Shown here one piece after another: positions 1 through 64,000 of a DNA stretch of 64,000 nucleotides. The position numbers were made by a program, and so were the translations under genes. The stretch lies in contig JAPPII010000022.1 in NCBI GenBank assembly GCA_028820845.1, positions 1 through 64,000 on the forward strand, written 5' to 3'. The DNA comes from Candidatus Poribacteria bacterium (GTDB taxonomy: Bacteria > Poribacteria > WGA-4E > WGA-3G). The notes beneath the pieces are model-generated. The model was given only the letters and a program-made list of their open reading frames with translations, was not told the origin of the DNA and made no database searches. The first letter of the stretch is position 1. Each line of letters opens with the position of its first letter.

Positions 1-53
1 GCCAGCAACTCAAATCACCCTCACTCAAATTTAACGCTGCGTAAGTCCTATAT

Positions 54-82
54 TTGACATTTTTTGAGATGTAGGCTATAAT
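54..82 (+). promoter_or_regulatory. Consensus sigma-70 promoter
   Basis: TTGACA at 54-59 and TATAAT at 77-82 are separated by exactly 17 bp, a perfect match to the sigma-70 consensus. It points into the plus-strand run of small envelope genes that begins at 560. A short GTGGC/GCCAC hairpin lies just downstream (about 101-121). Confidence 0.75.
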
Positions 83-559
83 TATATTTCAGGAAGGTGG
101 CCCCCAAAAAGTGCCACTGTGCATTTCACATTCATGTAGGGAAATAGCAGATGAAGAACCGATGGATCAGTGATAAAATATCGAAAATAGAGACGTTAGG
201 TGTGCGGTTGCTGGGCGTGTGCTGCTCGGTAGACAGTCGCTTCTTTCCGCTGCCACCGTGTGTTTCTTCGGTTAACATCACGATTTACCCCCCCCTCCTC
301 CCCCCTTACGTTAAGTAGTTTACTTCACAAAATACAAGACCGTCTTTCTCACGATTGTCAAAACTGTTTCTACCCAGATACTGCCTTCCGCAGACACACG
401 GCAGGTATTCTGGGTTCTTCGCGTTGCATCGCAGCACACCCCGAAAAACCAGGCACCCCGCGATGCGACTACTTTCCTTTGACGATACCCTCGAAATGTG
501 GTATACTGCTTCACGTCTCGCGGTATCGTCATTACGTTCACGATAAGGAGTTATACCTC
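83..559 (+). other. Long leader region, no confident gene
   Basis: About 480 bases lie between the promoter and the first convincing gene. A 55-codon open frame at 151-318 (ATG behind AGGGAAA) exists, but its product is not recognisable. Runs of C at 288-306 make frames here unreliable. A long frame reading through 260-745 has an implausible Ser/Pro-rich N-terminus, and only its last 61 codons look real. Confidence 0.4.
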
Positions 560-745
560 ATGCGAGACGATACGAAATACTGGAGACTGGCACTCCTGCT
601 TTTCTGCGTTCTGCTGACACTCGGATACGGTGCTTTGCGAACTCACACACCGAGTCCATCCTGTTCGGGGACCTCTGTCTTCTGTGCTCCTGAACCCTCA
701 CCCCCGTGTCCACCGATGTTCTGTCAGGACGCGGCTAACAGCTAA
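560..745 (+). CDS. Small membrane-anchored protein, 61 aa
   Basis: The ATG at 560 follows AAGGAG by nine bases, the same strong ribosome site used by the next genes, so this start is preferred over upstream in-frame ones. The product has a charged N-terminus (MRDDTKYW), one hydrophobic segment at about residues 9-25, and a short Pro/Cys-rich tail (PEPSPPCPPMFC). It is probably anchored in the inner membrane or secreted. The stop is 11 bases before the GspC-like gene, so the two are probably co-transcribed. No family is recognised. Confidence 0.55.
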   Translation: MRDDTKYWRLALLLFCVLLTLGYGALRTHTPSPSCSGTSVFCAPEPSPPCPPMFCQDAANS

Positions 746-756
746 GGAGTCCATTT

Positions 757-1266
757 ATGTGTTTCAAGCATTGGCGATTTGATGTGTGTGTTGTGTTGGT
801 GATCTGTTGTCCGTTGGGTCTTTATTGTTTACAAGCACAGCCCGAAGAGTCGACAGAAGCGATAAAGCGTTTTGCCGCGCTGCCCAAGGCAGCCCCGCGC
901 CCTCTCGAAAGCGATGTCTTTGTTGAGGGTGATGCGTTTTCAGAGACGCTTGACAGCGAGTTTTACCAAACGATAATTCAGAATAACCTATTCGCCCCTC
1001 TCGGCACGGACTTGAACCCAAAGCAGAACAGAGGTGTGCACTTGAAACTCCTCGCCACGCAGGTGTATCCTGCGGAGCCTGTCGCCGCAACCGCATGGAT
1101 ACAAGACACCGCGACGGACGAATACCGAAAGGTGTTTCTCGGTGATTCGATGGGCGGTTTAATGCTCATTGAGGTTCAACCGAAATCTGTCAGACTCGAA
1201 AAAGAGGGCGAGACGGTTATCTTACACCTTGCCACCGATATTTTTCTCAACACCGTAAGGAGATAA
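757..1266 (+). CDS. GspC/PilP-like periplasmic protein
   Basis: A 169-aa protein starts at an ATG behind AAGGAG. It has an N-terminal membrane segment (residues 8-26), a linker, then a small beta-rich domain from about residue 70. There the pattern NNLFAPLG, LLATQVYP, ATAWIQD, VFLGDS, EVQPKSVRLEKEGE follows the layout of the homology region of GspC and of PilP, inner-membrane proteins that contact the secretin in type II secretion and type IV pili. In this reading it would act in the periplasm. No secretin or pilus ATPase is in the window, so the function is inferred from domain shape only. The C-terminal half is duplicated at 3330-3548. Confidence 0.6.
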   Translation: MCFKHWRFDVCVVLVICCPLGLYCLQAQPEESTEAIKRFAALPKAAPRPLESDVFVEGDAFSETLDSEFYQTIIQNNLFAPLGTDLNPKQNRGVHLKLLATQVYPAEPVAATAWIQDTATDEYRKVFLGDSMGGLMLIEVQPKSVRLEKEGETVILHLATDIFLNTVRR

Positions 1267-1720
1267 ACTGAAAAGGAGACCCTGATGTTACCTGATGATC
1301 CGATGTTAGAAGATCCGATGTTACCCGATGATCCGACATCACTACCCGATGATACAAAAAAGAGCTGGGGGTTTTACGCGGTAGTTGTTCTGTTTTTCGG
1401 ATTCGGCATTCTTGCTGGATGGCTACTGCTGAAGTTGTTTTGAGGCTGCACATTCGCAACGTCCTTCAACGGAACCCAAAAAGGAGATAAACGCATGTTT
1501 AATCGACTGTTATCCAAGAATCGTGTTTTCATAGCACTCGTGCTGGCAGTGGTTTTCGTTGCCAGTGGTCTGTTGTATCTGAACACCGTCAACCGCCAAG
1601 CCACCCGTGACATCCAACGCACCCAAGAGCGCGTGAACGCCCCGAAACCCCCACCGCCCGGGGAAACTGCCGAGAGCGGACATTGGCACGGGGATGAATG
1701 GCACGCAGAACCGCATGAGA
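1048..1720 (+). repeat. Source copy of segmental duplication
   Basis: Two blocks here recur downstream at high identity. Block A is the C-terminal half of the GspC-like gene (1048-1264, recurring at 3330-3547). Block B is the 5' part of the next large gene with its ribosome site (1481-1720, recurring at 3534-3778). The blocks are separated by a 52-codon gene here but are contiguous in the second copy. Confidence 0.85.
1285..1443 (+). CDS. Small tail-anchored membrane protein, 52 aa
   Basis: The ATG at 1285 lies behind AAAAGGAG. The first half is an acidic repeat of the type M-L-P/E-D-(D)-P, four units ending at about residue 23. A Lys-Lys-Ser-Trp junction and a single membrane segment (about residues 30-50) follow, ending in KLF. 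The arrangement suggests a tail-anchored protein with an acidic soluble head. It lies between the two blocks of the upstream duplication copy and is missing from the second copy. I recognise no family. Confidence 0.6.
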   Translation: MLPDDPMLEDPMLPDDPTSLPDDTKKSWGFYAVVVLFFGFGILAGWLLLKLF

Positions 1721-2211
1721 CCCCGAGTGCCGATGCCGCGGAGACTCGTCTCTCGCAGCCCTCCCAACGCCCGGATATTTTCACTGCCTCAGAAATTGCC
1801 GTTGCGTATCAGGCATTGCGTGCGAAGTATCCCAAGCAGACGAACAACCCCCCGCCGTTTGAAGATGTGCCTGTGGATTTACACGACTTTGAAGCCACGA
1901 AAACCGCCTATATCGATCACTTCAACTTTTATGTGGAACACTATGATCCAGAACAAGGGTGGTCTCATACCCATGAGTTGCGGATCGCAAGCGCAATCAT
2001 GTCGAATATTAGAAATGCTGCGTACCCCACGTTCGGTCTCTGGACCCGCGCGCAGTGTGATGAAATCAGAGAAATGCATCGGCGTTACTTTGATTTTAAA
2101 GGTGTTAAGGCTCTGAATATCACTCGGGTGAAGGAGCTCTTAGATCAGGGGTATAGCATCACGGAAGCACGCAATAAAGCCTCGGCGGAAGCAAGGGAGG
2201 CGAACCAATGA
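1495..2211 (+). CDS. Membrane-anchored protein with HWHGDEWH module
   Basis: A 238-aa protein starts at an ATG behind AAAGGAG. A positively charged start and a membrane segment (residues 9-30) lead into a Pro-rich periplasmic module PPPPGETAESGHWHGDEWH (about 52-70). Its three closely spaced His residues could bind metal, which is inference. The rest is a charged, mostly helical domain without a recognised fold. The first 75 residues are nearly identical to those of the protein at 3553-4170, while the remainders are unrelated, so the N-terminal part behaves as a portable export and anchor module. Its stop overlaps the next gene's start by four bases. Confidence 0.7.
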   Translation: MFNRLLSKNRVFIALVLAVVFVASGLLYLNTVNRQATRDIQRTQERVNAPKPPPPGETAESGHWHGDEWHAEPHETPSADAAETRLSQPSQRPDIFTASEIAVAYQALRAKYPKQTNNPPPFEDVPVDLHDFEATKTAYIDHFNFYVEHYDPEQGWSHTHELRIASAIMSNIRNAAYPTFGLWTRAQCDEIREMHRRYFDFKGVKALNITRVKELLDQGYSITEARNKASAEAREANQ

Positions 2212-3444
2212 GAACCCACAACACCCCCGCGATCATGCTGCTTGTGCTGCTGAGTCTTCTGTTTGTAGGTCGCACGGCACACGCCGAAACCCCGCAAGAG
2301 CAAAAACCCTCCCGGAACTTAGGCAGGATAGGGATGACGCAGAGAAGGAGGTCGAATCTGCGGAGAAGACGCACAAGATCGCCAATGATCGTCTCAACGA
2401 GATGATCAGCACGTTTACCCGCCAGCATGGAAGTCTTCAGGGGATTTCCATCGACTCGACACCTGCAACGGATCCGGGGTCGCTGCTTGGGAAGATCAAG
2501 GCGGCACTCGAGCAAGCCGAGGAGGCAAATGAAATCAGCGAGGCGATGAGAGCACAGTTAGAAGCGATCGAGACGCAGCGGGCGACTTGCGATCGGCTGT
2601 GGGCGGATGTGCTGGTGGCACAAGCCACCTATGAGGATGCCGTGGATTGGTATAATGACAAAGCCTCACCGGAGGAGCAGGTGAAAACCATCTATCCCCC
2701 GCAGCACCCGCATGTCAATTCGTTGTATGTCTGTCCGGGCCGTGTTCCGATACGTTTGAGACGTTGGTGTTAGCCACGACTTCACATCTGCAGACGTGTC
2801 CATCGTCGGGTGGTTGTGGTAAGGACTACTACAATTGTCCGAGCCAGCCGGATACGAGCCATGCGGTGCTGTCGTGTTCAAACTTTCAGATGTCGGGGAG
2901 TCGTTCCGATGTGTGTGGTGAGTCGTTTCGTCTGTGTACGAACAGTTCGTGTTCCACACGGGAATGGAATCAACCTACGCAGCATTCGGTGACTGCCAGT
3001 GAAATCAGAGAGGGAACGGACCCGCAGCAGACGGTGGAGCGAGAGCAAGAGGTTGTGCCTAACACCCTGGCGTGTGGTCATGCTGTGGGTTCAGAAGGGA
3101 TTCATCTGCGGGTGTGTTGTGAGTTTTGTAGCGAACAGTTTTATTTCTGCGCTGAGGGGTCGGAGCATGGTCTGGCGCGCTGTCCTCGTAATGACAAGGG
3201 GGAGACCTGCACGGTCAGTGGGGGGCGGATGATCCTGTGTGCTGATCCCCCGCATGTTCATCAATACCCGAGCGATCCGAAGCAGACGCAAGCCGAAGCG
3301 TCTCCGACATCCGAGAGCCATACCTTCGCCTCCTCGCCACGCAGGTGTATCCTGCGGATCCTGTCGCCGCAACCGCATGGATACAAGACACCGCGACGGA
3401 CGAATACCGAAAGGTGTTTCTCGGTGATTCGATCCACGGGTTGA
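2208..3444 (+). pseudogene. Cys-rich coiled-coil exported protein, two frameshifts
   Basis: Three consecutive frames together make one protein. The first is a signal peptide ending in AHA plus a short linker (2208 to about 2320). The second is a charged coiled coil beginning DRDDAEKEVESAEK (about 2325-2740). The third is a long Cys-rich region with many paired Cys such as CGKDYYNC and CCEFCSEQFYFC (about 2740-3320). The joins fall near 2318-2330 and near 2740 in a CCGGGCC run. Each join changes frame without loss of the coding pattern, so either the gene is dead or the assembly has single-base errors. The 3' end runs out of frame into the duplicated GspC-like block, so the original C-terminus is probably lost. 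Confidence 0.65.
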
Positions 3445-3548
3445 TGCTCACTGATGTTCAGCCGAAATCCGTCAGACTCGAAAAAGATGGCGAGACGGTG
3501 CTCTTACACCTCGAAACAGATATTTTTCTCAACCCACAAAGGAGATAA
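3321..3548 (+). pseudogene. 5'-truncated copy of the GspC-like gene
   Basis: From TACCTTCGC at 3321 the frame encodes YLRLLATQVYPADPVAATAW and continues to the stop at 3546-3548, matching the C-terminal half of the protein at 757-1266 with few substitutions. No membrane anchor or ribosome site is attached, and a frame stop lies upstream at 3243. It is the product of the segmental duplication and is probably not functional. Confidence 0.7.
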
Positions 3549-3778
3549 ACGCATGTTGAATCGACTGTTATCCAAGAATCGTGTTTTCATAGCACTCGTG
3601 CTGGCAGTGGTTTTCGTTGCCAGTAGTCTGTTGTATCTGAACACCGTCAAACGCCAAGCCACCCGTGACATCCAAAGCACCCCAGAGCGCGTGAACGCTC
3701 CGAAACCGCCCCCGCCCGGGGAAACTGCCGAGAGCGGACACTGGCACGGGGATGTCTGGCATGCAGAACCGCATGAGG
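3330..3778 (+). repeat. Second copy of segmental duplication
   Basis: The sequence from 3330 matches 1048-1264, and the sequence from 3534 matches 1481-1720, including the AAAGGAGATAAACGC translation start region. The two blocks are joined directly, without the 52-codon gene and spacer present at 1267-1480. Confidence 0.85.
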
Positions 3779-4170
3779 CACACACGCCTGTGAACTCGCC
3801 CGCGCTTGTTCAAGAGAACTTTTCAGGTGAAGTGCGGGGCGAAAGTGCCGCTGTCGCGCCCGTCAATGCACAAGTCGCTGCACCGAATCAAGAGGCATCC
3901 GCACCTACACAGGAGACATCCGCACGCATGCAAACATTTCACGAAGCTCACCACGCATGGCGAGAAAAATATCACGAGTTAATAGACCAATACTCGCAGT
4001 TGAATCGCGAAATGTCCGAAGTATTTCCAAAAACAGTGGAGGAGTGGAAACAATATAACGCGAACTCAGAAATGTGGCGCAGATATAACGAGTTGTGGGC
4101 AAAACAGGCAAAGATAGACGCAAAGTTAAAAGCACTTGAGCAGGAAATGCCATCACCTCCTACCCAGTAA
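3553..4170 (+). CDS. Paralogous HWHGD-module protein with helical tail
   Basis: The ATG at 3553 sits behind AAAGGAGATAAACGC, the duplicated ribosome site, so it is preferred over upstream in-frame codons; the product is 205 aa. Residues 1-75 repeat the anchor and HWHGDVWH module of the 1495 gene. A Pro/Ala/Gln/Thr-rich linker follows (APNQEASAPTQETSA, about 110-130). The tail from about residue 135 is a charged helical segment rich in Trp, Tyr and Glu that looks like a coiled coil. It is probably a periplasmic protein anchored in the inner membrane. Function is unknown. Confidence 0.65.
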   Translation: MLNRLLSKNRVFIALVLAVVFVASSLLYLNTVKRQATRDIQSTPERVNAPKPPPPGETAESGHWHGDVWHAEPHEAHTPVNSPALVQENFSGEVRGESAAVAPVNAQVAAPNQEASAPTQETSARMQTFHEAHHAWREKYHELIDQYSQLNREMSEVFPKTVEEWKQYNANSEMWRRYNELWAKQAKIDAKLKALEQEMPSPPTQ

Positions 4171-4203
4171 TTCAGGTGATACCCTTCAAAGGAGTTAGGA
4201 TAT

Positions 4204-4383
4204 ATGAAACACAAAACAATTTTCAGTCTTTTGTGCCTGACGTGGATGGTATTGCTGTCTATCCCTCTGCTTGATCTGCATGCAGCATCAGAATCGTCCG
4301 CCTGCACTGATTACGGGCATTCAGGCGTAAAGTCCAATCCTTTAGGTTTGGGATATAAACCTGCTAAGTGCGTGAAAACCTAA
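4204..4383 (+). pseudogene. Small secreted protein truncated by IS insertion
   Basis: The ATG at 4204 follows AAAGGAG by ten bases and encodes a clear signal peptide (FSLLCLTWMVLLSIPLLDL, then HAAS). After residue 37 the frame enters the left end of the tnpB element, so the last 22 residues are encoded by the IS. Removing the element (4315-5760) gives ...TAC TGA, a stop immediately after residue 37. The original gene may therefore have been very short, or may itself be a remnant. Confidence 0.45.
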
Positions 4384-4390
4384 GAAAAAC

Positions 4391-4420
4391 TTGACAATTA
4401 TAGTAAAAATGTGGTATAAT
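4391..4420 (+). promoter_or_regulatory. tnpB promoter in IS left end
   Basis: TTGACA (4391-4396), an 18-bp spacer ending in TGTGG, and TATAAT (4415-4420) form a near-perfect sigma-70 promoter. The AAAATGTGGTATAAT core is conserved in the second element. Downstream at 4432-4473 a hairpin with GGCAGACA/TGTCTGCC arms lies in the leader. In copy 2 the outer arms are kept and the inner stem changes with compensation. Confidence 0.75.
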
Positions 4421-4517
4421 CCTTCTATCAGGCTGGCAGACATAACGAGCATTGCTGCAAGGCAATGTGTCTGCCTACCCACTCGTTAGGGGTTAAAAGT
4501 CTGATGTCTGATATACC

Positions 4518-5627
4518 ATGAGAACCTACACATACAAAATCGGCAAACAATCCAATTGTATCCGGCTTGGCAACCTGCTTGATGATATGTGGCAAGTGCA
4601 TGAATACTTCCATAAGTGGCAGCGTCAACGGTATCAAGACGGCTTGCCGTATGCGAACCACGCTGCGATGTGTGAACATTTGACTGAGTTGAAACGCACG
4701 ACGCATCCGCATTGGAAAGCACTGCCGAGTCAAGCGATGCAAGAAGAATTGAAACGGATACATCTTGCCTATGAGCCTTTTTTCAAGAAACTTGGTGGTA
4801 GACCGCATATCAAACCGCGTCATAAGTTCAAGTCGTTGACGCTCAAACAATCGGGTTGGACGCTGAAAGCCACTCGTCTCACCCTCAATTTCAGAAAATG
4901 GGAGAAAGGGAAATGGCGCCATGATAAAGTGGCGTATACATTTCATAAACACCGCGAGTTTCATGGCAATATCAGTCGTATCACCATCAAGCGCGGTGCT
5001 TGTGGTAATTATTGGCTTTATCTCATCACAGACTTTGTAGAAACGGAACCGATGCCGACAACGGGTAAGAGTGTTGGGGCAGACTTCGGTATGAAAGACG
5101 CATACTTGACACTTTCGACGGGTGAGAAGATCCAACACCCACAACCGCTGAAACACTCCTTGAACAAATTGCGAACCCTCAACAAGTCGCTTTCGGGAAA
5201 AGAAAAAGGTTCTAACAGTTGGTGGCGTTGCGTGAGACAACTCTCCCGGCTCTATCGGAAAATCAGCAACCAACGCAAAGACTTTCACTGGCAACTGGCT
5301 ACCAAACTCTGTAAAAAGTTTGATACGATTGTGCTTGAAACGTTGAACCTTGATGGCATGAAACGCTTGTGGGGACGCAAAGTCTCCGACCTTGCGTTCT
5401 ACGAGTTTGTTGAGATATTGCGGTATAAGTGTCAAAAACATAAGCGTCATTTTGTTCAAATCGGGCAATGGACCCCCACCTCTAAACCTTGCTCGGATTG
5501 TGGATACCATAAAGAAAAATTAACGCTGAACGAAAGGCAATGGACGTGTCCTGAATGTGGGTCTCACCACGACCGAGACATCAACGCTGCGATAAACATA
5601 TTGCGGGCAGGGATAGCCGTTCTCTAA
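4518..5627 (+). CDS. tnpB: TnpB RNA-guided nuclease, copy 1
   Basis: A 369-aa protein, close to the usual TnpB length, the ancestor family of Cas12. It has a helical N-terminus with an OB-like region and a split RuvC nuclease whose catalytic residues are all visible: Asp189 in GADFGM, Glu274 in VLETLNLDGM, and Asp354 in HDRDINAAINI. A zinc ribbon with Cys325, Cys328, Cys344 and Cys347 lies between the last two. Known TnpBs cut DNA next to a TAM, guided by an omega-RNA from the element's right end, and favour retention of the element. The gene looks intact and is about 80-85 percent identical by eye to the copy at 15654-16763. Confidence 0.93.
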   Translation: MRTYTYKIGKQSNCIRLGNLLDDMWQVHEYFHKWQRQRYQDGLPYANHAAMCEHLTELKRTTHPHWKALPSQAMQEELKRIHLAYEPFFKKLGGRPHIKPRHKFKSLTLKQSGWTLKATRLTLNFRKWEKGKWRHDKVAYTFHKHREFHGNISRITIKRGACGNYWLYLITDFVETEPMPTTGKSVGADFGMKDAYLTLSTGEKIQHPQPLKHSLNKLRTLNKSLSGKEKGSNSWWRCVRQLSRLYRKISNQRKDFHWQLATKLCKKFDTIVLETLNLDGMKRLWGRKVSDLAFYEFVEILRYKCQKHKRHFVQIGQWTPTSKPCSDCGYHKEKLTLNERQWTCPECGSHHDRDINAAINILRAGIAVL

Positions 5628-5760
5628 CGATATGCCTGTAGTATAGGAGACTACAGGGAAACGCCCGCGGGTGGAGACGGAATAAGACGGTGGACTCTCT
5701 GAGAAAACCGCACTGTCTACGAAACCGAAGCCCACGCCTTTAGGCGTTGGGTGCTATCAC
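5628..5760 (+). ncRNA. Predicted omega-RNA scaffold, IS right end, copy 1
   Basis: The 133 bases after tnpB are strongly conserved in the second element despite being non-coding. They include a CCTGTAGTATAGGAGACTAC stem, a GGAGACGGAATAAGACGGT block and a terminal hairpin (CCCACGCCTTTAGGCGTGGG-like). This is where omega-RNAs of TnpB systems originate. By analogy the guide would be the flanking bases starting at 5761. The RNA 5' end probably lies inside tnpB and cannot be set from sequence. Confidence 0.5.
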
Positions 5761-8700
5761 TGAATTTCCCCACGGACCGTCAGCGCGCTTGCAATAGAGA
5801 GGAAGTCCCTACCCTCTTCAACCCTATCGTGATTGTAACTAACACCGAGATGGAGGTTTGCTGTGATATGCGTGCTAATTTTATATCCGACCCGCAGCGT
5901 TGTCTCGTAGCGTTCCGAACGTTCTTCACGGTTGGCACCGAAATTCTCCCTCCGAATCGCCCAGGAGAGGGTGTTGGTTAACTCCAGATCGTGTTGCAGT
6001 GGGACTCTACCGAAAAACGGGAGGCGTATCCCGTTTTCTGTCCGGTAGCGGTAATCAACACTCAGATTTGGTGTGACGATAAAGGCGTTGCTTTGAATGC
6101 CACTTCGCTGCTGATCTTGGAAAGTCGTGCGGATCCCCAACGCCGTCCGAGTCTCTTTGCCCCATGTGTGTATCCAGCTGAGTGAGGGGGTGTGCGCAGT
6201 GCTATCGCTAAGGGTTGCTTCCTGCGTTGTATTGTCTCGTTTCGTGAAGCTATAACGGAGTTGGAAGCTGGTGGTTTCCCTCGCAGTCAGTTTTAGGTCG
6301 GTTTCATAAGATTCTGCGTGCGATGTATAGATGCTACCCGAGCTCTTCCGGAAACTATCAGAGGTACTAACGTTTGCCCCAAAGGATGCCCATTTCCATG
6401 GATCTACCGAGCTTCGCAACGTGTAACGGTTGCTCCGCCGCGAGTTCGTCCGTTCCTTGGCATCTTCGGCGAGCGAATAAATTTCTATAAGGGACTGACC
6501 GGATGCAAGCCGCCGATACGATTCGGTCGCTGTAAAGTTGGCGTTCGTACTCACAGTGAAACTTTTTAGAAGCCGGTTCAGAATCCCATCTTGTTGTTGA
6601 TTGTTGGAAACCGTTGGTGGTTCGCTATTCGCGGTTCGCGGTTCGCCGTCCGCTGTCTTATCGCGTTCAATCCAATCACCACGTTTTTCTTCGAGTTCTT
6701 GGATTTGTGTCTCGTCGATACCATCTTCCCGTAACTGTTCCGTAAGAGTTGTCGGTTGTTGGTTATCGGTTATCGGTAACTCCTTTGTGGCAGATATAGC
6801 GTTTTCTCCTGTGACACGATCTGCTGATTGCTGACTGCTGACTGCTGACTGCTGACTGCCATTTAAGAGCCATCCGAACCATTTTTCGATGCGTAGATTC
6901 ATCCCAAGGCTAACGTTTCCATTGAGCGAAGCATTTTTTTCCTCGCTGAACCAATTCTCACGGAAACTCATCCGGCTTGTGACAGTAGGTCGCATTCCAA
7001 GCAGATCCCGGTTGAGACGCGGTGTGAGCGACAAGCGATGTTCGCGCTGCGCAATTGAAAAGTCGGGTTCTATCTCTTCTTCGGCTTCAGCCGTTTCTGG
7101 CTCTGTTGCTACGTTACTACCAAAGGGTGCTCTGGAACTGCGATCTTCTCGTCTTTCAAGCGTCCGGCTAATATCGTAAGTTGGGCTTAGGCTGAAGATG
7201 TTTGTCGGACTAATATTTAACGTTATTGTACCACTATCTGTTTTTTCGTCCCGATTTCTGCCGTAACCGTAACTGTAATAGGAACTGGAAGTTGAGGCTG
7301 TATCTGTCGCGGTTTCCGGCTTTGCGAGTATATCCTCGTGGCGATATTGGGCATTAACGCCGAGTTTTGAACCGAGATCGTAACGAAAACTGCCGGTATA
7401 GAGGTGGCTAATTTGCGTTCCCTGACGTTCGTTCCAGAAATCTTGGTAGTTATAAGCGAAGCCGAGGTTTGGAAACGGGTTTCGGTTGAATTGCACAGAA
7501 AAATCTCGGCTCCGAATTTCGCTCTTCCCGCTTTGAAAACTACTATAACCGCCTCGCTGACTCTCGGTTTCCGTCTCCTGTTGTCGGATGGCATATCGGA
7601 CGGGTAACCACGGGAAGAGCGTGACATCTGCATCAATGTTGTAATCGTTGTTCGTCGTGCTATATCCGCGTGAAGAAAGCCGTTGTCTGCCGACTTCACC
7701 AGCGCCGCTTTCAAAGTCTTTATCTTGGCTCGCATAACCGCCGCGCAATTTAACGATATTACCGAGACCAACTGACATATTGCCACGCCGCGCCCATCCG
7801 GCACGGACGAGCGGATCGCCGAGATGGATCTCGTTCACCCAGATCTCACCGCTAATTTCACGGTCAGTGTTATTACGAATACCCAATAGGATACCACCAA
7901 TGTTTTTAATCGAGAGTCGCGTGCTATTTCTCCCACGAATCGCGAAGCCATCAGGGTGTCCATCGGGCGCATCATCTATTGGTTGGCTGTCCGTACTTGT
8001 GGGTGGTGTGTCTGCCCCTACAAGAGACGGATCACTGACTGCTGACTGCTGTTCGCTGACCACTACATCCGGATAGGCATTCCTGTGTAAATCTCGCAGA
8101 TCGATTTCAATTAATTTCCAGCCGTCAAAATCGATCGGCACCGTATATTCATAGTAGTCTGTCAGATTCTCAAAAACATTGACATCTTCTTCCTGCGTCT
8201 GATCAACGAACGGGTCTGAACTATAAAACGAGCTGCGATAGCCGGTACGGACGGTCGGGGCGAGTTGCAAAACAAAGGTTGTATCGCTTTTGTCACCGTA
8301 GAGCCAAAAGCGAAGCGTATCGTGCTTGCTGAAGTCTTGTCCTTCGCTTTGCGTTAAACCTTTCAGTTGTTTAGAAGTAACGCCGTAAGATCCTGGGAAG
8401 AGGTAGTACTCAAGGCTCAGCGTCTGTTCGCGTTGCTGTTGCGTTTGAAAGCCGAGGGACGTTGCTGTGAATGGATGCAGTTTTTTGAAGAGTTCATTGT
8501 CCTCAATGTCAAGATACGCGCTCTGATAATCATCGTAGCTAAAGTTGTCTTTTGTGCCAACGATGAACTTTTCGAGGGTATCCTCGACGATTGTGCTTGT
8601 TGAGAGTGTTTCACCTGTAGGTGTAAGCGCAGGATCGCTAAGTGTCGGTTCAATCTCCGGATTGATTTGCGAGGCGGAGCGGGTTATAATTCCCTGTTGC

Positions 8701-11700
8701 CATTTGTTTCCAACAATTTCGATGGATGCCCACTGTAAGGTGCCTTGTGCGTTGCCGGGTGCGTTTTTGCGCAACCAGAACCGGAAGTGTTGCACGAACA
8801 CAAGACTGGGGAGCCGCGAACCCGTCGGTGTAAATTTCGAGAGCGGAATACTCAGGAACATCCAGTCATTTGCGTTTTTGCTTTTGATCCACTCATTCGG
8901 GATGTCATTCAGGGGGATTGAAATTTCAAAATAGGCATCAGCACCATCGAGTACACCGTCCCCGTTGAGGTCTTCACTGTCGAGGATTTGATTATCTTCA
9001 CCGACAGAGATGCCCCCCAGGGGTCCATCGTAATTCCATCCTATATCTTCACCGGTATCCAGTGTGCCGTTTCCGCGATATCGGTCAGCCTCTGAGAGAT
9101 TCTCCAAGTCCAAATCTAAAGCATCAACACTGCCATCCCCGTTTGTGTCAATTAGCGTATCAGGAAGGTCTTCGCTGTCCAATCGCTTGTCTTCATCGGT
9201 ATCTTCGTTCACTACACCGAGGTTCAAGTGCAGTGTCACGTTATCGTCTCCTTGGACGCGTAGCCAGATTTCGAGGAAACCGCGTTCCGAATAATCTACA
9301 CCTGATGCGGATAGACCGTTTGAAAAGCCTCCCCATTCTGCAACGACATCTCTGAAATCGTAGCCGAGTTCCATAATGAGCCGTTCTTCGGTCGAGAGGG
9401 AGAGCGGTTGGATTGAGGAAGCAGGAACATCCCGATTTCGCATGTAGTTTCCGATCGCTTCGGATTCGTTTTTATCTTTCAGGACAACTCTGAAAACGGC
9501 TCTGTTGTCATTGGTCGGTATAACTCGATAATCCGATGGATTTCCAGTTGTCGTTTGGTTTCGTGAAACATAAGGTAAACTGCTATGTTTCCAGTTGTAT
9601 TTCAGCGTAGGGACTGTTGTTGCTTCCTTTGCACCCTCCATACTATCAATGAGTGCGACCCCTATACTATTCGGGTTATTGTGTGAGTAAGCGGCTTCCC
9701 CACTAAAATCGAGGGAGAGTGGGAAGTTTCGCATATTAATAAACGGTAATAGATTGAAGATGCCTGCAATATTGAATTCTCTACCGAAACTGGTGTTTAC
9801 ATTGACGGCTTGTAAACGGTTGGGAACGCCGTTGACATCCGGTATTTCCGCCGGTTTTTGTCCAGTATTCAGAATATAACCCGTCGATAATGCGAATCCT
9901 TTTTGAAAAACAGGGTTAAAGTAGTTCATCCTGCTGCCGTAACTGCCGTAACTCCGAGACCTACCGCCGAGACCGCCGTAACTGCTGTAACCACCCCCAA
10001 AGCCGCCGCCACCGAAGCCGCCACCAAATCCGCTACGTCCAAAACCGCCGCCGAAACCACTCCTCCCGAAACCACCACTTCTGCCTCTCGAAAAAGTTTC
10101 ACCGAAAGCGTCTTGGGTTCCGGTGCCAAGGGTCGGGTCCATCGTTTGCATACCGCCTAATCGGTTAAATCTATCCTCAAGGCTCTGTTCTCTCCCCGAT
10201 TTAGGCTTCGGTTTATGTGTGTACTCTAACCAAGCACCGACGACAGCCTGTTGTGATGAACCGCCAAACGGTGTCTTTTCAAATTCTACAACAATCTCAT
10301 CAAACTCATCGAGCTGCCTGAAGAAACGAAGGGTGCCAACTTCATAAAGCATCATGTAATCGGTGTCGCGGGTCAGGAGACGACCGTTGAGGCGAACGGT
10401 TTCACTGTTTGGAATGACGAATAAACCGACGTTGTACGTCTCTGATTGGTACGCGTAATCGGCGATAATCGTATAGATTTGGGCATCTGTTCGGACACCT
10501 TCAAGATAGATGGCGTTGTTGCTGAGCGTGTCACGGTAGGCATAATACGGGTGGTTCGGATCTGTGATTTGAAACGGATGTGTGCCGTATGTTGTTGGAA
10601 AACGAAGAATACCTCTATCGTAGTCTATGAACTGGGCATCGACGTTACCGTCGCCGTTTTGGTCGAGACCGAAGATTTCGATGTAGGGGGCAGAGCCGTT
10701 ACTCGTTTGGAACGTCTCGCTTTGCCCCTGTCGGAGGATGGTGAGTGTGAAATCGCGCGGATTAATATTTCGGTTGCCGAGACTATAGACGTGAGTCGCT
10801 TCTGTGCCACGGAAACCCTTCTCTTTTAGCACAACATAACCGACTTCTTCCCCTTCTTCATCAAGTGTCCCATCTCCGTTTTCGTCGACAAAGACTTCCC
10901 CAGGGTTTCCAACACTGCCGCCGCCACTACCAAGATATTCATACGCCACAACGATGGTATAACTCGCCGAAATCGGCGAGAGAAATTCTATTTCACCCGT
11001 TTCATAGTCTATGTTGTAGTCTTGTCCAGTGAACTGTGGGTTGAAATAGCCTCGACTCGTCCGTTTACCGCCTTGGTTGTTTCCCACAACACCATCATCG
11101 ATGTAAATTTCTTCGCTCCCTGCTTTTATGGGCAGATATGCTTCATGGAGTAGGTTATCTTCATCTCTGTGGATGTGATAGAACCTGCTTTTTACGTAGT
11201 TGGTGTCTTGAATCTGAATGCCGCGGGGTCCGTACCCGTAGCCGCCGCCTGCACGCCGCGATTGTCCGCGGAAGGTTCGTACCTCGCGTATGCCCTTGCT
11301 CCGGGAACCGAACGCTGTAAGCCGTGCGTTTTTCCATTCAAACACGCCTTCAAGCCCGAATAAGTTCCGATTGATATTCAAAAAACGGGTGTTCGGTAAG
11401 CTGAGTGTGATGTCACCGAAAGAGATCGTTTTTATAATACTATCCGGTGTACCTTCATACCAGATTTTAATCTTCTGCTCCTTCGCGCCACCGATGCCGT
11501 ATCCGCCGCCGTATCCGCCATATCCACCGCCGTATCCACCATATCCACCGCCACTCCCGAAACTGCTGCCACCGGCACTGTAATCTACGGCAATATGCGT
11601 CCGTTGTCCGACACGACCGTGGAGACCGAACTGCTGAATCTGTCGTAGGTTAAAGCCTGTTGCTCGCGGAACACCGCCACTCCCATATCCACCATATCCA

Positions 11701-12515
11701 CCATAGCTGCTGCCGTATCCACTACTATAGCCACTTCCGTAACTGCTATACCCACTTCCAAGCCCTGAGCCGTATCCACCCCCAAATCCGCTGCTGCTAT
11801 AGCCGAAATCCTCATAACCGTAAGACGATGTGAGTCCTAAGTCAAGTCCCGATGAATAGCCCCCATATCCGCCGCCATAACCGTAGCCGCCATATCGGTT
11901 CAAGTCCCCTTCCCCAAAGTAGTGAGTCTTGTTTGCCTCTATCGTTACCGATTGTAAGCCTGTAATCTTGAGATTGGAATCCATCGGGAGTGCGATACCT
12001 TCTTCGTCCCGCTTCGGCCTCGGTTTCCAATTGTAGAGTTTACTGAGATCGGTCAAGTGTGGCGGGTGCCGCCATCTTCGGAGGCTGTCTAAGTAGGGTT
12101 GTATGAGGCGATCGCTATCGGTTGTCGGTGCTTGGTCTTCAGTTTCTTGCGACGTATCCGGTGCTTGCCATTCTTGCTGATTGCCACTTTGCCAGATGAA
12201 ATGTTTCGACGCGCTGCTGCTGTCGAAAGGATTGCGGTTAGACAGTCCGAATTGGATAGAACCCTGATTTTCCGCAGGTGTTTCGGATGTGTCGGAATCA
12301 GGAGTGGAAGCGCGTGGACGGGATTCTGTGGGATCCGTAGTGGGAGAGGTTTCTGATTGCGCCGTCGGTTCAGTCTCTTCTTCAGCGATACGGCTCACGG
12401 CAACGTCAAACGTTGCAGAGATTACAATGATAAGGATAAGTCCAGTTTTTAACAGCAGGTTTCGCGCTTTTGAGGTTAACTGGTCTACAAATTTTAGCAA
12501 AAAATGTATCTGCAC
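5757..12515 (-). CDS. SprA/Sov-like outer-membrane translocon, 2252 aa
   Basis: This very large protein has an N-terminal signal/anchor (about residues 20-40) and a Ser/Thr/Pro linker. The order of motifs fits SprA, the giant beta-barrel translocon of type IX secretion: LKITGLQSVTIEANKTHYFG, FGLHGRVGQRTHIAVDY, KIKIWYEGTPDSIIKTISFG, LFGLEGVFEW, then much later GEIWVNEIHLGD and GWARRGNMSVGLGN. The C-terminal third alternates polar and hydrophobic residues like barrel strands. Unusual insertions are Gly/Tyr/Ser tracts (about residues 195-285, 312-342, 809-866), four EF-hand-like DxNGDGxxD loops (about 540, 617, 1120, 1180), and repeat-derived segments (about 1482-1496 and 1882-1974). The stop codon uses bases of the IS right end. 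PorV and other T9SS partners are not in the window. Confidence 0.8.
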   Translation of the reverse strand: MQIHFLLKFVDQLTSKARNLLLKTGLILIIVISATFDVAVSRIAEEETEPTAQSETSPTTDPTESRPRASTPDSDTSETPAENQGSIQFGLSNRNPFDSSSASKHFIWQSGNQQEWQAPDTSQETEDQAPTTDSDRLIQPYLDSLRRWRHPPHLTDLSKLYNWKPRPKRDEEGIALPMDSNLKITGLQSVTIEANKTHYFGEGDLNRYGGYGYGGGYGGYSSGLDLGLTSSYGYEDFGYSSSGFGGGYGSGLGSGYSSYGSGYSSGYGSSYGGYGGYGSGGVPRATGFNLRQIQQFGLHGRVGQRTHIAVDYSAGGSSFGSGGGYGGYGGGYGGYGGGYGIGGAKEQKIKIWYEGTPDSIIKTISFGDITLSLPNTRFLNINRNLFGLEGVFEWKNARLTAFGSRSKGIREVRTFRGQSRRAGGGYGYGPRGIQIQDTNYVKSRFYHIHRDEDNLLHEAYLPIKAGSEEIYIDDGVVGNNQGGKRTSRGYFNPQFTGQDYNIDYETGEIEFLSPISASYTIVVAYEYLGSGGGSVGNPGEVFVDENGDGTLDEEGEEVGYVVLKEKGFRGTEATHVYSLGNRNINPRDFTLTILRQGQSETFQTSNGSAPYIEIFGLDQNGDGNVDAQFIDYDRGILRFPTTYGTHPFQITDPNHPYYAYRDTLSNNAIYLEGVRTDAQIYTIIADYAYQSETYNVGLFVIPNSETVRLNGRLLTRDTDYMMLYEVGTLRFFRQLDEFDEIVVEFEKTPFGGSSQQAVVGAWLEYTHKPKPKSGREQSLEDRFNRLGGMQTMDPTLGTGTQDAFGETFSRGRSGGFGRSGFGGGFGRSGFGGGFGGGGFGGGYSSYGGLGGRSRSYGSYGSRMNYFNPVFQKGFALSTGYILNTGQKPAEIPDVNGVPNRLQAVNVNTSFGREFNIAGIFNLLPFINMRNFPLSLDFSGEAAYSHNNPNSIGVALIDSMEGAKEATTVPTLKYNWKHSSLPYVSRNQTTTGNPSDYRVIPTNDNRAVFRVVLKDKNESEAIGNYMRNRDVPASSIQPLSLSTEERLIMELGYDFRDVVAEWGGFSNGLSASGVDYSERGFLEIWLRVQGDDNVTLHLNLGVVNEDTDEDKRLDSEDLPDTLIDTNGDGSVDALDLDLENLSEADRYRGNGTLDTGEDIGWNYDGPLGGISVGEDNQILDSEDLNGDGVLDGADAYFEISIPLNDIPNEWIKSKNANDWMFLSIPLSKFTPTGSRLPSLVFVQHFRFWLRKNAPGNAQGTLQWASIEIVGNKWQQGIITRSASQINPEIEPTLSDPALTPTGETLSTSTIVEDTLEKFIVGTKDNFSYDDYQSAYLDIEDNELFKKLHPFTATSLGFQTQQQREQTLSLEYYLFPGSYGVTSKQLKGLTQSEGQDFSKHDTLRFWLYGDKSDTTFVLQLAPTVRTGYRSSFYSSDPFVDQTQEEDVNVFENLTDYYEYTVPIDFDGWKLIEIDLRDLHRNAYPDVVVSEQQSAVSDPSLVGADTPPTSTDSQPIDDAPDGHPDGFAIRGRNSTRLSIKNIGGILLGIRNNTDREISGEIWVNEIHLGDPLVRAGWARRGNMSVGLGNIVKLRGGYASQDKDFESGAGEVGRQRLSSRGYSTTNNDYNIDADVTLFPWLPVRYAIRQQETETESQRGGYSSFQSGKSEIRSRDFSVQFNRNPFPNLGFAYNYQDFWNERQGTQISHLYTGSFRYDLGSKLGVNAQYRHEDILAKPETATDTASTSSSYYSYGYGRNRDEKTDSGTITLNISPTNIFSLSPTYDISRTLERREDRSSRAPFGSNVATEPETAEAEEEIEPDFSIAQREHRLSLTPRLNRDLLGMRPTVTSRMSFRENWFSEEKNASLNGNVSLGMNLRIEKWFGWLLNGSQQSAVSSQQSADRVTGENAISATKELPITDNQQPTTLTEQLREDGIDETQIQELEEKRGDWIERDKTADGEPRTANSEPPTVSNNQQQDGILNRLLKSFTVSTNANFTATESYRRLASGQSLIEIYSLAEDAKERTNSRRSNRYTLRSSVDPWKWASFGANVSTSDSFRKSSGSIYTSHAESYETDLKLTARETTSFQLRYSFTKRDNTTQEATLSDSTAHTPSLSWIHTWGKETRTALGIRTTFQDQQRSGIQSNAFIVTPNLSVDYRYRTENGIRLPFFGRVPLQHDLELTNTLSWAIRRENFGANREERSERYETTLRVGYKISTHITANLHLGVSYNHDRVEEGRDFLSIASALTVRGEIQ
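6595..6870 (-). repeat. Dispersed heptamer repeats inside the SprA-like gene
   Basis: TGACTGC tandem units at 6831-6859, GTTATCGGTT units near 6757-6780 and GGTTCGC-type units near 6619-6650 match the family found between genes elsewhere in the window. Here they are translated in frame as low-complexity sequence such as SQQSAVSSQQSAD, TDNQQPTT and GEPRTANSEPPTV. A second, shorter in-frame copy lies at 8035-8066. Confidence 0.8.
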
Positions 12516-12817
12516 GTATACTCTCGGTTTGTCCTATTTACTGCGTTTCTGTGAATATTAAGGATCGCGGCATGATAAGGCCTTATAAAAAGCGGCCGTT
12601 CGCAGTGATAGGGGAGTAATTTAAAATTAATTCTTGATTAAAAACGACAGATTGAGTCTTTATGTTTACACAGATTTTTGTAACGCTACTATTTTTTAGT
12701 TCGGCGTTTCTCTATTCTACCAGATTCAGCGGAAGGCTGCATACATTTTTTCTTCTTGACTTTTTCGGACTATTGAAGTACGATGTCCAGCAATTCCAAA
12801 TTATGGAGGATACTGCT

Positions 12818-13639
12818 GTGCGAAACTTATCTATTTTCGGGATAATTTGCTTAATGATTATCCCCGTGATATTTGCGACTGTCGGCGATGCGGCAATTGA
12901 TATCAAAAATCTCGTTGGCGTATGGCTTTTTGATGAAGCCAAAAACGATATGTCTCCCGATTCTACCGATAACGGTAACGATGCTGAACTGCTTAAAGGT
13001 GCCGAATTGGTAGATGATGGAAAATTTGATAAGGCGTTGAGTCTCGCTGGTGATAACCAATTCCAGATTGCAAGAGTCGAGAGTTCAAAAAGTTTGGACA
13101 GTTGTGCTGAGGAGTATACCACAACAACGTGGGTGAAACTTAAGAAAAAGGATAAAATCGTTTTGGGTGGTTGTTGTAACGACGACCATGCCATTGTTAA
13201 TTTCATGTATACCAACCTCTTGAACATCTTTGGACCCGGAAGAGGGGGTGGGCACGGCAAGGTTGAGATTGGCAGTGGCCAGCTCGCACCCTCATGGGTC
13301 TCCGGTCCAACGCTCGTCAACGATGACCAGTGGCATCACATCGCCTTCACCTACGATAGCAAGAAGATGATAGCCTATGTAGATGGCAAGGTTGATGCGC
13401 AAGCCAATACCGGTGGCGTTTTTGGATTAACAGGACAAGCCCTCAACATTGGCGGTATGCCCGATCAGCGGCCCGGATGGGGACTTATGGACGATGTCGC
13501 TGTCTTCAATACCGCTTTAAGCGAAGCCGATATCAATGAGATTATGGACAAAGGACTCGGTCGGCTCTTCGGGTTTACGCCTGTCTCGCCAAAGGGACGT
13601 CTAACAACAGTCTGGGCAAGCGTAAAATTGGAACGTTAA
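12818..13639 (+). CDS. Secreted LamG/concanavalin-like domain protein
   Basis: The preferred start is the GTG at 12818, seven bases after GGAGGA, which puts a signal peptide (FGIICLMIIPVIFATVGDA) at the N-terminus. An in-frame ATG at 12803 is possible, and a longer frame reaches back to 12662. The remainder (IKNLVGVWLFDEAKN, TTTTWVKLKK, DDQWHHIAFTYDSKKMIAYVDG, LNIGG, GLMDDVAVFNTALSEADI) is a typical LamG_3 jelly-roll domain that usually binds glycans or other ligands outside the cell. The final 20 residues (KGRLTTVWASVKLER) look like a short extra tail. It is divergent from the SprA-like gene across about 300 bp. Confidence 0.75.
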   Translation: MRNLSIFGIICLMIIPVIFATVGDAAIDIKNLVGVWLFDEAKNDMSPDSTDNGNDAELLKGAELVDDGKFDKALSLAGDNQFQIARVESSKSLDSCAEEYTTTTWVKLKKKDKIVLGGCCNDDHAIVNFMYTNLLNIFGPGRGGGHGKVEIGSGQLAPSWVSGPTLVNDDQWHHIAFTYDSKKMIAYVDGKVDAQANTGGVFGLTGQALNIGGMPDQRPGWGLMDDVAVFNTALSEADINEIMDKGLGRLFGFTPVSPKGRLTTVWASVKLER

Positions 13640-13840
13640 TTTTGTAGTTACACCGCTGGCGAGGTTTCCTGAAGTTTAAGAGTTTAATCAGGTAATTTCT
13701 CAACGTGCGATAAATCGCACTACTACAAGCGGAATCGTTCGTAGTAGGGCAATTCATTACCCGTCAATTACCGAAATATTTTCTTAAACTTCATCTAACC
13801 CAGCTATTTATTGTAGCAAATCGTGGTGCCCTATTAAGGT
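13640..13840. repeat. Intergenic composite hairpin repeat
   Basis: GTGCGATAAATCGCAC (13705-13720) and GGGCAATTCATTACCC (13747-13762) are two hairpins separated by ACTACAAGCGGAAT and preceded by GTAGTA. The same GTAGTAGGGCAAT motif occurs at 37491 and 51456. It may also help terminate transcription of the LamG gene. Confidence 0.6.
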
Positions 13841-14887
13841 ATGGATACAATGCCCAAATATCGCAGCGCAATCATCGGCTGTGGCGGTAGAGCCTACGGT
13901 CATGCCAATGCCTATCAACAAATTCCGCAAGCCGAGTTAGTCGCGTGTGCCAATCGGTCAGATACAGCCCGATGCCAGAAATTCGTTGAAACCTTTGGTA
14001 TCACAGGTTATGCCGATGCCGAGCAGATGCTCCGTACAGAACAGCCCGACCTCGTCCACCTCGTCGCTATGCCCGATCAGTGGTGTGAACTCATACCGAT
14101 GGTCTCTGAACTCGGTGTTCCGGCATGTATTGTCGAAAAACCTATTGCTTGTGGCGTTTCAGACTGGCGTTTTTTGTGTGAATTAGAGGCGCAGACGAAT
14201 ACAAAATTCGGGGTTGGGAAACAGTTCCGTTGGCATCCGGGACTCATTAATTGTCGAGAGGCAGTGCAGAACGGTGAATTAGGGGATATTAACTTTTTAG
14301 ATTTTTCCTGTGGTATGAACCTCGCTGCCCAAGGCACCCATATCATCGATTGGGCGATGTCCTTAAACAACGATTCCCCTATCGTCAGGGTCTTCGGGAC
14401 GGCGAGCGGTGCCGAGTTGCTTGATAGTGACTATCCCGCCCCGGACACGACTTCATGTCAAGTTTTGTTTGAAAATAGAGTCTACGGTCTCTGGAACACC
14501 GGCTGGACATCACCCCGTGTAACCGACGACCCTGCTGTTCACACACACTGCCGCGTGACAGCTTATAGTGAAACCGGATACGTGCGATTTGAAGAATTCG
14601 CTGGATGGCAGATTGTTTCTACCGAGAGGGTAGAGAAGCGTCAAACAACGCCTGATGAATGGCGCGCCAACAACGACCTCGCACAAGCGCGTCTGACACA
14701 GGCGATGTTCGACTGGCTTGAAGACGATACCCGTCCAGTCGAAACGAACCTAAAACTTGCATTACACCAGTTCAACGCCGTTTTGGGTATCTATGCGAGT
14801 GCGATCTCTCACCAACCGATTGACCTTCCTTTTGAACCCCCAGATGACCTCGACGCGCAACTCCGCGAAATTGTGTCTCGTTCCTGA
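13841..14887 (+). CDS. Gfo/Idh/MocA-family oxidoreductase
   Basis: The protein has 348 residues, or 345 if it starts at the ATG at 13850. It has an N-terminal Rossmann motif (AIIGCGGRAYGHANAY) and the family signature EKP (CIVEKPIACG, about residue 98). A C-terminal alpha/beta domain contains FRWHPG and THIIDW, where the family usually holds substrate-binding residues. Members are NAD(P)-dependent sugar or inositol dehydrogenases. The substrate cannot be told from sequence. It stands alone between repeat-rich spacers, so no operon partner helps. Confidence 0.85.
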   Translation: MDTMPKYRSAIIGCGGRAYGHANAYQQIPQAELVACANRSDTARCQKFVETFGITGYADAEQMLRTEQPDLVHLVAMPDQWCELIPMVSELGVPACIVEKPIACGVSDWRFLCELEAQTNTKFGVGKQFRWHPGLINCREAVQNGELGDINFLDFSCGMNLAAQGTHIIDWAMSLNNDSPIVRVFGTASGAELLDSDYPAPDTTSCQVLFENRVYGLWNTGWTSPRVTDDPAVHTHCRVTAYSETGYVRFEEFAGWQIVSTERVEKRQTTPDEWRANNDLAQARLTQAMFDWLEDDTRPVETNLKLALHQFNAVLGIYASAISHQPIDLPFEPPDDLDAQLREIVSRS

Positions 14888-15085
14888 TATGCCACTCATA
14901 ATTCATTCAGTTTTATCAATTTTTACCTGAAAATACACATTTTCTTATCTTTTCTTTACATTATGCACATTTTTTACCCCAAAATTGTGTCTTTGATATA
15001 ATACAGGAATTATGATCGTATCAATTGTTTTGATTTAACCTTTTGTTGAATACAAACACACTCATTTATACGGTAGGGGTCTGTC
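14888..15085 (+). promoter_or_regulatory. AT-rich upstream region of the sigma-factor remnant
   Basis: No gene is visible. A TATAAT hexamer at 14997-15002 preceded by TTTGA could be a -10 element, but no good -35 box is present. A GGTAGGGG about ten bases before the ATG at 15086 is the likely former ribosome site. Confidence 0.35.
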
Positions 15086-15453
15086 ATGAAACGGGAAAAT
15101 GATGTACAACTGATTCAGGACACTTTGCCTGGCGATGACACAGCGTTCAATATATTAGTCCAAAAGTACCAAAAAAGCGTTCACGCCCTCGTATGGCGGA
15201 AGATTGGCGATTTTCACCACGCCGAGGAGGTTACACAAGATGCTTTCCTCTCGCTGATCTGAAAATCACACCACATCCGATGCCCAAACCCTTCACGCCG
15301 TGGCTTGCCATTGGCACAACTGTTTTGCTGATTGCCCTGGTTTTCGGCACAAGCAATCAGGACCTTGCCCGTTTCCAGAAGCCGTATAGTTTCCAAGCGA
15401 AATCCGAACCCACAATTTGGCGATTTGATGCCCTTCCAGCAGTTGTGGATTAA
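15086..15453 (+). pseudogene. Broken ECF sigma factor with membrane tail
   Basis: The ATG at 15086 begins a sigma-70 region 2 (DDTAFNILVQKYQKSVHALV, then AEEVTQDAFL) that stops after 58 codons at 15262. In another frame the sequence continues straight away with a membrane segment (WLAIGTTVLLIALVFG) and TSNQDLARFQKPYSFQAKSE, ending at 15453. I recognise both halves as the two ends of one Poribacteria-type sigma factor that carries a C-terminal membrane anchor. The middle (rest of region 2, linker, region 4) is missing. The simplest reading is an internal deletion with frame loss. An IS inserted 72 bases further on. Confidence 0.7.
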
Positions 15454-15525
15454 GAGGAATCGGGCAAATCCCGCCAGTCCACCGCCAGAATTAAATCTCT
15501 CGGAACGAACCTTTTGGGCGTTTCC

Positions 15526-15653
15526 GTGATAGCACCCACTGCCTAAAGGCAGGGGCTTTGGCTTCGTAGACAGTGCGGTTTTCTCAAAGAGTAGACCGTC
15601 TTATTCCGTCTCCACCCACGGGCGTTTCCCTGTAGTATTCTACAGGCATATCG
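15526..15653 (-). ncRNA. Predicted omega-RNA scaffold, IS right end, copy 2
   Basis: The region matches the right end of copy 1 over its whole length, including the GGAGACGGAATAAGACGGT block and the terminal hairpin (GCCCCTGCCTTTAGGCAGTGGG). By analogy with characterised TnpB systems the guide would come from plus-strand bases 15525 downward, read on the minus strand. Confidence 0.5.
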
Positions 15654-16763
15654 TCAGGTGACGGCTATCCCCGCCCGCAATATGTTTATCGCAGCGTTTA
15701 TGTCTCTGTCATGGTGTGAACCACATTCGAGACACGTCCACTGCCTATCTGAAAGAGAAAGATTTTTATTATGGTATCCACAAGTGCTACAAGGTTTTGT
15801 TGTAGGTGTCCATTGGTCAATCTCTTTCAAAAGACGCTTATGTTTTTGACACTTATATCTCAATATCTCAACAAACTGGTGGAAGGCAAGGTCGGAAACT
15901 TTACGTCCCCACAAGCGTTTCATGCCGTCAATGTTCAGCGTTTCAATAAAGATTTTATCAAACTTCTTACAAAGTTGAGAGGCGAGTTGCCAGTGAAAGT
16001 CTTTGCGTTGATTGCCGATTTTCCGATAGAGACGTGCGATTTGCCTCACACATTGCCACCAACGATGAGAGCCTTTGACTTTACGACTCAAAGATTTCAT
16101 GAGAGACCGAAGTTTATTCAAAGACTGTTTCAAAGGTTGTGGGTGTTGGAGCTTCTCACCCGTGCTGAGCGTCAAGTATGCGTCTTTCATGCCGAAATCT
16201 GCCCCAACACTTTGACCCGTTGTCGACAGAGGTTTCGTTTCTACAAAGTCGGTTATCAGATAAAGCCAATAATCACCAGAAGCGTCGCGCTTGATTGTGA
16301 GGCGACTGATCTTCCCATGAAACTCACGGTGCTTATGGAATGTATACGGCACTTTATCGTATCGCCATTTCCCATTTTCCCATTTTCGGAATGTCACTGT
16401 GATGCGATTGCTGTCAAGAGACCAGCCGGTTTGTTTCAGCGTGAAGGATTTGAACTTATGACGTTTTTTGATCTTCGGTCTACCGCTGAGTTTCTTGAAA
16501 AAACGCTCATACGCCGAGTGTATCCGTTTCAGTTCCTCTTGGATCGCTTGACTCGGCAACGCATTCCAATGTGGATGAGTCGTCCGTTTCAACTCTGTCA
16601 AATGCGCACACATCGCAGCATGGTTGGCATACGGCAACCGATCTTTATAGCGTTGACGCTGCCACTTATGAAAATACGCGTGAACCTGCCACATATCGTC
16701 AAGTAGGTTGCCAAGACGTATACAATTAGATTGATGTCCAAATTTATACTTATAGGTTTTCAT
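15654..16763 (-). CDS. tnpB: TnpB RNA-guided nuclease, copy 2
   Basis: A 369-aa protein with the same architecture as copy 1: a helical N-terminus, RuvC-I Asp in GADFGM (residue 189), RuvC-II Glu in IETLNIDGM, zinc-ribbon Cys pairs CSTCGYH and CLECGSH, and RuvC-III Asp in HDRDINAAINI. All catalytic residues are present and no frame is broken, so it is presumably active. Substitutions relative to copy 1 are spread evenly, so these are two diverged elements and not a recent duplication. Confidence 0.92.
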   Translation of the reverse strand: MKTYKYKFGHQSNCIRLGNLLDDMWQVHAYFHKWQRQRYKDRLPYANHAAMCAHLTELKRTTHPHWNALPSQAIQEELKRIHSAYERFFKKLSGRPKIKKRHKFKSFTLKQTGWSLDSNRITVTFRKWENGKWRYDKVPYTFHKHREFHGKISRLTIKRDASGDYWLYLITDFVETKPLSTTGQSVGADFGMKDAYLTLSTGEKLQHPQPLKQSLNKLRSLMKSLSRKVKGSHRWWQCVRQIARLYRKIGNQRKDFHWQLASQLCKKFDKIFIETLNIDGMKRLWGRKVSDLAFHQFVEILRYKCQKHKRLLKEIDQWTPTTKPCSTCGYHNKNLSLSDRQWTCLECGSHHDRDINAAINILRAGIAVT

Positions 16764-16861
16764 GGTATATCAAGTCTCAAATCTTTAACCCCTTTCCAGT
16801 GGGTAGGCAGACACGTTGCCTTGCGGTAACGCTGGAAATGTCTGCCAACTTGATACTATGA

Positions 16862-16890
16862 ATTATACCACATTTTTAGATAAAAATCAA
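16862..16890 (-). promoter_or_regulatory. tnpB promoter, copy 2
   Basis: On the minus strand, TTGATT (16885-16890), a 17-bp spacer ending TGTGG, and TATAAT (16862-16867) match the promoter position in copy 1. The -10 region and TG extension are conserved, while the -35 is weaker. Confidence 0.65.
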
Positions 16891-17088
16891 ATTTATTTTG
16901 GCTTTCATGCCTTACGCCCGCTTACATCCCCAAGCTGAAGCATGGGGCTTTAGCGGGAAGATTGGTAAAGATGAAAACCCAGCAGTGCTTTGTAGCGTAA
17001 ACTTTCAGTTTGCGCACGGATATGCACAATCCATCCTTCCACCCTAAACTTTTGACAAAAACTTTACACACCGTCTCCATGCAAAAAT

Positions 17089-17117
17089 TTGACAAATTCT
17101 GCGTTTTATGCTATACT
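17089..17117 (+). promoter_or_regulatory. Sigma-70 promoter of the epimerase cluster
   Basis: TTGACA (17089-17094), a 17-bp spacer with TTATGC before the -10, and TATACT (17112-17117) lie 80 bases before the preferred start of the Rpe-like gene. A second TTGACA at 17052-17057 has no matching -10. Confidence 0.7.
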
Positions 17118-17196
17118 ATTAAAGGTTTAAAAGTTTCGTTTGCAAGCCTATCTTAAGAATGATAAAGACAGAATTTTGGACACTGGAAGGACTATT

Positions 17197-17931
17197 TTGC
17201 CTGTTGAAAGCCCAGCATCTTCAAAACCGCACATCCAAATCGCACCATCCGTGATGTGTGCCGATTTGTGCAACTTAGAAGCCGATATTCGAGAATTAGA
17301 AGCCGCTGGCGTTGGCATGCTACATTTCGATTTGATGGACGCACATTTCGTCCCGAATATGCCGATTGGACTTGCGCTCATTCAGCAATTACGCTCGAAA
17401 ACAGACTCTGCTTTTGACATCCATCTCATGGTGGAGAATAACGATTTCTTTGTTGACGCAGTCGCGGAAATTGGCGTTCAACAGATAGCCGTTCACGTTG
17501 AATCAGCGACACATCTTGATAGAACGTTATCCGTAATTCAAGCGTCCAACGTCAAAGCAGGTGCTGCGCTGAATCCAGCAACCCCGTTTTCTGCATTGGA
17601 TTACGTCCTTGACCGACTCGATTTTGTCTTGATTATGACCGTAAATCCCGGGTTTGCAGGGCAGAAGATGGTGCCAGCAACACTCCGAAAAATTGCGGAG
17701 TGTCGTGCTTTTTTAGACAAACATGGCGTGGATCTCCCTATTGAAGTTGACGGGAATGTAAGTTTTGAGAATATCCCTAAAATGGTGTCCGCAGGTGCCG
17801 ATATCTTGGTCGGCGGCACGAGTAGTGTTTTCCACAAGTCGGGTTCACGCGCTGAAAACATCCAACGGACGCGGCAGGCGATTGATTTGGGGCTTGCTAA
17901 GAGATTTCCTAAAAACTATCGTGGAACATAG
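17197..17931 (+). CDS. Ribulose-phosphate 3-epimerase family protein
   Basis: A TIM-barrel protein of 244 aa if read from the TTG at 17197, which has GGAAGGA seven bases upstream; another TTG at 17140 would add 19 residues that lie before the conserved fold. Conserved pieces are IAPSVMCADL, LHFDLMDAHFVPN, DIHLMV, MTVNPGFAGQ and IEVDGN. These retain the metal and acid/base residues (His and Asp in HFDLMD, His in DIHLM, Asp in EVDG). The usual DGG phosphate loop is DGN and the C-terminal loop is VGGTSSVFH, so it may be a specialised sugar-phosphate epimerase and not the pentose-phosphate Rpe. The neighbouring polyol-type dehydrogenases fit that reading. Confidence 0.8.
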   Translation: MPVESPASSKPHIQIAPSVMCADLCNLEADIRELEAAGVGMLHFDLMDAHFVPNMPIGLALIQQLRSKTDSAFDIHLMVENNDFFVDAVAEIGVQQIAVHVESATHLDRTLSVIQASNVKAGAALNPATPFSALDYVLDRLDFVLIMTVNPGFAGQKMVPATLRKIAECRAFLDKHGVDLPIEVDGNVSFENIPKMVSAGADILVGGTSSVFHKSGSRAENIQRTRQAIDLGLAKRFPKNYRGT

Positions 17932-17984
17932 AGGAACGATGTCCAAATTTAATAGTTAAAGGTTCATCGTCCAGAGCCAGTTGG

Positions 17985-18085
17985 AATTAACCAGAAACCG
18001 CCGCGTAATGAAATTCCGAGTGATTAGCGAGGAATTTGTCTTTGCTTTACATTTGGAGCGGCGACCAGATTTAATAGTTAAAAGA
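17985..18085 (+). repeat. Leader repeat before the first dehydrogenase
   Basis: About 100 bases ending exactly at the ATG of the next gene are repeated before the second dehydrogenase (19236-19335). The best-matched core is ATGAAATTC..GAGTGATTAGCGA.GAATTTGTCTTTGCTTTACAT (18008-18052), and the copies also share the final AGTTAAAAG. In this copy the core is open as a reading frame, but in the second it has a stop. A non-coding role is therefore more likely. Confidence 0.7.
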
Positions 18086-19147
18086 ATGGAAGCACTGGTT
18101 CTACACGGAATTGGAGATTTACGATTAGAACAAGTTCCCGTGCCGCATCTCGCTGACGGAGAGGTTCGTGTCCGAATCGGTTTCTGTGGGGTCTGCGGTT
18201 CGGATATTCCGAGGATTTTTGTCAAAGGCACCTATAGTTTTCCGACGATCTGTGGACATGAATTTGCGGGTATTGTTGACGCGTGTGGTCCCGACGTTGA
18301 AGATTTTAGTCCCGGCGATCCTGTTGCCGTCTTTCCACTGCTCTGGTGCGGCAAATGTTCGGCGTGTGAACAAGGAAAGTATGTCCAGTGTCACGACTAC
18401 GACTATCTCGGTTCGCGAAGTGATGGGGCTTTCGCTGAATATGTCGTCTCGCCCCAGCAAAATTTAATTCCTATTCCGCAAGGCGTAACGCTCGAAGAAG
18501 CATCTATGACAGAACCGGCTGCAGTCGCATTACACGCACTCCGTCGAGTTCAAACCTCGCTTGCTGGAAAGACAGTTGCGATCTTTGGTGCCGGACCTAT
18601 CGGGTTGATGACTGCGCAGTGGGCAAGAATAATGGGCGCAGTGGAAATATTTCTCTTTGATATTGTCGCAGAGAAACTCCGACTGGCGAAACAACTCGGT
18701 TTTGATAAGGTATTTAATACTTTAGCTGGGGAACCGGTTGGGGTCATAGAGACACATACTGACGGGAAGGGCGCGCATATCTGTATTGAGGCTGCGGGGG
18801 TTCCCGCTACCTATCAGAATGCGCTCGGCAGTGCCGGGCGTGGGGGCAGCGTTGTTTTCCTCGGTAATCCTGCTACGGATGTAACCCTACCTGCGACGCT
18901 TATATCGCAGGTAATGCGGCGTGAGGTGAGTATTTTCGGGACTTGGAATTCCGATTATAGTGCCGCAGGCAACGACGATGACTGGCGTACTGTACTTCAA
19001 GCAATGGCTTCTGGCATGCTAACGCTCGCGCCCTTGATAACCCATAAAGTACCTTTAACGGATAGTTCCGACATGTTACATAAAATGCGAGACCAGCGTG
19101 AATTTTACGCAAAAGTTTTGATCCATCCGTCTGGTGCGGATTTTTAA
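18086..19147 (+). CDS. Zinc alcohol dehydrogenase, GatD-like
   Basis: A 353-aa protein from the ATG at 18086; an upstream in-frame extension to 17981 runs through the leader repeat and is rejected. It has catalytic-zinc ligands in GVCGSD and GHEFAG, the four structural-zinc Cys in CGKCSACEQGKYVQC, SMTEPAAVALHA, and a Rossmann motif GAGPIGLM. Local wording such as CGSDIPRIFVKG and YDYLGSRSDGAFAEY is very close to galactitol-1-phosphate 5-dehydrogenase (GatD). An NAD-dependent sugar-alcohol oxidation is therefore likely, though the substrate is inferred. Confidence 0.85.
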   Translation: MEALVLHGIGDLRLEQVPVPHLADGEVRVRIGFCGVCGSDIPRIFVKGTYSFPTICGHEFAGIVDACGPDVEDFSPGDPVAVFPLLWCGKCSACEQGKYVQCHDYDYLGSRSDGAFAEYVVSPQQNLIPIPQGVTLEEASMTEPAAVALHALRRVQTSLAGKTVAIFGAGPIGLMTAQWARIMGAVEIFLFDIVAEKLRLAKQLGFDKVFNTLAGEPVGVIETHTDGKGAHICIEAAGVPATYQNALGSAGRGGSVVFLGNPATDVTLPATLISQVMRREVSIFGTWNSDYSAAGNDDDWRTVLQAMASGMLTLAPLITHKVPLTDSSDMLHKMRDQREFYAKVLIHPSGADF

Positions 19148-19235
19148 TAATTAAGTCTGAATCATGCCCATTACATTCCGCATAGGTTTTCAGTTAAGAC
19201 GAGAACCTGCTTTAGGTATGGAAAGGTTTCTGACT

Positions 19236-19335
19236 TTACCAAAAACCATCGTGAAATGAAATTCTGAGTGATTAGCGAAGAATTTGTCTTTGCTTTACAT
19301 TGTGGAACGATGCCCAGGAGCAAACAGTTAAAAGT
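19236..19335 (+). repeat. Leader repeat before the second dehydrogenase
   Basis: This is the second copy of the element at 17985-18085, with core at 19256-19300. It again ends at the ATG of a zinc dehydrogenase. A stop (TGA at 19265-19267) interrupts the frame that is open in the first copy. Confidence 0.7.
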
Positions 19336-20394
19336 ATGAAAGCGGCTATACTTGAAAGTCTTGACAATTTAAGCGTGAGAGAAGTACCCGAACCCGAAAT
19401 TGACGATGATGCCGCTTTAATGCGTGTGGAAGCCGTCAGTATCTGCGGCTCTGATGTCCGCATTCTCCATCACGGTAACCCCAGAGTTGAACCCCCTACT
19501 ATTATCGGACACGAAAATTCGGGGGTTGTCGTTAAAACAGGCAAAAACGTAACGCGCGTCAAGGAAGGGGACCGTGTGTCAATCGGTGCTGATGTGCCGT
19601 GTGGGCAGTGTCGTTGGTGCCGGGATGGACTCGGAAACAACTGCCATATCAACTACGCCATTGGTTACCAAATCCCAGGTGCTTTCGCGCAATATATGAA
19701 ACTCCCCCGCCTCGTTTTAGAGGAAGGCCCCGTTACACCCTTCGATGCCTCACTCAGTTTTGATGAGGCTGCGCTTGCTGAACCCCTCGCCTGTGCCATC
19801 AACGGGCTTGAACTCATCAATATGTCACTCGGAAAAACCGTGGTGATTATCGGTCTCGGACCCATCGGATGTATGATGATTGACCTCGCACGCGTTATGG
19901 GTGCCACGAAAGTCATCGGTGTACAACGGAGCAAGCTCCGTATGGAGATCGCAAAGTTTTACGAGGCGGATGCTTACATCGCTTCTGAAGAAGAAGATGT
20001 CATTGAGAGATGCAAAGAGGAAACAGACGGTGAGGGACCCGATATCGTCGTTACGACTTGTGGTTCTGTTGAAGCGCACGAACAAGCCGTTGAAATGGTC
20101 GCCCACCGCGGGTATGTCAATCTATTCGGGGGCCTACCAAAAACCATGCGACCGATGAGTGTGCTCTCAAATACTATTCACTATAAAGAGTGTTTCGTCA
20201 CAGGTTCGCACGGATGCGTACCGCGCCACCATGAGCTAGCAGTTCGACTCCTTGAAAAGGGGTTAGTGCGGGTGAAACCCCTTATCACACACCACTTTCC
20301 GCTCGTTGAGATTGATAAAGCGTTTGAGACCATGGAATCCAGAAAAGGAATGAAAATTATGATACACCCGCATCAGGAGGAGAAAGGGACATAA
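19336..20394 (+). CDS. Zinc-dependent dehydrogenase, MDR family
   Basis: A 352-aa protein from the ATG at 19336. It has zinc ligands in SICGSDVR and GHENSG, four structural Cys in CGQCRWCRDGLGNNC, LAEPLACAING, and the nucleotide fold GLGPIGCM. It is a sorbitol/threonine-dehydrogenase-like MDR enzyme, clearly paralogous to the upstream one but diverged. Its stop overlaps the apt start (TAATG), so the two are translationally coupled. Together with the epimerase it suggests a route that oxidises a polyol or sugar to a keto-sugar phosphate, which is inference. Confidence 0.82.
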   Translation: MKAAILESLDNLSVREVPEPEIDDDAALMRVEAVSICGSDVRILHHGNPRVEPPTIIGHENSGVVVKTGKNVTRVKEGDRVSIGADVPCGQCRWCRDGLGNNCHINYAIGYQIPGAFAQYMKLPRLVLEEGPVTPFDASLSFDEAALAEPLACAINGLELINMSLGKTVVIIGLGPIGCMMIDLARVMGATKVIGVQRSKLRMEIAKFYEADAYIASEEEDVIERCKEETDGEGPDIVVTTCGSVEAHEQAVEMVAHRGYVNLFGGLPKTMRPMSVLSNTIHYKECFVTGSHGCVPRHHELAVRLLEKGLVRVKPLITHHFPLVEIDKAFETMESRKGMKIMIHPHQEEKGT

Positions 20395-20909
20395 TGCACG
20401 ATTTTTCGCAGTTTATTCGAGATATACCCGATTTTCCAAAACCGGGTGTTTCATTTAAAGACATCACACCACTTTTAGGGAATCCAACTGTTTTTCATAA
20501 GGTCATTGATGAGTTCGCACTCCGTTATAAACTTGAAGCGATTGATGCTGTCGTTGGCATAGACGCACGCGGCTTTATTTTTGGCTCTGCCCTCGCTTAC
20601 CGGCTCGGCACTGCCTTTGTCCCCATTCGGAAAAGCGGTAAATTACCCTTTGATAAATATGAAGTCACTTATGATCTTGAATACGGTAGTGATACGATCG
20701 CAATTCATCGAGATGCCTTCCCGAAAGATAGTAAAGTGCTGATATGCGACGATCTCTTAGCGACGGGTGGGACGCTTATGGCATCAGTGAGTCTCATCGA
20801 AAAACTACAAGGACACATCGTCGGTATTGCTATTTTGGTTGAATTGACCGAACTCAACGGCAGAGAGAGAGTTCCAAAGCACGATGTTTTTTCGCTCGTT
20901 AAATACTAA
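20394..20909 (+). CDS. apt: Adenine phosphoribosyltransferase
   Basis: A 171-aa protein of standard Apt length that salvages adenine to AMP using PRPP in the cytoplasm. The N-terminus FIRDIPDFPKPGVSFKDITP is the Apt signature. VVGIDARGFIFGSALAY and FVPIRKSGKLP form the purine and PPi loops, and VLICDDLLATGGTL is the PRPP-binding motif. It starts on the last base of the preceding stop and precedes tRNA-Arg by eight bases. Confidence 0.95.
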   Translation: MHDFSQFIRDIPDFPKPGVSFKDITPLLGNPTVFHKVIDEFALRYKLEAIDAVVGIDARGFIFGSALAYRLGTAFVPIRKSGKLPFDKYEVTYDLEYGSDTIAIHRDAFPKDSKVLICDDLLATGGTLMASVSLIEKLQGHIVGIAILVELTELNGRERVPKHDVFSLVKY

Positions 20910-20917
20910 AAACGTAT

Positions 20918-20990
20918 GCGCCTGTAGCTCAGGGGACAGAGCAGGGGCTTCCTAAGCCTCGTGTCGGGGGTTCGATTCCTCCCAGGCGCG
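20918..20990 (+). tRNA. tRNA-Arg (CCT)
   Basis: The 73-nt cloverleaf folds completely. The acceptor stem is GCGCCTG/CAGGCGC, the D arm GCTC/GAGC, the anticodon stem GGGGC/GCCTC with loop TTCCTAA (anticodon CCT), and the T arm GGGGG/CCTCC with TTCGATT. The discriminator is G and CCA is not encoded. It reads AGG codons. Confidence 0.93.
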
Positions 20991-21136
20991 TTTGTAACGG
21001 CTGATGGCTATCAGCTGTCGTTCGTTTGTGACGGGAAAGCCCTTCACAACTGCTAAATGTTTTACTGACCGCTGATGGCTGACAACTGACGGCTATTGGA
21101 CTAACAACCATTCTAATGTCTTAGGAGTGAATTTGG
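20991..21136. repeat. Heptamer-type intergenic repeat
   Basis: Alternating ...CTGATGGCTATCAGCTGTC... and ...TGACCGCTGATGGCTGACAACTGACGGCT... segments belong to the TGACTGC-like repeat family seen throughout the window. No gene is visible. TTAGGAG at 21120-21126 is the secD ribosome site. Confidence 0.6.
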
Positions 21137-23083
21137 ATGTACAGATTTAGTGTCTGGAAAATTGTTTTAATCCTTGGGGTTTTGGTGTTTGCCGCGCTAT
21201 ACCTCATCCCGACTCCGGATGATTTCTACAATCCGTTGTACGGAAACCTACCGCTTTGGATGCAAGAAAAACTCCCACCCTTTGAAGTCAACGAAGATAA
21301 TGCCTTTAAAGTGAACCTCGCAGAAGTCGAGTACCCCGAAGGAATCAACTTCCAGGATACAACCTTTGAACTGCAGGATGTCTTCCGGGTCCATCTCAGA
21401 AAGCTTGGGCTTGAGGAGACGCTTGACTATGAATTTGATACCACGGAAGCGCGCGAATTTTATGTCCGGATGCTCTCGGAGAAGGCACTTCAAAATCCAG
21501 GGGCGACGCTCGACAATCTTCACCTATACGGAAGCCTACCGGGAACCCTCCGGCGCCTCATACCCGATAGCCGATTGAAGTTGGGGCTGGACCTTAAAGG
21601 CGGTGTACACCTTGTACTTGAGGTGGATTTGGAAACCTCCAAAGCGGCACTGCTCCGCGAACACGCACTCTCTATTCCCGAACGGCTTCGCGCCGAGGAT
21701 GTCTTATGTCGAGACGTTCAACAGGTCAGTGATCAGGATGTCCTGAATGTGTTTGTCGGTATTCCGTCTCGACTCCGAGCGGATGCTACACAAAAAGCTG
21801 CCTATATTGAAAAAGCCGAGGAGCTCTTGAACGAAATTGAATTTTTTGAGGACGCACAGATTCAAGCCGAAACAGAAACACAATCTACATACCAGTTGAA
21901 ACTCAGCACATCGGGCATAGAAAAATATACCGAACAGGCGATTGAACAGGTCCTCATTGTGCTCCGAAATCGCGTCGATGCCTTCGGCGTTTCGGAACCC
22001 TCTATCCGTCGGGAGGCAAATCACCCCCGAATCATTGTTGAACTCCCTGGTGCTAAAGATTCCTCGAAACCCCTTCAAATCGTAAAGACAATGGGGAGGC
22101 TCGAATTCAAACTCGTTAAAAAATCACCCACTGGCGGGAGTTTATGGAGTGGCACTGCCGATACACCCCCACCCGATAATATACCCGAAGACAGTGAAAT
22201 CCGATACCACTACGAGACAGGCAACTGGTACGTCTTAGAGAGTCCTGTACTTTTAAGCGGGGACCGCATTAACGACGCTGGACCCTCTACCGGGAGAACG
22301 AGTTTCGACATAGTTGTTTCGATGAGTTTTGATAGTATTGGGAGACGCAAGTTTGCGGAAGTCACAGGCGACCACATTGGTGAACACTTGGCGATTCTCC
22401 TTGACGGAAGGATCCAATCCGCACCTGTTATTCAAGACCAAATTGTCGGAAACGCCATTATTCAAGGGAACTTCACTTATGAGGAAGCCAGTTACCTTTC
22501 CAATATCCTGAAAGCCGGGGCGTTTCCTGTCGGTGTCCAGATCGCCGAGGAGCGGACGGTCGGGCCCACCCTTGGACAAGAATCCATTGATGATGGCATT
22601 AAAGCTGTGCTCATCGGTCTGGGCGGGGTCTTAATTTTCGTGATGATCTACTACCGTTTATCTGGGATCATCGCTATTACCGCCCTCGTTTTTAATATGC
22701 TCATCATTCTGGGTGCCTTGGCGGGATTTGGTGCAGCGTTGACGCTGCCGGGTATCGCCGGACTTGTCCTCACTATTGGTATGGCTGTTGACGCGAATGT
22801 ACTCATCTTTGAGCGAATTCGCGAAGAATTGCGAACCGGTAAAACCGTCTGGTCCGCTATCGAAAGCGGCTATCAACGTGCATTTATAACGATCTTAGAT
22901 GCCAACCTGACGACATTCTTTACCGCTCTTGTCCTTTATCACTTTGGCACAGGTCCAATTAAAGGATTTGCTTTAACACTCGGTATCGGTATCCTCGCAA
23001 GTATGTTTACAGCGATTGTTGTCACACGCGAAATATACGGTTGGACAGTCGGAAACAAGGACGTACAAAAACTTAGCATTTAA
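21137..23083 (+). CDS. secD: Protein translocase subunit SecD
   Basis: A 648-aa inner-membrane protein of the SecDF complex, which uses the proton gradient to help pull proteins from SecYEG into the periplasm. It has one N-terminal membrane helix and the P1 domain signature LGLDLKGGVHLVLEVD. Next come a long periplasmic region with NRVDAFGVSEPSIRREANHPRIIVELPG and the motif AFPVGVQIAEERTVGPTLGQESI. Five C-terminal helices follow, with GMAVDANVLIFERIREEL in the fourth. Length and motifs are standard. secF follows after 226 bp of repeats instead of directly. Confidence 0.96.
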   Translation: MYRFSVWKIVLILGVLVFAALYLIPTPDDFYNPLYGNLPLWMQEKLPPFEVNEDNAFKVNLAEVEYPEGINFQDTTFELQDVFRVHLRKLGLEETLDYEFDTTEAREFYVRMLSEKALQNPGATLDNLHLYGSLPGTLRRLIPDSRLKLGLDLKGGVHLVLEVDLETSKAALLREHALSIPERLRAEDVLCRDVQQVSDQDVLNVFVGIPSRLRADATQKAAYIEKAEELLNEIEFFEDAQIQAETETQSTYQLKLSTSGIEKYTEQAIEQVLIVLRNRVDAFGVSEPSIRREANHPRIIVELPGAKDSSKPLQIVKTMGRLEFKLVKKSPTGGSLWSGTADTPPPDNIPEDSEIRYHYETGNWYVLESPVLLSGDRINDAGPSTGRTSFDIVVSMSFDSIGRRKFAEVTGDHIGEHLAILLDGRIQSAPVIQDQIVGNAIIQGNFTYEEASYLSNILKAGAFPVGVQIAEERTVGPTLGQESIDDGIKAVLIGLGGVLIFVMIYYRLSGIIAITALVFNMLIILGALAGFGAALTLPGIAGLVLTIGMAVDANVLIFERIREELRTGKTVWSAIESGYQRAFITILDANLTTFFTALVLYHFGTGPIKGFALTLGIGILASMFTAIVVTREIYGWTVGNKDVQKLSI

Positions 23084-23309
23084 TGGCTGTCAGCCGTCGG
23101 CAGTCAGCAGTCAGTCGGGCATGTGGTATTTATGAACATTTTTGCTGCTATACGCGAGGGACTGACCGCTGAAAGGATTTTACGAGGCACTCGTAAAATC
23201 CGTCCTGACCGCTGATTGCTAATTATAGATTTTACTACAGTGGAGGAGTGGTTGTCGAAAGGATAGAGGTCAGTCTGCTGATAACTATTAACCGATAACT
23301 ATTGAAACT
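23084..23309. repeat. Repeat block with perfect hairpin between secD and secF
   Basis: TGACTGC-type repeats (23095-23120, 23159-23175, 23203-23220) flank a perfect 12-bp stem, GGATTTTACGAG/CTCGTAAAATCC, with loop GCA at 23175-23201. The spacer carries no gene. Confidence 0.75.
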
Positions 23310-24470
23310 TTGGAATTACTCAGAAATACAAACTTCGATTTTATTAGCAAATATCGCACTGGATTTATATTATCAGCCGTGGTCATCGTTATCGGCATAG
23401 TCTTTCTCGCAATCCATCAAGGACCGAACTTTGGGATTGACTTTCGTGGGGGCGTTAAAATCCAAGCCAAGTTCAACAGAGTGGTCTCGGAGGCGGAATT
23501 GCAATCCAAACTTGCTGAAATTGGTTATGAACGTGCCACGATACAGATAGATGAAAGCAGAAATGAAGCGTCTATCTCTATGGGACACCGTCCGGAATTT
23601 CAGCAGCAGTTGATTGATATTCCGATTATGGCGGATCCGGGCGATGCAACTGCCATGCGTCTGCAGGTGAGCAGTACTGTTGAAAAATTGCATCTATTAG
23701 AAGTTGGTGAAACTGTTGAGCTCATTGATGGCAATCTGCGACAACGCAATGAGATTACGGCACTCGACACTGTTGCCGACAGCAACGCCGTCCAGTTAAC
23801 CTTTGCGAACCCGTTCGGAATTGATTTGAGCGAGAACGCACATATCCAAATCCAAGCGAGTGTCGGCAGAATCCTCACAGATGCCTTGCTCGAAGGCGGA
23901 AACGATTGGCAAGCACTTGTTGGAGGTGTCAATGTCTCGGAAGTCCTTCCCAGTGTCGGGCGCGACCTTAAGTGGGCAGCCCTCTGGTCTGTACTCTGGT
24001 CGATCGTTATTTTGTTGGCTTACATCTCTTGGCGGTTTGAATTCCGTTTTGCTATCGGGGCAATTGCCGCCCTCGTCCACGATGTCCTGATTACCTTGGG
24101 GATTTTTGCTGTGCTATCAAAAGAGATTAATCTACCCACAGTGGCGGCGTTCCTGACGATTATCGGGTATTCACTCAATGACACGATTGTTGTGTTTGAC
24201 CGGATTCGGGAAAACTCGCAAACTTTACGCGGCACCGATTATACGACCGTGCTGAACCGAAGCATCAACCAGTCGCTCAGCCGGACGGTTATTACCTCTT
24301 TGACAACCCTGTTTGTTGTTCTGGTTATTTTTATCATCACCACTGCAGGGGAAGAGATTAACACGTTCGCCTTGGCACTTATCGTTGGTGTATTGGTCGG
24401 GACCTACTCCTCAATCTTCATCGCGAGTCCGATTGTGTATCTCTGGAATCGCGGACAGCAACCGGCTTAA
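23310..24470 (+). CDS. secF: Protein translocase subunit SecF
   Basis: A 386-aa partner of SecD. The N-terminal helix is followed by the signature PNFGIDFRGGVKIQ. The C-terminal helices carry the SecDF motif SLNDTIVVFDRIREN and the typical SLTTLFVVL/FALALIVGVLVGTYSSIFIASP segments. The most 5' start in frame is a TTG with no strong ribosome site, so translation may depend on an unusual leader or the start may be misread. The periplasmic loop (about residues 90-190) is longer than in many SecF proteins. Confidence 0.95.
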   Translation: MELLRNTNFDFISKYRTGFILSAVVIVIGIVFLAIHQGPNFGIDFRGGVKIQAKFNRVVSEAELQSKLAEIGYERATIQIDESRNEASISMGHRPEFQQQLIDIPIMADPGDATAMRLQVSSTVEKLHLLEVGETVELIDGNLRQRNEITALDTVADSNAVQLTFANPFGIDLSENAHIQIQASVGRILTDALLEGGNDWQALVGGVNVSEVLPSVGRDLKWAALWSVLWSIVILLAYISWRFEFRFAIGAIAALVHDVLITLGIFAVLSKEINLPTVAAFLTIIGYSLNDTIVVFDRIRENSQTLRGTDYTTVLNRSINQSLSRTVITSLTTLFVVLVIFIITTAGEEINTFALALIVGVLVGTYSSIFIASPIVYLWNRGQQPA

Positions 24471-24613
24471 TTGTTGTCGGTTATCAGTTATTGGTTATCG
24501 GTTAAAGAGAGATTCTGTAACAATGTGCCACTTTTGGCAGTACGCCAAGTTTGGGGTGATTGTTACAAAACGTCTCTTAACTGACGACTGACAACCAACA
24601 ACTAACCCCTAAT
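24471..24613. repeat. Palindromic MITE-like element built on the heptamer family
   Basis: The outer arms TTGTTGTCGGTTATC... and ...GACTGACAACCAACAAC are imperfect inverted repeats. Inside them AAGAGA...GTAACAAT (about 24504-24527) pairs with ATTGTTAC...TCTCTT (about 24558-24578), leaving a 30-base loop. No coding potential is seen. Confidence 0.6.
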
Positions 24614-24617
24614 TTAC

Positions 24618-25361
24618 ATGAAAATATTGATCTTAAGTCCTTATACAACCGGGCAAAAATATAAACCCGATAACCCCCTTCAGCGTGAAGATACCGTTTC
24701 ACCTGAACGCCTTAAGGCGAGAATAAAAGAGTTATGCGGTTACAATGCTGAGGGGTGGTACCACGAAGATAGAGACTACACCGCACCCGCTGGAGAGATG
24801 TTCACCGGTCCCATGCATACGCAATTGCGTGAGGGATTGAGACACATTCGGGAACATGAAGGTTATGGCGAAACGACGCTCGACCTTTATTTTCCGTGGT
24901 ATGCGTGTCGCGTTGACGGAAGAAAAACTCCTGTTGGTGAGAAGGATACAATCGTTCCTTTTGATATAGCACCGCTTCATGACACTAAGGTTTTGAAGTT
25001 AGGCGAGACGGGTGTTCCTGAAGCGATAGCGACTTTAATTGATCGCTACGACCTCGTTTTCTCGCTCTTGCGGCAAGAAGACATTATATCCCTACAACGT
25101 GTTTTTGAGATGCAACGGTCAACACCTCTGGTTTTCCTACTTGCCCCGAGCCACAGGCATGTCGTTAATGAGAGTTTGTCCAATGTCCACGTTATTGAGA
25201 CAGGACGAAATTTAGCAAAAGCCATCCGTGCCACGAATTGGTCAATAAAGGGAGTCGTCGTGAGACGTTTGTGTGAAGCTGCCTGTCGAGACGGTTTTCA
25301 CGTCTTTGCGCAAGTCAAACAAGACCCCCAACAGTTACTTGAGATCATCCAGAACCAATAA
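24618..25361 (+). CDS. DUF6884-like protein
   Basis: A 247-aa protein of unknown function. MKILILSPYTTGQ, TGPMHTQLREGLRH, TLDLYFPWYACRVDG and IVPFDIAPL appear in the order and spacing of the DUF6884/YaaA-like fold (LILSC...TGxMYxxLR...LxIYILSAxYGLI...IxPYD). I place it there on pattern only. The C-terminal half (VFSLLRQEDIISLQ, LVFLLAP, HVIETG) adds a second alpha/beta unit. A second, clearer DUF6884 protein is encoded at 26294. No catalytic residue can be assigned. Confidence 0.55.
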   Translation: MKILILSPYTTGQKYKPDNPLQREDTVSPERLKARIKELCGYNAEGWYHEDRDYTAPAGEMFTGPMHTQLREGLRHIREHEGYGETTLDLYFPWYACRVDGRKTPVGEKDTIVPFDIAPLHDTKVLKLGETGVPEAIATLIDRYDLVFSLLRQEDIISLQRVFEMQRSTPLVFLLAPSHRHVVNESLSNVHVIETGRNLAKAIRATNWSIKGVVVRRLCEAACRDGFHVFAQVKQDPQQLLEIIQNQ

Positions 25362-25397
25362 CTGTAGTAAAACCTAAAAACAAATAGACGCTTTCTC

Positions 25398-25430
25398 CCC
25401 TGGTAGGCGAGGTTTCCTAACCTCGCCGCC
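25398..25430. repeat. GGTAGGCGAGGTT hairpin repeat
   Basis: GGCGAGGTT/AACCTCGCC-type arms (25406-25427) form a near-perfect hairpin with the same design as the repeats at 55946 and 58690. It may act as a terminator for the upstream gene, although no T-run follows. Confidence 0.6.
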
Positions 25431-25612
25431 TTTGTCCTAAAATACGCTGTAGCATAAACTGTTAGGTTGTGCTACCCAAATATCTGTGTTTGTCCAGGTA
25501 TCTCCATAGTAAATTTATCCCTTAAACTAAACGCCCCTGATAAAGCTTAAATTTGACTTGACGCGTAGGGGTTGAATGTGGTATTTTTTAGTAGACCTTT
25601 TGGGAGGGTTTT

Positions 25613-25990
25613 TTGAAAAAAGAAAAGGGTTTCTGGCTTGATCTATGGGTAAACAGTAAAACAGGTATTGTGCTTTTCCTGGTTTCTGTCTTTTTTATCA
25701 TCTATAGCCTAATAGCTATAAGGTATGAGATAGGGCAAGGATGGCGCGGACACCCATCTGTTCAAGATGTCTTGATGGATATTTCGAGATTTATCCCTGT
25801 CGCGGGAGCATTTGTAGCTACATTGATAGGGGGTATTGACTTGATTGTATTCTTTTCGGGTTTATACATAGATTGGAGAAAAAAGCGTTTCCAGAAGGCG
25901 GTCGCATCCGCTGTTGAGGCAGCGAGATCGGAGGCTTACGCAGAAGGTTACGCAGCGGGCCAGCGAGACAAAGACTCTGGGGACAACTAA
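25613..25990 (+). CDS. Two-helix membrane protein with EGYAAG tail
   Basis: A 125-aa protein from a TTG start behind GGGAGGG. It has two membrane segments (about residues 19-37 and 63-85), then a basic stretch (DWRKKRFQ) and a helix AVEAARSEAYAEGYAAGQRDKD. The last motif recurs in the next small gene (AVEAARKHAYEEGYEAGKAG), so the two proteins probably share a partner or pair with each other. A weak promoter (TTGACG, 18 bp, TATTTT at 25558-25587) precedes it. The family is unknown. Confidence 0.6.
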   Translation: MKKEKGFWLDLWVNSKTGIVLFLVSVFFIIYSLIAIRYEIGQGWRGHPSVQDVLMDISRFIPVAGAFVATLIGGIDLIVFFSGLYIDWRKKRFQKAVASAVEAARSEAYAEGYAAGQRDKDSGDN

Positions 25991-26011
25991 ACAGGAGGCA
26001 ATAGCAGTATC

Positions 26012-26239
26012 ATGTTACTTTCAGATTGGTATGCCAGATGGAAAGAGAAGCATATTCAAGCAGCGGTTGAAGCAGCCAGAAAGCACGCCTATGAAGAAGG
26101 CTATGAGGCTGGTAAGGCGGGAGTCTCTGAAAATGTGCAAGGCGTAAAGAAAAATAATGCCGTAACACGCGAATCAAATGTTGTCTTGCATGAACATAAA
26201 GCAGCGGTTGTAACGCCTAAGAAAAAGGAAACGAAATAG
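26012..26239 (+). CDS. Small soluble coil protein sharing the EGYxAG motif
   Basis: A 75-aa protein starting about 15 bases after AGGAGG. Residues 1-35 (WYARWKEKHIQAAVEAARKHAYEEGYEAGKAG) copy the cytoplasmic tail pattern of the preceding membrane protein. The rest is charged and probably disordered, ending TPKKKETK. It is spaced 21 bases from the upstream gene and is probably in the same operon. Confidence 0.55.
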   Translation: MLLSDWYARWKEKHIQAAVEAARKHAYEEGYEAGKAGVSENVQGVKKNNAVTRESNVVLHEHKAAVVTPKKKETK

Positions 26240-26293
26240 TTTAATCCTGTGATCTAAGCAAACGTAGGTTTAACTTTAGCACATACGGAATCA

Positions 26294-26718
26294 ATGTCTA
26301 ATGCACCTGTGGCATTCCTCATGGTTGATTCTCTACCCTATGCTGAACTTACGTTGGTAAACGTAATGTCGAGACAAAGATCTTCAAACCCACGATTGTT
26401 GATTCTTTCGTGTTCTCGGAAGAAACATCCTGCCCAGGGTTTACTGCCCGCCTTAGAACGTTATGATGGACCAGCGTATCGGGTGATAAATAAGTTCCTA
26501 CGAGTTCACCCATCTGAGAAACAATCACTTAATGTGTATATTTTATCAGCAAGATTTGGATTGATTTCGGATGATGAACGAATTCCTAACTGTGATCATA
26601 GCGTCCTCTCCAGTGGTTGGTGAGTCAGTTGACAGGTTTAGCTGTGGGCACTTTTCACACAAATGAAGCCAGAAGAGTCTTGCAACAGCTTGGAATAGAT
26701 ATCTATCGAAAAGAATAA
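26294..26718 (+). pseudogene. DUF6884 protein with 3' frameshift
   Basis: The first frame (26294-26623) gives LLILSCSRKKHPAQGLLPAL, YDGPAYRV and LNVYILSARFGLISDDERIPN, the defining DUF6884 pattern. It then stops at 26623 just where the family's conserved Tyr-Asp and C-terminal helix should follow. Another frame, open from 26620 to 26718, encodes VSQLTGLAVGTFHTNEARRV and an LQQLGIDIY end that looks like the missing tail. One frameshift or a programmed shift near 26600-26622 would explain this. An internal ATG at 26366 could be the true start. Confidence 0.6.
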
Positions 26719-26728
26719 GGGTTTAGTG

Positions 26729-28270
26729 ATGAGTACAGAATCTTCTATTGGTACAGTTTCGCCTGATAACGGAACACAAGCGGATAGGTCGGAAGTAAAT
26801 GAGCGATTAACCGAGAATGATGTACAAGAAGACCTCCGTCGCCAGCCTCAGTTAATGATGAAAACACTGTTGATAGCTGAGAATCTGCGGGATAATTATT
26901 TCCGTAATACAGCGCGTTTTATACGTCATTTACGTCGACGTCGAGCTATAGACGCGACTAATAAAGGAATGCGCGATAGTTCCATTCTTCAGGCTTACTC
27001 AGTCAAGGATGCGTCTTGGGGAGATTTTAAAGATGAATTAGTTAGTTTTATTGACAGAGGAATCGGTCAGACACAATTATCCCAAGTGCCGCTCCTATTG
27101 CGGGTCGGATCTTATGAGGTACATGTAGGTAACAGGAACATGACCGAGCGGGAAAATTTTGGCTATTACCCGGTAATCTTCGGAGACTTTGAAGGCGGTA
27201 GTAAGGAGCGAAGAGATTTTCCCGATATCGTTCGCATTACTGCTGAATTACTGAGTGGACTTTCAGTACTGAATCGCAATCAGAGTCTAAGAGTCCTGCT
27301 GTTTCACGGACCATTGGTTTATTTGATGGACGCTTACGCAGGTCATACACCCTTCACCGAAGCAGACATTGACCTATTTCTAAAACACTATTCAGATGAT
27401 AAAGAACAAGCAGATCAGTTGAAAGAAGATTTTCTTAAAGAAGCCCGGCTTGATATTTATCCAGCTATGGCTGAGGGAAGGTCCGATGAGTGGGCAGATC
27501 GTCGGTTTTTTGAACCGTTGTCATGGATTGCATTTCTCTATAGAAAATTGATTGCTGTGGCACTAAATAGAGAACCTCGTCCTATCATTGCAGGAGTTGT
27601 AGAACGTGGGAGATCGCGCGAGTTTTGCGAGGAAGTGTTACTTAAACGCGTTTTTCGTAGTCTAAGTGAAAGAGGAAACCAGAACTATTTCAATGACTTG
27701 TTTAGTCTTTCTGACCTTACTTCTCCTAAAAATTTGATGGACAGGTTAGGTTATACGGACAATCTTCTCTTAGGCTTGCTTCTTGATACTGGCGAATATT
27801 CGGAACATTGGAAGATGAACAAGTCCAGTGGTTTGGGAGCAGGTGCAATTAGGCTTCCAGGAGAGTCTGGAAGTTCAACGGTAGACTTTTCCTGCTTGAG
27901 AGAAGACAACCAATTTGGTTTTCCGACTGTAAAGGGAACTTATATTCGAGTTAGTGAGAATACTGAACCCATTAGGATTGAGATTTTTTCCGAACTTGGA
28001 GAAAATCAAGTCAGAGAAGCTGCGCGGCGTGTATATTTGTACTCGCGCCTCTTACCTAATTATGGCTTTCCTGTGGGTTTGGATATCGCTGATAAGTTTG
28101 CCCACGTGCCAAGTTGGATGACAAGAGCGGGCGACAAGATGATTCTCCATACATTGGGGATGAGTTTACAGAAAGGTGCAATTAGCGATGCAGATATGCG
28201 AAGAGTGTTAGTGCAAGCTATCTATATGACACCCCGAGATTGGTTTCTTCGACCAACTGTAGAAGGATAG
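26729..28270 (+). CDS. NurA-domain nuclease
   Basis: The start is the ATG at 26729, with a GTG three bases before it as an alternative. The product, about 513 aa, is assigned to the NurA 5'-to-3' nuclease family. Support comes from the acidic strand ELVSFIDRGIGQT (catalytic-type Asp near residue 109), the following LLRVGSYEVHVG, the C-terminal RIEIFSELGE and YGFPVGLDIADKFAHV segment, and the HerA helicase encoded seven bases downstream. NurA-HerA pairs resect DNA ends in archaea and occur in bacterial accessory regions, some with defence roles. This protein is longer than typical NurA, with an N-terminal charged extension of about 60 residues. Confidence 0.72.
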   Translation: MSTESSIGTVSPDNGTQADRSEVNERLTENDVQEDLRRQPQLMMKTLLIAENLRDNYFRNTARFIRHLRRRRAIDATNKGMRDSSILQAYSVKDASWGDFKDELVSFIDRGIGQTQLSQVPLLLRVGSYEVHVGNRNMTERENFGYYPVIFGDFEGGSKERRDFPDIVRITAELLSGLSVLNRNQSLRVLLFHGPLVYLMDAYAGHTPFTEADIDLFLKHYSDDKEQADQLKEDFLKEARLDIYPAMAEGRSDEWADRRFFEPLSWIAFLYRKLIAVALNREPRPIIAGVVERGRSREFCEEVLLKRVFRSLSERGNQNYFNDLFSLSDLTSPKNLMDRLGYTDNLLLGLLLDTGEYSEHWKMNKSSGLGAGAIRLPGESGSSTVDFSCLREDNQFGFPTVKGTYIRVSENTEPIRIEIFSELGENQVREAARRVYLYSRLLPNYGFPVGLDIADKFAHVPSWMTRAGDKMILHTLGMSLQKGAISDADMRRVLVQAIYMTPRDWFLRPTVEG

Positions 28271-28277
28271 ATAAATA

Positions 28278-30017
28278 ATGGAAACAGAGAAGGTCATTGG
28301 GACCCTTGTTGGTGAAAGTACGAGCAAAGAATTTCGTCTTGCTGTAACACCTGAAGCGACCCGGGAGCAGGATATTATCGCAGTAGATGCTACCTTAAAT
28401 GAGACGGAAAACGGTGGAGAGTTGAAAAAAATAAGGATTTGGGCAAAAGTCCAAAGAATAGAACGTATCAATCCTCTGTTTCCGGCTGAAGCAGGGCACG
28501 AACTGGCAGAAACACAGACTGATCCCATGGATACCGTACTTTCTCTAAGTCGTGAGATGGTATCAGCCGTATGCCAAGTGATAGGGTATGAACAATTGAC
28601 GACAGGTGGATGGTCCGGTAAACTTGAAAGTTTACGATATCCCCCTAAACCTGCTACTCGTGCTTATGGTCCGGATCCAGCGGATCTAAAACGAGTGTTA
28701 GTCGGAAAATTAGAAGATGAATCGCAAAGCGCGATAAATATTGCGACCCTCTCTAATCGAGATAATGTTGACGTAGAAGTAGATGGCAATGCTATAGTTA
28801 CTCGTCATTTAGCTATACTGGCAATGACTGGAGCGGGTAAAAGTTGGACAGCCCGAAGGATTATTGAACAATTAGCAGACAAAAATTATCCGATGGTTAT
28901 TTTCGATCCACATGGGGATTATACAAGGCTGGGGGAGATTGAATCGCTTAACAATAAAGTTAATCGTTATCACGCCACCTTAGCGATTTTCGAGGAAGAT
29001 GCAGATACAGTGGCTCAAATTATCGGCAATCTGGCGGACAATCCTCTAACACCTGCAATGAATGCTTTATTTGGTGATTTATTTAATGCGTCCAGAAGGT
29101 TTAACGAAGCTGAAGGGAGCGAAAGAATAAACTGGCTAGCTAATAGACTTAATGATAATTGCATTCGTCAAAATGGTATTAAACCCGATCTTTGGTTAAT
29201 TGCCAATATAGCAGATGCCGCTTTTCAATCAATAAAAGATGCCGGGGATGGGAATACCTACGATTTTGAGTATCTGAAACATATCTGTTGGGAGAATCTA
29301 AAAGAAAAGGAGCGACGTGACACTTTACAGGGAATATACGGAAGGGCTCGGGCGGCAGCATCCGAACTACGTAAGATGGAAAGAGTTAATCAAAGAATCA
29401 CTGGTGAGTCACAACCCATGCCTCAAAATCGCGACGAGCTCGTACAGTATGGTAAGATTTCAGTAATATCTTTGGCGGGTTACACTGGAGACTTTCAGGC
29501 TACAATATATAGTATTATTGCAGAGGAATTGTTTGAAGCCAAGGTTAACGAAAGGCTGCAATTGCCGTTTTTACTGTTACTTGAAGAAGCTCACAATTTC
29601 ATTCCTAGTCGTGGTACTGCTTCAGCCCAAAAACAATCCATTGCTATTACCAAACAGATTGCCCGGGAGGGAAGGAAATTTCATGTTGGTTTGGTTGTGA
29701 TTAGTCAGCGGCCTTCCCGCTTAGATGAGACGACTCTTTCTCAATGCAACTCTTACATTATCATGAGAATGGTAAATCCAGCCGATCAGACCTTTGTGAA
29801 GAGAGTTGTTGAATCATTAGGTGAAGAAGAAGCGAGTCTACTTCCTAACCTTGAGGTAGGCGAAGCACTTTTATCAGGGCAAATGGTAAATTTTCCCATC
29901 TTAGTAAAAATGAAGGAACCTGAATTTAGAGGTGGACTTGGGAATACTAATGCATTCCTTCAGCTTGAAGAAGTTCATGATCGGGAAGTTCGCGATCCAG
30001 TTAGAAGTAGTTTTTGA
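28278..30017 (+). CDS. herA: HerA-type hexameric DNA translocase
   Basis: A 579-aa protein with the HerA order. An N-terminal HAS-barrel-like domain is followed by Walker A in AMTGAGKSWTARR (residues 184-189) and VIFDPHGDYTRLGE. Walker B is in LLLLEEAHNFIPSRG (Glu436-Glu437). VVISQRPSRLDETTLSQCNS and an arginine-containing IMRMVNPADQTFVKR follow. It would assemble as a ring, pump double-stranded DNA and work with NurA. The seven-base gap and shared strand indicate one operon. The two upstream small proteins with EGYxAG tails may be accessory subunits, which is speculation. Confidence 0.9.
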   Translation: METEKVIGTLVGESTSKEFRLAVTPEATREQDIIAVDATLNETENGGELKKIRIWAKVQRIERINPLFPAEAGHELAETQTDPMDTVLSLSREMVSAVCQVIGYEQLTTGGWSGKLESLRYPPKPATRAYGPDPADLKRVLVGKLEDESQSAINIATLSNRDNVDVEVDGNAIVTRHLAILAMTGAGKSWTARRIIEQLADKNYPMVIFDPHGDYTRLGEIESLNNKVNRYHATLAIFEEDADTVAQIIGNLADNPLTPAMNALFGDLFNASRRFNEAEGSERINWLANRLNDNCIRQNGIKPDLWLIANIADAAFQSIKDAGDGNTYDFEYLKHICWENLKEKERRDTLQGIYGRARAAASELRKMERVNQRITGESQPMPQNRDELVQYGKISVISLAGYTGDFQATIYSIIAEELFEAKVNERLQLPFLLLLEEAHNFIPSRGTASAQKQSIAITKQIAREGRKFHVGLVVISQRPSRLDETTLSQCNSYIIMRMVNPADQTFVKRVVESLGEEEASLLPNLEVGEALLSGQMVNFPILVKMKEPEFRGGLGNTNAFLQLEEVHDREVRDPVRSSF

Positions 30018-30176
30018 CTGGGAAAATAGTTAAGAGACAGTTATTAGGAAGTAGCGATATGGTGGTTGATCACTCGCTTATAGCAGGAAATCCTTTCGTA
30101 CTGCCACAGAACCCCTGCAGGTAGCCAATGGGCAATATTAAAGGAACAGTTCAAGACACACTGAGGACAAAAGAAG

Positions 30177-31619
30177 ATGGATCTTCCAAAGCTCGTTATT
30201 GGCGATAGTTCACGACGCATTATCGGTGAATCCGCACCGATGCGGACGGTTTTGCGTCAAGTCGAACAGGTCGCACCGACGAAAGCGACTGTCCTCATCA
30301 CAGGCGAAACGGGTGTCGGCAAAGATGTCATCGCCGAGGCTATACACGAAAGTAGTCCACGTAAAGATCGACCCTTCAAAGCCGTCAACTGCGGTGCATT
30401 TTACCAAGACCTCCTTCAAAGCGAACTCTTTGGACATGAAAGAGGCGCGTTTACAGGCGCGTCCAGCCAACGCCGCGGGGTGTTTGAGCAAGCAGACGGT
30501 GGGACGCTTTTTCTTGATGAAGTCGGCGAAATGTCCCCTGAAGTACAGGTAAAATTCCTGCGGGTCTTAGAGTCGCAGGAATTCACCCGACTCGGTGGTG
30601 AAAAAAATATAAAAGTCGATGTCCGAATTATCGCCGCAACGAATATCAACCTTGCAAAGTCCGTTAAAGATCGAAAATTTAGGCAAGATCTCTATTATCG
30701 GTTGAACCTCTTTCGCATCCACATCCCACCGCTGCGCGACCGACGCGAGGATATTCCGCTCTTTGTTGATGCGTTTATTTCTGAATTAAGTGAAGACCAC
30801 GGAAAAACGGTTACCGGCATAGCACCGGAAGCGCTCAGTTATCTCCAAAATGCAAATTGGCACGGTAACGTCCGGCAACTCAGAAATGCCATTGAGTCTG
30901 CTATCATTGTGGCGACAACTGATGAGCTCCAACTTAAAGATTTTCCAATAGATTCAGAATCCGAACAGATTACGGCACTGCCTGTTCAAGTGTCAGGCAC
31001 GCAACTCGCACCTACGCAGGTGGTCGGCACCGAAATCTCTGGAGAAGTCGGGTTTCCTAATCAATCTGGGACATCTTTACAAGTCGTGGACCCCGCCACC
31101 AGTGCCATTACCACAGAAAATATAGCGGTCTACAAGACAATTATCGGGCTTATCTTCTCCGCAATCCGATCGCTGGATCCAACCGCTGCCGCAAGGGATG
31201 ATATGCCACCCTTAATTCCTGATGAGGATACCAGTTGGATGCAGATTAACGAGGCTGATGACGCAGCCGACATACTGAGAAAAACACTGGAGGTGCTTTC
31301 GACAATTACTAAGGTGCTTGAGAATCGCAATCAGGATGGAATCTTACCTATCGTTAATCCTATGGAACCACAAGAAGGCACAAAAAGGACAGACAGCAAA
31401 CCCGTGGCTGTATATGATGAGGAAGTTATTGGCAAGGTAGGCATGACAATGGCAGAAATTGAACGCGCAGCTATCCAGAAAACGCTCGCGGAAACGGATG
31501 GAAATAAGACAGAAGCGGCAAAAATTCTTGACATCGGAGTCCGAACCCTACACCGCAAATTGGACGCTTATAGACAAGAAGTCAATAACAATTCGGGTGA
31601 TAATTTTAATCAGGAATAA
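30177..31619 (+). CDS. Sigma-54-dependent transcriptional activator
   Basis: A 480-aa bacterial enhancer-binding protein. It has Walker A GETGVGKD (residues 43-50), the sigma-54 contact loop GAFTGA (90-95), Walker [11 protein letters not shown], sensor residues in RIIAATN, arginine fingers in [10 protein letters not shown], and [12 protein letters not shown] long variable linker (about 265-430) leads to a Fis-type helix-turn-helix ([40 protein letters not shown]). It lacks an N-terminal receiver or sensor domain, so control probably comes from expression or a partner. A 159-bp spacer separates it from herA. Its target is unknown. Confidence 0.93.
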
Positions 31620-31723
31620 CGTTTACAGAAACGCTTATCAAATCTTCCCACCAAAAATCGCTACTTCAGTGGAGGGATGTAGGTGGGTTTTTATTTTCGT
31701 TTGACAAAATATGTTAAGTTCTC

Positions 31724-31752
31724 TTGACAGAATATGTTGGGAATGTTAAAAT
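31724..31752 (+). promoter_or_regulatory. Sigma-70 promoter with upstream direct repeat
   Basis: TTGACA (31724-31729), a 17-bp spacer and TAAAAT (31747-31752) form a strong promoter for the gene at 31891. A second TTGACAAAATATGTT lies 23 bases upstream at 31701 and matches the promoter's TTGACAGAATATGTT, so a repressor or activator could use the pair. Confidence 0.65.
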
Positions 31753-31890
31753 ACCTCTCAGCGACTTCATCACAAGAAACTTGTTGCCTGTGAGATTGTG
31801 TGCATGCACTCTGGACGCTACACATATTGAGTGAAAACGCTGGTGGGATGCCCACTGAGTTGTAATCGTTAGAAATGAACACCTAAGTAA

Positions 31891-32472
31891 ATGGCTAAAG
31901 AAGATAGTGGGAACGCGAGAGAAATCATAAAGAAGTGGATGCCTGTAGCAATATGGCTTGCGGCAGTAATGATTGCCCCATATTGGCTATGGATAGACGA
32001 AAAGAAATCGTTACAATTCACTTTACTCAACGTAAGTGCTTTAATTCCGCTTTTTCTACTATTATCAACACTTTTCATAGAAACGGGAGGATTTGTAATG
32101 TCTGGGATTATGATGGCGGAAAGACTCTGGAGAGAAAGAAAGGAGAGAATCCATAAGGAAAAAATAGCTGCAGCCCTGTCCCCACTTGCATTGCGTGTCG
32201 CCACGGGCTTTATTATGGAGCATGACACTGAGTTGGTAGACAAATCGGATTCCGATTTATTAGAAATGATAAAGGCATTTGGTGCTAATAAAGCACTTGA
32301 TATCGCAGCAGAAGAAACTCGCGCAGATATTTTGGAATTTGTCAACAGTATTGACCATGAAAGACGTGCTAACCAAATAGCCGTTAAAATTTCTGACTTG
32401 ATGGGTCGTGATGATTTTGCAAATCAAGTTGTGGACTTAGTGAAAGAAAACCAGTATCTGCATATTGCGTGA
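31891..32472 (+). CDS. Two-helix membrane protein with helical cytoplasmic domain
   Basis: A 193-aa protein with two membrane segments (about residues 17-35 and 47-66), a basic turn ERLWRERKERIHKEK, then about 110 residues of amphipathic helices without Cys or obvious catalytic residues. The layout resembles the 25613 membrane protein (two helices, Trp/Arg/Lys turn, cytoplasmic helix), but sequence identity is low. No family is recognised. It has its own promoter and long leader. Confidence 0.65.
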   Translation: MAKEDSGNAREIIKKWMPVAIWLAAVMIAPYWLWIDEKKSLQFTLLNVSALIPLFLLLSTLFIETGGFVMSGIMMAERLWRERKERIHKEKIAAALSPLALRVATGFIMEHDTELVDKSDSDLLEMIKAFGANKALDIAAEETRADILEFVNSIDHERRANQIAVKISDLMGRDDFANQVVDLVKENQYLHIA

Positions 32473-32602
32473 AGACACTGAGATCTTTGTCCTGCAAGGT
32501 GGTTAAACTTACGCACAATTTGGAAAGGAACTTAAAATAATGAATTCATTGATTCCTTAGTCCCTTTTTAACTGAGAACTGATAGCCTGTGACTGACGAC
32601 CT

Positions 32603-33187
32603 TTAAACGAATAGATCTCGGACGTAACACTGAAACCCTTCAATCACATCACCACCCTCAAGGATGTCGTCTCCACGCAAAACAATAATATCGTCAGGGG
32701 AACGGTACACTTCCACTGTTTCTCGGCGCGGATTGATAACCCACACCATCGCACACCCCGCATTTAACCATGCGTCTACCTTTTCTGCGACCTCCGTGTA
32801 GGTGTCACCTGGAGAGATGACTTCAACCGCAAGATCGGGGGCACCTTCCCAATATCCTTTTGAAATACCCCGCTCATCAACTGTGGCTTGACGCACAAAC
32901 GCGGCATCTGGGGCACGCACAGTGTCTGGATTTTGGGCAATTTTAAATCCTGTTTCGGCACCACACACATAGCCTAATTGATGTCTTTCAACGTACGCGT
33001 CGAGATGTCTTCCAATTTTAGCCGATCGGATCCCGTGTTCAAATCCAGCGGGTGGCATTCTACGTATGACTCCTTTCACCAATTCATACCGATAGCCATC
33101 ATCAGGCTGTTTCCACAGATCCTCAGCCGTTAAGAGTGTGGGTTGGGCGGATAGCAGTTTTGATTGATTCTGTTGTGTTTCTGACAT
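32603..33187 (-). CDS. Uma2 family endonuclease
   Basis: A 194-aa DUF820 (Uma2) protein with a PD-(D/E)XK-like fold. Motifs are YELVKGVIRRMPPAG, RAPDAAFV, APDLAVEVISPGDT (catalytic Asp and Glu) and AEKVDAWLNAGCAMVWVINP (Lys). It is the common stand-alone form, and its biological role is unknown. It is expressed opposite to the previous gene, with short TGACTGC-type repeats at both ends. Confidence 0.88.
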   Translation of the reverse strand: MSETQQNQSKLLSAQPTLLTAEDLWKQPDDGYRYELVKGVIRRMPPAGFEHGIRSAKIGRHLDAYVERHQLGYVCGAETGFKIAQNPDTVRAPDAAFVRQATVDERGISKGYWEGAPDLAVEVISPGDTYTEVAEKVDAWLNAGCAMVWVINPRRETVEVYRSPDDIIVLRGDDILEGGDVIEGFQCYVRDLFV

Positions 33188-33204
33188 TTTGTTTTCCTTT
33201 TTAT

Positions 33205-33282
33205 TCCCTGTCTGCTATTAGCAGCCAGTAAACGTTGCTTCGCCTCAAATGGCTCTTTACTGACTGCTGACTACTGACCGCT
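33205..33282. repeat. Heptamer-type repeat between Uma2 and carboxypeptidase
   Basis: GTCTGCTATTAGCAGCCAGTA at 33208 and TACTGACTGCTGACTACTGACCGC at 33259-33282 form an inverted pair of repeat-family arms. The end of the carboxypeptidase frame overlaps the repeat by a few codons. Confidence 0.55.
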
Positions 33283-35931
33283 ATAGTAAATCGCGTTGAA
33301 AAGCAGCTTAAAAGTCCCATAAGACTGTCCCCGATGCTGCGGTTTGAAACCAAAGAGGACCACACGCCCATCTCCAAGCGATGTTTCCAGCAGTGCAGTT
33401 TTCTGCCGAATCCGTTTTTCACCTTCAAGCCACCCACTCATTAGTGGACTGAATTCTGGATACGTGGCTATGGCTTTCACATCCCCGCGCACACCGTCAA
33501 AAACCGGTCCCGATTTAAAGAAGATCGCCATATCCCGATCCAGCCCATACCCTATCGGATGCCTTGTATCTATACGGACGCGCAGGAGCGAACCCGGACA
33601 GAAAAAAGCGTCTTCTTTCGGTTGATTTGCTTTTTTGACCACATTGACAATGCCCTTCTCACTCAACCCAAAGTATTCCAAGGGAAGTTCTGTCGCACGA
33701 TTTAGACAGATAAGCGTGCCGCCGTCCTCTACAAACGCGCGCAGGTTCGCTAACCCTTCTGTGCCTATACCCCCGACGTATTCCGGCGGTAATTTTCCGG
33801 TTGCATGTCCGTTGAGAATGCCGGAGGCACCGAAATCCGGCAAAATGATCGCATCGTAGCGATCCACCAAATGTCCTGCCTGAATTTCTGCATTCGTGAG
33901 GCTACTGTAGGTGAATTCGTGCGTATCTAAAACCCAGCGTGTCCACCCTTCATCCATGTTTGCCGTCCACGGCTTATAGAGTCCTAAGCGCGGCGCCGTC
34001 ACCTTTGAGAACGACCGATCGAATGTCTTTTCATCAATAGATTCATCTGCATAAATATGAATGCCGAACGCCGCCGCGAGTGCTTCCATTGTCTCCATCT
34101 CTTGTACGGGTGGTGATGTCGTTCTAATCAAGATACTCCCACGCGGAAATATTTTACCGCCACTGTTTATTTCCCGATCTGCTCGATAGAGCGTATACTT
34201 CGGGCTATTATCTTCTAATTTCGCATTAAATAGGCGGTTGAGGACAATCGCTTCAGTGTTCGTTCGATTCTCCAACAGGTAACCTTTCGGCTCCGGGACA
34301 CCCTCCAGACGACCTTCCACTTGTGTCAACACAGGAACTGGACTTAAATCTGCTTCAAAGGGATGCACAACTGAGATTGTTCGGACCCCCATCTGTAAAG
34401 GTAGTGTCCATCCGGCGATATCATACGGACGTTCCGGGGGCGATTCCGGCGACGGACGGCGTTCTGGATAGCGTTGAACTTCAAGCAGGTCCTTCGCGTG
34501 TGCCCGAAACGGTTGCGACATTAAAACAACGTAAGTTTCCGCGGGGTATGCTACACCATCTGCCGTAAAGGGTGCGTTTGCTTGATGAATCTCTACACCC
34601 CCGCGTTGCAAAATGTCTAACATCTTAAGAGTTGTGTGAATGTCGCGCTGCTGCGTCGGAATGAGAAACGCCCGAGGTGGTTCGTTTTCTCCTTTTGCTC
34701 TCGCGTTGAGTCCCATCTTGTAAAAGTTAGTCTTCAGCATCACCCGATGCTCAGCCACGAAATCAAGAATTGACAGTGCTGCTGCCTTCTCGTATTCTAC
34801 AATGTTTCGCAGCCGCCACCATCCCCCGGGCCACGGTTCTGGAAAATTCGTGCGGAGTGTGTATGCGTCCAGGCCGCGTCGGTATCCTCTTAAAGTGTGA
34901 TGCGGTTGGAAGATTGGGGTCGCTATCTCCACGCGTGCCGCTTCTGTCAAAATCCCTACCATGTTATGGCGATACGGGACTGTCCGAAATCCGCCGTGCC
35001 ACCATGTATCGTAGACAGCACTTGAAAGCACACCTGTAAACCCGTCACTTGTTAAATCGAACGCCAGCTGCGCGCCAATTAGCGAAAGCGTTCGTTGTAG
35101 AAGTGGCGGGATATTCGGGTTAACGGGTTCAAAATACGGCGGAATTACAAACCGAGGCCCGCGATAACTCATCTCATGTACGTCGTAGACGACTTCGGGA
35201 AACCATTCTTCATAAAGCACGCGCGTGAGGAGTTGCGTTTCTATCTGTGTTAGCATGAACCAATCTCGGTTGTTATCGTGGCCCGTGTATCTGTGATACA
35301 ACCACGGGATTTCTGAACCTTCATAGGGGGTCCTGACCGTGCGGTTATACCAATCCACGACAATATCCAGACCGTCAGGGTTAGCCGATGGGATGAGCAG
35401 AATTATCACATTTTCAAGAATTTTCTGAATGTGTGGACTGTCCGTGGTCGCAAATTCATACGCAAATTCCATTGACATTTGTGATGAGGCAATCTCTGTC
35501 GAATGCAGATTACAGTTAATCAGCACTACCGCTTTACCCGCTTGCGCCAACGCATCTAATTCCGATCGATCGTCTGCTGTTATCGCCGCGCGTGGCAATG
35601 CGATCTGTGTCTGAATCGCTTTATAACGTGCCAGGTTCTCCAGATTTTCCGGCGCGGAAATCAGTAACATGAGAAAGTCATTGCCTTCTGTCGTTTTCCC
35701 GAGTGCTTCTAATAGAATCCGATCCGAGTTCTCAGCGACATGCCGCATGTAATCAGAAACCGTCTGCCATCCTGCTACCTTATAGTCGGCACCGACCTGA
35801 AACCCAAGGACTTCTTCTGGAGGCATCAGTTGGGCTTGTGTCGAAGTCTGTATCAGCACTGAACAGATGAGCGATAAGATGAATGTAGACCACCGTGTTA
35901 TATTTTCGAGTTTGGAGAGGTGTTTTTTCAT
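33271..35931 (-). CDS. Secreted M14-family zinc carboxypeptidase
   Basis: An 886-aa exported protein. The signal peptide (FILSLICSVLIQTSTQAQ) is followed by an M14 peptidase domain with zinc-binding His143 and Glu146 in NLHSTEIASS, substrate loop ANPDGLDIVVDWYNRTVRTP, and HDNNRDWFMLTQIE. A later YDVHEMS probably supplies the third zinc ligand. The long C-terminal half has an alpha/beta arrangement (LGLYKPWTANMDEGWTRWVL, IILPDFGASG, GGTLICLNRATELP) like the glutamine-amidotransferase-type domain often attached to these large M14 proteins. It probably degrades peptides in the periplasm or outside. The last codons lie in a dispersed repeat. Confidence 0.87.
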   Translation of the reverse strand: MKKHLSKLENITRWSTFILSLICSVLIQTSTQAQLMPPEEVLGFQVGADYKVAGWQTVSDYMRHVAENSDRILLEALGKTTEGNDFLMLLISAPENLENLARYKAIQTQIALPRAAITADDRSELDALAQAGKAVVLINCNLHSTEIASSQMSMEFAYEFATTDSPHIQKILENVIILLIPSANPDGLDIVVDWYNRTVRTPYEGSEIPWLYHRYTGHDNNRDWFMLTQIETQLLTRVLYEEWFPEVVYDVHEMSYRGPRFVIPPYFEPVNPNIPPLLQRTLSLIGAQLAFDLTSDGFTGVLSSAVYDTWWHGGFRTVPYRHNMVGILTEAARVEIATPIFQPHHTLRGYRRGLDAYTLRTNFPEPWPGGWWRLRNIVEYEKAAALSILDFVAEHRVMLKTNFYKMGLNARAKGENEPPRAFLIPTQQRDIHTTLKMLDILQRGGVEIHQANAPFTADGVAYPAETYVVLMSQPFRAHAKDLLEVQRYPERRPSPESPPERPYDIAGWTLPLQMGVRTISVVHPFEADLSPVPVLTQVEGRLEGVPEPKGYLLENRTNTEAIVLNRLFNAKLEDNSPKYTLYRADREINSGGKIFPRGSILIRTTSPPVQEMETMEALAAAFGIHIYADESIDEKTFDRSFSKVTAPRLGLYKPWTANMDEGWTRWVLDTHEFTYSSLTNAEIQAGHLVDRYDAIILPDFGASGILNGHATGKLPPEYVGGIGTEGLANLRAFVEDGGTLICLNRATELPLEYFGLSEKGIVNVVKKANQPKEDAFFCPGSLLRVRIDTRHPIGYGLDRDMAIFFKSGPVFDGVRGDVKAIATYPEFSPLMSGWLEGEKRIRQKTALLETSLGDGRVVLFGFKPQHRGQSYGTFKLLFNAIYYSGQ

Positions 35932-36082
35932 GGTAGTTGCTTCCGACAGGAATAGGCTGCCGGCGCGCCTCCTATTTGTTTGTTACAAAGATACCAAAAA
36001 GTATAACCTGAATTTAACAGCACGTCAACACCCTTTTCCAATCAGCATAGCAATCCTTTCTGACTTTCCAAAAAATCCGCAC

Positions 36083-36111
36083 TTGACTTTTTCAAGATTT
36101 TGTGGTATTGT
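36083..36111 (+). promoter_or_regulatory. Sigma-70 promoter of the first HEAT lipoprotein
   Basis: TTGACT (36083-36088), a 17-bp spacer ending TGTGG, and TATTGT (36106-36111) lie 134 bases before the lipoprotein start. This is the only promoter-like signal in the 313-base gap. Confidence 0.5.
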
Positions 36112-36244
36112 TATAGAGAATAGAAATGTTTTTTGGATATAGTGTTGTAGTCTGCACTTTACAATTTACTGTTCCAACACTCTGAATTCCTATATTAAGA
36201 CGACGCTTGAATAAAAAACATTTTCAGGAGGAAAACAGAACGAA

Positions 36245-37444
36245 ATGAAAAAAGTTATAATTATCCCACTGGTCGTCCTACTGCTCGCGAGTTTTGGGTG
36301 TCAGGATAAACAGAGGGGACCGAGCAATCTATCAGTGGGCAAGAGTAAATTGATTGATAGCGGGAACGCCTTGGAAGCCGTTGAATTGCTTGAAAAAGCG
36401 GAGCAGGAAGAGGTAAATAAACTCGAACCGCGCGCCTTACTTGTTATTGCTTATTCTCATGGACTTGCTACCGGAGACGCTGCCAGCCTTGGGGTTGAAG
36501 CCAAATTCAAGAATCAACGAACGCAACGCATACAAGAACTGACCGATGCTGAAATGAGACAGATCCTGCAAATTCTCAGCACACCCTCACGCGTACAGAA
36601 AGCCGGTTTACAGGCACTTGTGGATAAGGGACCCGAAGTATCGACAATAATTCTCGAGAGTCTCGCGAAGGGAAGATATCCCGCACTTCACGAAAATTTT
36701 ACAGAGATGCTCGTCCAGATCGGATCTGGCGGTCTTGATTTAATTTTAGCCAAGCTCACTGATGAAATGACACCGCCTGCTCTCAAGATTAAGTTGGTAC
36801 GGGTGCTATCTAAAATCAGGGACGCGAAAAGCATAGATGCGTTAAAAACCCTGCAAAGTCAGACAGACGAGGCTGCCTTGGCGATGGAGATTAATACGAC
36901 GCTCTATCAACTCGGTGAGGCGGCATATAAGCAGGCAATCATCGATGGCTTAAATCATAGCGATGTTGCTGTCCGACGCGCCGCCGCGAAAGCTATGGTA
37001 GATATTCCCGACATATCAACGAAGGTACTCATTGCAGGATTGGAAGACGATGACTCCGAAGTCGTCGCATCACTTGTAAAAGCACTCGCCGTCCATCAGG
37101 ATGCTGCTGCTGTTGACCCACTTGTGAAAATCCTTACCAGTGAATTAAACAAAGACCCGAAACAAGCCGCGATTGATACGCTTGATATTTATGGAGAAAA
37201 CAAACTCACGGGCGGCTTAGCAAAGCCGATTACGATGCTGCTCATTGGTGGAACGGTTACCGATCCAGACAATCGTTTATATCTTGTGCAGCTGCTCAAA
37301 AGAGAGCCGTTTCAAAGGCAGCTGAGGGCATTACAGTCGGTCGAAGGATTGGTAGACAAGCTCTATCAATATCACCAAAATACCGAGACGGTCGGGCTCG
37401 TCAAAAGAGCACTTAGTGAACTTCTTGACGCAGTTGGTAAGTGA
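36245..37444 (+). CDS. HEAT-repeat lipoprotein A
   Basis: A 399-aa protein with a lipobox (VLLLASFGC, Cys at 19), so it is probably acylated and attached to the inner or outer membrane. After a TPR-like start (NALEAVELLEKAEQEEVNKLEPRALLVIAYSHG) it consists of HEAT-type helical pairs, for example SDVAVRRAAAKAMVDIPDIS and DDDSEVVASLVKALAVHQDA. HEAT solenoids bind other proteins. AGGAGG lies about 14 bases before the ATG. The next gene is a full-length paralogue. Confidence 0.8.
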   Translation: MKKVIIIPLVVLLLASFGCQDKQRGPSNLSVGKSKLIDSGNALEAVELLEKAEQEEVNKLEPRALLVIAYSHGLATGDAASLGVEAKFKNQRTQRIQELTDAEMRQILQILSTPSRVQKAGLQALVDKGPEVSTIILESLAKGRYPALHENFTEMLVQIGSGGLDLILAKLTDEMTPPALKIKLVRVLSKIRDAKSIDALKTLQSQTDEAALAMEINTTLYQLGEAAYKQAIIDGLNHSDVAVRRAAAKAMVDIPDISTKVLIAGLEDDDSEVVASLVKALAVHQDAAAVDPLVKILTSELNKDPKQAAIDTLDIYGENKLTGGLAKPITMLLIGGTVTDPDNRLYLVQLLKREPFQRQLRALQSVEGLVDKLYQYHQNTETVGLVKRALSELLDAVGK

Positions 37445-37483
37445 CGAGACTTTTTTATAATTTCTAAGTTCAAAACAAACACC

Positions 37484-37515
37484 CCTTCGTAGTAGGGCAA
37501 TTTATTGCCCGTCGT
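37484..37515. repeat. GTAGTAGGGCAAT hairpin repeat
   Basis: CGTAGTAGGGCAATTTATTG continues to CCCGTC, with hairpin arms GGGCAAT/ATTGCCC at 37495-37510. It is the same family as at 13741 and 51456. It follows the first lipoprotein gene and may serve as a terminator-like structure. Confidence 0.65.
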
Positions 37516-37569
37516 ATTAAAGCGGGACCAGGTATTTTCCGACTTTCCTATAATTCTGACTTAAATTTG

Positions 37570-37598
37570 TTGACATAAAAGTGTATTTATTTTAAAAT
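37570..37598 (+). promoter_or_regulatory. Sigma-70 promoter of the second HEAT lipoprotein
   Basis: TTGACA (37570-37575), a 17-bp spacer and TAAAAT (37593-37598) are near consensus. The transcript would have a leader of about 260 bases before the ATG at 37866, in which I see no gene and no recognised riboswitch. Confidence 0.7.
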
Positions 37599-37865
37599 AC
37601 CTTTTACGCCGTGCTTATTCGGATTGGTAGCCTCTGTCCGATAGGTACGAAAAATCTATAGACGAACAACCTTAATCGTCTTCGCATGCAAACTTCACCC
37701 GACATCAAGGTTCGCAACCCGCAATCAGGAGCCTTAAATTGTCTGTATGTTTTTCACGTTGTGGGATATACTTGATGTTCATTATTTTTCATAAAGTCTG
37801 CACGCTACAAGAGGCACAAACGGGTGAATCAAATCGAGATTCCAGGAGGAAAAGATAAACGGAAC

Positions 37866-39083
37866 ATGAAGAAACTTTTGATGATATTACTGCTTATAGG
37901 GGTTGTAAGCTTCGGCTGCCAGCAGAAACAGGTCATCACCCAACTTGAAGTTGGCAGAGGTAAGTTGTTTGCAGGACTCTCACTGGAGGCCGCTCAGCAC
38001 CTTGAACGTGCTGAAGTGGAGGAGGAAAACAAAGTTGAACCTCGCGCACTCCTCGTTCTTGCATATAGCAACGCTATTTCAACGGGCGCCGCGAGAACCC
38101 ATAATGTAGAAGCCAGATACCAAAGTGCACGTGACCAGCGCGTTGGTCAATTGGGTGAGTATGAAATAAAGAAAGTTCTGCAACTCCTCGGTGAGCGGCA
38201 TAGAGTACAAAAAGATGCTATACAAGTCCTGATTGATAGGGGCGCGCCAGCCGTACCTTTCGTTTTGGAAGACATCGTTAAAAATCGGTATCGCGCTGTC
38301 CATGGCGACTTCATTCAAATCTTGATAGGAATCGGCACGCCAGCTATTAACGACATACTCAAGGCAGCTGGTGATAGCAACACGCCTCTTGATGCGAAGA
38401 TTCAACTTATACGTATCATAGGGGATATAGGGGACCCATCTGCCATAGTAGGATTAGAGACACTCCAAAATGCAACCACTGATGAAGGGTTGAAGATGGA
38501 AATTAATACCGCACTCTATCACCTCGGCAGCGAAGACTCCGAAGGTAAAATCGTCGCCGGTTTGGCTGATGATAATGTTGTGGTCCGACGCGCCGCCGCA
38601 AAATCTATGATGTACCTCAAGGAACATCCTACAGACATGCTGATTGATGCGCTTGACGATTCTGATGACACCGTACGGATGGACGTTGCTAAAGCACTGC
38701 TGAAATATCCCGACGCAGGGGCTGTTGACGGTCTCCTCGCAATCCTCACAAACGGTTCGAGTCTCAACACGAAACAGGCGGCTATTGATACGCTAAACCA
38801 TTATGCCGAAAATGGACTCGCTGATGGATTAGCCCCACGTTTAATCACAATATTGACGAACCCCGAGGTCGTCAACCATGAAGATAGACTCCGTATTGTT
38901 CAACTTCTCAAGAAACCTGCTTTGATAAAGCAAATAGATGAGGCTGACCAATACGATAATCTGCCCCACAAAATTGACGTTTTCTATCGGGAGACGGAAA
39001 CTAACGATATGGTCAAAGATGCCCTCAATGAACTGCTTCTTGCAATTGAGCCTGATACCGAAGATCTTGAGTCGGAAAATTAA
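37866..39083 (+). CDS. HEAT-repeat lipoprotein B
   Basis: The ATG at 37866 starts a classic lipoprotein signal (KKLLMILLLIGVVSFGC), so the 14 codons upstream are rejected; the product is 405 aa. Segment order and many residues match lipoprotein A (LEAAQHLERAEVEEENKVEP, VVVRRAAAKSMMYLKEHPTD, NTKQAAIDTLNHYAENGLADG), showing an ancient tandem duplication. The tail is acidic (AIEPDTEDLESEN). It is presumably a membrane-anchored scaffold of helical repeats with an unknown partner. Confidence 0.8.
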   Translation: MKKLLMILLLIGVVSFGCQQKQVITQLEVGRGKLFAGLSLEAAQHLERAEVEEENKVEPRALLVLAYSNAISTGAARTHNVEARYQSARDQRVGQLGEYEIKKVLQLLGERHRVQKDAIQVLIDRGAPAVPFVLEDIVKNRYRAVHGDFIQILIGIGTPAINDILKAAGDSNTPLDAKIQLIRIIGDIGDPSAIVGLETLQNATTDEGLKMEINTALYHLGSEDSEGKIVAGLADDNVVVRRAAAKSMMYLKEHPTDMLIDALDDSDDTVRMDVAKALLKYPDAGAVDGLLAILTNGSSLNTKQAAIDTLNHYAENGLADGLAPRLITILTNPEVVNHEDRLRIVQLLKKPALIKQIDEADQYDNLPHKIDVFYRETETNDMVKDALNELLLAIEPDTEDLESEN

Positions 39084-39165
39084 GGAATGCGGCCTATGAT
39101 TTTCAATAGAATTCTAAGGCTTTATCGTATCTGATTTACCGGTTAACAGGAGGAAACTTCTAACT

Positions 39166-40332
39166 ATGCAGGACTATCCAACCGGTATCAAGATTACCAA
39201 AGTTGAGCAGGTCACAATCGAAATTGACCAGCCTGCTATCGGGTGTAACTCTCAGGCACCGGAGATAAAACAGCCTGACCCGAACGGGAAATGGAAAGAG
39301 CGTATCATCCGTATTTACACCGACGATGGAGTGCTTGGTTGGGGTGCTGGCAGTTGGGCGACAACGACTGCTGAGGATGCACAAGGCATACTCAATCAAA
39401 ATCCGTTTGATCTCTTGAATTCTGAAGACGGTATCGCTCCCGAATTCCGTGGGCTTGAAAACGCACTCTGGGATACTATCGGCAAAATCCTCGGCAAGCC
39501 AGCTTATCAGCTGATTGGCGGCGATGTCTTCTCAAACGGGTTGCCTGCTTACGACAGCACTATCTATTTCAACGATCTCCTCTACGAGACGAAAGCCGAA
39601 GGTCTCAAGCGAATTGAGAGCGATGTCAAAAGCAGTCTCGCCAACGGGTTTACCGCATGCAAAATGAAAATAGGACGCGGTAACCACCTCATGGAACGCA
39701 AAGCCGGTCTACAGCGAGACATAGAGCTCGTCCAACTTGCACGTAGTACCGCAGGCGAAGGTTTCAATATCCTTGTTGATGCGAATAACGCATACACCTA
39801 TGACGAAGTCATCACTTTCCTTAATGAAACAAGCGATTGCAATGTCTTTTGGATTGAAGAGATGTTTGACGAGGATGTTGAGTTATATCGCAACCTAAAG
39901 GCTTTCATCCAAGAGAAGGGTTTGAAGACGTTCATTGCTGATGGCGAGACTCGGACACGTGACCCGCTCGAATTTTACGACCCCTTCTTTGAAGCAGGTG
40001 TGATTGATGTCATTCAGCACGACATGAAAGGACTGGGTGTTACGGGGTGGCGGCGGCTTGCCGATATGGCTGCTGCCCACGATGTCCAGTGTGCGCCGCA
40101 TAACTGGGGCTCCCTGCTCGGTTTCTATCTCAGTCTCCAATTCGGCAAAACCATTCCCCATTTCCTCTATGGCGAAGTCGCAACGCTCACAAGTGATGTT
40201 GTTGATACTTCTAACTACGATTTCACAGGCGGCACGTTCACAGTCCCAGATACCCCTGGGCTTGGGTTGTCGCTTAATGAAGATGTGTACGATGACCGTT
40301 ACGCCGGAAACGAGGATTGGCTGGTATCCTAA
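39166..40332 (+). CDS. Mandelate racemase/muconate lactonizing family enzyme
   Basis: A 388-aa enolase-superfamily enzyme. The N-terminal capping domain is followed by a barrel with the base motif KMKIG (in ACKMKIGRG), metal ligands in LVDANNAY, WIEEMFDED and FIADGETR, and QHDMKGLG plus APHNWGSLLG, which could supply the Asp-His pair. Such enzymes abstract a proton next to a carboxylate in acid sugars or related compounds. The exact substrate is not predictable. AGGAGG lies upstream. Its stop overlaps mnmA by one base, an odd pairing of catabolic and tRNA-modifying genes. Confidence 0.87.
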   Translation: MQDYPTGIKITKVEQVTIEIDQPAIGCNSQAPEIKQPDPNGKWKERIIRIYTDDGVLGWGAGSWATTTAEDAQGILNQNPFDLLNSEDGIAPEFRGLENALWDTIGKILGKPAYQLIGGDVFSNGLPAYDSTIYFNDLLYETKAEGLKRIESDVKSSLANGFTACKMKIGRGNHLMERKAGLQRDIELVQLARSTAGEGFNILVDANNAYTYDEVITFLNETSDCNVFWIEEMFDEDVELYRNLKAFIQEKGLKTFIADGETRTRDPLEFYDPFFEAGVIDVIQHDMKGLGVTGWRRLADMAAAHDVQCAPHNWGSLLGFYLSLQFGKTIPHFLYGEVATLTSDVVDTSNYDFTGGTFTVPDTPGLGLSLNEDVYDDRYAGNEDWLVS

Positions 40333-41420
40333 TGAAGAAAGTTCTCGTTGCAATGAGCGGAGGCGTAGACAGCTCCGTCACCGCCGCCATGATGGTTGAC
40401 GCAGGGTATGATGTCACCGGCATCACCATGCGCCTCGGCGCGCCTGATACAATTGAAGTAGAACCTGAGCGTCCCAACTGCTGCTCGCTTGAGGGCATTG
40501 AGGATGCCCGCCGCGTCGCCACACAACTCGGCATCCCCTTCTACGGCGTGAACTACGAGGACGCTTTCCGTGAACAGATTATTGACTATTTCGTAGATGA
40601 GTACCTCGTCGGGAGAACCCCCAGTCCGTGTATGGTATGTAACAGGGAGCTGAAGTTTGGTAGGCTCCTTGACCTCGCCAAGACGTTGGAATGCGATGCC
40701 ATCGCCACAGGACACTATGCTCGTGTCGAGCAACATCCAGAGACAGGTCGCTATCTCTTACGCAAAGCACGCGATGTCAGCAAAGACCAGTCCTATTTCC
40801 TTGCCGCGCTCACACAGGAGCAATTACAATGTGCCCTGATGCCTCTCGGTGAATACACGAAATCTGAGGTCCGCGACCTTGCCCGAAAGTATCAGCTCCG
40901 CACCGCCGAAAAGATTGAGAGTCAGGAGCTCTGCTTTGTGGCTGACACTAACTATAGACGTTTCCTCCAAGACAGGGTCCCTGAAAAAATTCAGGGCGGC
41001 AATATTGTGGACCAGGAAGGCAACGTTCTCGGTAAGCATGACGGTGTGCCGTTTTATACCGTCGGTCAGCGACGTGGATTAGGCATTGCAGTCGGCAAAC
41101 CCCTCTACGTGACGCAGCTCAACGCAAAGAAGAATACCGTCGTTGTCGGTGAATCCGCTGCACTCCTTGAGGACACCATGTACGTTGAACGCATCAACCT
41201 CATCGCCATTGAAAAGTTGACAGAACCGATCCGCGCCCACGTTAAAGTTCGCTCTCGTGATGATGGTGGTCCGGCGACCATCTCCCCTATCAGCGATACA
41301 GAAGTCGTCGTTCAGTTTGACGAACCCCGTCGTGCGATTACTCCGGGACAAGCCACCGTCTTTTACGACGACGAATACGTCCTCGGCGGTGGTTGGATTG
41401 TAGACCCTCGCGACAAATGA
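40332..41420 (+). CDS. mnmA: tRNA-specific 2-thiouridylase MnmA
   Basis: A 362-aa enzyme that thiolates U34 of Lys, Glu and Gln tRNAs. The ATG at 40332 overlaps the preceding TAA. It has the P-loop AMSGGVDSSVTA, the catalytic Cys103 in CMVCNRELKFG and the second Cys201 in SQELCFVADTNY. GHYAR, KDQSYFL and the C-terminal PFYTVGQRRGLGIA are all family signatures. Length is normal. The stop overlaps the miaA start (ATGA), so the two tRNA-modification enzymes are coupled. Confidence 0.97.
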   Translation: MKKVLVAMSGGVDSSVTAAMMVDAGYDVTGITMRLGAPDTIEVEPERPNCCSLEGIEDARRVATQLGIPFYGVNYEDAFREQIIDYFVDEYLVGRTPSPCMVCNRELKFGRLLDLAKTLECDAIATGHYARVEQHPETGRYLLRKARDVSKDQSYFLAALTQEQLQCALMPLGEYTKSEVRDLARKYQLRTAEKIESQELCFVADTNYRRFLQDRVPEKIQGGNIVDQEGNVLGKHDGVPFYTVGQRRGLGIAVGKPLYVTQLNAKKNTVVVGESAALLEDTMYVERINLIAIEKLTEPIRAHVKVRSRDDGGPATISPISDTEVVVQFDEPRRAITPGQATVFYDDEYVLGGGWIVDPRDK

Positions 41421-42334
41421 ACGCAAGACTCATCTGCCTCCTCGGTCCTACAGCAGTCGGCAAAACGGAGATAGCGATTCAACTCGCGCAACGCCTCAAT
41501 GCCGAGATTATCTCCGTTGATTCCCGCCAAATCTATCGACAAATGGACATCGGTACCGCCAAGCCAAACCCCGAAGAACAACAAGCAGCACGGCATCATC
41601 TTATAGACTGCGTAGATATTTCCCAATCTTTTTCCGTTGCTGATTATCAACGCCTCGCAGACACAGCAATCGCCGACATCCAAAACAGAGGCAAACGTGT
41701 ATTACTTGTCGGCGGTGCCGGGCTTTACTTCCGAGCAATTGTTGACGGCTTGTTTGAGGGACCCGGCGCAAATCCTGCGCTCCGTGAGCGGCTTGAGGGG
41801 GAAGCAGCACAACACGGTGTTGATGTCCTCCACCAACGGCTCCGTGCCTGTGATCCAGTGTCTGCTGACCGTATCCACCCCAACAACATCATTCGCGTCA
41901 TCCGTGCCTTGGAAGTCTATGAATTGACCGGCACCCCTATGTCCGTACTCCAACAGCAGTGGCATCCAGAGAAACAACGTTATCCATTTATCGCCTTCTG
42001 CCTGACGATGCCGCGCGCCCTGCTCTATCGTCGTATTGAGCAGCGTGTTGATATAATGCTTGCAAATGGGTTAATCGCCGAAGTCGAAGCGTTATTAGCA
42101 GCGGGCTATTCCCGTGATACCGTTGCCCTCCAAAGTTTCGGTTATAGAGAGTTGATAGCGTATCTGGACGGGGAGTGTACGTATATGGAAGCCGTCGCGC
42201 AGCTAAAACAGAACACCCGTCGTTTCGCCAAACGGCAACTCATATGGTTCCGCAAAGACACCCGCCTTGAATGGATAGATCGGGAGTCCGCACCTGATGT
42301 CGTTGCCTACGTCTTGGAAAGAATTGAGCGCTAA
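41417..42334 (+). CDS. miaA: tRNA dimethylallyltransferase MiaA
   Basis: A 305-aa enzyme that adds the isopentenyl group to A37 of UNN-reading tRNAs. It has P-loop GPTAVGKT (residues 10-17), SVDSRQIYRQMDIGTAKP, HHLIDCVD, LLVGGAGLYFRAI, IHPNNIIRVIRALEV, and the C-terminal SFGYRELIAYLDGE with QNTRRFAKRQLIWFRKD. Everything expected is present. The start at 41417 overlaps mnmA by four bases. Confidence 0.97.
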   Translation: MNARLICLLGPTAVGKTEIAIQLAQRLNAEIISVDSRQIYRQMDIGTAKPNPEEQQAARHHLIDCVDISQSFSVADYQRLADTAIADIQNRGKRVLLVGGAGLYFRAIVDGLFEGPGANPALRERLEGEAAQHGVDVLHQRLRACDPVSADRIHPNNIIRVIRALEVYELTGTPMSVLQQQWHPEKQRYPFIAFCLTMPRALLYRRIEQRVDIMLANGLIAEVEALLAAGYSRDTVALQSFGYRELIAYLDGECTYMEAVAQLKQNTRRFAKRQLIWFRKDTRLEWIDRESAPDVVAYVLERIER

Positions 42335-42349
42335 TTGTAGTTTGTGTCG

Positions 42350-42510
42350 GTTTCAGTTGTAGGAGCGAGTGTTTTTGCTTGGGGTGTTTTTGCGAATCAA
42401 CACGGAATGCGCGTGTGGCATTCCGTGGGGTATTTCTGCGTATTGCTTGGGGTGTTTTTGCTTGGGTGTTTCTGCGTATTGATAGGGTGTTTCTGCGGAT
42501 TTCTTCATGT
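42350..42510. repeat. Degenerate tandem repeat with internal palindrome
   Basis: Units of the form GGGGTGTTTnTGCnnATTG recur about six times with irregular spacing (18-22 bases). CACGGAATGCGCGTGTGGCATTCCGTG (27 bases at about 42400-42427) is a near-perfect palindrome inside the array. Read on the minus strand the array gives a short, repetitive IRRNT peptide. I treat that as a by-product and not a gene. Confidence 0.65.
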
Positions 42511-42533
42511 TCGCGATCTTGAGTCCTCATTTC

Positions 42534-42562
42534 TTGACTTCATCAAACCAGTGTGATACAAT
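42534..42562 (+). promoter_or_regulatory. Sigma-70 promoter of the ATPase-nuclease gene
   Basis: TTGACT (42534-42539), a 17-bp spacer ending TGTGA and TACAAT (42557-42562) are followed by AAAGGAG and the ATG at 42581. The leader would be only about 12 bases. Confidence 0.7.
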
Positions 42563-42580
42563 AGCGCAAAGGAGAAAAAA

Positions 42581-44212
42581 ATGAGACGTTTTGGGACACA
42601 GGGTCCCGTTAATCCTCAAGAGCACTACATAGTTTCACGCACCGAGGAGATCGCAGATTTCATTGAACGGGTCAAAGAAGGCAAATATATCGTGCTCTTT
42701 GCACCGCGCCAAACGGGCAAAACGACTTTCTTTCAGGCTGCTGTAGAGGCACTTATTGCCAATTTTATGACAATTACTGAAACCGATGCTGTCAGCCAAG
42801 AGACAACCTATTTCCCAATCCAACTGAACTTTGATGTCTATAAAAACCTTGATCTGTCTCGATTCTACGGACATCTTTACCAACAAATCCGTGAAGAAAT
42901 AGAAGCTGTTTTTGAGAAACAGGGCAGTCCTCCTTCTGAGGCTTTACGCCAATTTTTAGAGAGCACGCACCTAACGGATCACCTCTCAATGCTCTCGTTC
43001 TTTAAGCGGTTTGCGCGTTTTCTCGGCAATCAGCGAGTTGTGCTTGTCATCGACGAATTTGATGGCATTCCGCAAGCTGCCGTGAGCGATTTTCTTCACA
43101 CGCTCCGTCATATCTACATTGCCGGTAAACCCCGATGCCCACACAGCGTCGGCATCATCGGTGTCAAAAGTATTGCCCAGTTCAACTATGACCGTTCTAT
43201 CTCTCCGTTCAACATCCAAGACGAATTCCATCTCCCTAACTTCACACTTGAGCAGGTGCAGGAACTCCTTGGGCAATATACCGCCGAAGTCGGACAAGCC
43301 TTTGTCCCGGAAGTTATAGCGTCTATCCATAAACAGACTGCCGGGCAGCCCGTCCTCGTCAACCGCTTTGCCCAGATTCTCACCGAAGAGCTGGACATTC
43401 CCAAAACCGAACCGATTACCATGACGCACTTTTCAGCGGCACACACAGAGCTCCTTCATGGACAGAACACGAACATTGAGCATCTGACAACCAATATCCG
43501 AAAAAATCCGCGTTTTGAAAGCGTTCTCATGCGGATTATGGCACGAGATGAGGGTGTAGACTTCAATAGGGACGATAATATCATCAGTGAACTTGCCACT
43601 TATGGAGTCATCAAAAGAGCCGCTGACGGTATGTGTGAAATTCTCAACCCAATTTATCTCTATCGTATTATGAGAACCTTTAAACCGACAGTGAATGGGC
43701 TGGAGCATGCGTACCTTCCCACTGGGAGTAATGAGGACTTTCTCAATTATATTACGCCAACCGGACGCATTGATATGGGGGCGTTACTTGACAACTTTCA
43801 GGACTTCATCGCCCGCGCGGGTTTTAGAATTCTGCAAGTCCCGGATACTCCACAAGAGTCCGTCGGCAGACATCTCCTTCTCGCCTATCTTGATCAGTTC
43901 GTTAAGCTTATCGGTGCCGTTATGCATATTGAGGTCCAGACAGGTCGTGGCAGGATGGACCTTATCATCACCCATAGCCAGCGGAAATACATCGTCGAAA
44001 CAAAAGTCTGGAGAGGCGAAAATCGTTATCAGACAGGTAAAAAGCAGCTGGTTCAGTACCTGAAATTGGAGGGACAGACGGAGGGATATTATATAGTTTT
44101 CGACCATCGCGAAGACCCAGAGCCACGGGTAGAGACAGAGACGTTGGAAGGTTTGACAATTCGGAGTTACGTCATTCCTGTCATACAAGAACCCCCTTCA
44201 GGGACCCTATAA
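42581..44212 (+). CDS. AAA-like ATPase fused to PD-(D/E)XK nuclease
   Basis: A 543-aa protein. The N-terminal ATPase has Walker A in LFAPRQTGKTTFF (about residues 45-52) and Walker B VVLVIDEFDGIP (about 149), matching the AAA_35-like STAND-related ATPases found in many free-living bacteria. A winged-helix-like middle is followed by a C-terminal domain with GRGRMDLIITHSQRKYIVETKVWRG. There Asp and the Glu-x-Lys pair form the PDDEXK_9 active site. Such proteins are abundant, often mobile, and of unknown function; a DNA-targeting or defence role is plausible but unproven. Confidence 0.85.
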   Translation: MRRFGTQGPVNPQEHYIVSRTEEIADFIERVKEGKYIVLFAPRQTGKTTFFQAAVEALIANFMTITETDAVSQETTYFPIQLNFDVYKNLDLSRFYGHLYQQIREEIEAVFEKQGSPPSEALRQFLESTHLTDHLSMLSFFKRFARFLGNQRVVLVIDEFDGIPQAAVSDFLHTLRHIYIAGKPRCPHSVGIIGVKSIAQFNYDRSISPFNIQDEFHLPNFTLEQVQELLGQYTAEVGQAFVPEVIASIHKQTAGQPVLVNRFAQILTEELDIPKTEPITMTHFSAAHTELLHGQNTNIEHLTTNIRKNPRFESVLMRIMARDEGVDFNRDDNIISELATYGVIKRAADGMCEILNPIYLYRIMRTFKPTVNGLEHAYLPTGSNEDFLNYITPTGRIDMGALLDNFQDFIARAGFRILQVPDTPQESVGRHLLLAYLDQFVKLIGAVMHIEVQTGRGRMDLIITHSQRKYIVETKVWRGENRYQTGKKQLVQYLKLEGQTEGYYIVFDHREDPEPRVETETLEGLTIRSYVIPVIQEPPSGTL

Positions 44213-44685
44213 TCCTAAGATTTTCCAAAGAAGTCAATAGTGTATCAATCTCCAAAACGCCGGTGCCGAAACTGACACAACATTTTCAGCGGACCACAGA
44301 AGTTTCTTACTGACCGCTAACCGCTGACTGCTAACCTCTATATAAATTTTTTACTAACTATCAACCGCTGACTGCTGAGAGTGTAGCGCAGCGGAACGCC
44401 CTGACCGCTGACCGCTAACTAAAAAACATATCGTTAAGTTAATACCATATTCACGTACGTTTTCACATAGATAGACAGCACTTTCATAGTAACCTCTCAA
44501 AACCCCTAAAAGGAGAAAGTCGTCTAAACCCACGCCACCCGTGGCGTTACAAGGGTAACGCGGAGAAACGAAAAATGCCGATTCATAGTAACAGCAAAAA
44601 AACAGTCCTTTCATAGTAACCCGACAAACCCACGTCACACGTTACTTTATGAGGGTTTTAAAGGCACAATTTTCAAAACGTTACT
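44213..44685. repeat. Repeat-rich spacer with TTCATAGTAAC motifs
   Basis: 44304-44420 holds TGACTGC-family repeats (TGACCGCTAACCGCTGACTGC and similar). From 44483 the 11-mer TTCATAGTAAC occurs three times (44483, 44582, 44610), and its reverse complement GTTACTATGAA once at 44680, touching the next gene's start. A GCCACCCGTGGC hairpin lies near 44534. There is no gene here. Confidence 0.65.
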
Positions 44686-44895
44686 ATGAATACTATGAAT
44701 ACTATGAATCCCGATGCCGCTGAATCCAACCTACGGTTACAGAGATGTCGCCGCGACAGGACTGAAGCACTTCAGACACGTGAGGACGCTTGGGATAAAC
44801 AGCTTGAAGTGGATATAGAAGCGGGAAAATTGGAGCATCTACGAAAGGACGCACGCCGCGCAAAAAAGGCTGGAAAGCTCAAAACTCATCTATGA
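44686..44895 (+). CDS. Small charged helical protein, 69 aa
   Basis: The frame starts in a 9-base tandem (ATGAATACT repeated), so the true first Met is uncertain. The product is almost entirely charged helix (RRDRTEALQTREDAWDKQLE, then EHLRKDARRAKKAG) with no Cys and no known family. There is no clear ribosome site. Its last 17 bases overlap the 3' end of the convergent RecQ gene. It may be real or a chance frame. Confidence 0.4.
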   Translation: MNTMNTMNPDAAESNLRLQRCRRDRTEALQTREDAWDKQLEVDIEAGKLEHLRKDARRAKKAGKLKTHL

Positions 44896-47800
44896 TTCCA
44901 TTTTCTTCACAATACGCACGAATAATCGGCAAAAATACATCCGCGTATTTTTCCATTTTCCTGAGACTGACCCCACGAATCTGTACGAACGCCTCTCTGG
45001 TTCTCGGAAAAGAGGTTGCCATTTCCCTTAACATTCTATCAGTGAAAATCCCTTCTTGCTCTGCCTTTTCTAATGTTTTACACTTGTCTTGAAGTAATTC
45101 AAAAAGTTCTTGGGAATATTCACTTTGTCTTTGGGAGGTAGCCTCATAAGTATTCAATATTTTAGGTTTCTTCTTTATTGAGTCAATTCCATGTTCTTTG
45201 CAATAGTCGCGAATAATAGGAAAGAAAATATCGGAATATTTTTTAAATCTTTCTGGTCCTACGCTAGATATCTGGCTGAACGATTCCTCGGATCTGGGAA
45301 AATAAGTCGCCATCGTTTGTAGTGCTTTATCGTGAAAAGCCTCGTAAACTCGGTCTCCCTCGGTCTCAAAAATTTTATCTCGTTCAGCTTGTAGTAATTC
45401 AAAGAGCTCTGGAGAATACTCATTTGGTGCTTCAGTTGTGTTTCTACTGAATTCCGATCTGTGTTTCTCACAGTAATCACGAATAATTTCCAAGAAAATA
45501 TCAGCATATTTTTTAGTTTTTACAAAGCCAACTCCATGAATTTGCCTGAATTCTTTTTTCGTTTGTGGGAGGTGGACTGCCATTGCCTTCAATGTCCTAT
45601 TAGTGAAAATTCCGCCTCCTTCTGCTCGTGCCAGTACTTTGCACTTGTTGTGTAGTAATTCAAAAAGTTCCTGATCATATTTATTGACTACCTCGGATGT
45701 TACATCATTAGTATTCAGCGTTTTAGTTTCCCTCTTTGCTGGATCTATTCTATGTTCCTCACAATATGCCCTGATGATAGGCAAAAAATCATCTGCATAT
45801 TTTTGGGTTTTCACAGAACCAATACCATAAATTTTCCTAAATTCTTCCACCGATTGTGGTAATTGATTCGCCATCGCTTGCAAAGTTTTGTTGTGAAAAA
45901 TACAATATGCCGGTAACCGCTCCTGATCTGCTATACCTTTACGCTTGGTACGAAGTTGTTCAAATAGTTCTGGGGCGTAAGTATTTGATTCATTATAGGT
46001 ATCCGTTCCTACCTCAATGATGGTATTTACCATATTCACGGGAAACCCCCAATACTTCTCTCTGCTTTTTAATACCGCCCATCCCTTCTCTGTTAGGCGA
46101 AGACTGCCATACCGCTTATCTCGATCCAATAACTGGTCTTGGAGAAATTGGTGGGCTAAATATCGCCACTGCTCCTTGTTATATTCTTTTCCTTTACCAT
46201 AGGTTTTGATTTGATCATGTTCGTTATCAAGAACCTTCCTTTGCTTTGAACCCCGTAACACGTCAATAATATATACTTCCCCAAAAATCTGATTTGTCCG
46301 GTAAACTCCAGAGAGAAATTTTTGTGCTGGTTCTGTCAAATCAACCCGTTTTTCATCAGTTTTGCGGCAATTGTCACACATTTCACAATTTGGCTCCTTG
46401 TATTCTTCCTCAAAATAGGCTAACAACACTTTCCGGCGGCACTCGGTTGTAGTTGCCCACGACACAAGTGCTTGTAAACGTTTGAATCGCCCCTCCTGTT
46501 CAGATGGTGCTCCTTGAGTAATGAAATCATTGATAATATCTGCATCTTCATAATCAAAGAGCAGGAGGCACTCAGACCGGAGTCCATCGCGTCCAGCGCG
46601 CCCAATTTCCTGATAGTAGGATTCAGGATTCTTTGGCAGCCAAGCATGTAGAACAAACCTCACGTCCGCTTTATCTATTCCCATACCGAAGGCAATTGTG
46701 GCAACTATAACTCGCACATCGCCGTTCATGAAAGCTGCTTGGTTTTGTTTGCGAGTTTCGATGTCCAGACCTGCATGATAGGGTAGTGCCGAAATTCCAT
46801 GTTCTATTAAATCCTGATATAGTGATTCAACTTGTTTTCTTCTTTGGCAGTAGATAATACCGGATCCTTCAGAATTTTTGTTGAGAAACGAGAGTGTCTG
46901 CGTGAGTAGTTCGACCTTCGGTTCAACAGCGATAAATAGGTTTTTCCGGTCAAAACTATCAACAAATTCACTGCCTTTAGGAAATTTGAGCGATTGTTTT
47001 ATATCCTCTTGAACCCTTGGAGTCGCAGTAGCAGTCATCGCGAGGCAGACGGCATTTTGGAATCGTTCGCGAACAGAATCTAACTCTCGATAATCCAGAC
47101 GAAAATCGTGTCCCCATTGTGAAATACAGTGTGCTTCGTCTATCGCAAGACATGATACATTTGATCTATCGAGTTTCAACAGCGTTCCAGGCTTCACCAA
47201 CGTTTCAGGGGCCAGGTAAAGCAGTTTCACTTCACCTCGTAGAACACGATGCATAGTGGCTTCTTGTTCTACGAGGCTGAGGTCGCTGTTGAGAAAGGAG
47301 GCACGAATCCCTCTCTGTTCCAGCTGCATTACTTGATCCTGCATCAGGGACTTTAAAGGAGAAACGACGACGGTCAAACCATCAAAGATGAGTGAAGGCA
47401 ATTGGTAACAGAGCGACTTTCCACCGCCTGTTGGTAAGACAATTAGGGCATCCTGTCCCTTGAGGATGTGCTTAATAATTTCCTCCTGAAACGGGCGGAA
47501 CTCTTCATGTCCAAAGACGTTTTGAAGAATTTCTAAGGGGCTTTGTGTTAGCGTCTGGGATGGGGGCAGTTTCTCCTCACGAAAAGGTTTCTGTTCTTCC
47601 TGTATTTCTTCTTCAAGAAACCAGCCGGAAATTTGCGCGTAGCAACGCTCTTCTACTTCTGGTTTATCTTCTGGTCGCCACCAATGTGCAAGTGATACGC
47701 GCAAAAGCGTATTTTCAGGAATTATCTCAAGCGGTTCTTGGAAACCACCGAAAGTAAATGTACAGCCGCCATTTTCTGTAGGATAACGATACCGGGGCTT

Positions 47801-48235
47801 CTGTTTCTCTATATCAAGGGTAAGCGACATATCTGGTCGCCAAAATGTAGTGCTGTGGGTTGGAATGCTGCTTTGCTTAGCAATGTGAAGCCTACCGCTC
47901 TCGGTATTCTGCAATAAACCGTCATAGAGTTCACGCGGGTGTCCAATTTTCGGAGGCATCAAGAGTTCAATAGCACTCACCAAATCTTTCGGATCTTTCG
48001 CCAGATGAAGCAGCTGCTTTTCGTAAACGACGATGTTTTCATTATGCGGTGGGATTAGTGAAGTTTCGGGTTTAGCCGTTATCTCCCAGATTTCACCGAC
48101 GTTATACTCTCGGTTCGCACCATCATGCGGATCAGCGTTAAATGGAATCAATCGAACACTTTTCCCTGTCTCTGTAATACCACCGATGCATGCCCCGCCT
48201 CCCATTCGGGTTTTCGCAACAATCAGTACTCTCAC
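44879..48235 (-). CDS. recQ: RecQ helicase with dual-OB-like N-terminus and four HRDC domains
   Basis: An 1118-aa protein, nearly twice the usual RecQ length. Residues 1-220 are an extra beta-rich domain (MRVLIVAKTRMGGGACIGGI, ISGWFLEEE) of the dual-OB type known beside DUF488 genes. The helicase core follows: FRPFQEEII, Walker A LPTGGGKS (267-274), DEAH box (366-369), QRRKQVESLYQDL, and QEIGRAGRDG. A zinc-binding Cys cluster (CRRKVLLAYFEE, CEMCDNC) and an RQC-like winged helix come next. The last 350 residues hold four HRDC-like units, each with a FLPIIRAYCEE-type helix. It would unwind branched DNA. Its start overlaps the DUF488 gene stop by four bases. Confidence 0.9.
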   Translation of the reverse strand: MRVLIVAKTRMGGGACIGGITETGKSVRLIPFNADPHDGANREYNVGEIWEITAKPETSLIPPHNENIVVYEKQLLHLAKDPKDLVSAIELLMPPKIGHPRELYDGLLQNTESGRLHIAKQSSIPTHSTTFWRPDMSLTLDIEKQKPRYRYPTENGGCTFTFGGFQEPLEIIPENTLLRVSLAHWWRPEDKPEVEERCYAQISGWFLEEEIQEEQKPFREEKLPPSQTLTQSPLEILQNVFGHEEFRPFQEEIIKHILKGQDALIVLPTGGGKSLCYQLPSLIFDGLTVVVSPLKSLMQDQVMQLEQRGIRASFLNSDLSLVEQEATMHRVLRGEVKLLYLAPETLVKPGTLLKLDRSNVSCLAIDEAHCISQWGHDFRLDYRELDSVRERFQNAVCLAMTATATPRVQEDIKQSLKFPKGSEFVDSFDRKNLFIAVEPKVELLTQTLSFLNKNSEGSGIIYCQRRKQVESLYQDLIEHGISALPYHAGLDIETRKQNQAAFMNGDVRVIVATIAFGMGIDKADVRFVLHAWLPKNPESYYQEIGRAGRDGLRSECLLLFDYEDADIINDFITQGAPSEQEGRFKRLQALVSWATTTECRRKVLLAYFEEEYKEPNCEMCDNCRKTDEKRVDLTEPAQKFLSGVYRTNQIFGEVYIIDVLRGSKQRKVLDNEHDQIKTYGKGKEYNKEQWRYLAHQFLQDQLLDRDKRYGSLRLTEKGWAVLKSREKYWGFPVNMVNTIIEVGTDTYNESNTYAPELFEQLRTKRKGIADQERLPAYCIFHNKTLQAMANQLPQSVEEFRKIYGIGSVKTQKYADDFLPIIRAYCEEHRIDPAKRETKTLNTNDVTSEVVNKYDQELFELLHNKCKVLARAEGGGIFTNRTLKAMAVHLPQTKKEFRQIHGVGFVKTKKYADIFLEIIRDYCEKHRSEFSRNTTEAPNEYSPELFELLQAERDKIFETEGDRVYEAFHDKALQTMATYFPRSEESFSQISSVGPERFKKYSDIFFPIIRDYCKEHGIDSIKKKPKILNTYEATSQRQSEYSQELFELLQDKCKTLEKAEQEGIFTDRMLREMATSFPRTREAFVQIRGVSLRKMEKYADVFLPIIRAYCEENGIIDEF

Positions 48236-48720
48236 GGTAAAATATTTTCGACCTCCACATTGAGTGTTTTCACCAACTTATCCGCTACCAATGAGCGATG
48301 ACACGCCTCAGGGGCAGTTTCCACACAAAAGAGAGCAACAACTCTGGCATCCGATGCCAGTTCATCCAAAAGGTTTTGGGGTTCAAACGCAGTAAGACAT
48401 TCGGTGTGGTAGGCTTCAATGAATGCTTCTCCCAGAGCAGTGCGTTTGCGTTTCGCGGTTTTCGTCGCTTTATCTGCCGCCGCCTGTTTTTCTCGGACGG
48501 CTTTTGTCGGTCCGAGATCTTTACGATAGATGTATCGAATACCGAGTTCTGCAAGGCGTGCTTGCAACCGCGTGCTATTGGCGAATGCATAAGTTGCCCC
48601 GCGGACACCACGGCGACTACGGATATCGCAGAATGTATCAACCTCGGCGTTGCGTAAAGCCTCAAAAAAGCTATTTTCATCAAATCCGTACACGCCAATA
48701 GTAACAATTTTGATTTGCAT
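48232..48720 (-). CDS. DUF488 family protein 1
   Basis: A 162-aa protein with the DUF488 pattern: VTIGVYGFDENSFFEALRNA, FCDIRSRRGVRGATYAFANS, LGIRYIYRKDLGPT, and near the end VVALFCVETAPEACHRSLVAD. The CxE...CHR motif is conserved in the family and is often proposed as a nucleic-acid or metal-related active site. It sits between the second DUF488 gene (12 bases) and the RecQ gene (four-base overlap), so the three are one operon. Confidence 0.88.
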   Translation of the reverse strand: MQIKIVTIGVYGFDENSFFEALRNAEVDTFCDIRSRRGVRGATYAFANSTRLQARLAELGIRYIYRKDLGPTKAVREKQAAADKATKTAKRKRTALGEAFIEAYHTECLTAFEPQNLLDELASDARVVALFCVETAPEACHRSLVADKLVKTLNVEVENILP

Positions 48721-48731
48721 AGTAGATCGAA

Positions 48732-49286
48732 TTACGAGTATTTTTTTCGAGAATGAAACGTCTCTTCACCAAACATCGACAATTGCCCCCTTGTCAGCCG
48801 CTCAACAACTTGCGCCTGTGTCAGGGGTTCCCCATTTTCGTCGATATGCATGACAGTGATATTCTCATTCGTGAGGGTTGCACCAATGAGTTTACAACGG
48901 TGACACTCTTCCGGCTTCCCCTCACTACACATCAGGACAATAGAGTTTTGCTGCGAGAAGGCAGTCCGAAGGCGTTCGATACCGCGCTGATAGGATGCCG
49001 TGGCTTTAACCTTTTCGTAATCGACTTGACCGTTGACGTAGCACGTTTCATCGTCCGGTCTGCCCCCGAGTGTGTCTCCCATAAACACGTAGCGAATGCC
49101 GTGCTGTTCCATTTTATTCGCCAGGGGTGCTTTCGAGAATTCCGGTTTGTAACGAGAGTAAGGTGCCGAGCGGACATCGATGAGATAAGCGATCTTATGC
49201 GTGTGTAGCAGTTCGATGAGTTCCTCCATCGAACGGCTGCCATAGCCGATTGTATAAATTGGAATGTGAGTAGATGGTTTTTCCAT
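48732..49286 (-). CDS. DUF488 family protein 2
   Basis: A 184-aa protein starting IYTIGYGSRSMEELIELLHTH, with LIDVRSAPYSRYKPEFSKAPL, HGIRYVFMGDTLGGRP, and IVLMCSEGKPEECHRCKLIG. This is the canonical DUF488 form with the CSE...CHR motif. A short C-terminal extension (ERLTRGQLSMFGEE) is typical. It is the first gene of the DUF488-DUF488-RecQ operon. The two DUF488 proteins are different subtypes and may form a heteromer, which is speculation. Confidence 0.9.
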   Translation of the reverse strand: MEKPSTHIPIYTIGYGSRSMEELIELLHTHKIAYLIDVRSAPYSRYKPEFSKAPLANKMEQHGIRYVFMGDTLGGRPDDETCYVNGQVDYEKVKATASYQRGIERLRTAFSQQNSIVLMCSEGKPEECHRCKLIGATLTNENITVMHIDENGEPLTQAQVVERLTRGQLSMFGEETFHSRKKYS

Positions 49287-49346
49287 GATGCCTATATAGT
49301 ATCACAGACTCCCCGAAAAAGCAATCGAATGTTTCCATTTTTGAAC

Positions 49347-49375
49347 TTGCCAAAATATCGTTAATCAGTTATAAT
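49347..49375 (+). promoter_or_regulatory. Sigma-70 promoter of the toxin-antitoxin pair
   Basis: TTGCCA (49347-49352), a 17-bp spacer and TATAAT (49370-49375) lie immediately before the ATG at 49381. Transcription would begin about at that ATG, so the toxin mRNA would be leaderless or translated from a downstream start. Confidence 0.65.
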
Positions 49376-49380
49376 AAGGT

Positions 49381-49740
49381 ATGCCTCAAGAACTAACGAC
49401 ACCCAGAAACGTTCGGTGGGTTGGTGATTCAAAAGAACGATTACAGGCTTTTCCAGAACCGGTGCGTAAGGATATTGGGCACGCCCTGTATCGTGTGCAG
49501 ATTGGCGAAATCCCTCCGTCAGCGAAACCGATGATAGGTATAGAATCCGGAGTGTTTGAAATTGTTGATAACTATGGTACAGACACTTACCGAGCGGTTT
49601 ACACTCTCAAAATTGGTCGAAGCCTGTATGTCCTGCATTGTTTTCAAAAGAAATCAAAACGTGGGATTAGGACACCGAAGAAGGAAATTGACCTGATTAA
49701 ACGGAGATTAAGACGAGCGAAGGAAATGGAGAAAGAATGA
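49381..49740 (+). CDS. HigB/Gp49-like toxin
   Basis: A 119-aa protein of the phage-derived Gp49-like (RelE/HigB superfamily) type, usually a ribosome-dependent mRNA interferase. Motifs are VRWVGDSKERLQAFPEPVRK, KPMIGIESGVFEIV, TYRAVYTLKIGRSLYVLHCFQKKSKRGIRTPKKEIDLIKRRL. The VLHCFQKKS strand and the following basic helix are the family core. It overlaps the antitoxin gene by four bases, with the toxin first, as in higBA loci. Confidence 0.88.
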   Translation: MPQELTTPRNVRWVGDSKERLQAFPEPVRKDIGHALYRVQIGEIPPSAKPMIGIESGVFEIVDNYGTDTYRAVYTLKIGRSLYVLHCFQKKSKRGIRTPKKEIDLIKRRLRRAKEMEKE

Positions 49741-50069
49741 TGAGCAATAGAATTAAGGTTGAAGAAGGCAGCGGGAATATTTTCAAGGATTTGGGTTTTT
49801 CTGATGAGGTTGCGGAGAAAGAACTCCTAAAAGCACAGTTAGGAACAGAGATTTTCCGCATTCTGGAAGAACGTAAACTAACTCAGGTAGAGGCAGCGAA
49901 GCTACTTGGCGTTAAACGCCCTGAAATTTCTCGCCTTAAAACCGCTAAACTTTCTGACTACAGCGTTGAACGATTGATGGCGTTTCTTAATCGATTGAAT
50001 CGAGATATTGAGATTCGCATTATTCCTTCAGAAGGTAAAGAAGGACAACAGCGGGTGGTTGCTGTTTAG
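49737..50069 (+). CDS. HigA-like antitoxin with XRE helix-turn-helix
   Basis: A 110-aa protein with an HTH of the HTH_37 type (AQLGTEIFRILEERKLTQVEAAKLLGVKRPEISRLKTAKLSDYSVERLMAFLNRLNRDIEIRI). It should neutralise the upstream toxin and repress the shared promoter. A second ATG (49740) directly follows the first. There are no operator palindromes clear enough to report. Confidence 0.9.
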   Translation: MMSNRIKVEEGSGNIFKDLGFSDEVAEKELLKAQLGTEIFRILEERKLTQVEAAKLLGVKRPEISRLKTAKLSDYSVERLMAFLNRLNRDIEIRIIPSEGKEGQQRVVAV

Positions 50070-50162
50070 AACAGAAACATTGCTAAAAAATATCTTGTAT
50101 AATTCCCTTAATCAAACTCACATTTAACGAATAAATAAAAACACAATTTGGAGGTATATATC

Positions 50163-50864
50163 ATGTTTTGGGGTTTCTTTGACCCATTGTATTTCGTATT
50201 CCTCGCCCCAGGGCTCGCGTTGTCCCTATACGCAACGTTTCGCACAAAAAGAACTTTCTCAAAATATTCACAAGTCGGTTCACGGAGCGGGTTAACAGGA
50301 GCGCAAGCCGCCCAACTCATGCTGAATAAACACGGCATCAGCGGTGTGCGGATTGAACGCGCACAGGGTTTTTTAAGCGACCATTACGATCCACGCGAGA
50401 AAACATTGCGACTCTCCGAAGATGTCTATTCAAGCCAGTCGCTCTCCGCGATAGGAGTCGCCTGCCATGAAGCCGGACATGCCATGCAGGACGCACACGG
50501 TTATGCGATGCTAAGCTTGCGCAGTGCCCTCGTGCCTGCGACGAACTTCAGCTCAACCTTTGCCTATATCGTAATGATAGCAGGGTTCTTCCTCCAGATG
50601 GCTGGTTTGATACTCATAGGTGTTGGACTCTTTACAGTGGGTGTTGTTTTTTCTTTGGTCACGCTTCCCGTTGAATGGGACGCAAGCAGACGCGCCAGGA
50701 TTGCAATAGATGAAGCCGGAATGCTTTCACCTGAAGAAAGTCGCCATGCCAGCAAAGTCCTAAATGCAGCGTTCTTGACCTACGTCGCTGCAGCAGTGAC
50801 AAGTCTCCTAACACTCGTCTATTACCTGTTTCGGTTAGGGGTTTTAGGTGGCGGGGATGAGTAA
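50163..50864 (+). CDS. Membrane zinc metallopeptidase, YugP-like
   Basis: A 233-aa protein. The ATG at 50163 is behind GGAGGT, so the five in-frame codons upstream are rejected. It has an N-terminal membrane segment, the zinc site HEAGH (His102, Glu103, His106, in AIGVACHEAGHAMQDA), then three hydrophobic segments and an Asp/Glu-containing EWDASRRARIAIDEAG that probably holds the third ligand. This is the Zn_peptidase_2 family, membrane proteases of unknown substrate. An extended -10 (TGTATAAT, 50096-50103) precedes it. Confidence 0.92.
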   Translation: MFWGFFDPLYFVFLAPGLALSLYATFRTKRTFSKYSQVGSRSGLTGAQAAQLMLNKHGISGVRIERAQGFLSDHYDPREKTLRLSEDVYSSQSLSAIGVACHEAGHAMQDAHGYAMLSLRSALVPATNFSSTFAYIVMIAGFFLQMAGLILIGVGLFTVGVVFSLVTLPVEWDASRRARIAIDEAGMLSPEESRHASKVLNAAFLTYVAAAVTSLLTLVYYLFRLGVLGGGDE

Positions 50865-50968
50865 GTAGAAGTTGTTGGAAGGAGTAGGAAGAGCGGAAGC
50901 GTCGGAAATGGAAGATTGGATACCCAACCTTCCTCTCTTCCAGCCTTCCAACCAAACCCGACAGCCAT

Positions 50969-51397
50969 TCAACTTTTGCTCGCAATATCGACCCCTGGCC
51001 ACTGGTCGTCTTGCTCCGTAATATCAACGACAATGCCGTCTGGGTCTTCCACCTTGAAAGCGACTGAAGGGAGATCGTCCGAGTTCGGATCGTAAGGTTT
51101 ACTGCCGTCTAAACCTTCCCAGGTAATCTCAAAACCGAGGTCTTCACACCGCGCTGCCGCCTCTCGCAAATTCGGGACACGCACTCCGATATGTAGATAG
51201 TCCAACATACCGCCGACATGCTTCGGACGGTCAGGACCGCCGTGCTGAAAGACACGGAAGTTATGGTAACCATCCGTGAGATCGTAGCAGCCGTTCATCG
51301 TTGAAAAGACACGCAAGCCGAGGGCATCGCGCCAGAAGCGGATGCTCTTTTCCAAGTCCGTCGTGCGGACACCAATGTGTACAAGTGTTGTTGACAT
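50969..51397 (-). CDS. VOC family (glyoxalase-like) protein
   Basis: A 142-aa protein with two beta-alpha-beta-beta-beta units: TLVHIGVRTTDLEKSIRFWRDALGLRV and YLHIGVRVPNLREAAARCEDLGFEI, ending VAFKVEDPDGIVVDITEQ. Metal ligands (His7 and the Glu near the end) fit lactoylglutathione-lyase-type proteins, although substrate assignment is not possible for this broad superfamily. It is transcribed alone. Confidence 0.85.
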   Translation of the reverse strand: MSTTLVHIGVRTTDLEKSIRFWRDALGLRVFSTMNGCYDLTDGYHNFRVFQHGGPDRPKHVGGMLDYLHIGVRVPNLREAAARCEDLGFEITWEGLDGSKPYDPNSDDLPSVAFKVEDPDGIVVDITEQDDQWPGVDIASKS

Positions 51398-51664
51398 GAG
51401 AAATTATCCTTTTTTTACTTTAGTTTGGACGGTTTCTGGAATGTGAACTCCGCTCGTAGTAGGGCAATTCATTGCCCGTTATTGACTTATGGACGTGCGA
51501 TAATGCACGTCGCATGAATCAACGGTATTCATGCCTTAGGGAAACCTGAACCGGGTCGAGTACGCCGCAAAATCGCACGACTACAAACCCACCTTCAAGG
51601 TCAAATTTGACGAAGGACTACAATCTCGAAAATCCTATAATCCTGTAAATCCTGGTTCAGGCCA
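51398..51664. repeat. Composite hairpin repeat array
   Basis: GTAGTAGGGCAATTCATTGC begins the block (51456), with hairpin GGGCAAT/ATTGCCC at 51462-51477. Hairpins GACGTGC/GCACGTC (51492-51511) and GCATGAAT/ATTCATGC (51512-51534) follow. An ACTAC pentamer near 51577 could close an outer stem with GTAGT. No gene is present. Confidence 0.7.
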
Positions 51665-52456
51665 TTAAACCCAGACAGTCGGTTCACGGTTTTCTGCGCG
51701 GTGTTCGTAGAGAAGCTTAACGTCATCCGGTAGTTTATCGAATGTCTCACCCGGAATCGTTGCCGTGTTCACACCGAAGAGTTCCAAATTGAGCCACCAC
51801 GGTGCGTATCTAACAACGACAGCCGTCCGTTTACCCGCGCTCGGATTTTCTGCGTTAGAGTGCCAAATCCGGCTATCCATAATAAGGACACTGCCCGCAC
51901 CACCAGTGGCTTGCAATTCACCATCAAGAGGGTTTCGGTCGCCAATACCGTCTGCTTTGCCTCTCGGATTCCGAAGGTCTATATGCGTTTTCGGAACAAT
52001 CCATGTGCCGCCGTTTTCCGTCGTGAAATCCGAGAGCATCCAGAGCGTTGTAATGCCAATAACAGCACTCGGAAACGGTTGTGGAATGTGCCATTTCTGG
52101 TTCAGATCATAAGGAAAATCGGAGTGATACGCACGCACCAATTCATAGTGGGGTGGACGAATCTTGTATTCCGTTTGAGATATCCGTACTTGCGGTCCCA
52201 ACAACTGTTGAATAACAGTGAGGAGCCGCGCATTCGCGAGATGTTCGGCAAATTTCGGCATAAAACTGATAACATTGCGTTCCCATCTGCCGTTGTCTTT
52301 GCTGAATTCGTTATAATCAGTCTCTGATGTTTCGACCTCTTCACGGACTGCGTCAACAACATCGGTGGGAATAACGTTCTCCAAGACACACCAGCCTTCT
52401 TCCCGTAACTGTGTAACGTGAGGTTTGATCGTCTCTAATAGGGTGTCAGTTTCCAT
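51665..52456 (-). CDS. Phytanoyl-CoA dioxygenase family protein
   Basis: A 263-aa Fe(II)/2-oxoglutarate oxygenase (PhyH family). AAGGAG stands in front of the start. The iron triad is visible as His111 and Asp113 in AYHSDFP and His199 in SRIWHSNAEN. The 2-oxoglutarate Arg is likely in GKRTAVVVRYAPW. GGTWIVPKTHI is the common jelly-roll strand. The substrate is unknown. It forms a two-gene unit with the SCP2 protein encoded 17 bases upstream on the same strand, which hints at a lipid-like substrate. Confidence 0.9.
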   Translation of the reverse strand: METDTLLETIKPHVTQLREEGWCVLENVIPTDVVDAVREEVETSETDYNEFSKDNGRWERNVISFMPKFAEHLANARLLTVIQQLLGPQVRISQTEYKIRPPHYELVRAYHSDFPYDLNQKWHIPQPFPSAVIGITTLWMLSDFTTENGGTWIVPKTHIDLRNPRGKADGIGDRNPLDGELQATGGAGSVLIMDSRIWHSNAENPSAGKRTAVVVRYAPWWLNLELFGVNTATIPGETFDKLPDDVKLLYEHRAENREPTVWV

Positions 52457-52473
52457 TGAAATCTCCTTGCGCG

Positions 52474-52872
52474 TTATGAATCGTAACCGGTTTCTCGTTC
52501 ACGGTTATAACGGACTGCTGTTTTAATGAGAGGTTCGAGTCGCATGACTTTGCCAAGCGAACCGATAACGCCAATCTCACGGGTCATTAGCGCACCCATG
52601 ACATTGAGTTTACCTGTCCAAAATTTGTAGGCAACGTCGCCTGTCATCGTGAGTTCAATATCTGGGTCAGTATCTTCGCCGATACCGCGAGCAATTGTCC
52701 ATTCGCCATTCGCTGCCGTTAGCGTCAGTGTACAGTCGGGTTGGGTGTAGTTGAACTGAACACGCAGGTTCAACGACTTGAGTGCCGCTTGTGCTTCTGG
52801 AAGCGTGGCGATTTCTTCAAAGAGTTCGCTGATGTAACTGTAAAGCTGGTCAGGTGCTTCAAATATAGCCAT
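52474..52872 (-). CDS. SCP2 sterol-binding domain protein
   Basis: A 132-aa single-domain protein. LRVQFNYTQPDCTLTLTAAN, DPDIELTMTGDVAYKFWTGKLNVMGALMTREIGVIGSLGKVMRLEPLI is the SCP2 fold with its hydrophobic tunnel. It probably binds a lipid or other apolar ligand in the cytoplasm and may deliver it to the adjacent PhyH oxygenase, which is inference from the gene pair. Confidence 0.85.
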   Translation of the reverse strand: MAIFEAPDQLYSYISELFEEIATLPEAQAALKSLNLRVQFNYTQPDCTLTLTAANGEWTIARGIGEDTDPDIELTMTGDVAYKFWTGKLNVMGALMTREIGVIGSLGKVMRLEPLIKTAVRYNRERETGYDS

Positions 52873-52924
52873 AATTTACGCTATAACATAACATAATAAC
52901 AGACTGGAGGTCAAATTAAAAAAA

Positions 52925-53455
52925 ATGAATCCATTGAAAACACTTCCTGAACAGAATGACTTTGTTTCGCGGGCTATTGCCTACGCGTCTCCAATCGGAT
53001 GTATCGGTATAGTTGCAGCGGATCGGGATCACATTTCGCATCTTTTCTTTACGGATGGCTTTCCATTCGATGAACCCTCCCACCTTCGAGTTCAGTATCC
53101 TGTGCTGACTCGTATGGAGGTGCTGCTTGACCGATATTTTGCGGGTCAACCGTTTGATACCGCCACGCTCCCGGTCCGAGTAGAGGGCGGCACTCACTTT
53201 CAGAACGAGGTCTGGGATGCTATCCGACAGATCCCTCATGGAGAGGTACGCAGCTACAGATGGATCGCCGAAAAGATAGGTAACCCCAAGGCTGTGAGGG
53301 CTGTCGGCAGTGCGGTCGGGGCAAATGCTGTTTCTATTTTTATACCGTGTCATCGGGTCATTAGAAGTGACGGGACATTGGGGGGCTACGGCGGTGGTAT
53401 AGAACGGAAACGCCAATTGTTGGCACTTGAAGGTTATCAAAAGGAGTTTTCTTGA
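52925..53455 (+). CDS. ogt: Methylated-DNA-protein cysteine methyltransferase
   Basis: A 176-aa single-use DNA repair protein that removes O6-alkyl groups from guanine. The N-terminal ribonuclease-like domain (ASPIGCIGIVAAD...ISHLFFTD) is followed by FQNEVWDAIRQIPHGEVRSYRWIAEKIGNPKAVRAVGSAVGAN and the acceptor Cys142 in IPCHRVIRSDG. All residues expected for activity are present. GGAGGT is 16 bases before the ATG. The next gene starts immediately after the stop. Confidence 0.95.
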   Translation: MNPLKTLPEQNDFVSRAIAYASPIGCIGIVAADRDHISHLFFTDGFPFDEPSHLRVQYPVLTRMEVLLDRYFAGQPFDTATLPVRVEGGTHFQNEVWDAIRQIPHGEVRSYRWIAEKIGNPKAVRAVGSAVGANAVSIFIPCHRVIRSDGTLGGYGGGIERKRQLLALEGYQKEFS

Positions 53456-54661
53456 ATGACATCTCAGAAAAATTTCGGTAAAACAACCCAAGCCATCCAT
53501 GCAGGTGAAACGTCGAAAGACACCGCCGAAAAAAGTGGAACCCCGTTGTTACCACCGATCTATCAAAACAGCACGTTCCGGTTCGCAACTGCCGCTGAAT
53601 GTGCAGAGGCATTCCGAGATGAAGAAAGCGGTTACGTCTACACCCGTTGGGGCAATCCGACGCAGGAGATATTAGAAAAGAAACTCGCTGTCCTTGAGGC
53701 GGGTGAAGCCGCACTCGCAACAGCGTCCGGGATGGGGGCAATCAGCGTTGCCCTGCTTACTGCTTTGGCTGAGGATGGGCATGTGGTCGCTATGGAAAAC
53801 CTCTATTCCGCTACGTTCCAAATCCTCAATGAAGACCTTCGACGGTTCGGGGTTGAAACAACATTTGTTGATGCCACAGACCCGACGCAAATTGAGCACG
53901 CCATCAGAACGGATACAAAGGTTCTCTATCTTGAAAGTCCGACAAATCCACTCTTAAAACTGGTTGACTTGCGGAAGGCTGCCGAGATCGCGAAAGCGCA
54001 CGGCGTAACCTCAATTATTGACAATACATTTTCAACGCCGTGCGGACAGCAACCGATTCCACTCGGTATCGATGTCGTCGTTCATAGCATGACAAAGTAT
54101 CTGAGCGGCAACGGGGCAGTTATCGCCGGTGCGATTGTCGGAGAAAAGACGTTCATTACGCGTGCTAAAGAAGGCGCGTTGCGCAACTTTGGAGCAGCTA
54201 TCAGTCCGTTCAATGCCTGGCTAACGCTGCATGGCATCGCGACGCTACCGTTACGCTATACACGACACTGTGAAAATGCTGGACGCGTCGCGGCGTTCCT
54301 TGAGGCGCACCCTGCGGTGGCATGGGTCCGTTATCCCGGTCTGCCCAGCCACCCACAGCACGAACTCGCCAAGTATCAAATGGATGCCTTCGGTGGTATG
54401 ATAACGATGGAACTAAAAGGTGGACACGCTGCTGGTGAAAGCCTTGTAGATCGACTTCAACTCTGCTCACTCGCAGTCAGTTTGGGAGACGTACGCACCC
54501 TCATTTGCCATCCTGCCTCAACAACGCATTCACATGTACCCGCGAAAATTAGACACCGCACCGGCATTACAGACGGCTTGGTCAGAATTTCTATTGGGCT
54601 GGAAGATATTGAGGATATCCTCGCAGACTTTGAGCAAGCCTTAGAGTCCTGTACCTCTTAG
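53456..54661 (+). CDS. Cys/Met-metabolism PLP enzyme (trans-sulfuration)
   Basis: A 401-aa PLP-dependent enzyme of the cystathionine gamma-synthase/O-acetylhomoserine sulfhydrylase/methionine gamma-lyase group. It has YTRWGNPTQEILEKKLAVLE, ASGMGAISVALL, YLESPTNPLLKLVDL, IIDNTFSTP, and the PLP lysine in VVHSMTKYLSGNG (Lys214). The end ICHPASTTHSHVPAKIRHRTGITDGLVRISIGLEDIEDI is typical. Which of the three reactions it catalyses cannot be fixed from sequence alone. It starts directly after the ogt stop. Confidence 0.92.
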   Translation: MTSQKNFGKTTQAIHAGETSKDTAEKSGTPLLPPIYQNSTFRFATAAECAEAFRDEESGYVYTRWGNPTQEILEKKLAVLEAGEAALATASGMGAISVALLTALAEDGHVVAMENLYSATFQILNEDLRRFGVETTFVDATDPTQIEHAIRTDTKVLYLESPTNPLLKLVDLRKAAEIAKAHGVTSIIDNTFSTPCGQQPIPLGIDVVVHSMTKYLSGNGAVIAGAIVGEKTFITRAKEGALRNFGAAISPFNAWLTLHGIATLPLRYTRHCENAGRVAAFLEAHPAVAWVRYPGLPSHPQHELAKYQMDAFGGMITMELKGGHAAGESLVDRLQLCSLAVSLGDVRTLICHPASTTHSHVPAKIRHRTGITDGLVRISIGLEDIEDILADFEQALESCTS

Positions 54662-55879
54662 GTTCTGAATATACGTTTCGCTGATACTGTTTGAAGGATG
54701 TGCGCCTTCTTTATGCGGTTCCGAAAACTCGGTGAGCAATTTCCGATATGCCTCGACCGCTAACTCCGTATCGCCGTTGTCTTCGTAGATTTTGCCAACC
54801 CAATATTGCGCTTGTCGGCGGTTGTCGTAATCGTATGTACTGTTATCAGCGACCTTTTGATACGCCTCAATAGCACTCGCCATATCTTGGTTAGCGTAGG
54901 CGATTTGCCCAATGTAAATTTGTGAGTTCGCAGTGTTTTCGTTGCGAGGATACAAATCGATCGCTGTTTCAAGTTGGGCAATAGCTTCGTCATACTTGCC
55001 GAGTCTTTCATAAGCCCATCCCCTATAGAAGTGAGCATCTTGCCCAGCTTTTGAATCTGGGTACAAATCGATAACCGTTTGATAGGCTGCTACCGCCTCC
55101 TCATATTTACCTTCCGCGAGATAGGTCTGCGCGATACCGAAACTCGCAAGTGGTGCCAAGGTAGGATCACCGGAATCAACGACGTTTGTGAATTCCACGC
55201 GTGCATTTTCGTATTCTTGCTTCTTGAGATAAATTTCGCCAGTAACGTACAGAATCTGGTAGAGGAGCGGACTATCGCTAAAGGGTTCACGAAGCGCATC
55301 CAGCTGTGCAAGCGCAATATTCAATTCACCTTTACCGTAGTAGCACATCGCTGTGTTAAACTGCGCCTGCTCCGACAGTTCACTCCCCGGATACGCCGTG
55401 ATTAATTGATTGTAAAGTGTCAGTGCGCGATCGTAGTATGCTGCGAGCGATTCCAGCGTCCCTGTCCGTTTTAACTCCTCCGCAATCTGGTAAGAGGCAA
55501 AGGCAATCGCGTACATCGAATCGTCCGCTAACTCGCTATCCGGATAATTGTTGATGATGCGACGAAAGAGGGCAAAAGCCTCTTCATCTGTACGTGGGAT
55601 ACGGGAGGCGAGTTGGTAGATAGCATCATCTGCCCAGAGGCTGTCCGGGTATTTCTCAAAAACTTCACGATAGGCAGCGCGAACTTTCCGCAAACGGTTT
55701 TTGTCTGGCTCATCTAATGTTATCGGAGGATTGTCGAGTGTCTGTGCTTCTGTCCATGCTTTGTCGGCGTTGTCATAATAGTGGGCATAACTTTCACTCT
55801 TGTTCGTGACGCGTCCCAACCAGAATCCGCCAGCAAGGGCGACAATAATACAAATTTCTGCGATTATGAACTGTTTCAT
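54641..55879 (-). CDS. Membrane-anchored TPR protein
   Basis: A 412-aa protein with an uncleaved membrane anchor (IIAEICIIVALAGGFWLG), then tetratricopeptide repeats. Clear units are FRRIINNYPDSELADDSMYAIA, YNQLITAYPGSELSEQAQFNTAMCYYGKGEL, YQTVIDLYPDSKAGQDAHFYRGWAYERLGKYDEAIAQLETAIDLYPRN, and VEAYRKLLTEFSEP. The YPDS-type ends resemble the YbgF/CpoB and BamD repeat style used in envelope complexes. It overlaps the upstream convergent gene's 3' end by 21 bases. Confidence 0.85.
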   Translation of the reverse strand: MKQFIIAEICIIVALAGGFWLGRVTNKSESYAHYYDNADKAWTEAQTLDNPPITLDEPDKNRLRKVRAAYREVFEKYPDSLWADDAIYQLASRIPRTDEEAFALFRRIINNYPDSELADDSMYAIAFASYQIAEELKRTGTLESLAAYYDRALTLYNQLITAYPGSELSEQAQFNTAMCYYGKGELNIALAQLDALREPFSDSPLLYQILYVTGEIYLKKQEYENARVEFTNVVDSGDPTLAPLASFGIAQTYLAEGKYEEAVAAYQTVIDLYPDSKAGQDAHFYRGWAYERLGKYDEAIAQLETAIDLYPRNENTANSQIYIGQIAYANQDMASAIEAYQKVADNSTYDYDNRRQAQYWVGKIYEDNGDTELAVEAYRKLLTEFSEPHKEGAHPSNSISETYIQNLRGTGL

Positions 55880-55945
55880 CTCTGTTCTCCTCGACCAAGT
55901 ATTTATTTTATAGTAGATTCCGTAAATACATTTACATTCTCAAAC

Positions 55946-56005
55946 ACCCCTGGTAGGTGCGGTTTCTAACCGCACACCCCTGGTAGGTGCGGTTTCTAAC
56001 CGCAC
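55946..56005. repeat. Two tandem 30-bp hairpin repeats
   Basis: The 30-bp unit ACCCCTGGTAGGTGCGGTTT...AACCGCAC occurs twice back to back (55946-55975 and 55976-56005), exactly repeated. Each unit folds into a GTGCGGTT/AACCGCAC hairpin. The rest of the 440-base gap around it is AT-rich and has no gene. Confidence 0.85.
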
Positions 56006-56191
56006 CGATGCGAAGTGTGAAATTAATCCTAAAATCTACTATAACTTATGTTAGCAAGGTTTTTGAAATATGTCAAGTATAGTTTAGTGTAGCAAATTTT
56101 GTGCCGCTCTGAAAAGCATTGAACAGAACACTTTGCAAAATGAACCAGAAATTACTGCACCAAATAGGGCAGACTTGCAGACTTAATTCCC

Positions 56192-56220
56192 TTGACAGCA
56201 TAACCACGGTTTGATAAAAT
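56192..56220 (+). promoter_or_regulatory. Sigma-70 promoter of the amino-acid importer
   Basis: TTGACA (56192-56197), a 17-bp spacer and TAAAAT (56215-56220) are near consensus, about 100 bases before the GTG start of the binding protein. Confidence 0.72.
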
Positions 56221-56319
56221 GTATAAAGATGTATCGAATGAAAATAAAAAACCTTAATCAACATATTTCCTTACAACGACCTCTGCGATAGGGGCACACC
56301 AAAAAGAGAGGATTTTTTT

Positions 56320-57336
56320 GTGCGCAAATTTTTGTTTCGCGTTTCCGCATTAATTTTAGTGACTTCATTGATGATCCCATTGCTCGCGAGCAGCGAAGAG
56401 GGAGTTCTGGACAGAGTAAAAAACAGGGGACGGCTAATTTGTGGGGTACACGGTAGCCTGCCTGGCTTTGGATTCCTCAATGAAAATGGTGAGTGGACCG
56501 GCTTTGATGTAGACTATGGGAGAGCGATTGCTGCTGCTGTACTCGGTGATCCGAGCAAGGTAGAATTTGTTCCACTGAAAGCACCCGAGCGTTTTCCCGC
56601 CTTACAGACAGGCGAGATAGATGTCCTCATCCGAAATACAACGTGGACGCTTACGCGCGACACCCAAGTCGGTGCCGATTTCGCGCCCCCAACCTTTTAT
56701 GATGGACAGGGATTTATGCTGCCGAAAGAACTCGGTATCACCTCCTTAGAGGAATTGGCAGGCGCAAGTATCGGTGTAACGGCGGGTAGCACCACCGAGC
56801 TAAATTTAACGGACACAATGCGGGCTTTGGGTGTCGATTTCAATCCTGTTGTTTTTGAAGAAATTGATACGCTCTACAACAGTTACGAACAGGGACGGTG
56901 TGACGTGGTAACCTCTGATAAATCGCAGTTGGTCGCACGTCGCCAAGTGCTCAAAGATCCAGAGGCGCATATTATACTTGAGGCGACCATCTCAAAGGAA
57001 CCCCTCGGACCTGTTACCGTCCATGGTGATAATAAGTGGAACGATGTCGTGAGTTGGACGGTTTACGCCACCTTTTTCGCTGAAGAACACGGCATTACAC
57101 AAGCCAACGCCAGTACCTTTGAAACCCAGAACCCCGAAATCCAACGGTTCTTAGGCAAAACCGGCGATATCGGAGAAAAACTCGGTTTGTCGAAAGATTG
57201 GGCGCATCAAGTCGTTTCTGCTGTCGGCAACTACGGTGAGATCTTTGAACGCAACCTCACACCACTCGGTCTACCCCGCGGGGTCAATAAACCGTGGACG
57301 CAAGGTGGACTCCTCTACGCCATGCCGTTCCGATAG
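56320..57336 (+). CDS. Amino-acid ABC transporter substrate-binding protein (AapJ-like)
   Basis: A 338-aa periplasmic binding protein starting at a GTG, ten bases after AGAGAGGA. The signal peptide (ALILVTSLMIPLLASSEE) is followed by the SBP_bac_3 fold: VLDRVKNRGRLICGVHGSLPGFGF, GEWTGFDVDYGRAIAAAVLGD, DVLIRNTTWTLTRD, ASIGVTAGSTTELNLTD, CDVVTSDKSQLVARR. It is closest in style to AapJ, which binds general L-amino acids. It heads a four-gene importer running to 60994. Confidence 0.93.
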   Translation: MRKFLFRVSALILVTSLMIPLLASSEEGVLDRVKNRGRLICGVHGSLPGFGFLNENGEWTGFDVDYGRAIAAAVLGDPSKVEFVPLKAPERFPALQTGEIDVLIRNTTWTLTRDTQVGADFAPPTFYDGQGFMLPKELGITSLEELAGASIGVTAGSTTELNLTDTMRALGVDFNPVVFEEIDTLYNSYEQGRCDVVTSDKSQLVARRQVLKDPEAHIILEATISKEPLGPVTVHGDNKWNDVVSWTVYATFFAEEHGITQANASTFETQNPEIQRFLGKTGDIGEKLGLSKDWAHQVVSAVGNYGEIFERNLTPLGLPRGVNKPWTQGGLLYAMPFR

Positions 57337-57364
57337 CGGAAACACCACTATACGGCAGACTGAG

Positions 57365-57493
57365 GTAAATGTTTCAATGACTATCGGTTGTCAGCAGCCA
57401 ATTGACAGTCAAAGAGCGTTGTGGCAGGTGAAAGTGTTGACAACTACCACGATGAGCCACTGACTGCTGACGACTGACGACTGACGACTATTA
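57365..57493. repeat. Heptamer-type repeat between importer genes
   Basis: ...CTATCGGTTGTCAGCAGCC... (57380) and TGACTGCTGACGACTGACGACTGACGAC (57462-57488) frame a 50-base AT-poor middle, in the same style as 24471-24613. The repeat ends four bases before AAAAAATG of the permease gene. Confidence 0.6.
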
Positions 57494-57497
57494 AAAA

Positions 57498-58667
57498 ATG
57501 GCACTAAATTCTACGACAATTCCTTTCTGGCGAGATGTTCGCGTCCTGCGCGTGCTACTCCAAGTCCTTTTTCTCATTGGTGTTCTTCTCTTAGCGGGTA
57601 TCCTCTACATGAATATGCTTAGGGGATTGAACAACCTTGGGTTAACGCTCAATCTCGAATTTCTGAAGAACGAAGCCGGGTTTGATATTTCTGAAGGGAT
57701 TGAGTACGACCCTTCAGATACCTATCTTAAGGCGTTTTGGGTGGGAGTGGTGAACACCCTAAAAGTGAGTCTCATAGGGATTGTGTGTGCAACAATTCTC
57801 GGACTCATTGTTGGTATCGCTCGCCTTTCGAGCAATTGGCTCATCCGAACTGTCGCTGCTGTCTACGTCGAATGTTTCCGAAACGTTCCGCTGCTACTCC
57901 AGATACTGTTCTGGTACACTGCCGTCATCCTTCAACTGCCGAGAGTTCGAGACAGTATTTCACTCTTTGGAGATGTTTTCATTAACCAGCGCGGGGTCTA
58001 CCTCCCTTCACCTGAACCGACTTCGGGTTTCAAGGTATGGAGTGTCTATCTGCTTGCAGGTCTTATCGTAGCTGCAATTCTCTATGTACTACGTGCGAGA
58101 CAACTTCGCCAACTTGAACTTCCTGGGTTTCGTGCCAAGTGGGCACTACCTGCTTTCCTAATCATCGCATTACTCGGATGGCTTCTGACACCAGAAAAGC
58201 CGTTCAGACTCGACCCGCCTGTTTTGAGAGGTTTTAACTTCGTTGGTGGCATCAGTTTATCCCCTGAATTCTCCGCACTTTTAATCGGGCTTTCTGTTTA
58301 TACGGGGGCGTTCATCGCTGAAGTGGTGAGAAGTGGCATACAAGCCGTCGTGAAAGGGCAACGCGAGGCTGCGAAAGCCGTCGGACTAAGTGAAGCACAA
58401 ACCCTGCAGTTAGTTGTTCTACCGCAAGCTGTCCCGATTATCGTGCCGCCCCTCACAAGTCAGTATCTCAACCTCACCAAAAACTCGAGTTTAGCGATTG
58501 CTATCGGTTTTCCAGATGTCTTCAGCATTGGGAACACGATGATGCTCCAAACAGGGCAATCCATACCTGTGTTTGCGATGATTATGGTAAGTTATTTGAT
58601 TATGAGCTTGACGACATCGGCGGCTATGAATTGGTACAATCGCTGGATTAACCGTGTTAGACGATAA
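57498..58667 (+). CDS. Amino-acid ABC transporter permease 1 (AapQ-like)
   Basis: A 389-aa inner-membrane permease of the HisMQ type. An N-terminal helix, a periplasmic stretch with FDISEGIEYDPSDTYLKAFWVGVVNTLKVSL, then FRNVPLLLQILFWYTAV. The coupling-loop signature is EVVRSGIQAVVKGQREAAKAVGLSEAQTLQLVVLPQAVPIIVPPLTSQYLNLTKNSSLAIAIG. The extra segment near residue 150-230 is usual for AapQ compared with short HisQ proteins. It would form the channel with the 58926 permease. Confidence 0.94.
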   Translation: MALNSTTIPFWRDVRVLRVLLQVLFLIGVLLLAGILYMNMLRGLNNLGLTLNLEFLKNEAGFDISEGIEYDPSDTYLKAFWVGVVNTLKVSLIGIVCATILGLIVGIARLSSNWLIRTVAAVYVECFRNVPLLLQILFWYTAVILQLPRVRDSISLFGDVFINQRGVYLPSPEPTSGFKVWSVYLLAGLIVAAILYVLRARQLRQLELPGFRAKWALPAFLIIALLGWLLTPEKPFRLDPPVLRGFNFVGGISLSPEFSALLIGLSVYTGAFIAEVVRSGIQAVVKGQREAAKAVGLSEAQTLQLVVLPQAVPIIVPPLTSQYLNLTKNSSLAIAIGFPDVFSIGNTMMLQTGQSIPVFAMIMVSYLIMSLTTSAAMNWYNRWINRVRR

Positions 58668-58689
58668 TTGAAAACCTAAATATGCCCTC

Positions 58690-58885
58690 TCTCGGTAGGT
58701 GCGGTTTTGCGGCGTACCCGCCCCCGGTTCATGCCACACGGCATGAATACCGTTGATTCTGAAGCCCACACGGGCTTCATACCCGGTGAATGCCCATAAG
58801 GCATGAATACCCGGGGAATGCCATGCGGCATTCATACCGTTGATTCTGATTCTGATTCATGCGACGTGCATTCTAACCGCACCGG
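58690..58885. repeat. Nested hairpin array between the two permease genes
   Basis: The outer arms GGTAGGTGCGGTT (58691-58703) and AACCGCACC (about 58876-58884) enclose at least four inner hairpins. These are TCATGCCACACGGCATGA (about 58728), GAAGCCCACACGGGCTTC (about 58762), ATGCCCATAAGGCAT (about 58791) and AATGCCATGCGGCATT (about 58817). Motifs GCATGAATACC and CGTTGATTCTGA recur between them. Confidence 0.8.
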
Positions 58886-58925
58886 ACACTACCGAAATAT
58901 TTATTTAATCTAACCGTACTGGATA

Positions 58926-60149
58926 ATGTCTATAGAGACTGAAGTAGAACTTATGGAAGAAATTAGACCTCCCAAGCGTACAATAGGTGTTTCGGCGTGG
59001 CTAAAAGAAAATCTCTTTAGCACATGGTACAACACGCTCTTAACCCTTGTCGCTCTGGGTTGTGTATACCTCCTTTTGAAGGGCATTTTGGTGTGGGCAT
59101 TCACGGACGCAAAATGGGGCGTTATTCCGGCGAATCTGCAACTTTTTGCGATCGGTGCCTATCCTATAGCCCAAGTCTGGCGCGTTTGGATTGTCCTTTA
59201 TACGGTGTGTGCCTTAGCAGGGTTAAGCGGCGGAATTTGGGGCGGATTAACACTCAGGTTTGCTGTCGGCATCGGAGGCGTTGGGGTCATAATCGCACTT
59301 CTATCGATGGGTATACCAACCTTTGGTTGGGCGACGCGTGGATGGATACTCGGCGCGGTCGTCCTGCTCGCAGTCTTTCTATTTCTTGGGAGCCGTAGTC
59401 AAAGCTTATTTCCAAAAATCCGCCGCTGGGTCCTCATTGGATGGTTATTCTCTTTTCCGTGGACCCTCATAATGCTACACGGTTTCGGCGAGAATGTTGT
59501 CCTCACAACAAATTGGGGTGGACTGCTGCTGACGCTGATTCTCGCTGCTGTCGGTATCTGTTTCTGTTTTCCGCTCGGTGTCCTACTTGCACTCGGAAGA
59601 CGGAGCTCTTTACCCGTTGTCAAATGGGTTTCAACCGCCTATATTGAGATAGTCCGTGGCGTACCCTTAATCACAATCTTGTTTATGGCGCAGGTCGTGA
59701 TCCCGATTTTTATGCCTGACAATATCCGCCTTGATAAAGTCCTGCGAGCGATGCTTGGGATAACACTTTTCTCTGCGGCTTACATGGCGGAGAACGTCCG
59801 GGGCGGACTTCAAGCGATTCCGAGGGGACAATATGAAGCCGCACAAGCAGTTGGACTCAACTATCCGCTGACGATGCTGTTTATCGTTTTGCCACAAGCA
59901 CTTCGTTCTGTGATACCCGCGATTGTTGGGCAATTCATAGCACTCTTCAAGGATACATCGCTCGTTACCATCGTCGGGTTACTCGATCTCTTGGGCATTG
60001 CGAAAAGCGTTATCGCAAACCCAGATTGGCTCGGATTGCAAGCCGAGGTATATATCTTCGTTGCCGTCATCTATTTTGTTTTTAGTTATTCAATGTCGTA
60101 TGTCAGCCAAAAAGTTGAAGAAGCACTCGGTGTTGGAAAAAACTTGTAG
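58926..60149 (+). CDS. Amino-acid ABC transporter permease 2 (AapM-like)
   Basis: A 407-aa HisMQ-type permease with several N-terminal membrane helices (residues 30-180), then RGVPLITILFMAQVVIPIFMPD and the coupling loop ENVRGGLQAIPRGQYEAAQAVGLNYPLTMLFIVLPQALRSVIPAIVGQFIALFKDTSLVTIVG. The extended N-terminus, with extra helices, is typical of AapM. The hairpin array lies before it, but the gene order still matches an aapJQMP operon. Confidence 0.94.
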   Translation: MSIETEVELMEEIRPPKRTIGVSAWLKENLFSTWYNTLLTLVALGCVYLLLKGILVWAFTDAKWGVIPANLQLFAIGAYPIAQVWRVWIVLYTVCALAGLSGGIWGGLTLRFAVGIGGVGVIIALLSMGIPTFGWATRGWILGAVVLLAVFLFLGSRSQSLFPKIRRWVLIGWLFSFPWTLIMLHGFGENVVLTTNWGGLLLTLILAAVGICFCFPLGVLLALGRRSSLPVVKWVSTAYIEIVRGVPLITILFMAQVVIPIFMPDNIRLDKVLRAMLGITLFSAAYMAENVRGGLQAIPRGQYEAAQAVGLNYPLTMLFIVLPQALRSVIPAIVGQFIALFKDTSLVTIVGLLDLLGIAKSVIANPDWLGLQAEVYIFVAVIYFVFSYSMSYVSQKVEEALGVGKNL

Positions 60150-60225
60150 TAGGGGCGGGGTTGCCCCGCCCGATTTTCTGCAATACACTGTAAGCGGGGT
60201 TTGAACCCCGATATCACAACGGATT
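60150..60225. repeat. GC-rich hairpin repeats before the ATPase gene
   Basis: GGGCGGGG TTG CCCCGCCC (about 60154-60172) and GCGGGGTT TG AACCCCG (about 60194-60210) are two strong hairpins. They could dampen or partly terminate transcription before the last importer gene, since neither is followed by a T-run. Confidence 0.7.
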
Positions 60226-60232
60226 AAAAAAA

Positions 60233-60994
60233 ATGGCTACTCTTGAAAACGCAACAAACGACCCTATTATTGTATGCGAGGATGTACACAAATGGTTTGA
60301 CGATTTCCATGTCCTCAAAGGCGTTACGACCTCGTTCCAAAAAGGCGAGCGAGCCGTGATCTGTGGTCCCTCCGGTTCAGGGAAGTCCACGTTCATCAGG
60401 ACGCTGAACCGACTTGAGGAACATCAACGCGGCAAAATTGTCGTTGATGGAATTGAACTCACCAATGACCTCCGGAATATCGATCTCATCCGCCGGGAAG
60501 TCGGAATGGTCTTTCAGCAATTCAACCTGTTTCCGCACCTGACAAATCTGCAGAATATAACATTAGGTCCCATCCGAGTCAGAAAGATACCGAAAAGCGA
60601 AGCAGAATCGCAAGCTTTGGCACTCTTAGAACGTGTGGATATTGCAGACCAAGCGGACAAGTACCCCGCAGAAATTTCGGGTGGACAACAACAGCGCGTC
60701 GCAATCGCAAGAGCCTTAGCCATGGAACCCAAGATTATGCTATTTGACGAACCGACGAGTGCACTTGACCCAGAAATGATTACGGAAGTCCTTGATGTGA
60801 TGCGTGAGTTAGCGCACTCTGGTATGACGATGCTTGTTGTTACCCATGAGATGGGTTTTGCCCGTGAAGTCGCTGACCGCGTCCTCTTTTTCGATGAGGG
60901 ATTAATCGTTGAAGAGGCAGCACCCGCAGATTTCTTTGATAACCCACAGCACGAACGCACTAAGCTTTTCATCTCACAAACGCTGCAGCATTAG
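60233..60994 (+). CDS. Amino-acid ABC transporter ATP-binding protein (AapP-like)
   Basis: A 253-aa cytoplasmic ATPase of standard GlnQ/AapP length. It has Walker [11 protein letters not shown]-loop [17 protein letters not shown], signature [17 protein letters not shown], Walker [16 protein letters not shown], and switch His in [15 protein letters not shown]. It powers the two upstream permeases. With the binding protein the set is complete, importing polar or general amino acids across the inner membrane. Confidence 0.96.
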
Positions 60995-61015
60995 AGTTTA
61001 GCCTAGGAGTCAAAG

Positions 61016-61078
61016 TTGCGATATAGTTTTGAATGGGATGTTGAGAAAGAAAAGCAAAACAGAAACCAAACAATATGA
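61016..61078 (+). pseudogene. N-terminal remnant of a BrnT-like toxin
   Basis: TTG at 61016, after TAGGAGT, begins LRYSFEWDVEKEKQNRNQTI and then TGA. (F)EWD..K...N is the start of BrnT-family toxins, which normally run to about 90 residues. The rest is absent and the antitoxin gene begins 12 bases on, so an internal deletion probably removed most of the toxin. Confidence 0.55.
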
Positions 61079-61090
61079 GGAATTTAACCA

Positions 61091-61291
61091 ATGAAAGCAG
61101 AATACGATTTTTCAAAAGGTGAACGCGGTAAGTTCTATAGAGCAGATGCCGTTTTCCAACTTCCTATCTATTTAGAAAAAGATGTTGATGAGTTTATGCG
61201 TCATCTCGCCGATGCTAAAGGAAAGGACGTTGGAGAACTCGTTAACGAAGTACTCCGCCGTAATATCCAGTTAATTCAGAGTATCCGATAG
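61091..61291 (+). CDS. BrnA-like antitoxin, orphan
   Basis: A 66-aa protein beginning [17 protein letters not shown], then a ribbon-helix-helix-like stretch ([42 protein letters not shown]). The N-terminal [14 protein letters not shown] box is typical of antitoxins paired with BrnT-type toxins. With the toxin reduced to 20 codons it is an orphan. It could still bind DNA or cross-neutralise a related toxin elsewhere. Confidence 0.65.
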
Positions 61292-61310
61292 ATAGATGAG
61301 ATGCCTCCTT

Positions 61311-62069
61311 ATGCGATTGAATAACAAAATTGCCATTGTCACAGGAGCTGGGCGCGGTATCGGCAGAGCAGTCGCCCTTCGGTTTGCTGAAGAAGGAGCC
61401 AAAGTCGTCGTTAATGATATAAACGATGCCACTGGAGCGTCAACCGTTTCTACCATAACCGATGCAGGCGGCGAGGCACTATTTATCAACGCCGATGTCT
61501 CTGATGCTACTCATGCAGAAAGACTCGTTGCTGAGACTCTTGATGCTTACAGTGCAGTTGACATCCTTGTGAACAACGCCATCTGTTCCACAGCCGATGT
61601 CCTCAACAACAACTGGGAAGCAAATTTGGCAGTCGCCCTCCGAGGCACCAGCCACTGTTCCAACGCCGTCATTCCTGTCATGCAAAAAGGTGGAGAGGGT
61701 AGCATTGTCAACATCGCCTCAGTCAACGGACTTATCGGTTTACAGGCAATTCACGCCTATTCTGCTGCGAAAGGCGGCGTTATCGCACTAACCCGCTCTA
61801 TGGCAGTCGCGCACGGTCCAGACAACATCCGTATCAACTGTATCTGTCCCGGGACAATTCAGACCGAAGTGTGGGAGCCGATGATTGAACGCAACCCGCA
61901 AATCTTAGACGAAATCACGCCGTGGTATCCGTTAGGGAGAGTTGGGCAACCCATTGACATCGCCAACGCTGCGCTCTTCCTCGCCTCCGATGAAGCCGAT
62001 TTTGCAACAGGAGCCGTCTTTGTTATTGACGGTGGGCTAACCGCTGGCAATCACCAGTTTCCGATTTAG
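61311..62069 (+). CDS. Short-chain dehydrogenase/reductase
   Basis: A 252-aa SDR from the ATG at 61311 ([14 protein letters not shown]); an ATG at 61296 would add five residues. It has [10 protein letters not shown] for the cofactor, [22 protein letters not shown] with the catalytic Ser, YSAAK (Tyr and Lys), and the C-terminal [22 protein letters not shown]. The usual NNAG is NNAI. These features mark a classical SDR of the 3-oxoacyl-ACP reductase/glucose-dehydrogenase type. The substrate is unknown. Confidence 0.9.
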
Positions 62070-62096
62070 ATATCGATTTAAAGAGGGCAGCATAAA

Positions 62097-62393
62097 GTGG
62101 AAAAAAAGGAATCCTTTTCCGGTGATAAATTTTTCTTAATCCTGTTCTTACTAATAGTCGCCTGTTTTGGGTTTATCCTTGTCTTCACTGTGTCCCTTGA
62201 ATCAATAGAAAAAAGCACACTACTATATTTTTTCATAGTCGCCCTCAAAATTCTTTGTGTCGGAATAGTATATATCTCTATCTTATATCTTACATTTTGT
62301 TTAGTGATCTTTTTGTGGTACTTGATACGGCAGTTGATCCGTTTTATTTACAACACGCTGCGGACATTCTATCGGAAGTTTGTGAGATCGTAG
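62097..62393 (+). CDS. Small two-helix membrane protein
   Basis: A 98-aa protein from a GTG about nine bases after AGAGGG. After a charged start (EKKESFSGDK) come two long hydrophobic segments (about residues 12-33 and 42-78) and a basic tail (RFIYNTLRTFYRKFVRS). There are no Cys pairs or motifs that suggest a function. It lies between an SDR and a DNA methyltransferase. Confidence 0.55.
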   Translation: MEKKESFSGDKFFLILFLLIVACFGFILVFTVSLESIEKSTLLYFFIVALKILCVGIVYISILYLTFCLVIFLWYLIRQLIRFIYNTLRTFYRKFVRS

Positions 62394-62450
62394 CACAAAC
62401 TTTAGTTTGTGCAGTCTGAGTGCATCTTGACAAAGAAAGGACACGTCCCT

Positions 62451-64000
62451 ATGTCAAAAGAAAATTTTGACAAAAAACTGATTACACTCCTTGAATCCAA
62501 TCCCAACTTTGTGGACGAAGCCGGTGTGTTACACCGCGCAAACGTCAGAGACCACGCTTGGAAACTCGATCCCGAACTCATCACGCTTCTTCTCACCGAT
62601 AAGGAGATTGAAGCCAAATTCTTCACAGCAATCGAGGGACGTTGGATTTTCAATTATAATATCTTCGTTGATTATATCACTGACAAAAACTTCTTTGCCG
62701 ACTCTTATACGCAGTTTCGCAACAAAATCGGTTTGAACATTGATGGGAAATTTCTCTCTGAACGCGGCGAAGTTGCACTTGTTTGGCCCTACAAGGATTG
62801 TGTCTTGGAGGGTGGCCAAACGCGGGAAGAAGAAAAACGCAAAGAGATTTTCTTCAACGAAATCCTTGCACCCGACGAAATTAACCGCATGTTTGATCCA
62901 AAAGTCCTCACCAACTGGAAACGCCACACTGCTAACGGTGAAAAGGAAGAAAAAAACATAAAACGCGATGAAAATGGTACCCTCCGCGAGAACCTTATCA
63001 TCAAAGGTAATAATCTCATCACCCTCCATTGCCTCAAAGAGCAGCTCCGCGGCAAGGTCAAATTGATCTATATTGATCCTCCGTATAATACAGGTGGAGA
63101 AGCAAATATTTTTACCTATAACAACACTTTCAATCATTCCAGTTGGCTCACCTTCATGAAAAACAGGTTAGATGTAGCAAAGCAATTCTTGACGGATGAT
63201 GGGTTTATTGCAATTTCTATTGATAACTATGAACTCTTATACTTGGGAACTTTAGCAGACGAGATTTTTGGAAGAGAAAACCGCATTTCGGTTCTGACGA
63301 TCGTTCATCATCCGGCAGGTAAGACGAATAACAATTTTTTCGCGACGACTAACGAATTCATGGTGATTTATGCTAAGAATAGAGAACTTGCAAAGATAAA
63401 CTTCTTTGAGATGTCCGAAAAAACAGAAAAAACTTACAATCTTGCTGATGAAATTTCAAAATACAAGCTAGAAAATTTGATGCGAAAGGGTGAAACGAGG
63501 AACGCACGCAGAGAAGATAGACCCAAACAATTTTATCCGATTTATGTTTCCAAAGACTTAAAGCAAATTTCTTTGACAAAAGAGGGAAACTATCATGAAG
63601 TTCTTCCAAAAGAAAACGGCATAGAATGGGTTTGGTCAAATTCACCTTCAACTTTACAAGAAAAGATAGATAATAACGAAGTGGTAGCTAAAAAGCATAA
63701 AGATGGGCACATTCAAATCTTTTTTAAGCGGCGAATAATTGATTATGAAGGAGAGCGTCCAAAAACCGCTTGGACCGACAAAAAATATAACGCAACACAA
63801 CATGGCACAAAACTTTTGGAAAATATTCTTGGAAAGAAATCTTTTTCATACCCAAAATCGTTGCATGCAATCGTGGATATTGTGAAAGTCACAACGGATC
63901 CTGGAGACATTGTACTTGATTTCTTCGCTGGTTCAGGGACAACAGGACATGCCGTTTTAGAACTTAATAAACTTGAGGGAAGCAACCGCCAATTTATTCT
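62451..64000 (+). CDS. Type III site-specific DNA methyltransferase, 3' end outside window
   Basis: The reading frame is open from the ATG at 62451 to the window end (516 codons) and continues beyond. The order of motifs is that of a beta-class N6-adenine methyltransferase (Mod). An N-terminal region of about 180 residues is followed by motif IV DPPYNT at residue 209 and SWLTFMKNRLDVAKQFLTDDGFIAISID. A target-recognition region follows (about 280-440), then motif I DFFAGSGTTGHAV near residue 491. Mod subunits pair with a Res helicase-nuclease, probably encoded just beyond 64000. AAAGAAAGG lies upstream. Confidence 0.93.
   Translation, partial: MSKENFDKKLITLLESNPNFVDEAGVLHRANVRDHAWKLDPELITLLLTDKEIEAKFFTAIEGRWIFNYNIFVDYITDKNFFADSYTQFRNKIGLNIDGKFLSERGEVALVWPYKDCVLEGGQTREEEKRKEIFFNEILAPDEINRMFDPKVLTNWKRHTANGEKEEKNIKRDENGTLRENLIIKGNNLITLHCLKEQLRGKVKLIYIDPPYNTGGEANIFTYNNTFNHSSWLTFMKNRLDVAKQFLTDDGFIAISIDNYELLYLGTLADEIFGRENRISVLTIVHHPAGKTNNNFFATTNEFMVIYAKNRELAKINFFEMSEKTEKTYNLADEISKYKLENLMRKGETRNARREDRPKQFYPIYVSKDLKQISLTKEGNYHEVLPKENGIEWVWSNSPSTLQEKIDNNEVVAKKHKDGHIQIFFKRRIIDYEGERPKTAWTDKKYNATQHGTKLLENILGKKSFSYPKSLHAIVDIVKVTTDPGDIVLDFFAGSGTTGHAVLELNKLEGSNRQFI

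Follow-up and report, generated by a model that had tools for sequence, protein, structure and literature searches.

A compact DpdB-free operon of DUF6884, NurA, HerA and TGT-family genes as a candidate 7-deazaguanine DNA-marking system, with a decayed copy in Candidatus Poribacteria

HerA and NurA are known mainly for end resection, and DpdB is part of the known Dpd synthesis. In dpd islands the dpdC gene carries the Pfam label DUF6884, and a survey of these islands published in 2025 required dpdA and dpdB (PMC11888242). A paper from 2026 places HerA and a TGT in a seven-component BREX-related system, together with PglZ and without DpdC (PMC12839542). The locus described here brings HerA, NurA, a DUF6884 protein and a TGT-family enzyme together in an operon of four genes.

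The starting point was a stretch of 64,000 nucleotides from a Candidatus Poribacteria contig (JAPPII010000022.1, positions 1 to 64,000), referred to below as the window. The first-pass annotation had listed six ORFs, all of which are present at the coordinates given, and had read them as one functional set; the features as we now assign them are given in Table 1. We consider it probable that the operon is a compact, DpdB-free system for marking DNA with 7-deazaguanine, with HerA–NurA as its effector, and that the window holds a recently decayed, inserted copy of it.

Table 1. Features of the module locus in the window
Feature	Position	Strand	Basis
Flank gene, motif-less distant DUF6884 relative, outside the module	24618..25361	+	Genus core distribution, HHalign
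Bystander, small membrane protein with EGYxAG tail, dispersed Poribacteria family	25613..25990	+	Distribution in relatives
Bystander, small soluble protein that also has the EGYxAG tail; partner of the preceding one	26012..26239	+	Pairs with relatives of 25613-25990 elsewhere
Module DUF6884 remnant, N-terminal part (homology 26381-26599)	26294..26623	+	tblastn, G011 orthologue, 67% identity over residues 11-83
Module DUF6884 remnant, C-terminal part, in another frame beyond the internal deletion	26605..26715	+	69% identity, G011 residues 220-255
Module NurA-like nuclease, FIDGG and FHGPL motifs conserved in the subfamily	26726..28270	+	Pfam NurA; predicted model vs 2ygk
NurA codon 111, AGA (Arg); Gly in all other aligned copies; adjoins motif-I Asp110	27056..27058	+	Alignment
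Module HerA-type hexameric translocase	28278..30017	+	Pfam DUF87, PADLOC HerA
Position of the fourth gene (TGT/DpdA-like), absent here	30018..30176	+	In G011 and L135 the TGT precedes the sigma-54 regulator
Core sigma-54 transcriptional regulator that flanks the insertion site	30177..31619	+	Pfam Sigma54_activat

The NurA and HerA genes are genuine and adjacent, with the broken DUF6884 gene upstream, as had been claimed. The NurA protein matches the Pfam family above its cut-off (E = 2.9e-7). The best PDB match of its predicted model (mean pLDDT 69) is Sulfolobus NurA (2ygk; Foldseek E = 2.7e-8); by sequence, the subfamily gave no match in the PDB. The translocase matches Pfam DUF87/HerA (E = 3e-27) and the PADLOC HerA profile (1e-61), and the HerA/FtsK P-loop core is present. 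Identity to homologues is 55–78% for NurA, in several phyla, and 54–73% for HerA across phyla. Further, distant NurA relatives occur in related genomes (L007–L013). In the subfamily alignment the motif-I residue Asp110 is invariant and the second motif reads FHGPL throughout; the G111R change is found in the window alone. That the whole subfamily is degenerate or dead is not borne out by this alignment, in which every copy has the motif-I Asp.

The NurA alignment was searched against 84,980 species genomes and gave 23 loci. These span at least five phyla (Poribacteria, Cyanobacteria, Chloroflexi, Acidobacteria and Bacteroidota) as well as metagenome-assembled genomes labelled Actinobacteria and Proteobacteria. 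Among the carriers are the cyanobacterial genera Nodosilinea, Coleofasciculus, Acaryochloris and Nostoc and the Bacteroidota genus Adhaeribacter; the module is present in the named organisms Nodosilinea sp. LEGE 07088 and Coleofasciculus sp. LEGE 07092, intact in both, and in Adhaeribacter aerolatus. In G011 and G046 a full-length DUF6884 gene is followed by NurA–HerA and then by a TGT-family gene of about 350–390 codons. This order recurs across the mapped loci, and the genes outside the module are unrelated. The TGT gene is present in 16 of the 18 copies that have enough downstream sequence, the exceptions being the window and a Thermomicrobiales locus (L129). For loci that run off the end of a contig, the TGT lies no more than 1.5 kb from the start of another contig in two genomes and was not found in three. 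The linkage of DUF6884 to NurA–HerA proposed in the first-pass annotation is thus a real association across phyla according to neighbourhood conservation. Its statement that no description of this combination is known also stands for the literature that we searched, which covered few subscription papers. A role in DNA processing or defence for DUF6884–NurA–HerA is plausible. Elsewhere, Nostoc sp. NMS7 carries a deletion from inside NurA to inside the TGT gene, with HerA gone (L134:8207-10492).

A second search used the TGT alone, and so was independent of the NurA bias. It covered 1,182 genomes of Cyanobacteria, Chloroflexi and Acidobacteria, one genome labelled Actinobacteria/Proteobacteria being counted with the Chloroflexi. 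Eight new loci were found: six complete modules, one truncated remnant and one fragment where a contig begins. In three of the six complete modules, all from the sample of Cyanobacteria, the HerA–NurA pair is a different one and its order is reversed (DUF6884–HerA2–NurA2–TGT). This arrangement is seen in G043, G284, G166 and G294, where the NurA2 assignment is based on one weak Pfam match (E = 0.0034) and on gene position. The modification genes thus occur alongside exchangeable translocase–nuclease pairs. One Poribacteria locus (L135:7481-18750), in the site bounded by secF and the sigma-54 regulator, has both HerA–NurA pairs; DUF6884 separates the two pairs and the TGT comes at the end. At an acidobacterial locus (L206:3973-9855) a TGT fragment lies on one strand; nearby on the opposite strand, a gene bearing a NurA-like motif stands ahead of a HerA-type gene, these being of another kind again.

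In G011 and G046 the fourth gene product matches Pfam TGT (2.4e-15 and 4e-9) and PADLOC DpdA (5e-6 and 3e-7). Asp78, Asp233, Cys278, Cys280, Cys283 and His305 are invariant in 16 TGT homologues; we take the two aspartates to be catalytic and the three cysteines and the histidine to be the zinc ligands. Profile matches to the PDB are best for archaeosine TGT (1iq8) and include a DNA-guanine transglycosylase (7ui4). All 16 members match the NCBIfam DpdA model only at E ≤ 0.01 and its curated cut-off of 200 bits is not reached, the first member scoring 24 bits; the best NCBIfam match is the archaeal tRNA enzyme TgtA (8.6e-17), ahead of DpdA. Given a score so far short of the DpdA cut-off and a better one against TgtA, we place the module TGT on a separate branch from DpdA proper, and DNA as its substrate is not proven. 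None of the 25 carrier genomes has a DpdB match above the curated cut-off.

The resemblance to archaeal enzymes, in both the NCBIfam and the PDB matches, raises the alternative that the TGT acts on tRNA, the operon then serving RNA modification or a stress response linked to translation, with NurA–HerA present by chance as its effector. We regard this as unlikely. Both NurA and HerA belong to families that act on DNA, the module TGT has only about 345 residues vs 582 for archaeal TgtA (1iq8), and DUF6884 is tied to the DNA-binding protein YaaA and to DpdC (PMC11701544, PMC11888242). A close relative of the TGT is, moreover, found on a contig of a viral collection that has phage-like structural ORFs (L179:5830-7053; 54% identical to that of the module), as expected of an enzyme that protects DNA. 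At its N-terminus about 24 HerA residues remain (match to the HerA profile, E = 1e-9), and the phage gene seems, from this fused start, to have been taken from a bacterial operon through a deletion. It was the one TGT relative found on viral contigs; no NurA relative was found there, and a search for carriage on plasmids gave no match.

The DUF6884 proteins of the module match the Pfam family above its cut-off. The family motifs are C-x3-K and LSA-x2-G (PMC11701544), and in the aligned module copies the first occurs in 15 of 15 and the second in 14 of 15. The N-terminal remnant in the window still has both and matches Pfam DUF6884 at E = 2.5e-4. Matches to the PADLOC DpdC profile are weak (3e-4), as is the best PDB match of the predicted model (mean pLDDT 85), which is to AF0587 (2q07; E = 2.9e-4). 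Two loci (L121 and L126) have a DUF6884 of another subtype.

A link to preQ0 comes from the neighbouring genes. In a set of 70 neighbouring proteins no Pfam family is commoner than Vut_1, which occurs six times, and QueC is found once; Vut_1/COG1738 is the preQ0 transporter YhhQ (PMC5372724). The YhhQ/Vut_1 gene lies just upstream of the module in six loci and queC does so in one. A strong QueC match is present in 17 of 25 host genomes, and 24 of the 25 have a predicted route to preQ0 through QueC or Vut_1. Vut_1 is found in seven of the eight hosts lacking QueC vs five of the 17 that have it (Fisher p = 0.011). Since preQ0 pathways are common in bacteria, we give more weight to the adjacency of Vut_1 and queC than to the genome-wide tally. 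No preQ1 riboswitch was found near the eight modules examined. DUF366 was considered as a linked gene and rejected: two members matched in a bulk scan, but the two proteins checked are not DUF366.

By analogy with Dpd, the following scheme can be proposed. PreQ0, from synthesis in the cell or from import by YhhQ, would be exchanged by the TGT for guanine in DNA. The DpdC-like DUF6884 protein may carry the modification a step further, in the way that DpdC makes dADG from dPreQ0, or may read the modified base. The HerA hexamer would then pump unmarked DNA into NurA, to be destroyed, and the module as a whole would act like a restriction–modification system built on 7-deazaguanine. We put at slightly better than even the chance that this is a widespread form of DpdB-free 7-deazaguanine modification–restriction, in which TGT and DUF6884 mark the DNA, HerA–NurA effectors are exchangeable and the marking enzyme has been taken by at least one phage. 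Several points speak against the DNA-marking reading: two lineages have orphan NurA–HerA pairs, the TGT is distant from DpdA, no DpdB match reaches the curated cut-off, and a defence-island setting is not clear, there being few strong PADLOC matches among the 70 neighbouring proteins.

This paucity of defence matches would also suit a system for DNA repair with no part in defence, in which DUF6884 recognizes damaged bases, the TGT exchanges them and HerA–NurA resects. NurA–HerA of Deinococcus does resect DNA ends (PMC9960219), and the DUF6884 protein YfjM is reported to interact with DNA lesions (PMC11701544). We nevertheless find such a role distinctly unlikely, as the sporadic distribution within the genus, the swap of the HerA–NurA pair, the capture of the TGT by a phage and the genes for preQ0 import fit marking better.

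The remaining genes of the supposed set have no part in the module. The first, which had been called DUF6884-like, is indeed a relative but only a distant one (HHalign E = 4e-26 with the DUF6884 protein of L121); it has no Pfam match by itself, and its core copies lack both family motifs. Genes of this type were matched in 34 of 60 relatives, every one a congener, and the order apt–secD–secF, this gene and the sigma-54 regulator is kept on most of the 34 contigs, the last two genes usually adjoining. The regulator lies directly 3' of this gene in congeners without the module, whereas in the window, G011 and L135 the NurA–HerA genes lie exactly between the two. Because the gene is core in congeners and its core copies are motif-less, it marks the insertion site and was ruled out as a module gene. 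Tandem extra DUF6884-like copies adjoin the gene at loci of congeners without the NurA–HerA module (L076, L077, L083, L092, L099 and L103), and several of these paralogues have both motifs.

The two small proteins that follow share the tail AVEAARxxAYxEGYxAG, as had been noted (cross-match E = 3.9e-4), and lie with the other genes in a compact arrangement on one strand, both in the window and in the sister contig L115. It had been suggested, from the tail and the arrangement in the window, that they form with DUF6884 and NurA–HerA a DNA-processing or defence system anchored at the membrane. Relatives of the membrane protein, however, occur in 31 of 60 genomes, often in several copies per genome and mostly about 45–50% identical, vs two of 60 for NurA of the window type at high identity. 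Their neighbours vary, with dehydrogenases, proteases and aminotransferases among them, and the homologues lie mostly away from HerA–NurA. Three EGYxAG two-gene pairs (L108, L109 and L110) are without NurA–HerA, and the pair is in no other module locus mapped. A membrane-anchored system is on this evidence barely credible; membership of the EGYxAG proteins is ruled out by their distribution, and they are unrelated bystanders. The family has multiplied and become scattered through this genus of Poribacteria, with two of its genes paired at some sites (window 25613-26239, L108–L113).

The window copy of the module is damaged. When compared with the G011 orthologue by tblastn, its DUF6884 gene lacks the region for residues 84–219, about 136 codons, and changes frame. 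The gene had been described as frameshifted; it is broken by an internal deletion together with the change of frame. The same break is present in L115, a public sister assembly that is 99.5% identical to the window over that stretch and 99.5–99.8% over 18330-27787. Sequencing error was ruled out, as the 136-codon deletion is common to both assemblies. No remnant of a TGT was found in the window by tblastn, and a module-family TGT is absent from the window genome and from that of the sister. NurA position 111, Arg in the window, is Gly in L115 as in the other copies. Apart from this, both NurA and HerA are intact, and their dN/dS with respect to G011 and L135 is low (about 0.1–0.2), like that of neighbouring genes. 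Either, then, the decay happened recently or the pair still serves a separate function. The window has modestly more private changes at invariant sites than G011 or L135 has. Judged from sequence, then, the window holds a decayed copy of the module in which NurA–HerA persists, with a suspect active site at least in the window genome; this lineage has lost the putative marking half and retained the pair.

A second orphan pair is found in the Thermomicrobiales (L129:9001-12367), with NurA–HerA of the module subfamily and neither DUF6884 nor TGT. The orphans in the two lineages count against the restriction reading, although a freed effector might be tolerable if inactive or regulated. Tolerance of a NurA–HerA pair without the marking enzyme would instead be in keeping with a type-IV-like restriction, which destroys invading 7-deazaguanine DNA and in which TGT and DUF6884 would detect the foreign base or take it out. 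Phages with such DNA exist (PMC6884629). The preQ0 transporter and queC genes near the operon suggest synthesis of the base, not its removal, and we think this explanation very unlikely.

If the DNA-marking reading is true, the marking of DNA by base replacement also occurs in compact islands of four genes, found in Cyanobacteria, Chloroflexi, Acidobacteria, Bacteroidota and Poribacteria; a search demanding dpdA and dpdB together (PMC11888242) would miss these islands. HerA–NurA would then gain a role in telling self from non-self. We found no literature that joins NurA with 7-deazaguanine beyond passing co-mention; subscription papers were mostly outside the search, so an earlier description is possible.

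The closest described systems are the Dpd islands (dpdA–K, for example in Salmonella Montevideo). Like these, the module has a TGT-family enzyme and a DUF6884/DpdC-like protein with preQ0 supply genes near, partners of the nuclease and translocase type, and a sporadic distribution in genomic islands. It differs in having no DpdB at the curated level, a TGT below the DpdA cut-off, HerA–NurA as effector in place of DpdD–K, and four genes rather than up to eleven (PMC11888242). The BREX-related capture system, BRC (HerA/FtsK, TGT, GNAT and PglZ), likewise combines a HerA translocase with a TGT proposed as a marker of self-DNA (PMC12839542). BRC, however, has PglZ, BrxC-like, BrxA-like and STAND proteins, often GNAT, and no detected DpdC or DpdB, whereas the partners in the module are NurA and DUF6884 only; none of PglZ, BrxC-like, BrxA-like and STAND is among the commonest Pfam families of the 70 module neighbours. 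With the HerA–NurA end-resection complex of archaea and Deinococcus the module shares the RNase H-like NurA fold (2ygk), the HerA hexamer family and the adjacency of the genes; its NurA, in contrast, belongs to a divergent subfamily and lies in an operon with base-modification genes. The anti-phage systems HerA–SIR2 and HerA–DUF4297 also assemble HerA with an effector enzyme, but in the module the effector is NurA and the system has modification genes of its own. Taken with these comparisons, the operon appears to be a form of DNA defence by self-marking that is as yet undescribed, a variant of the Dpd theme.
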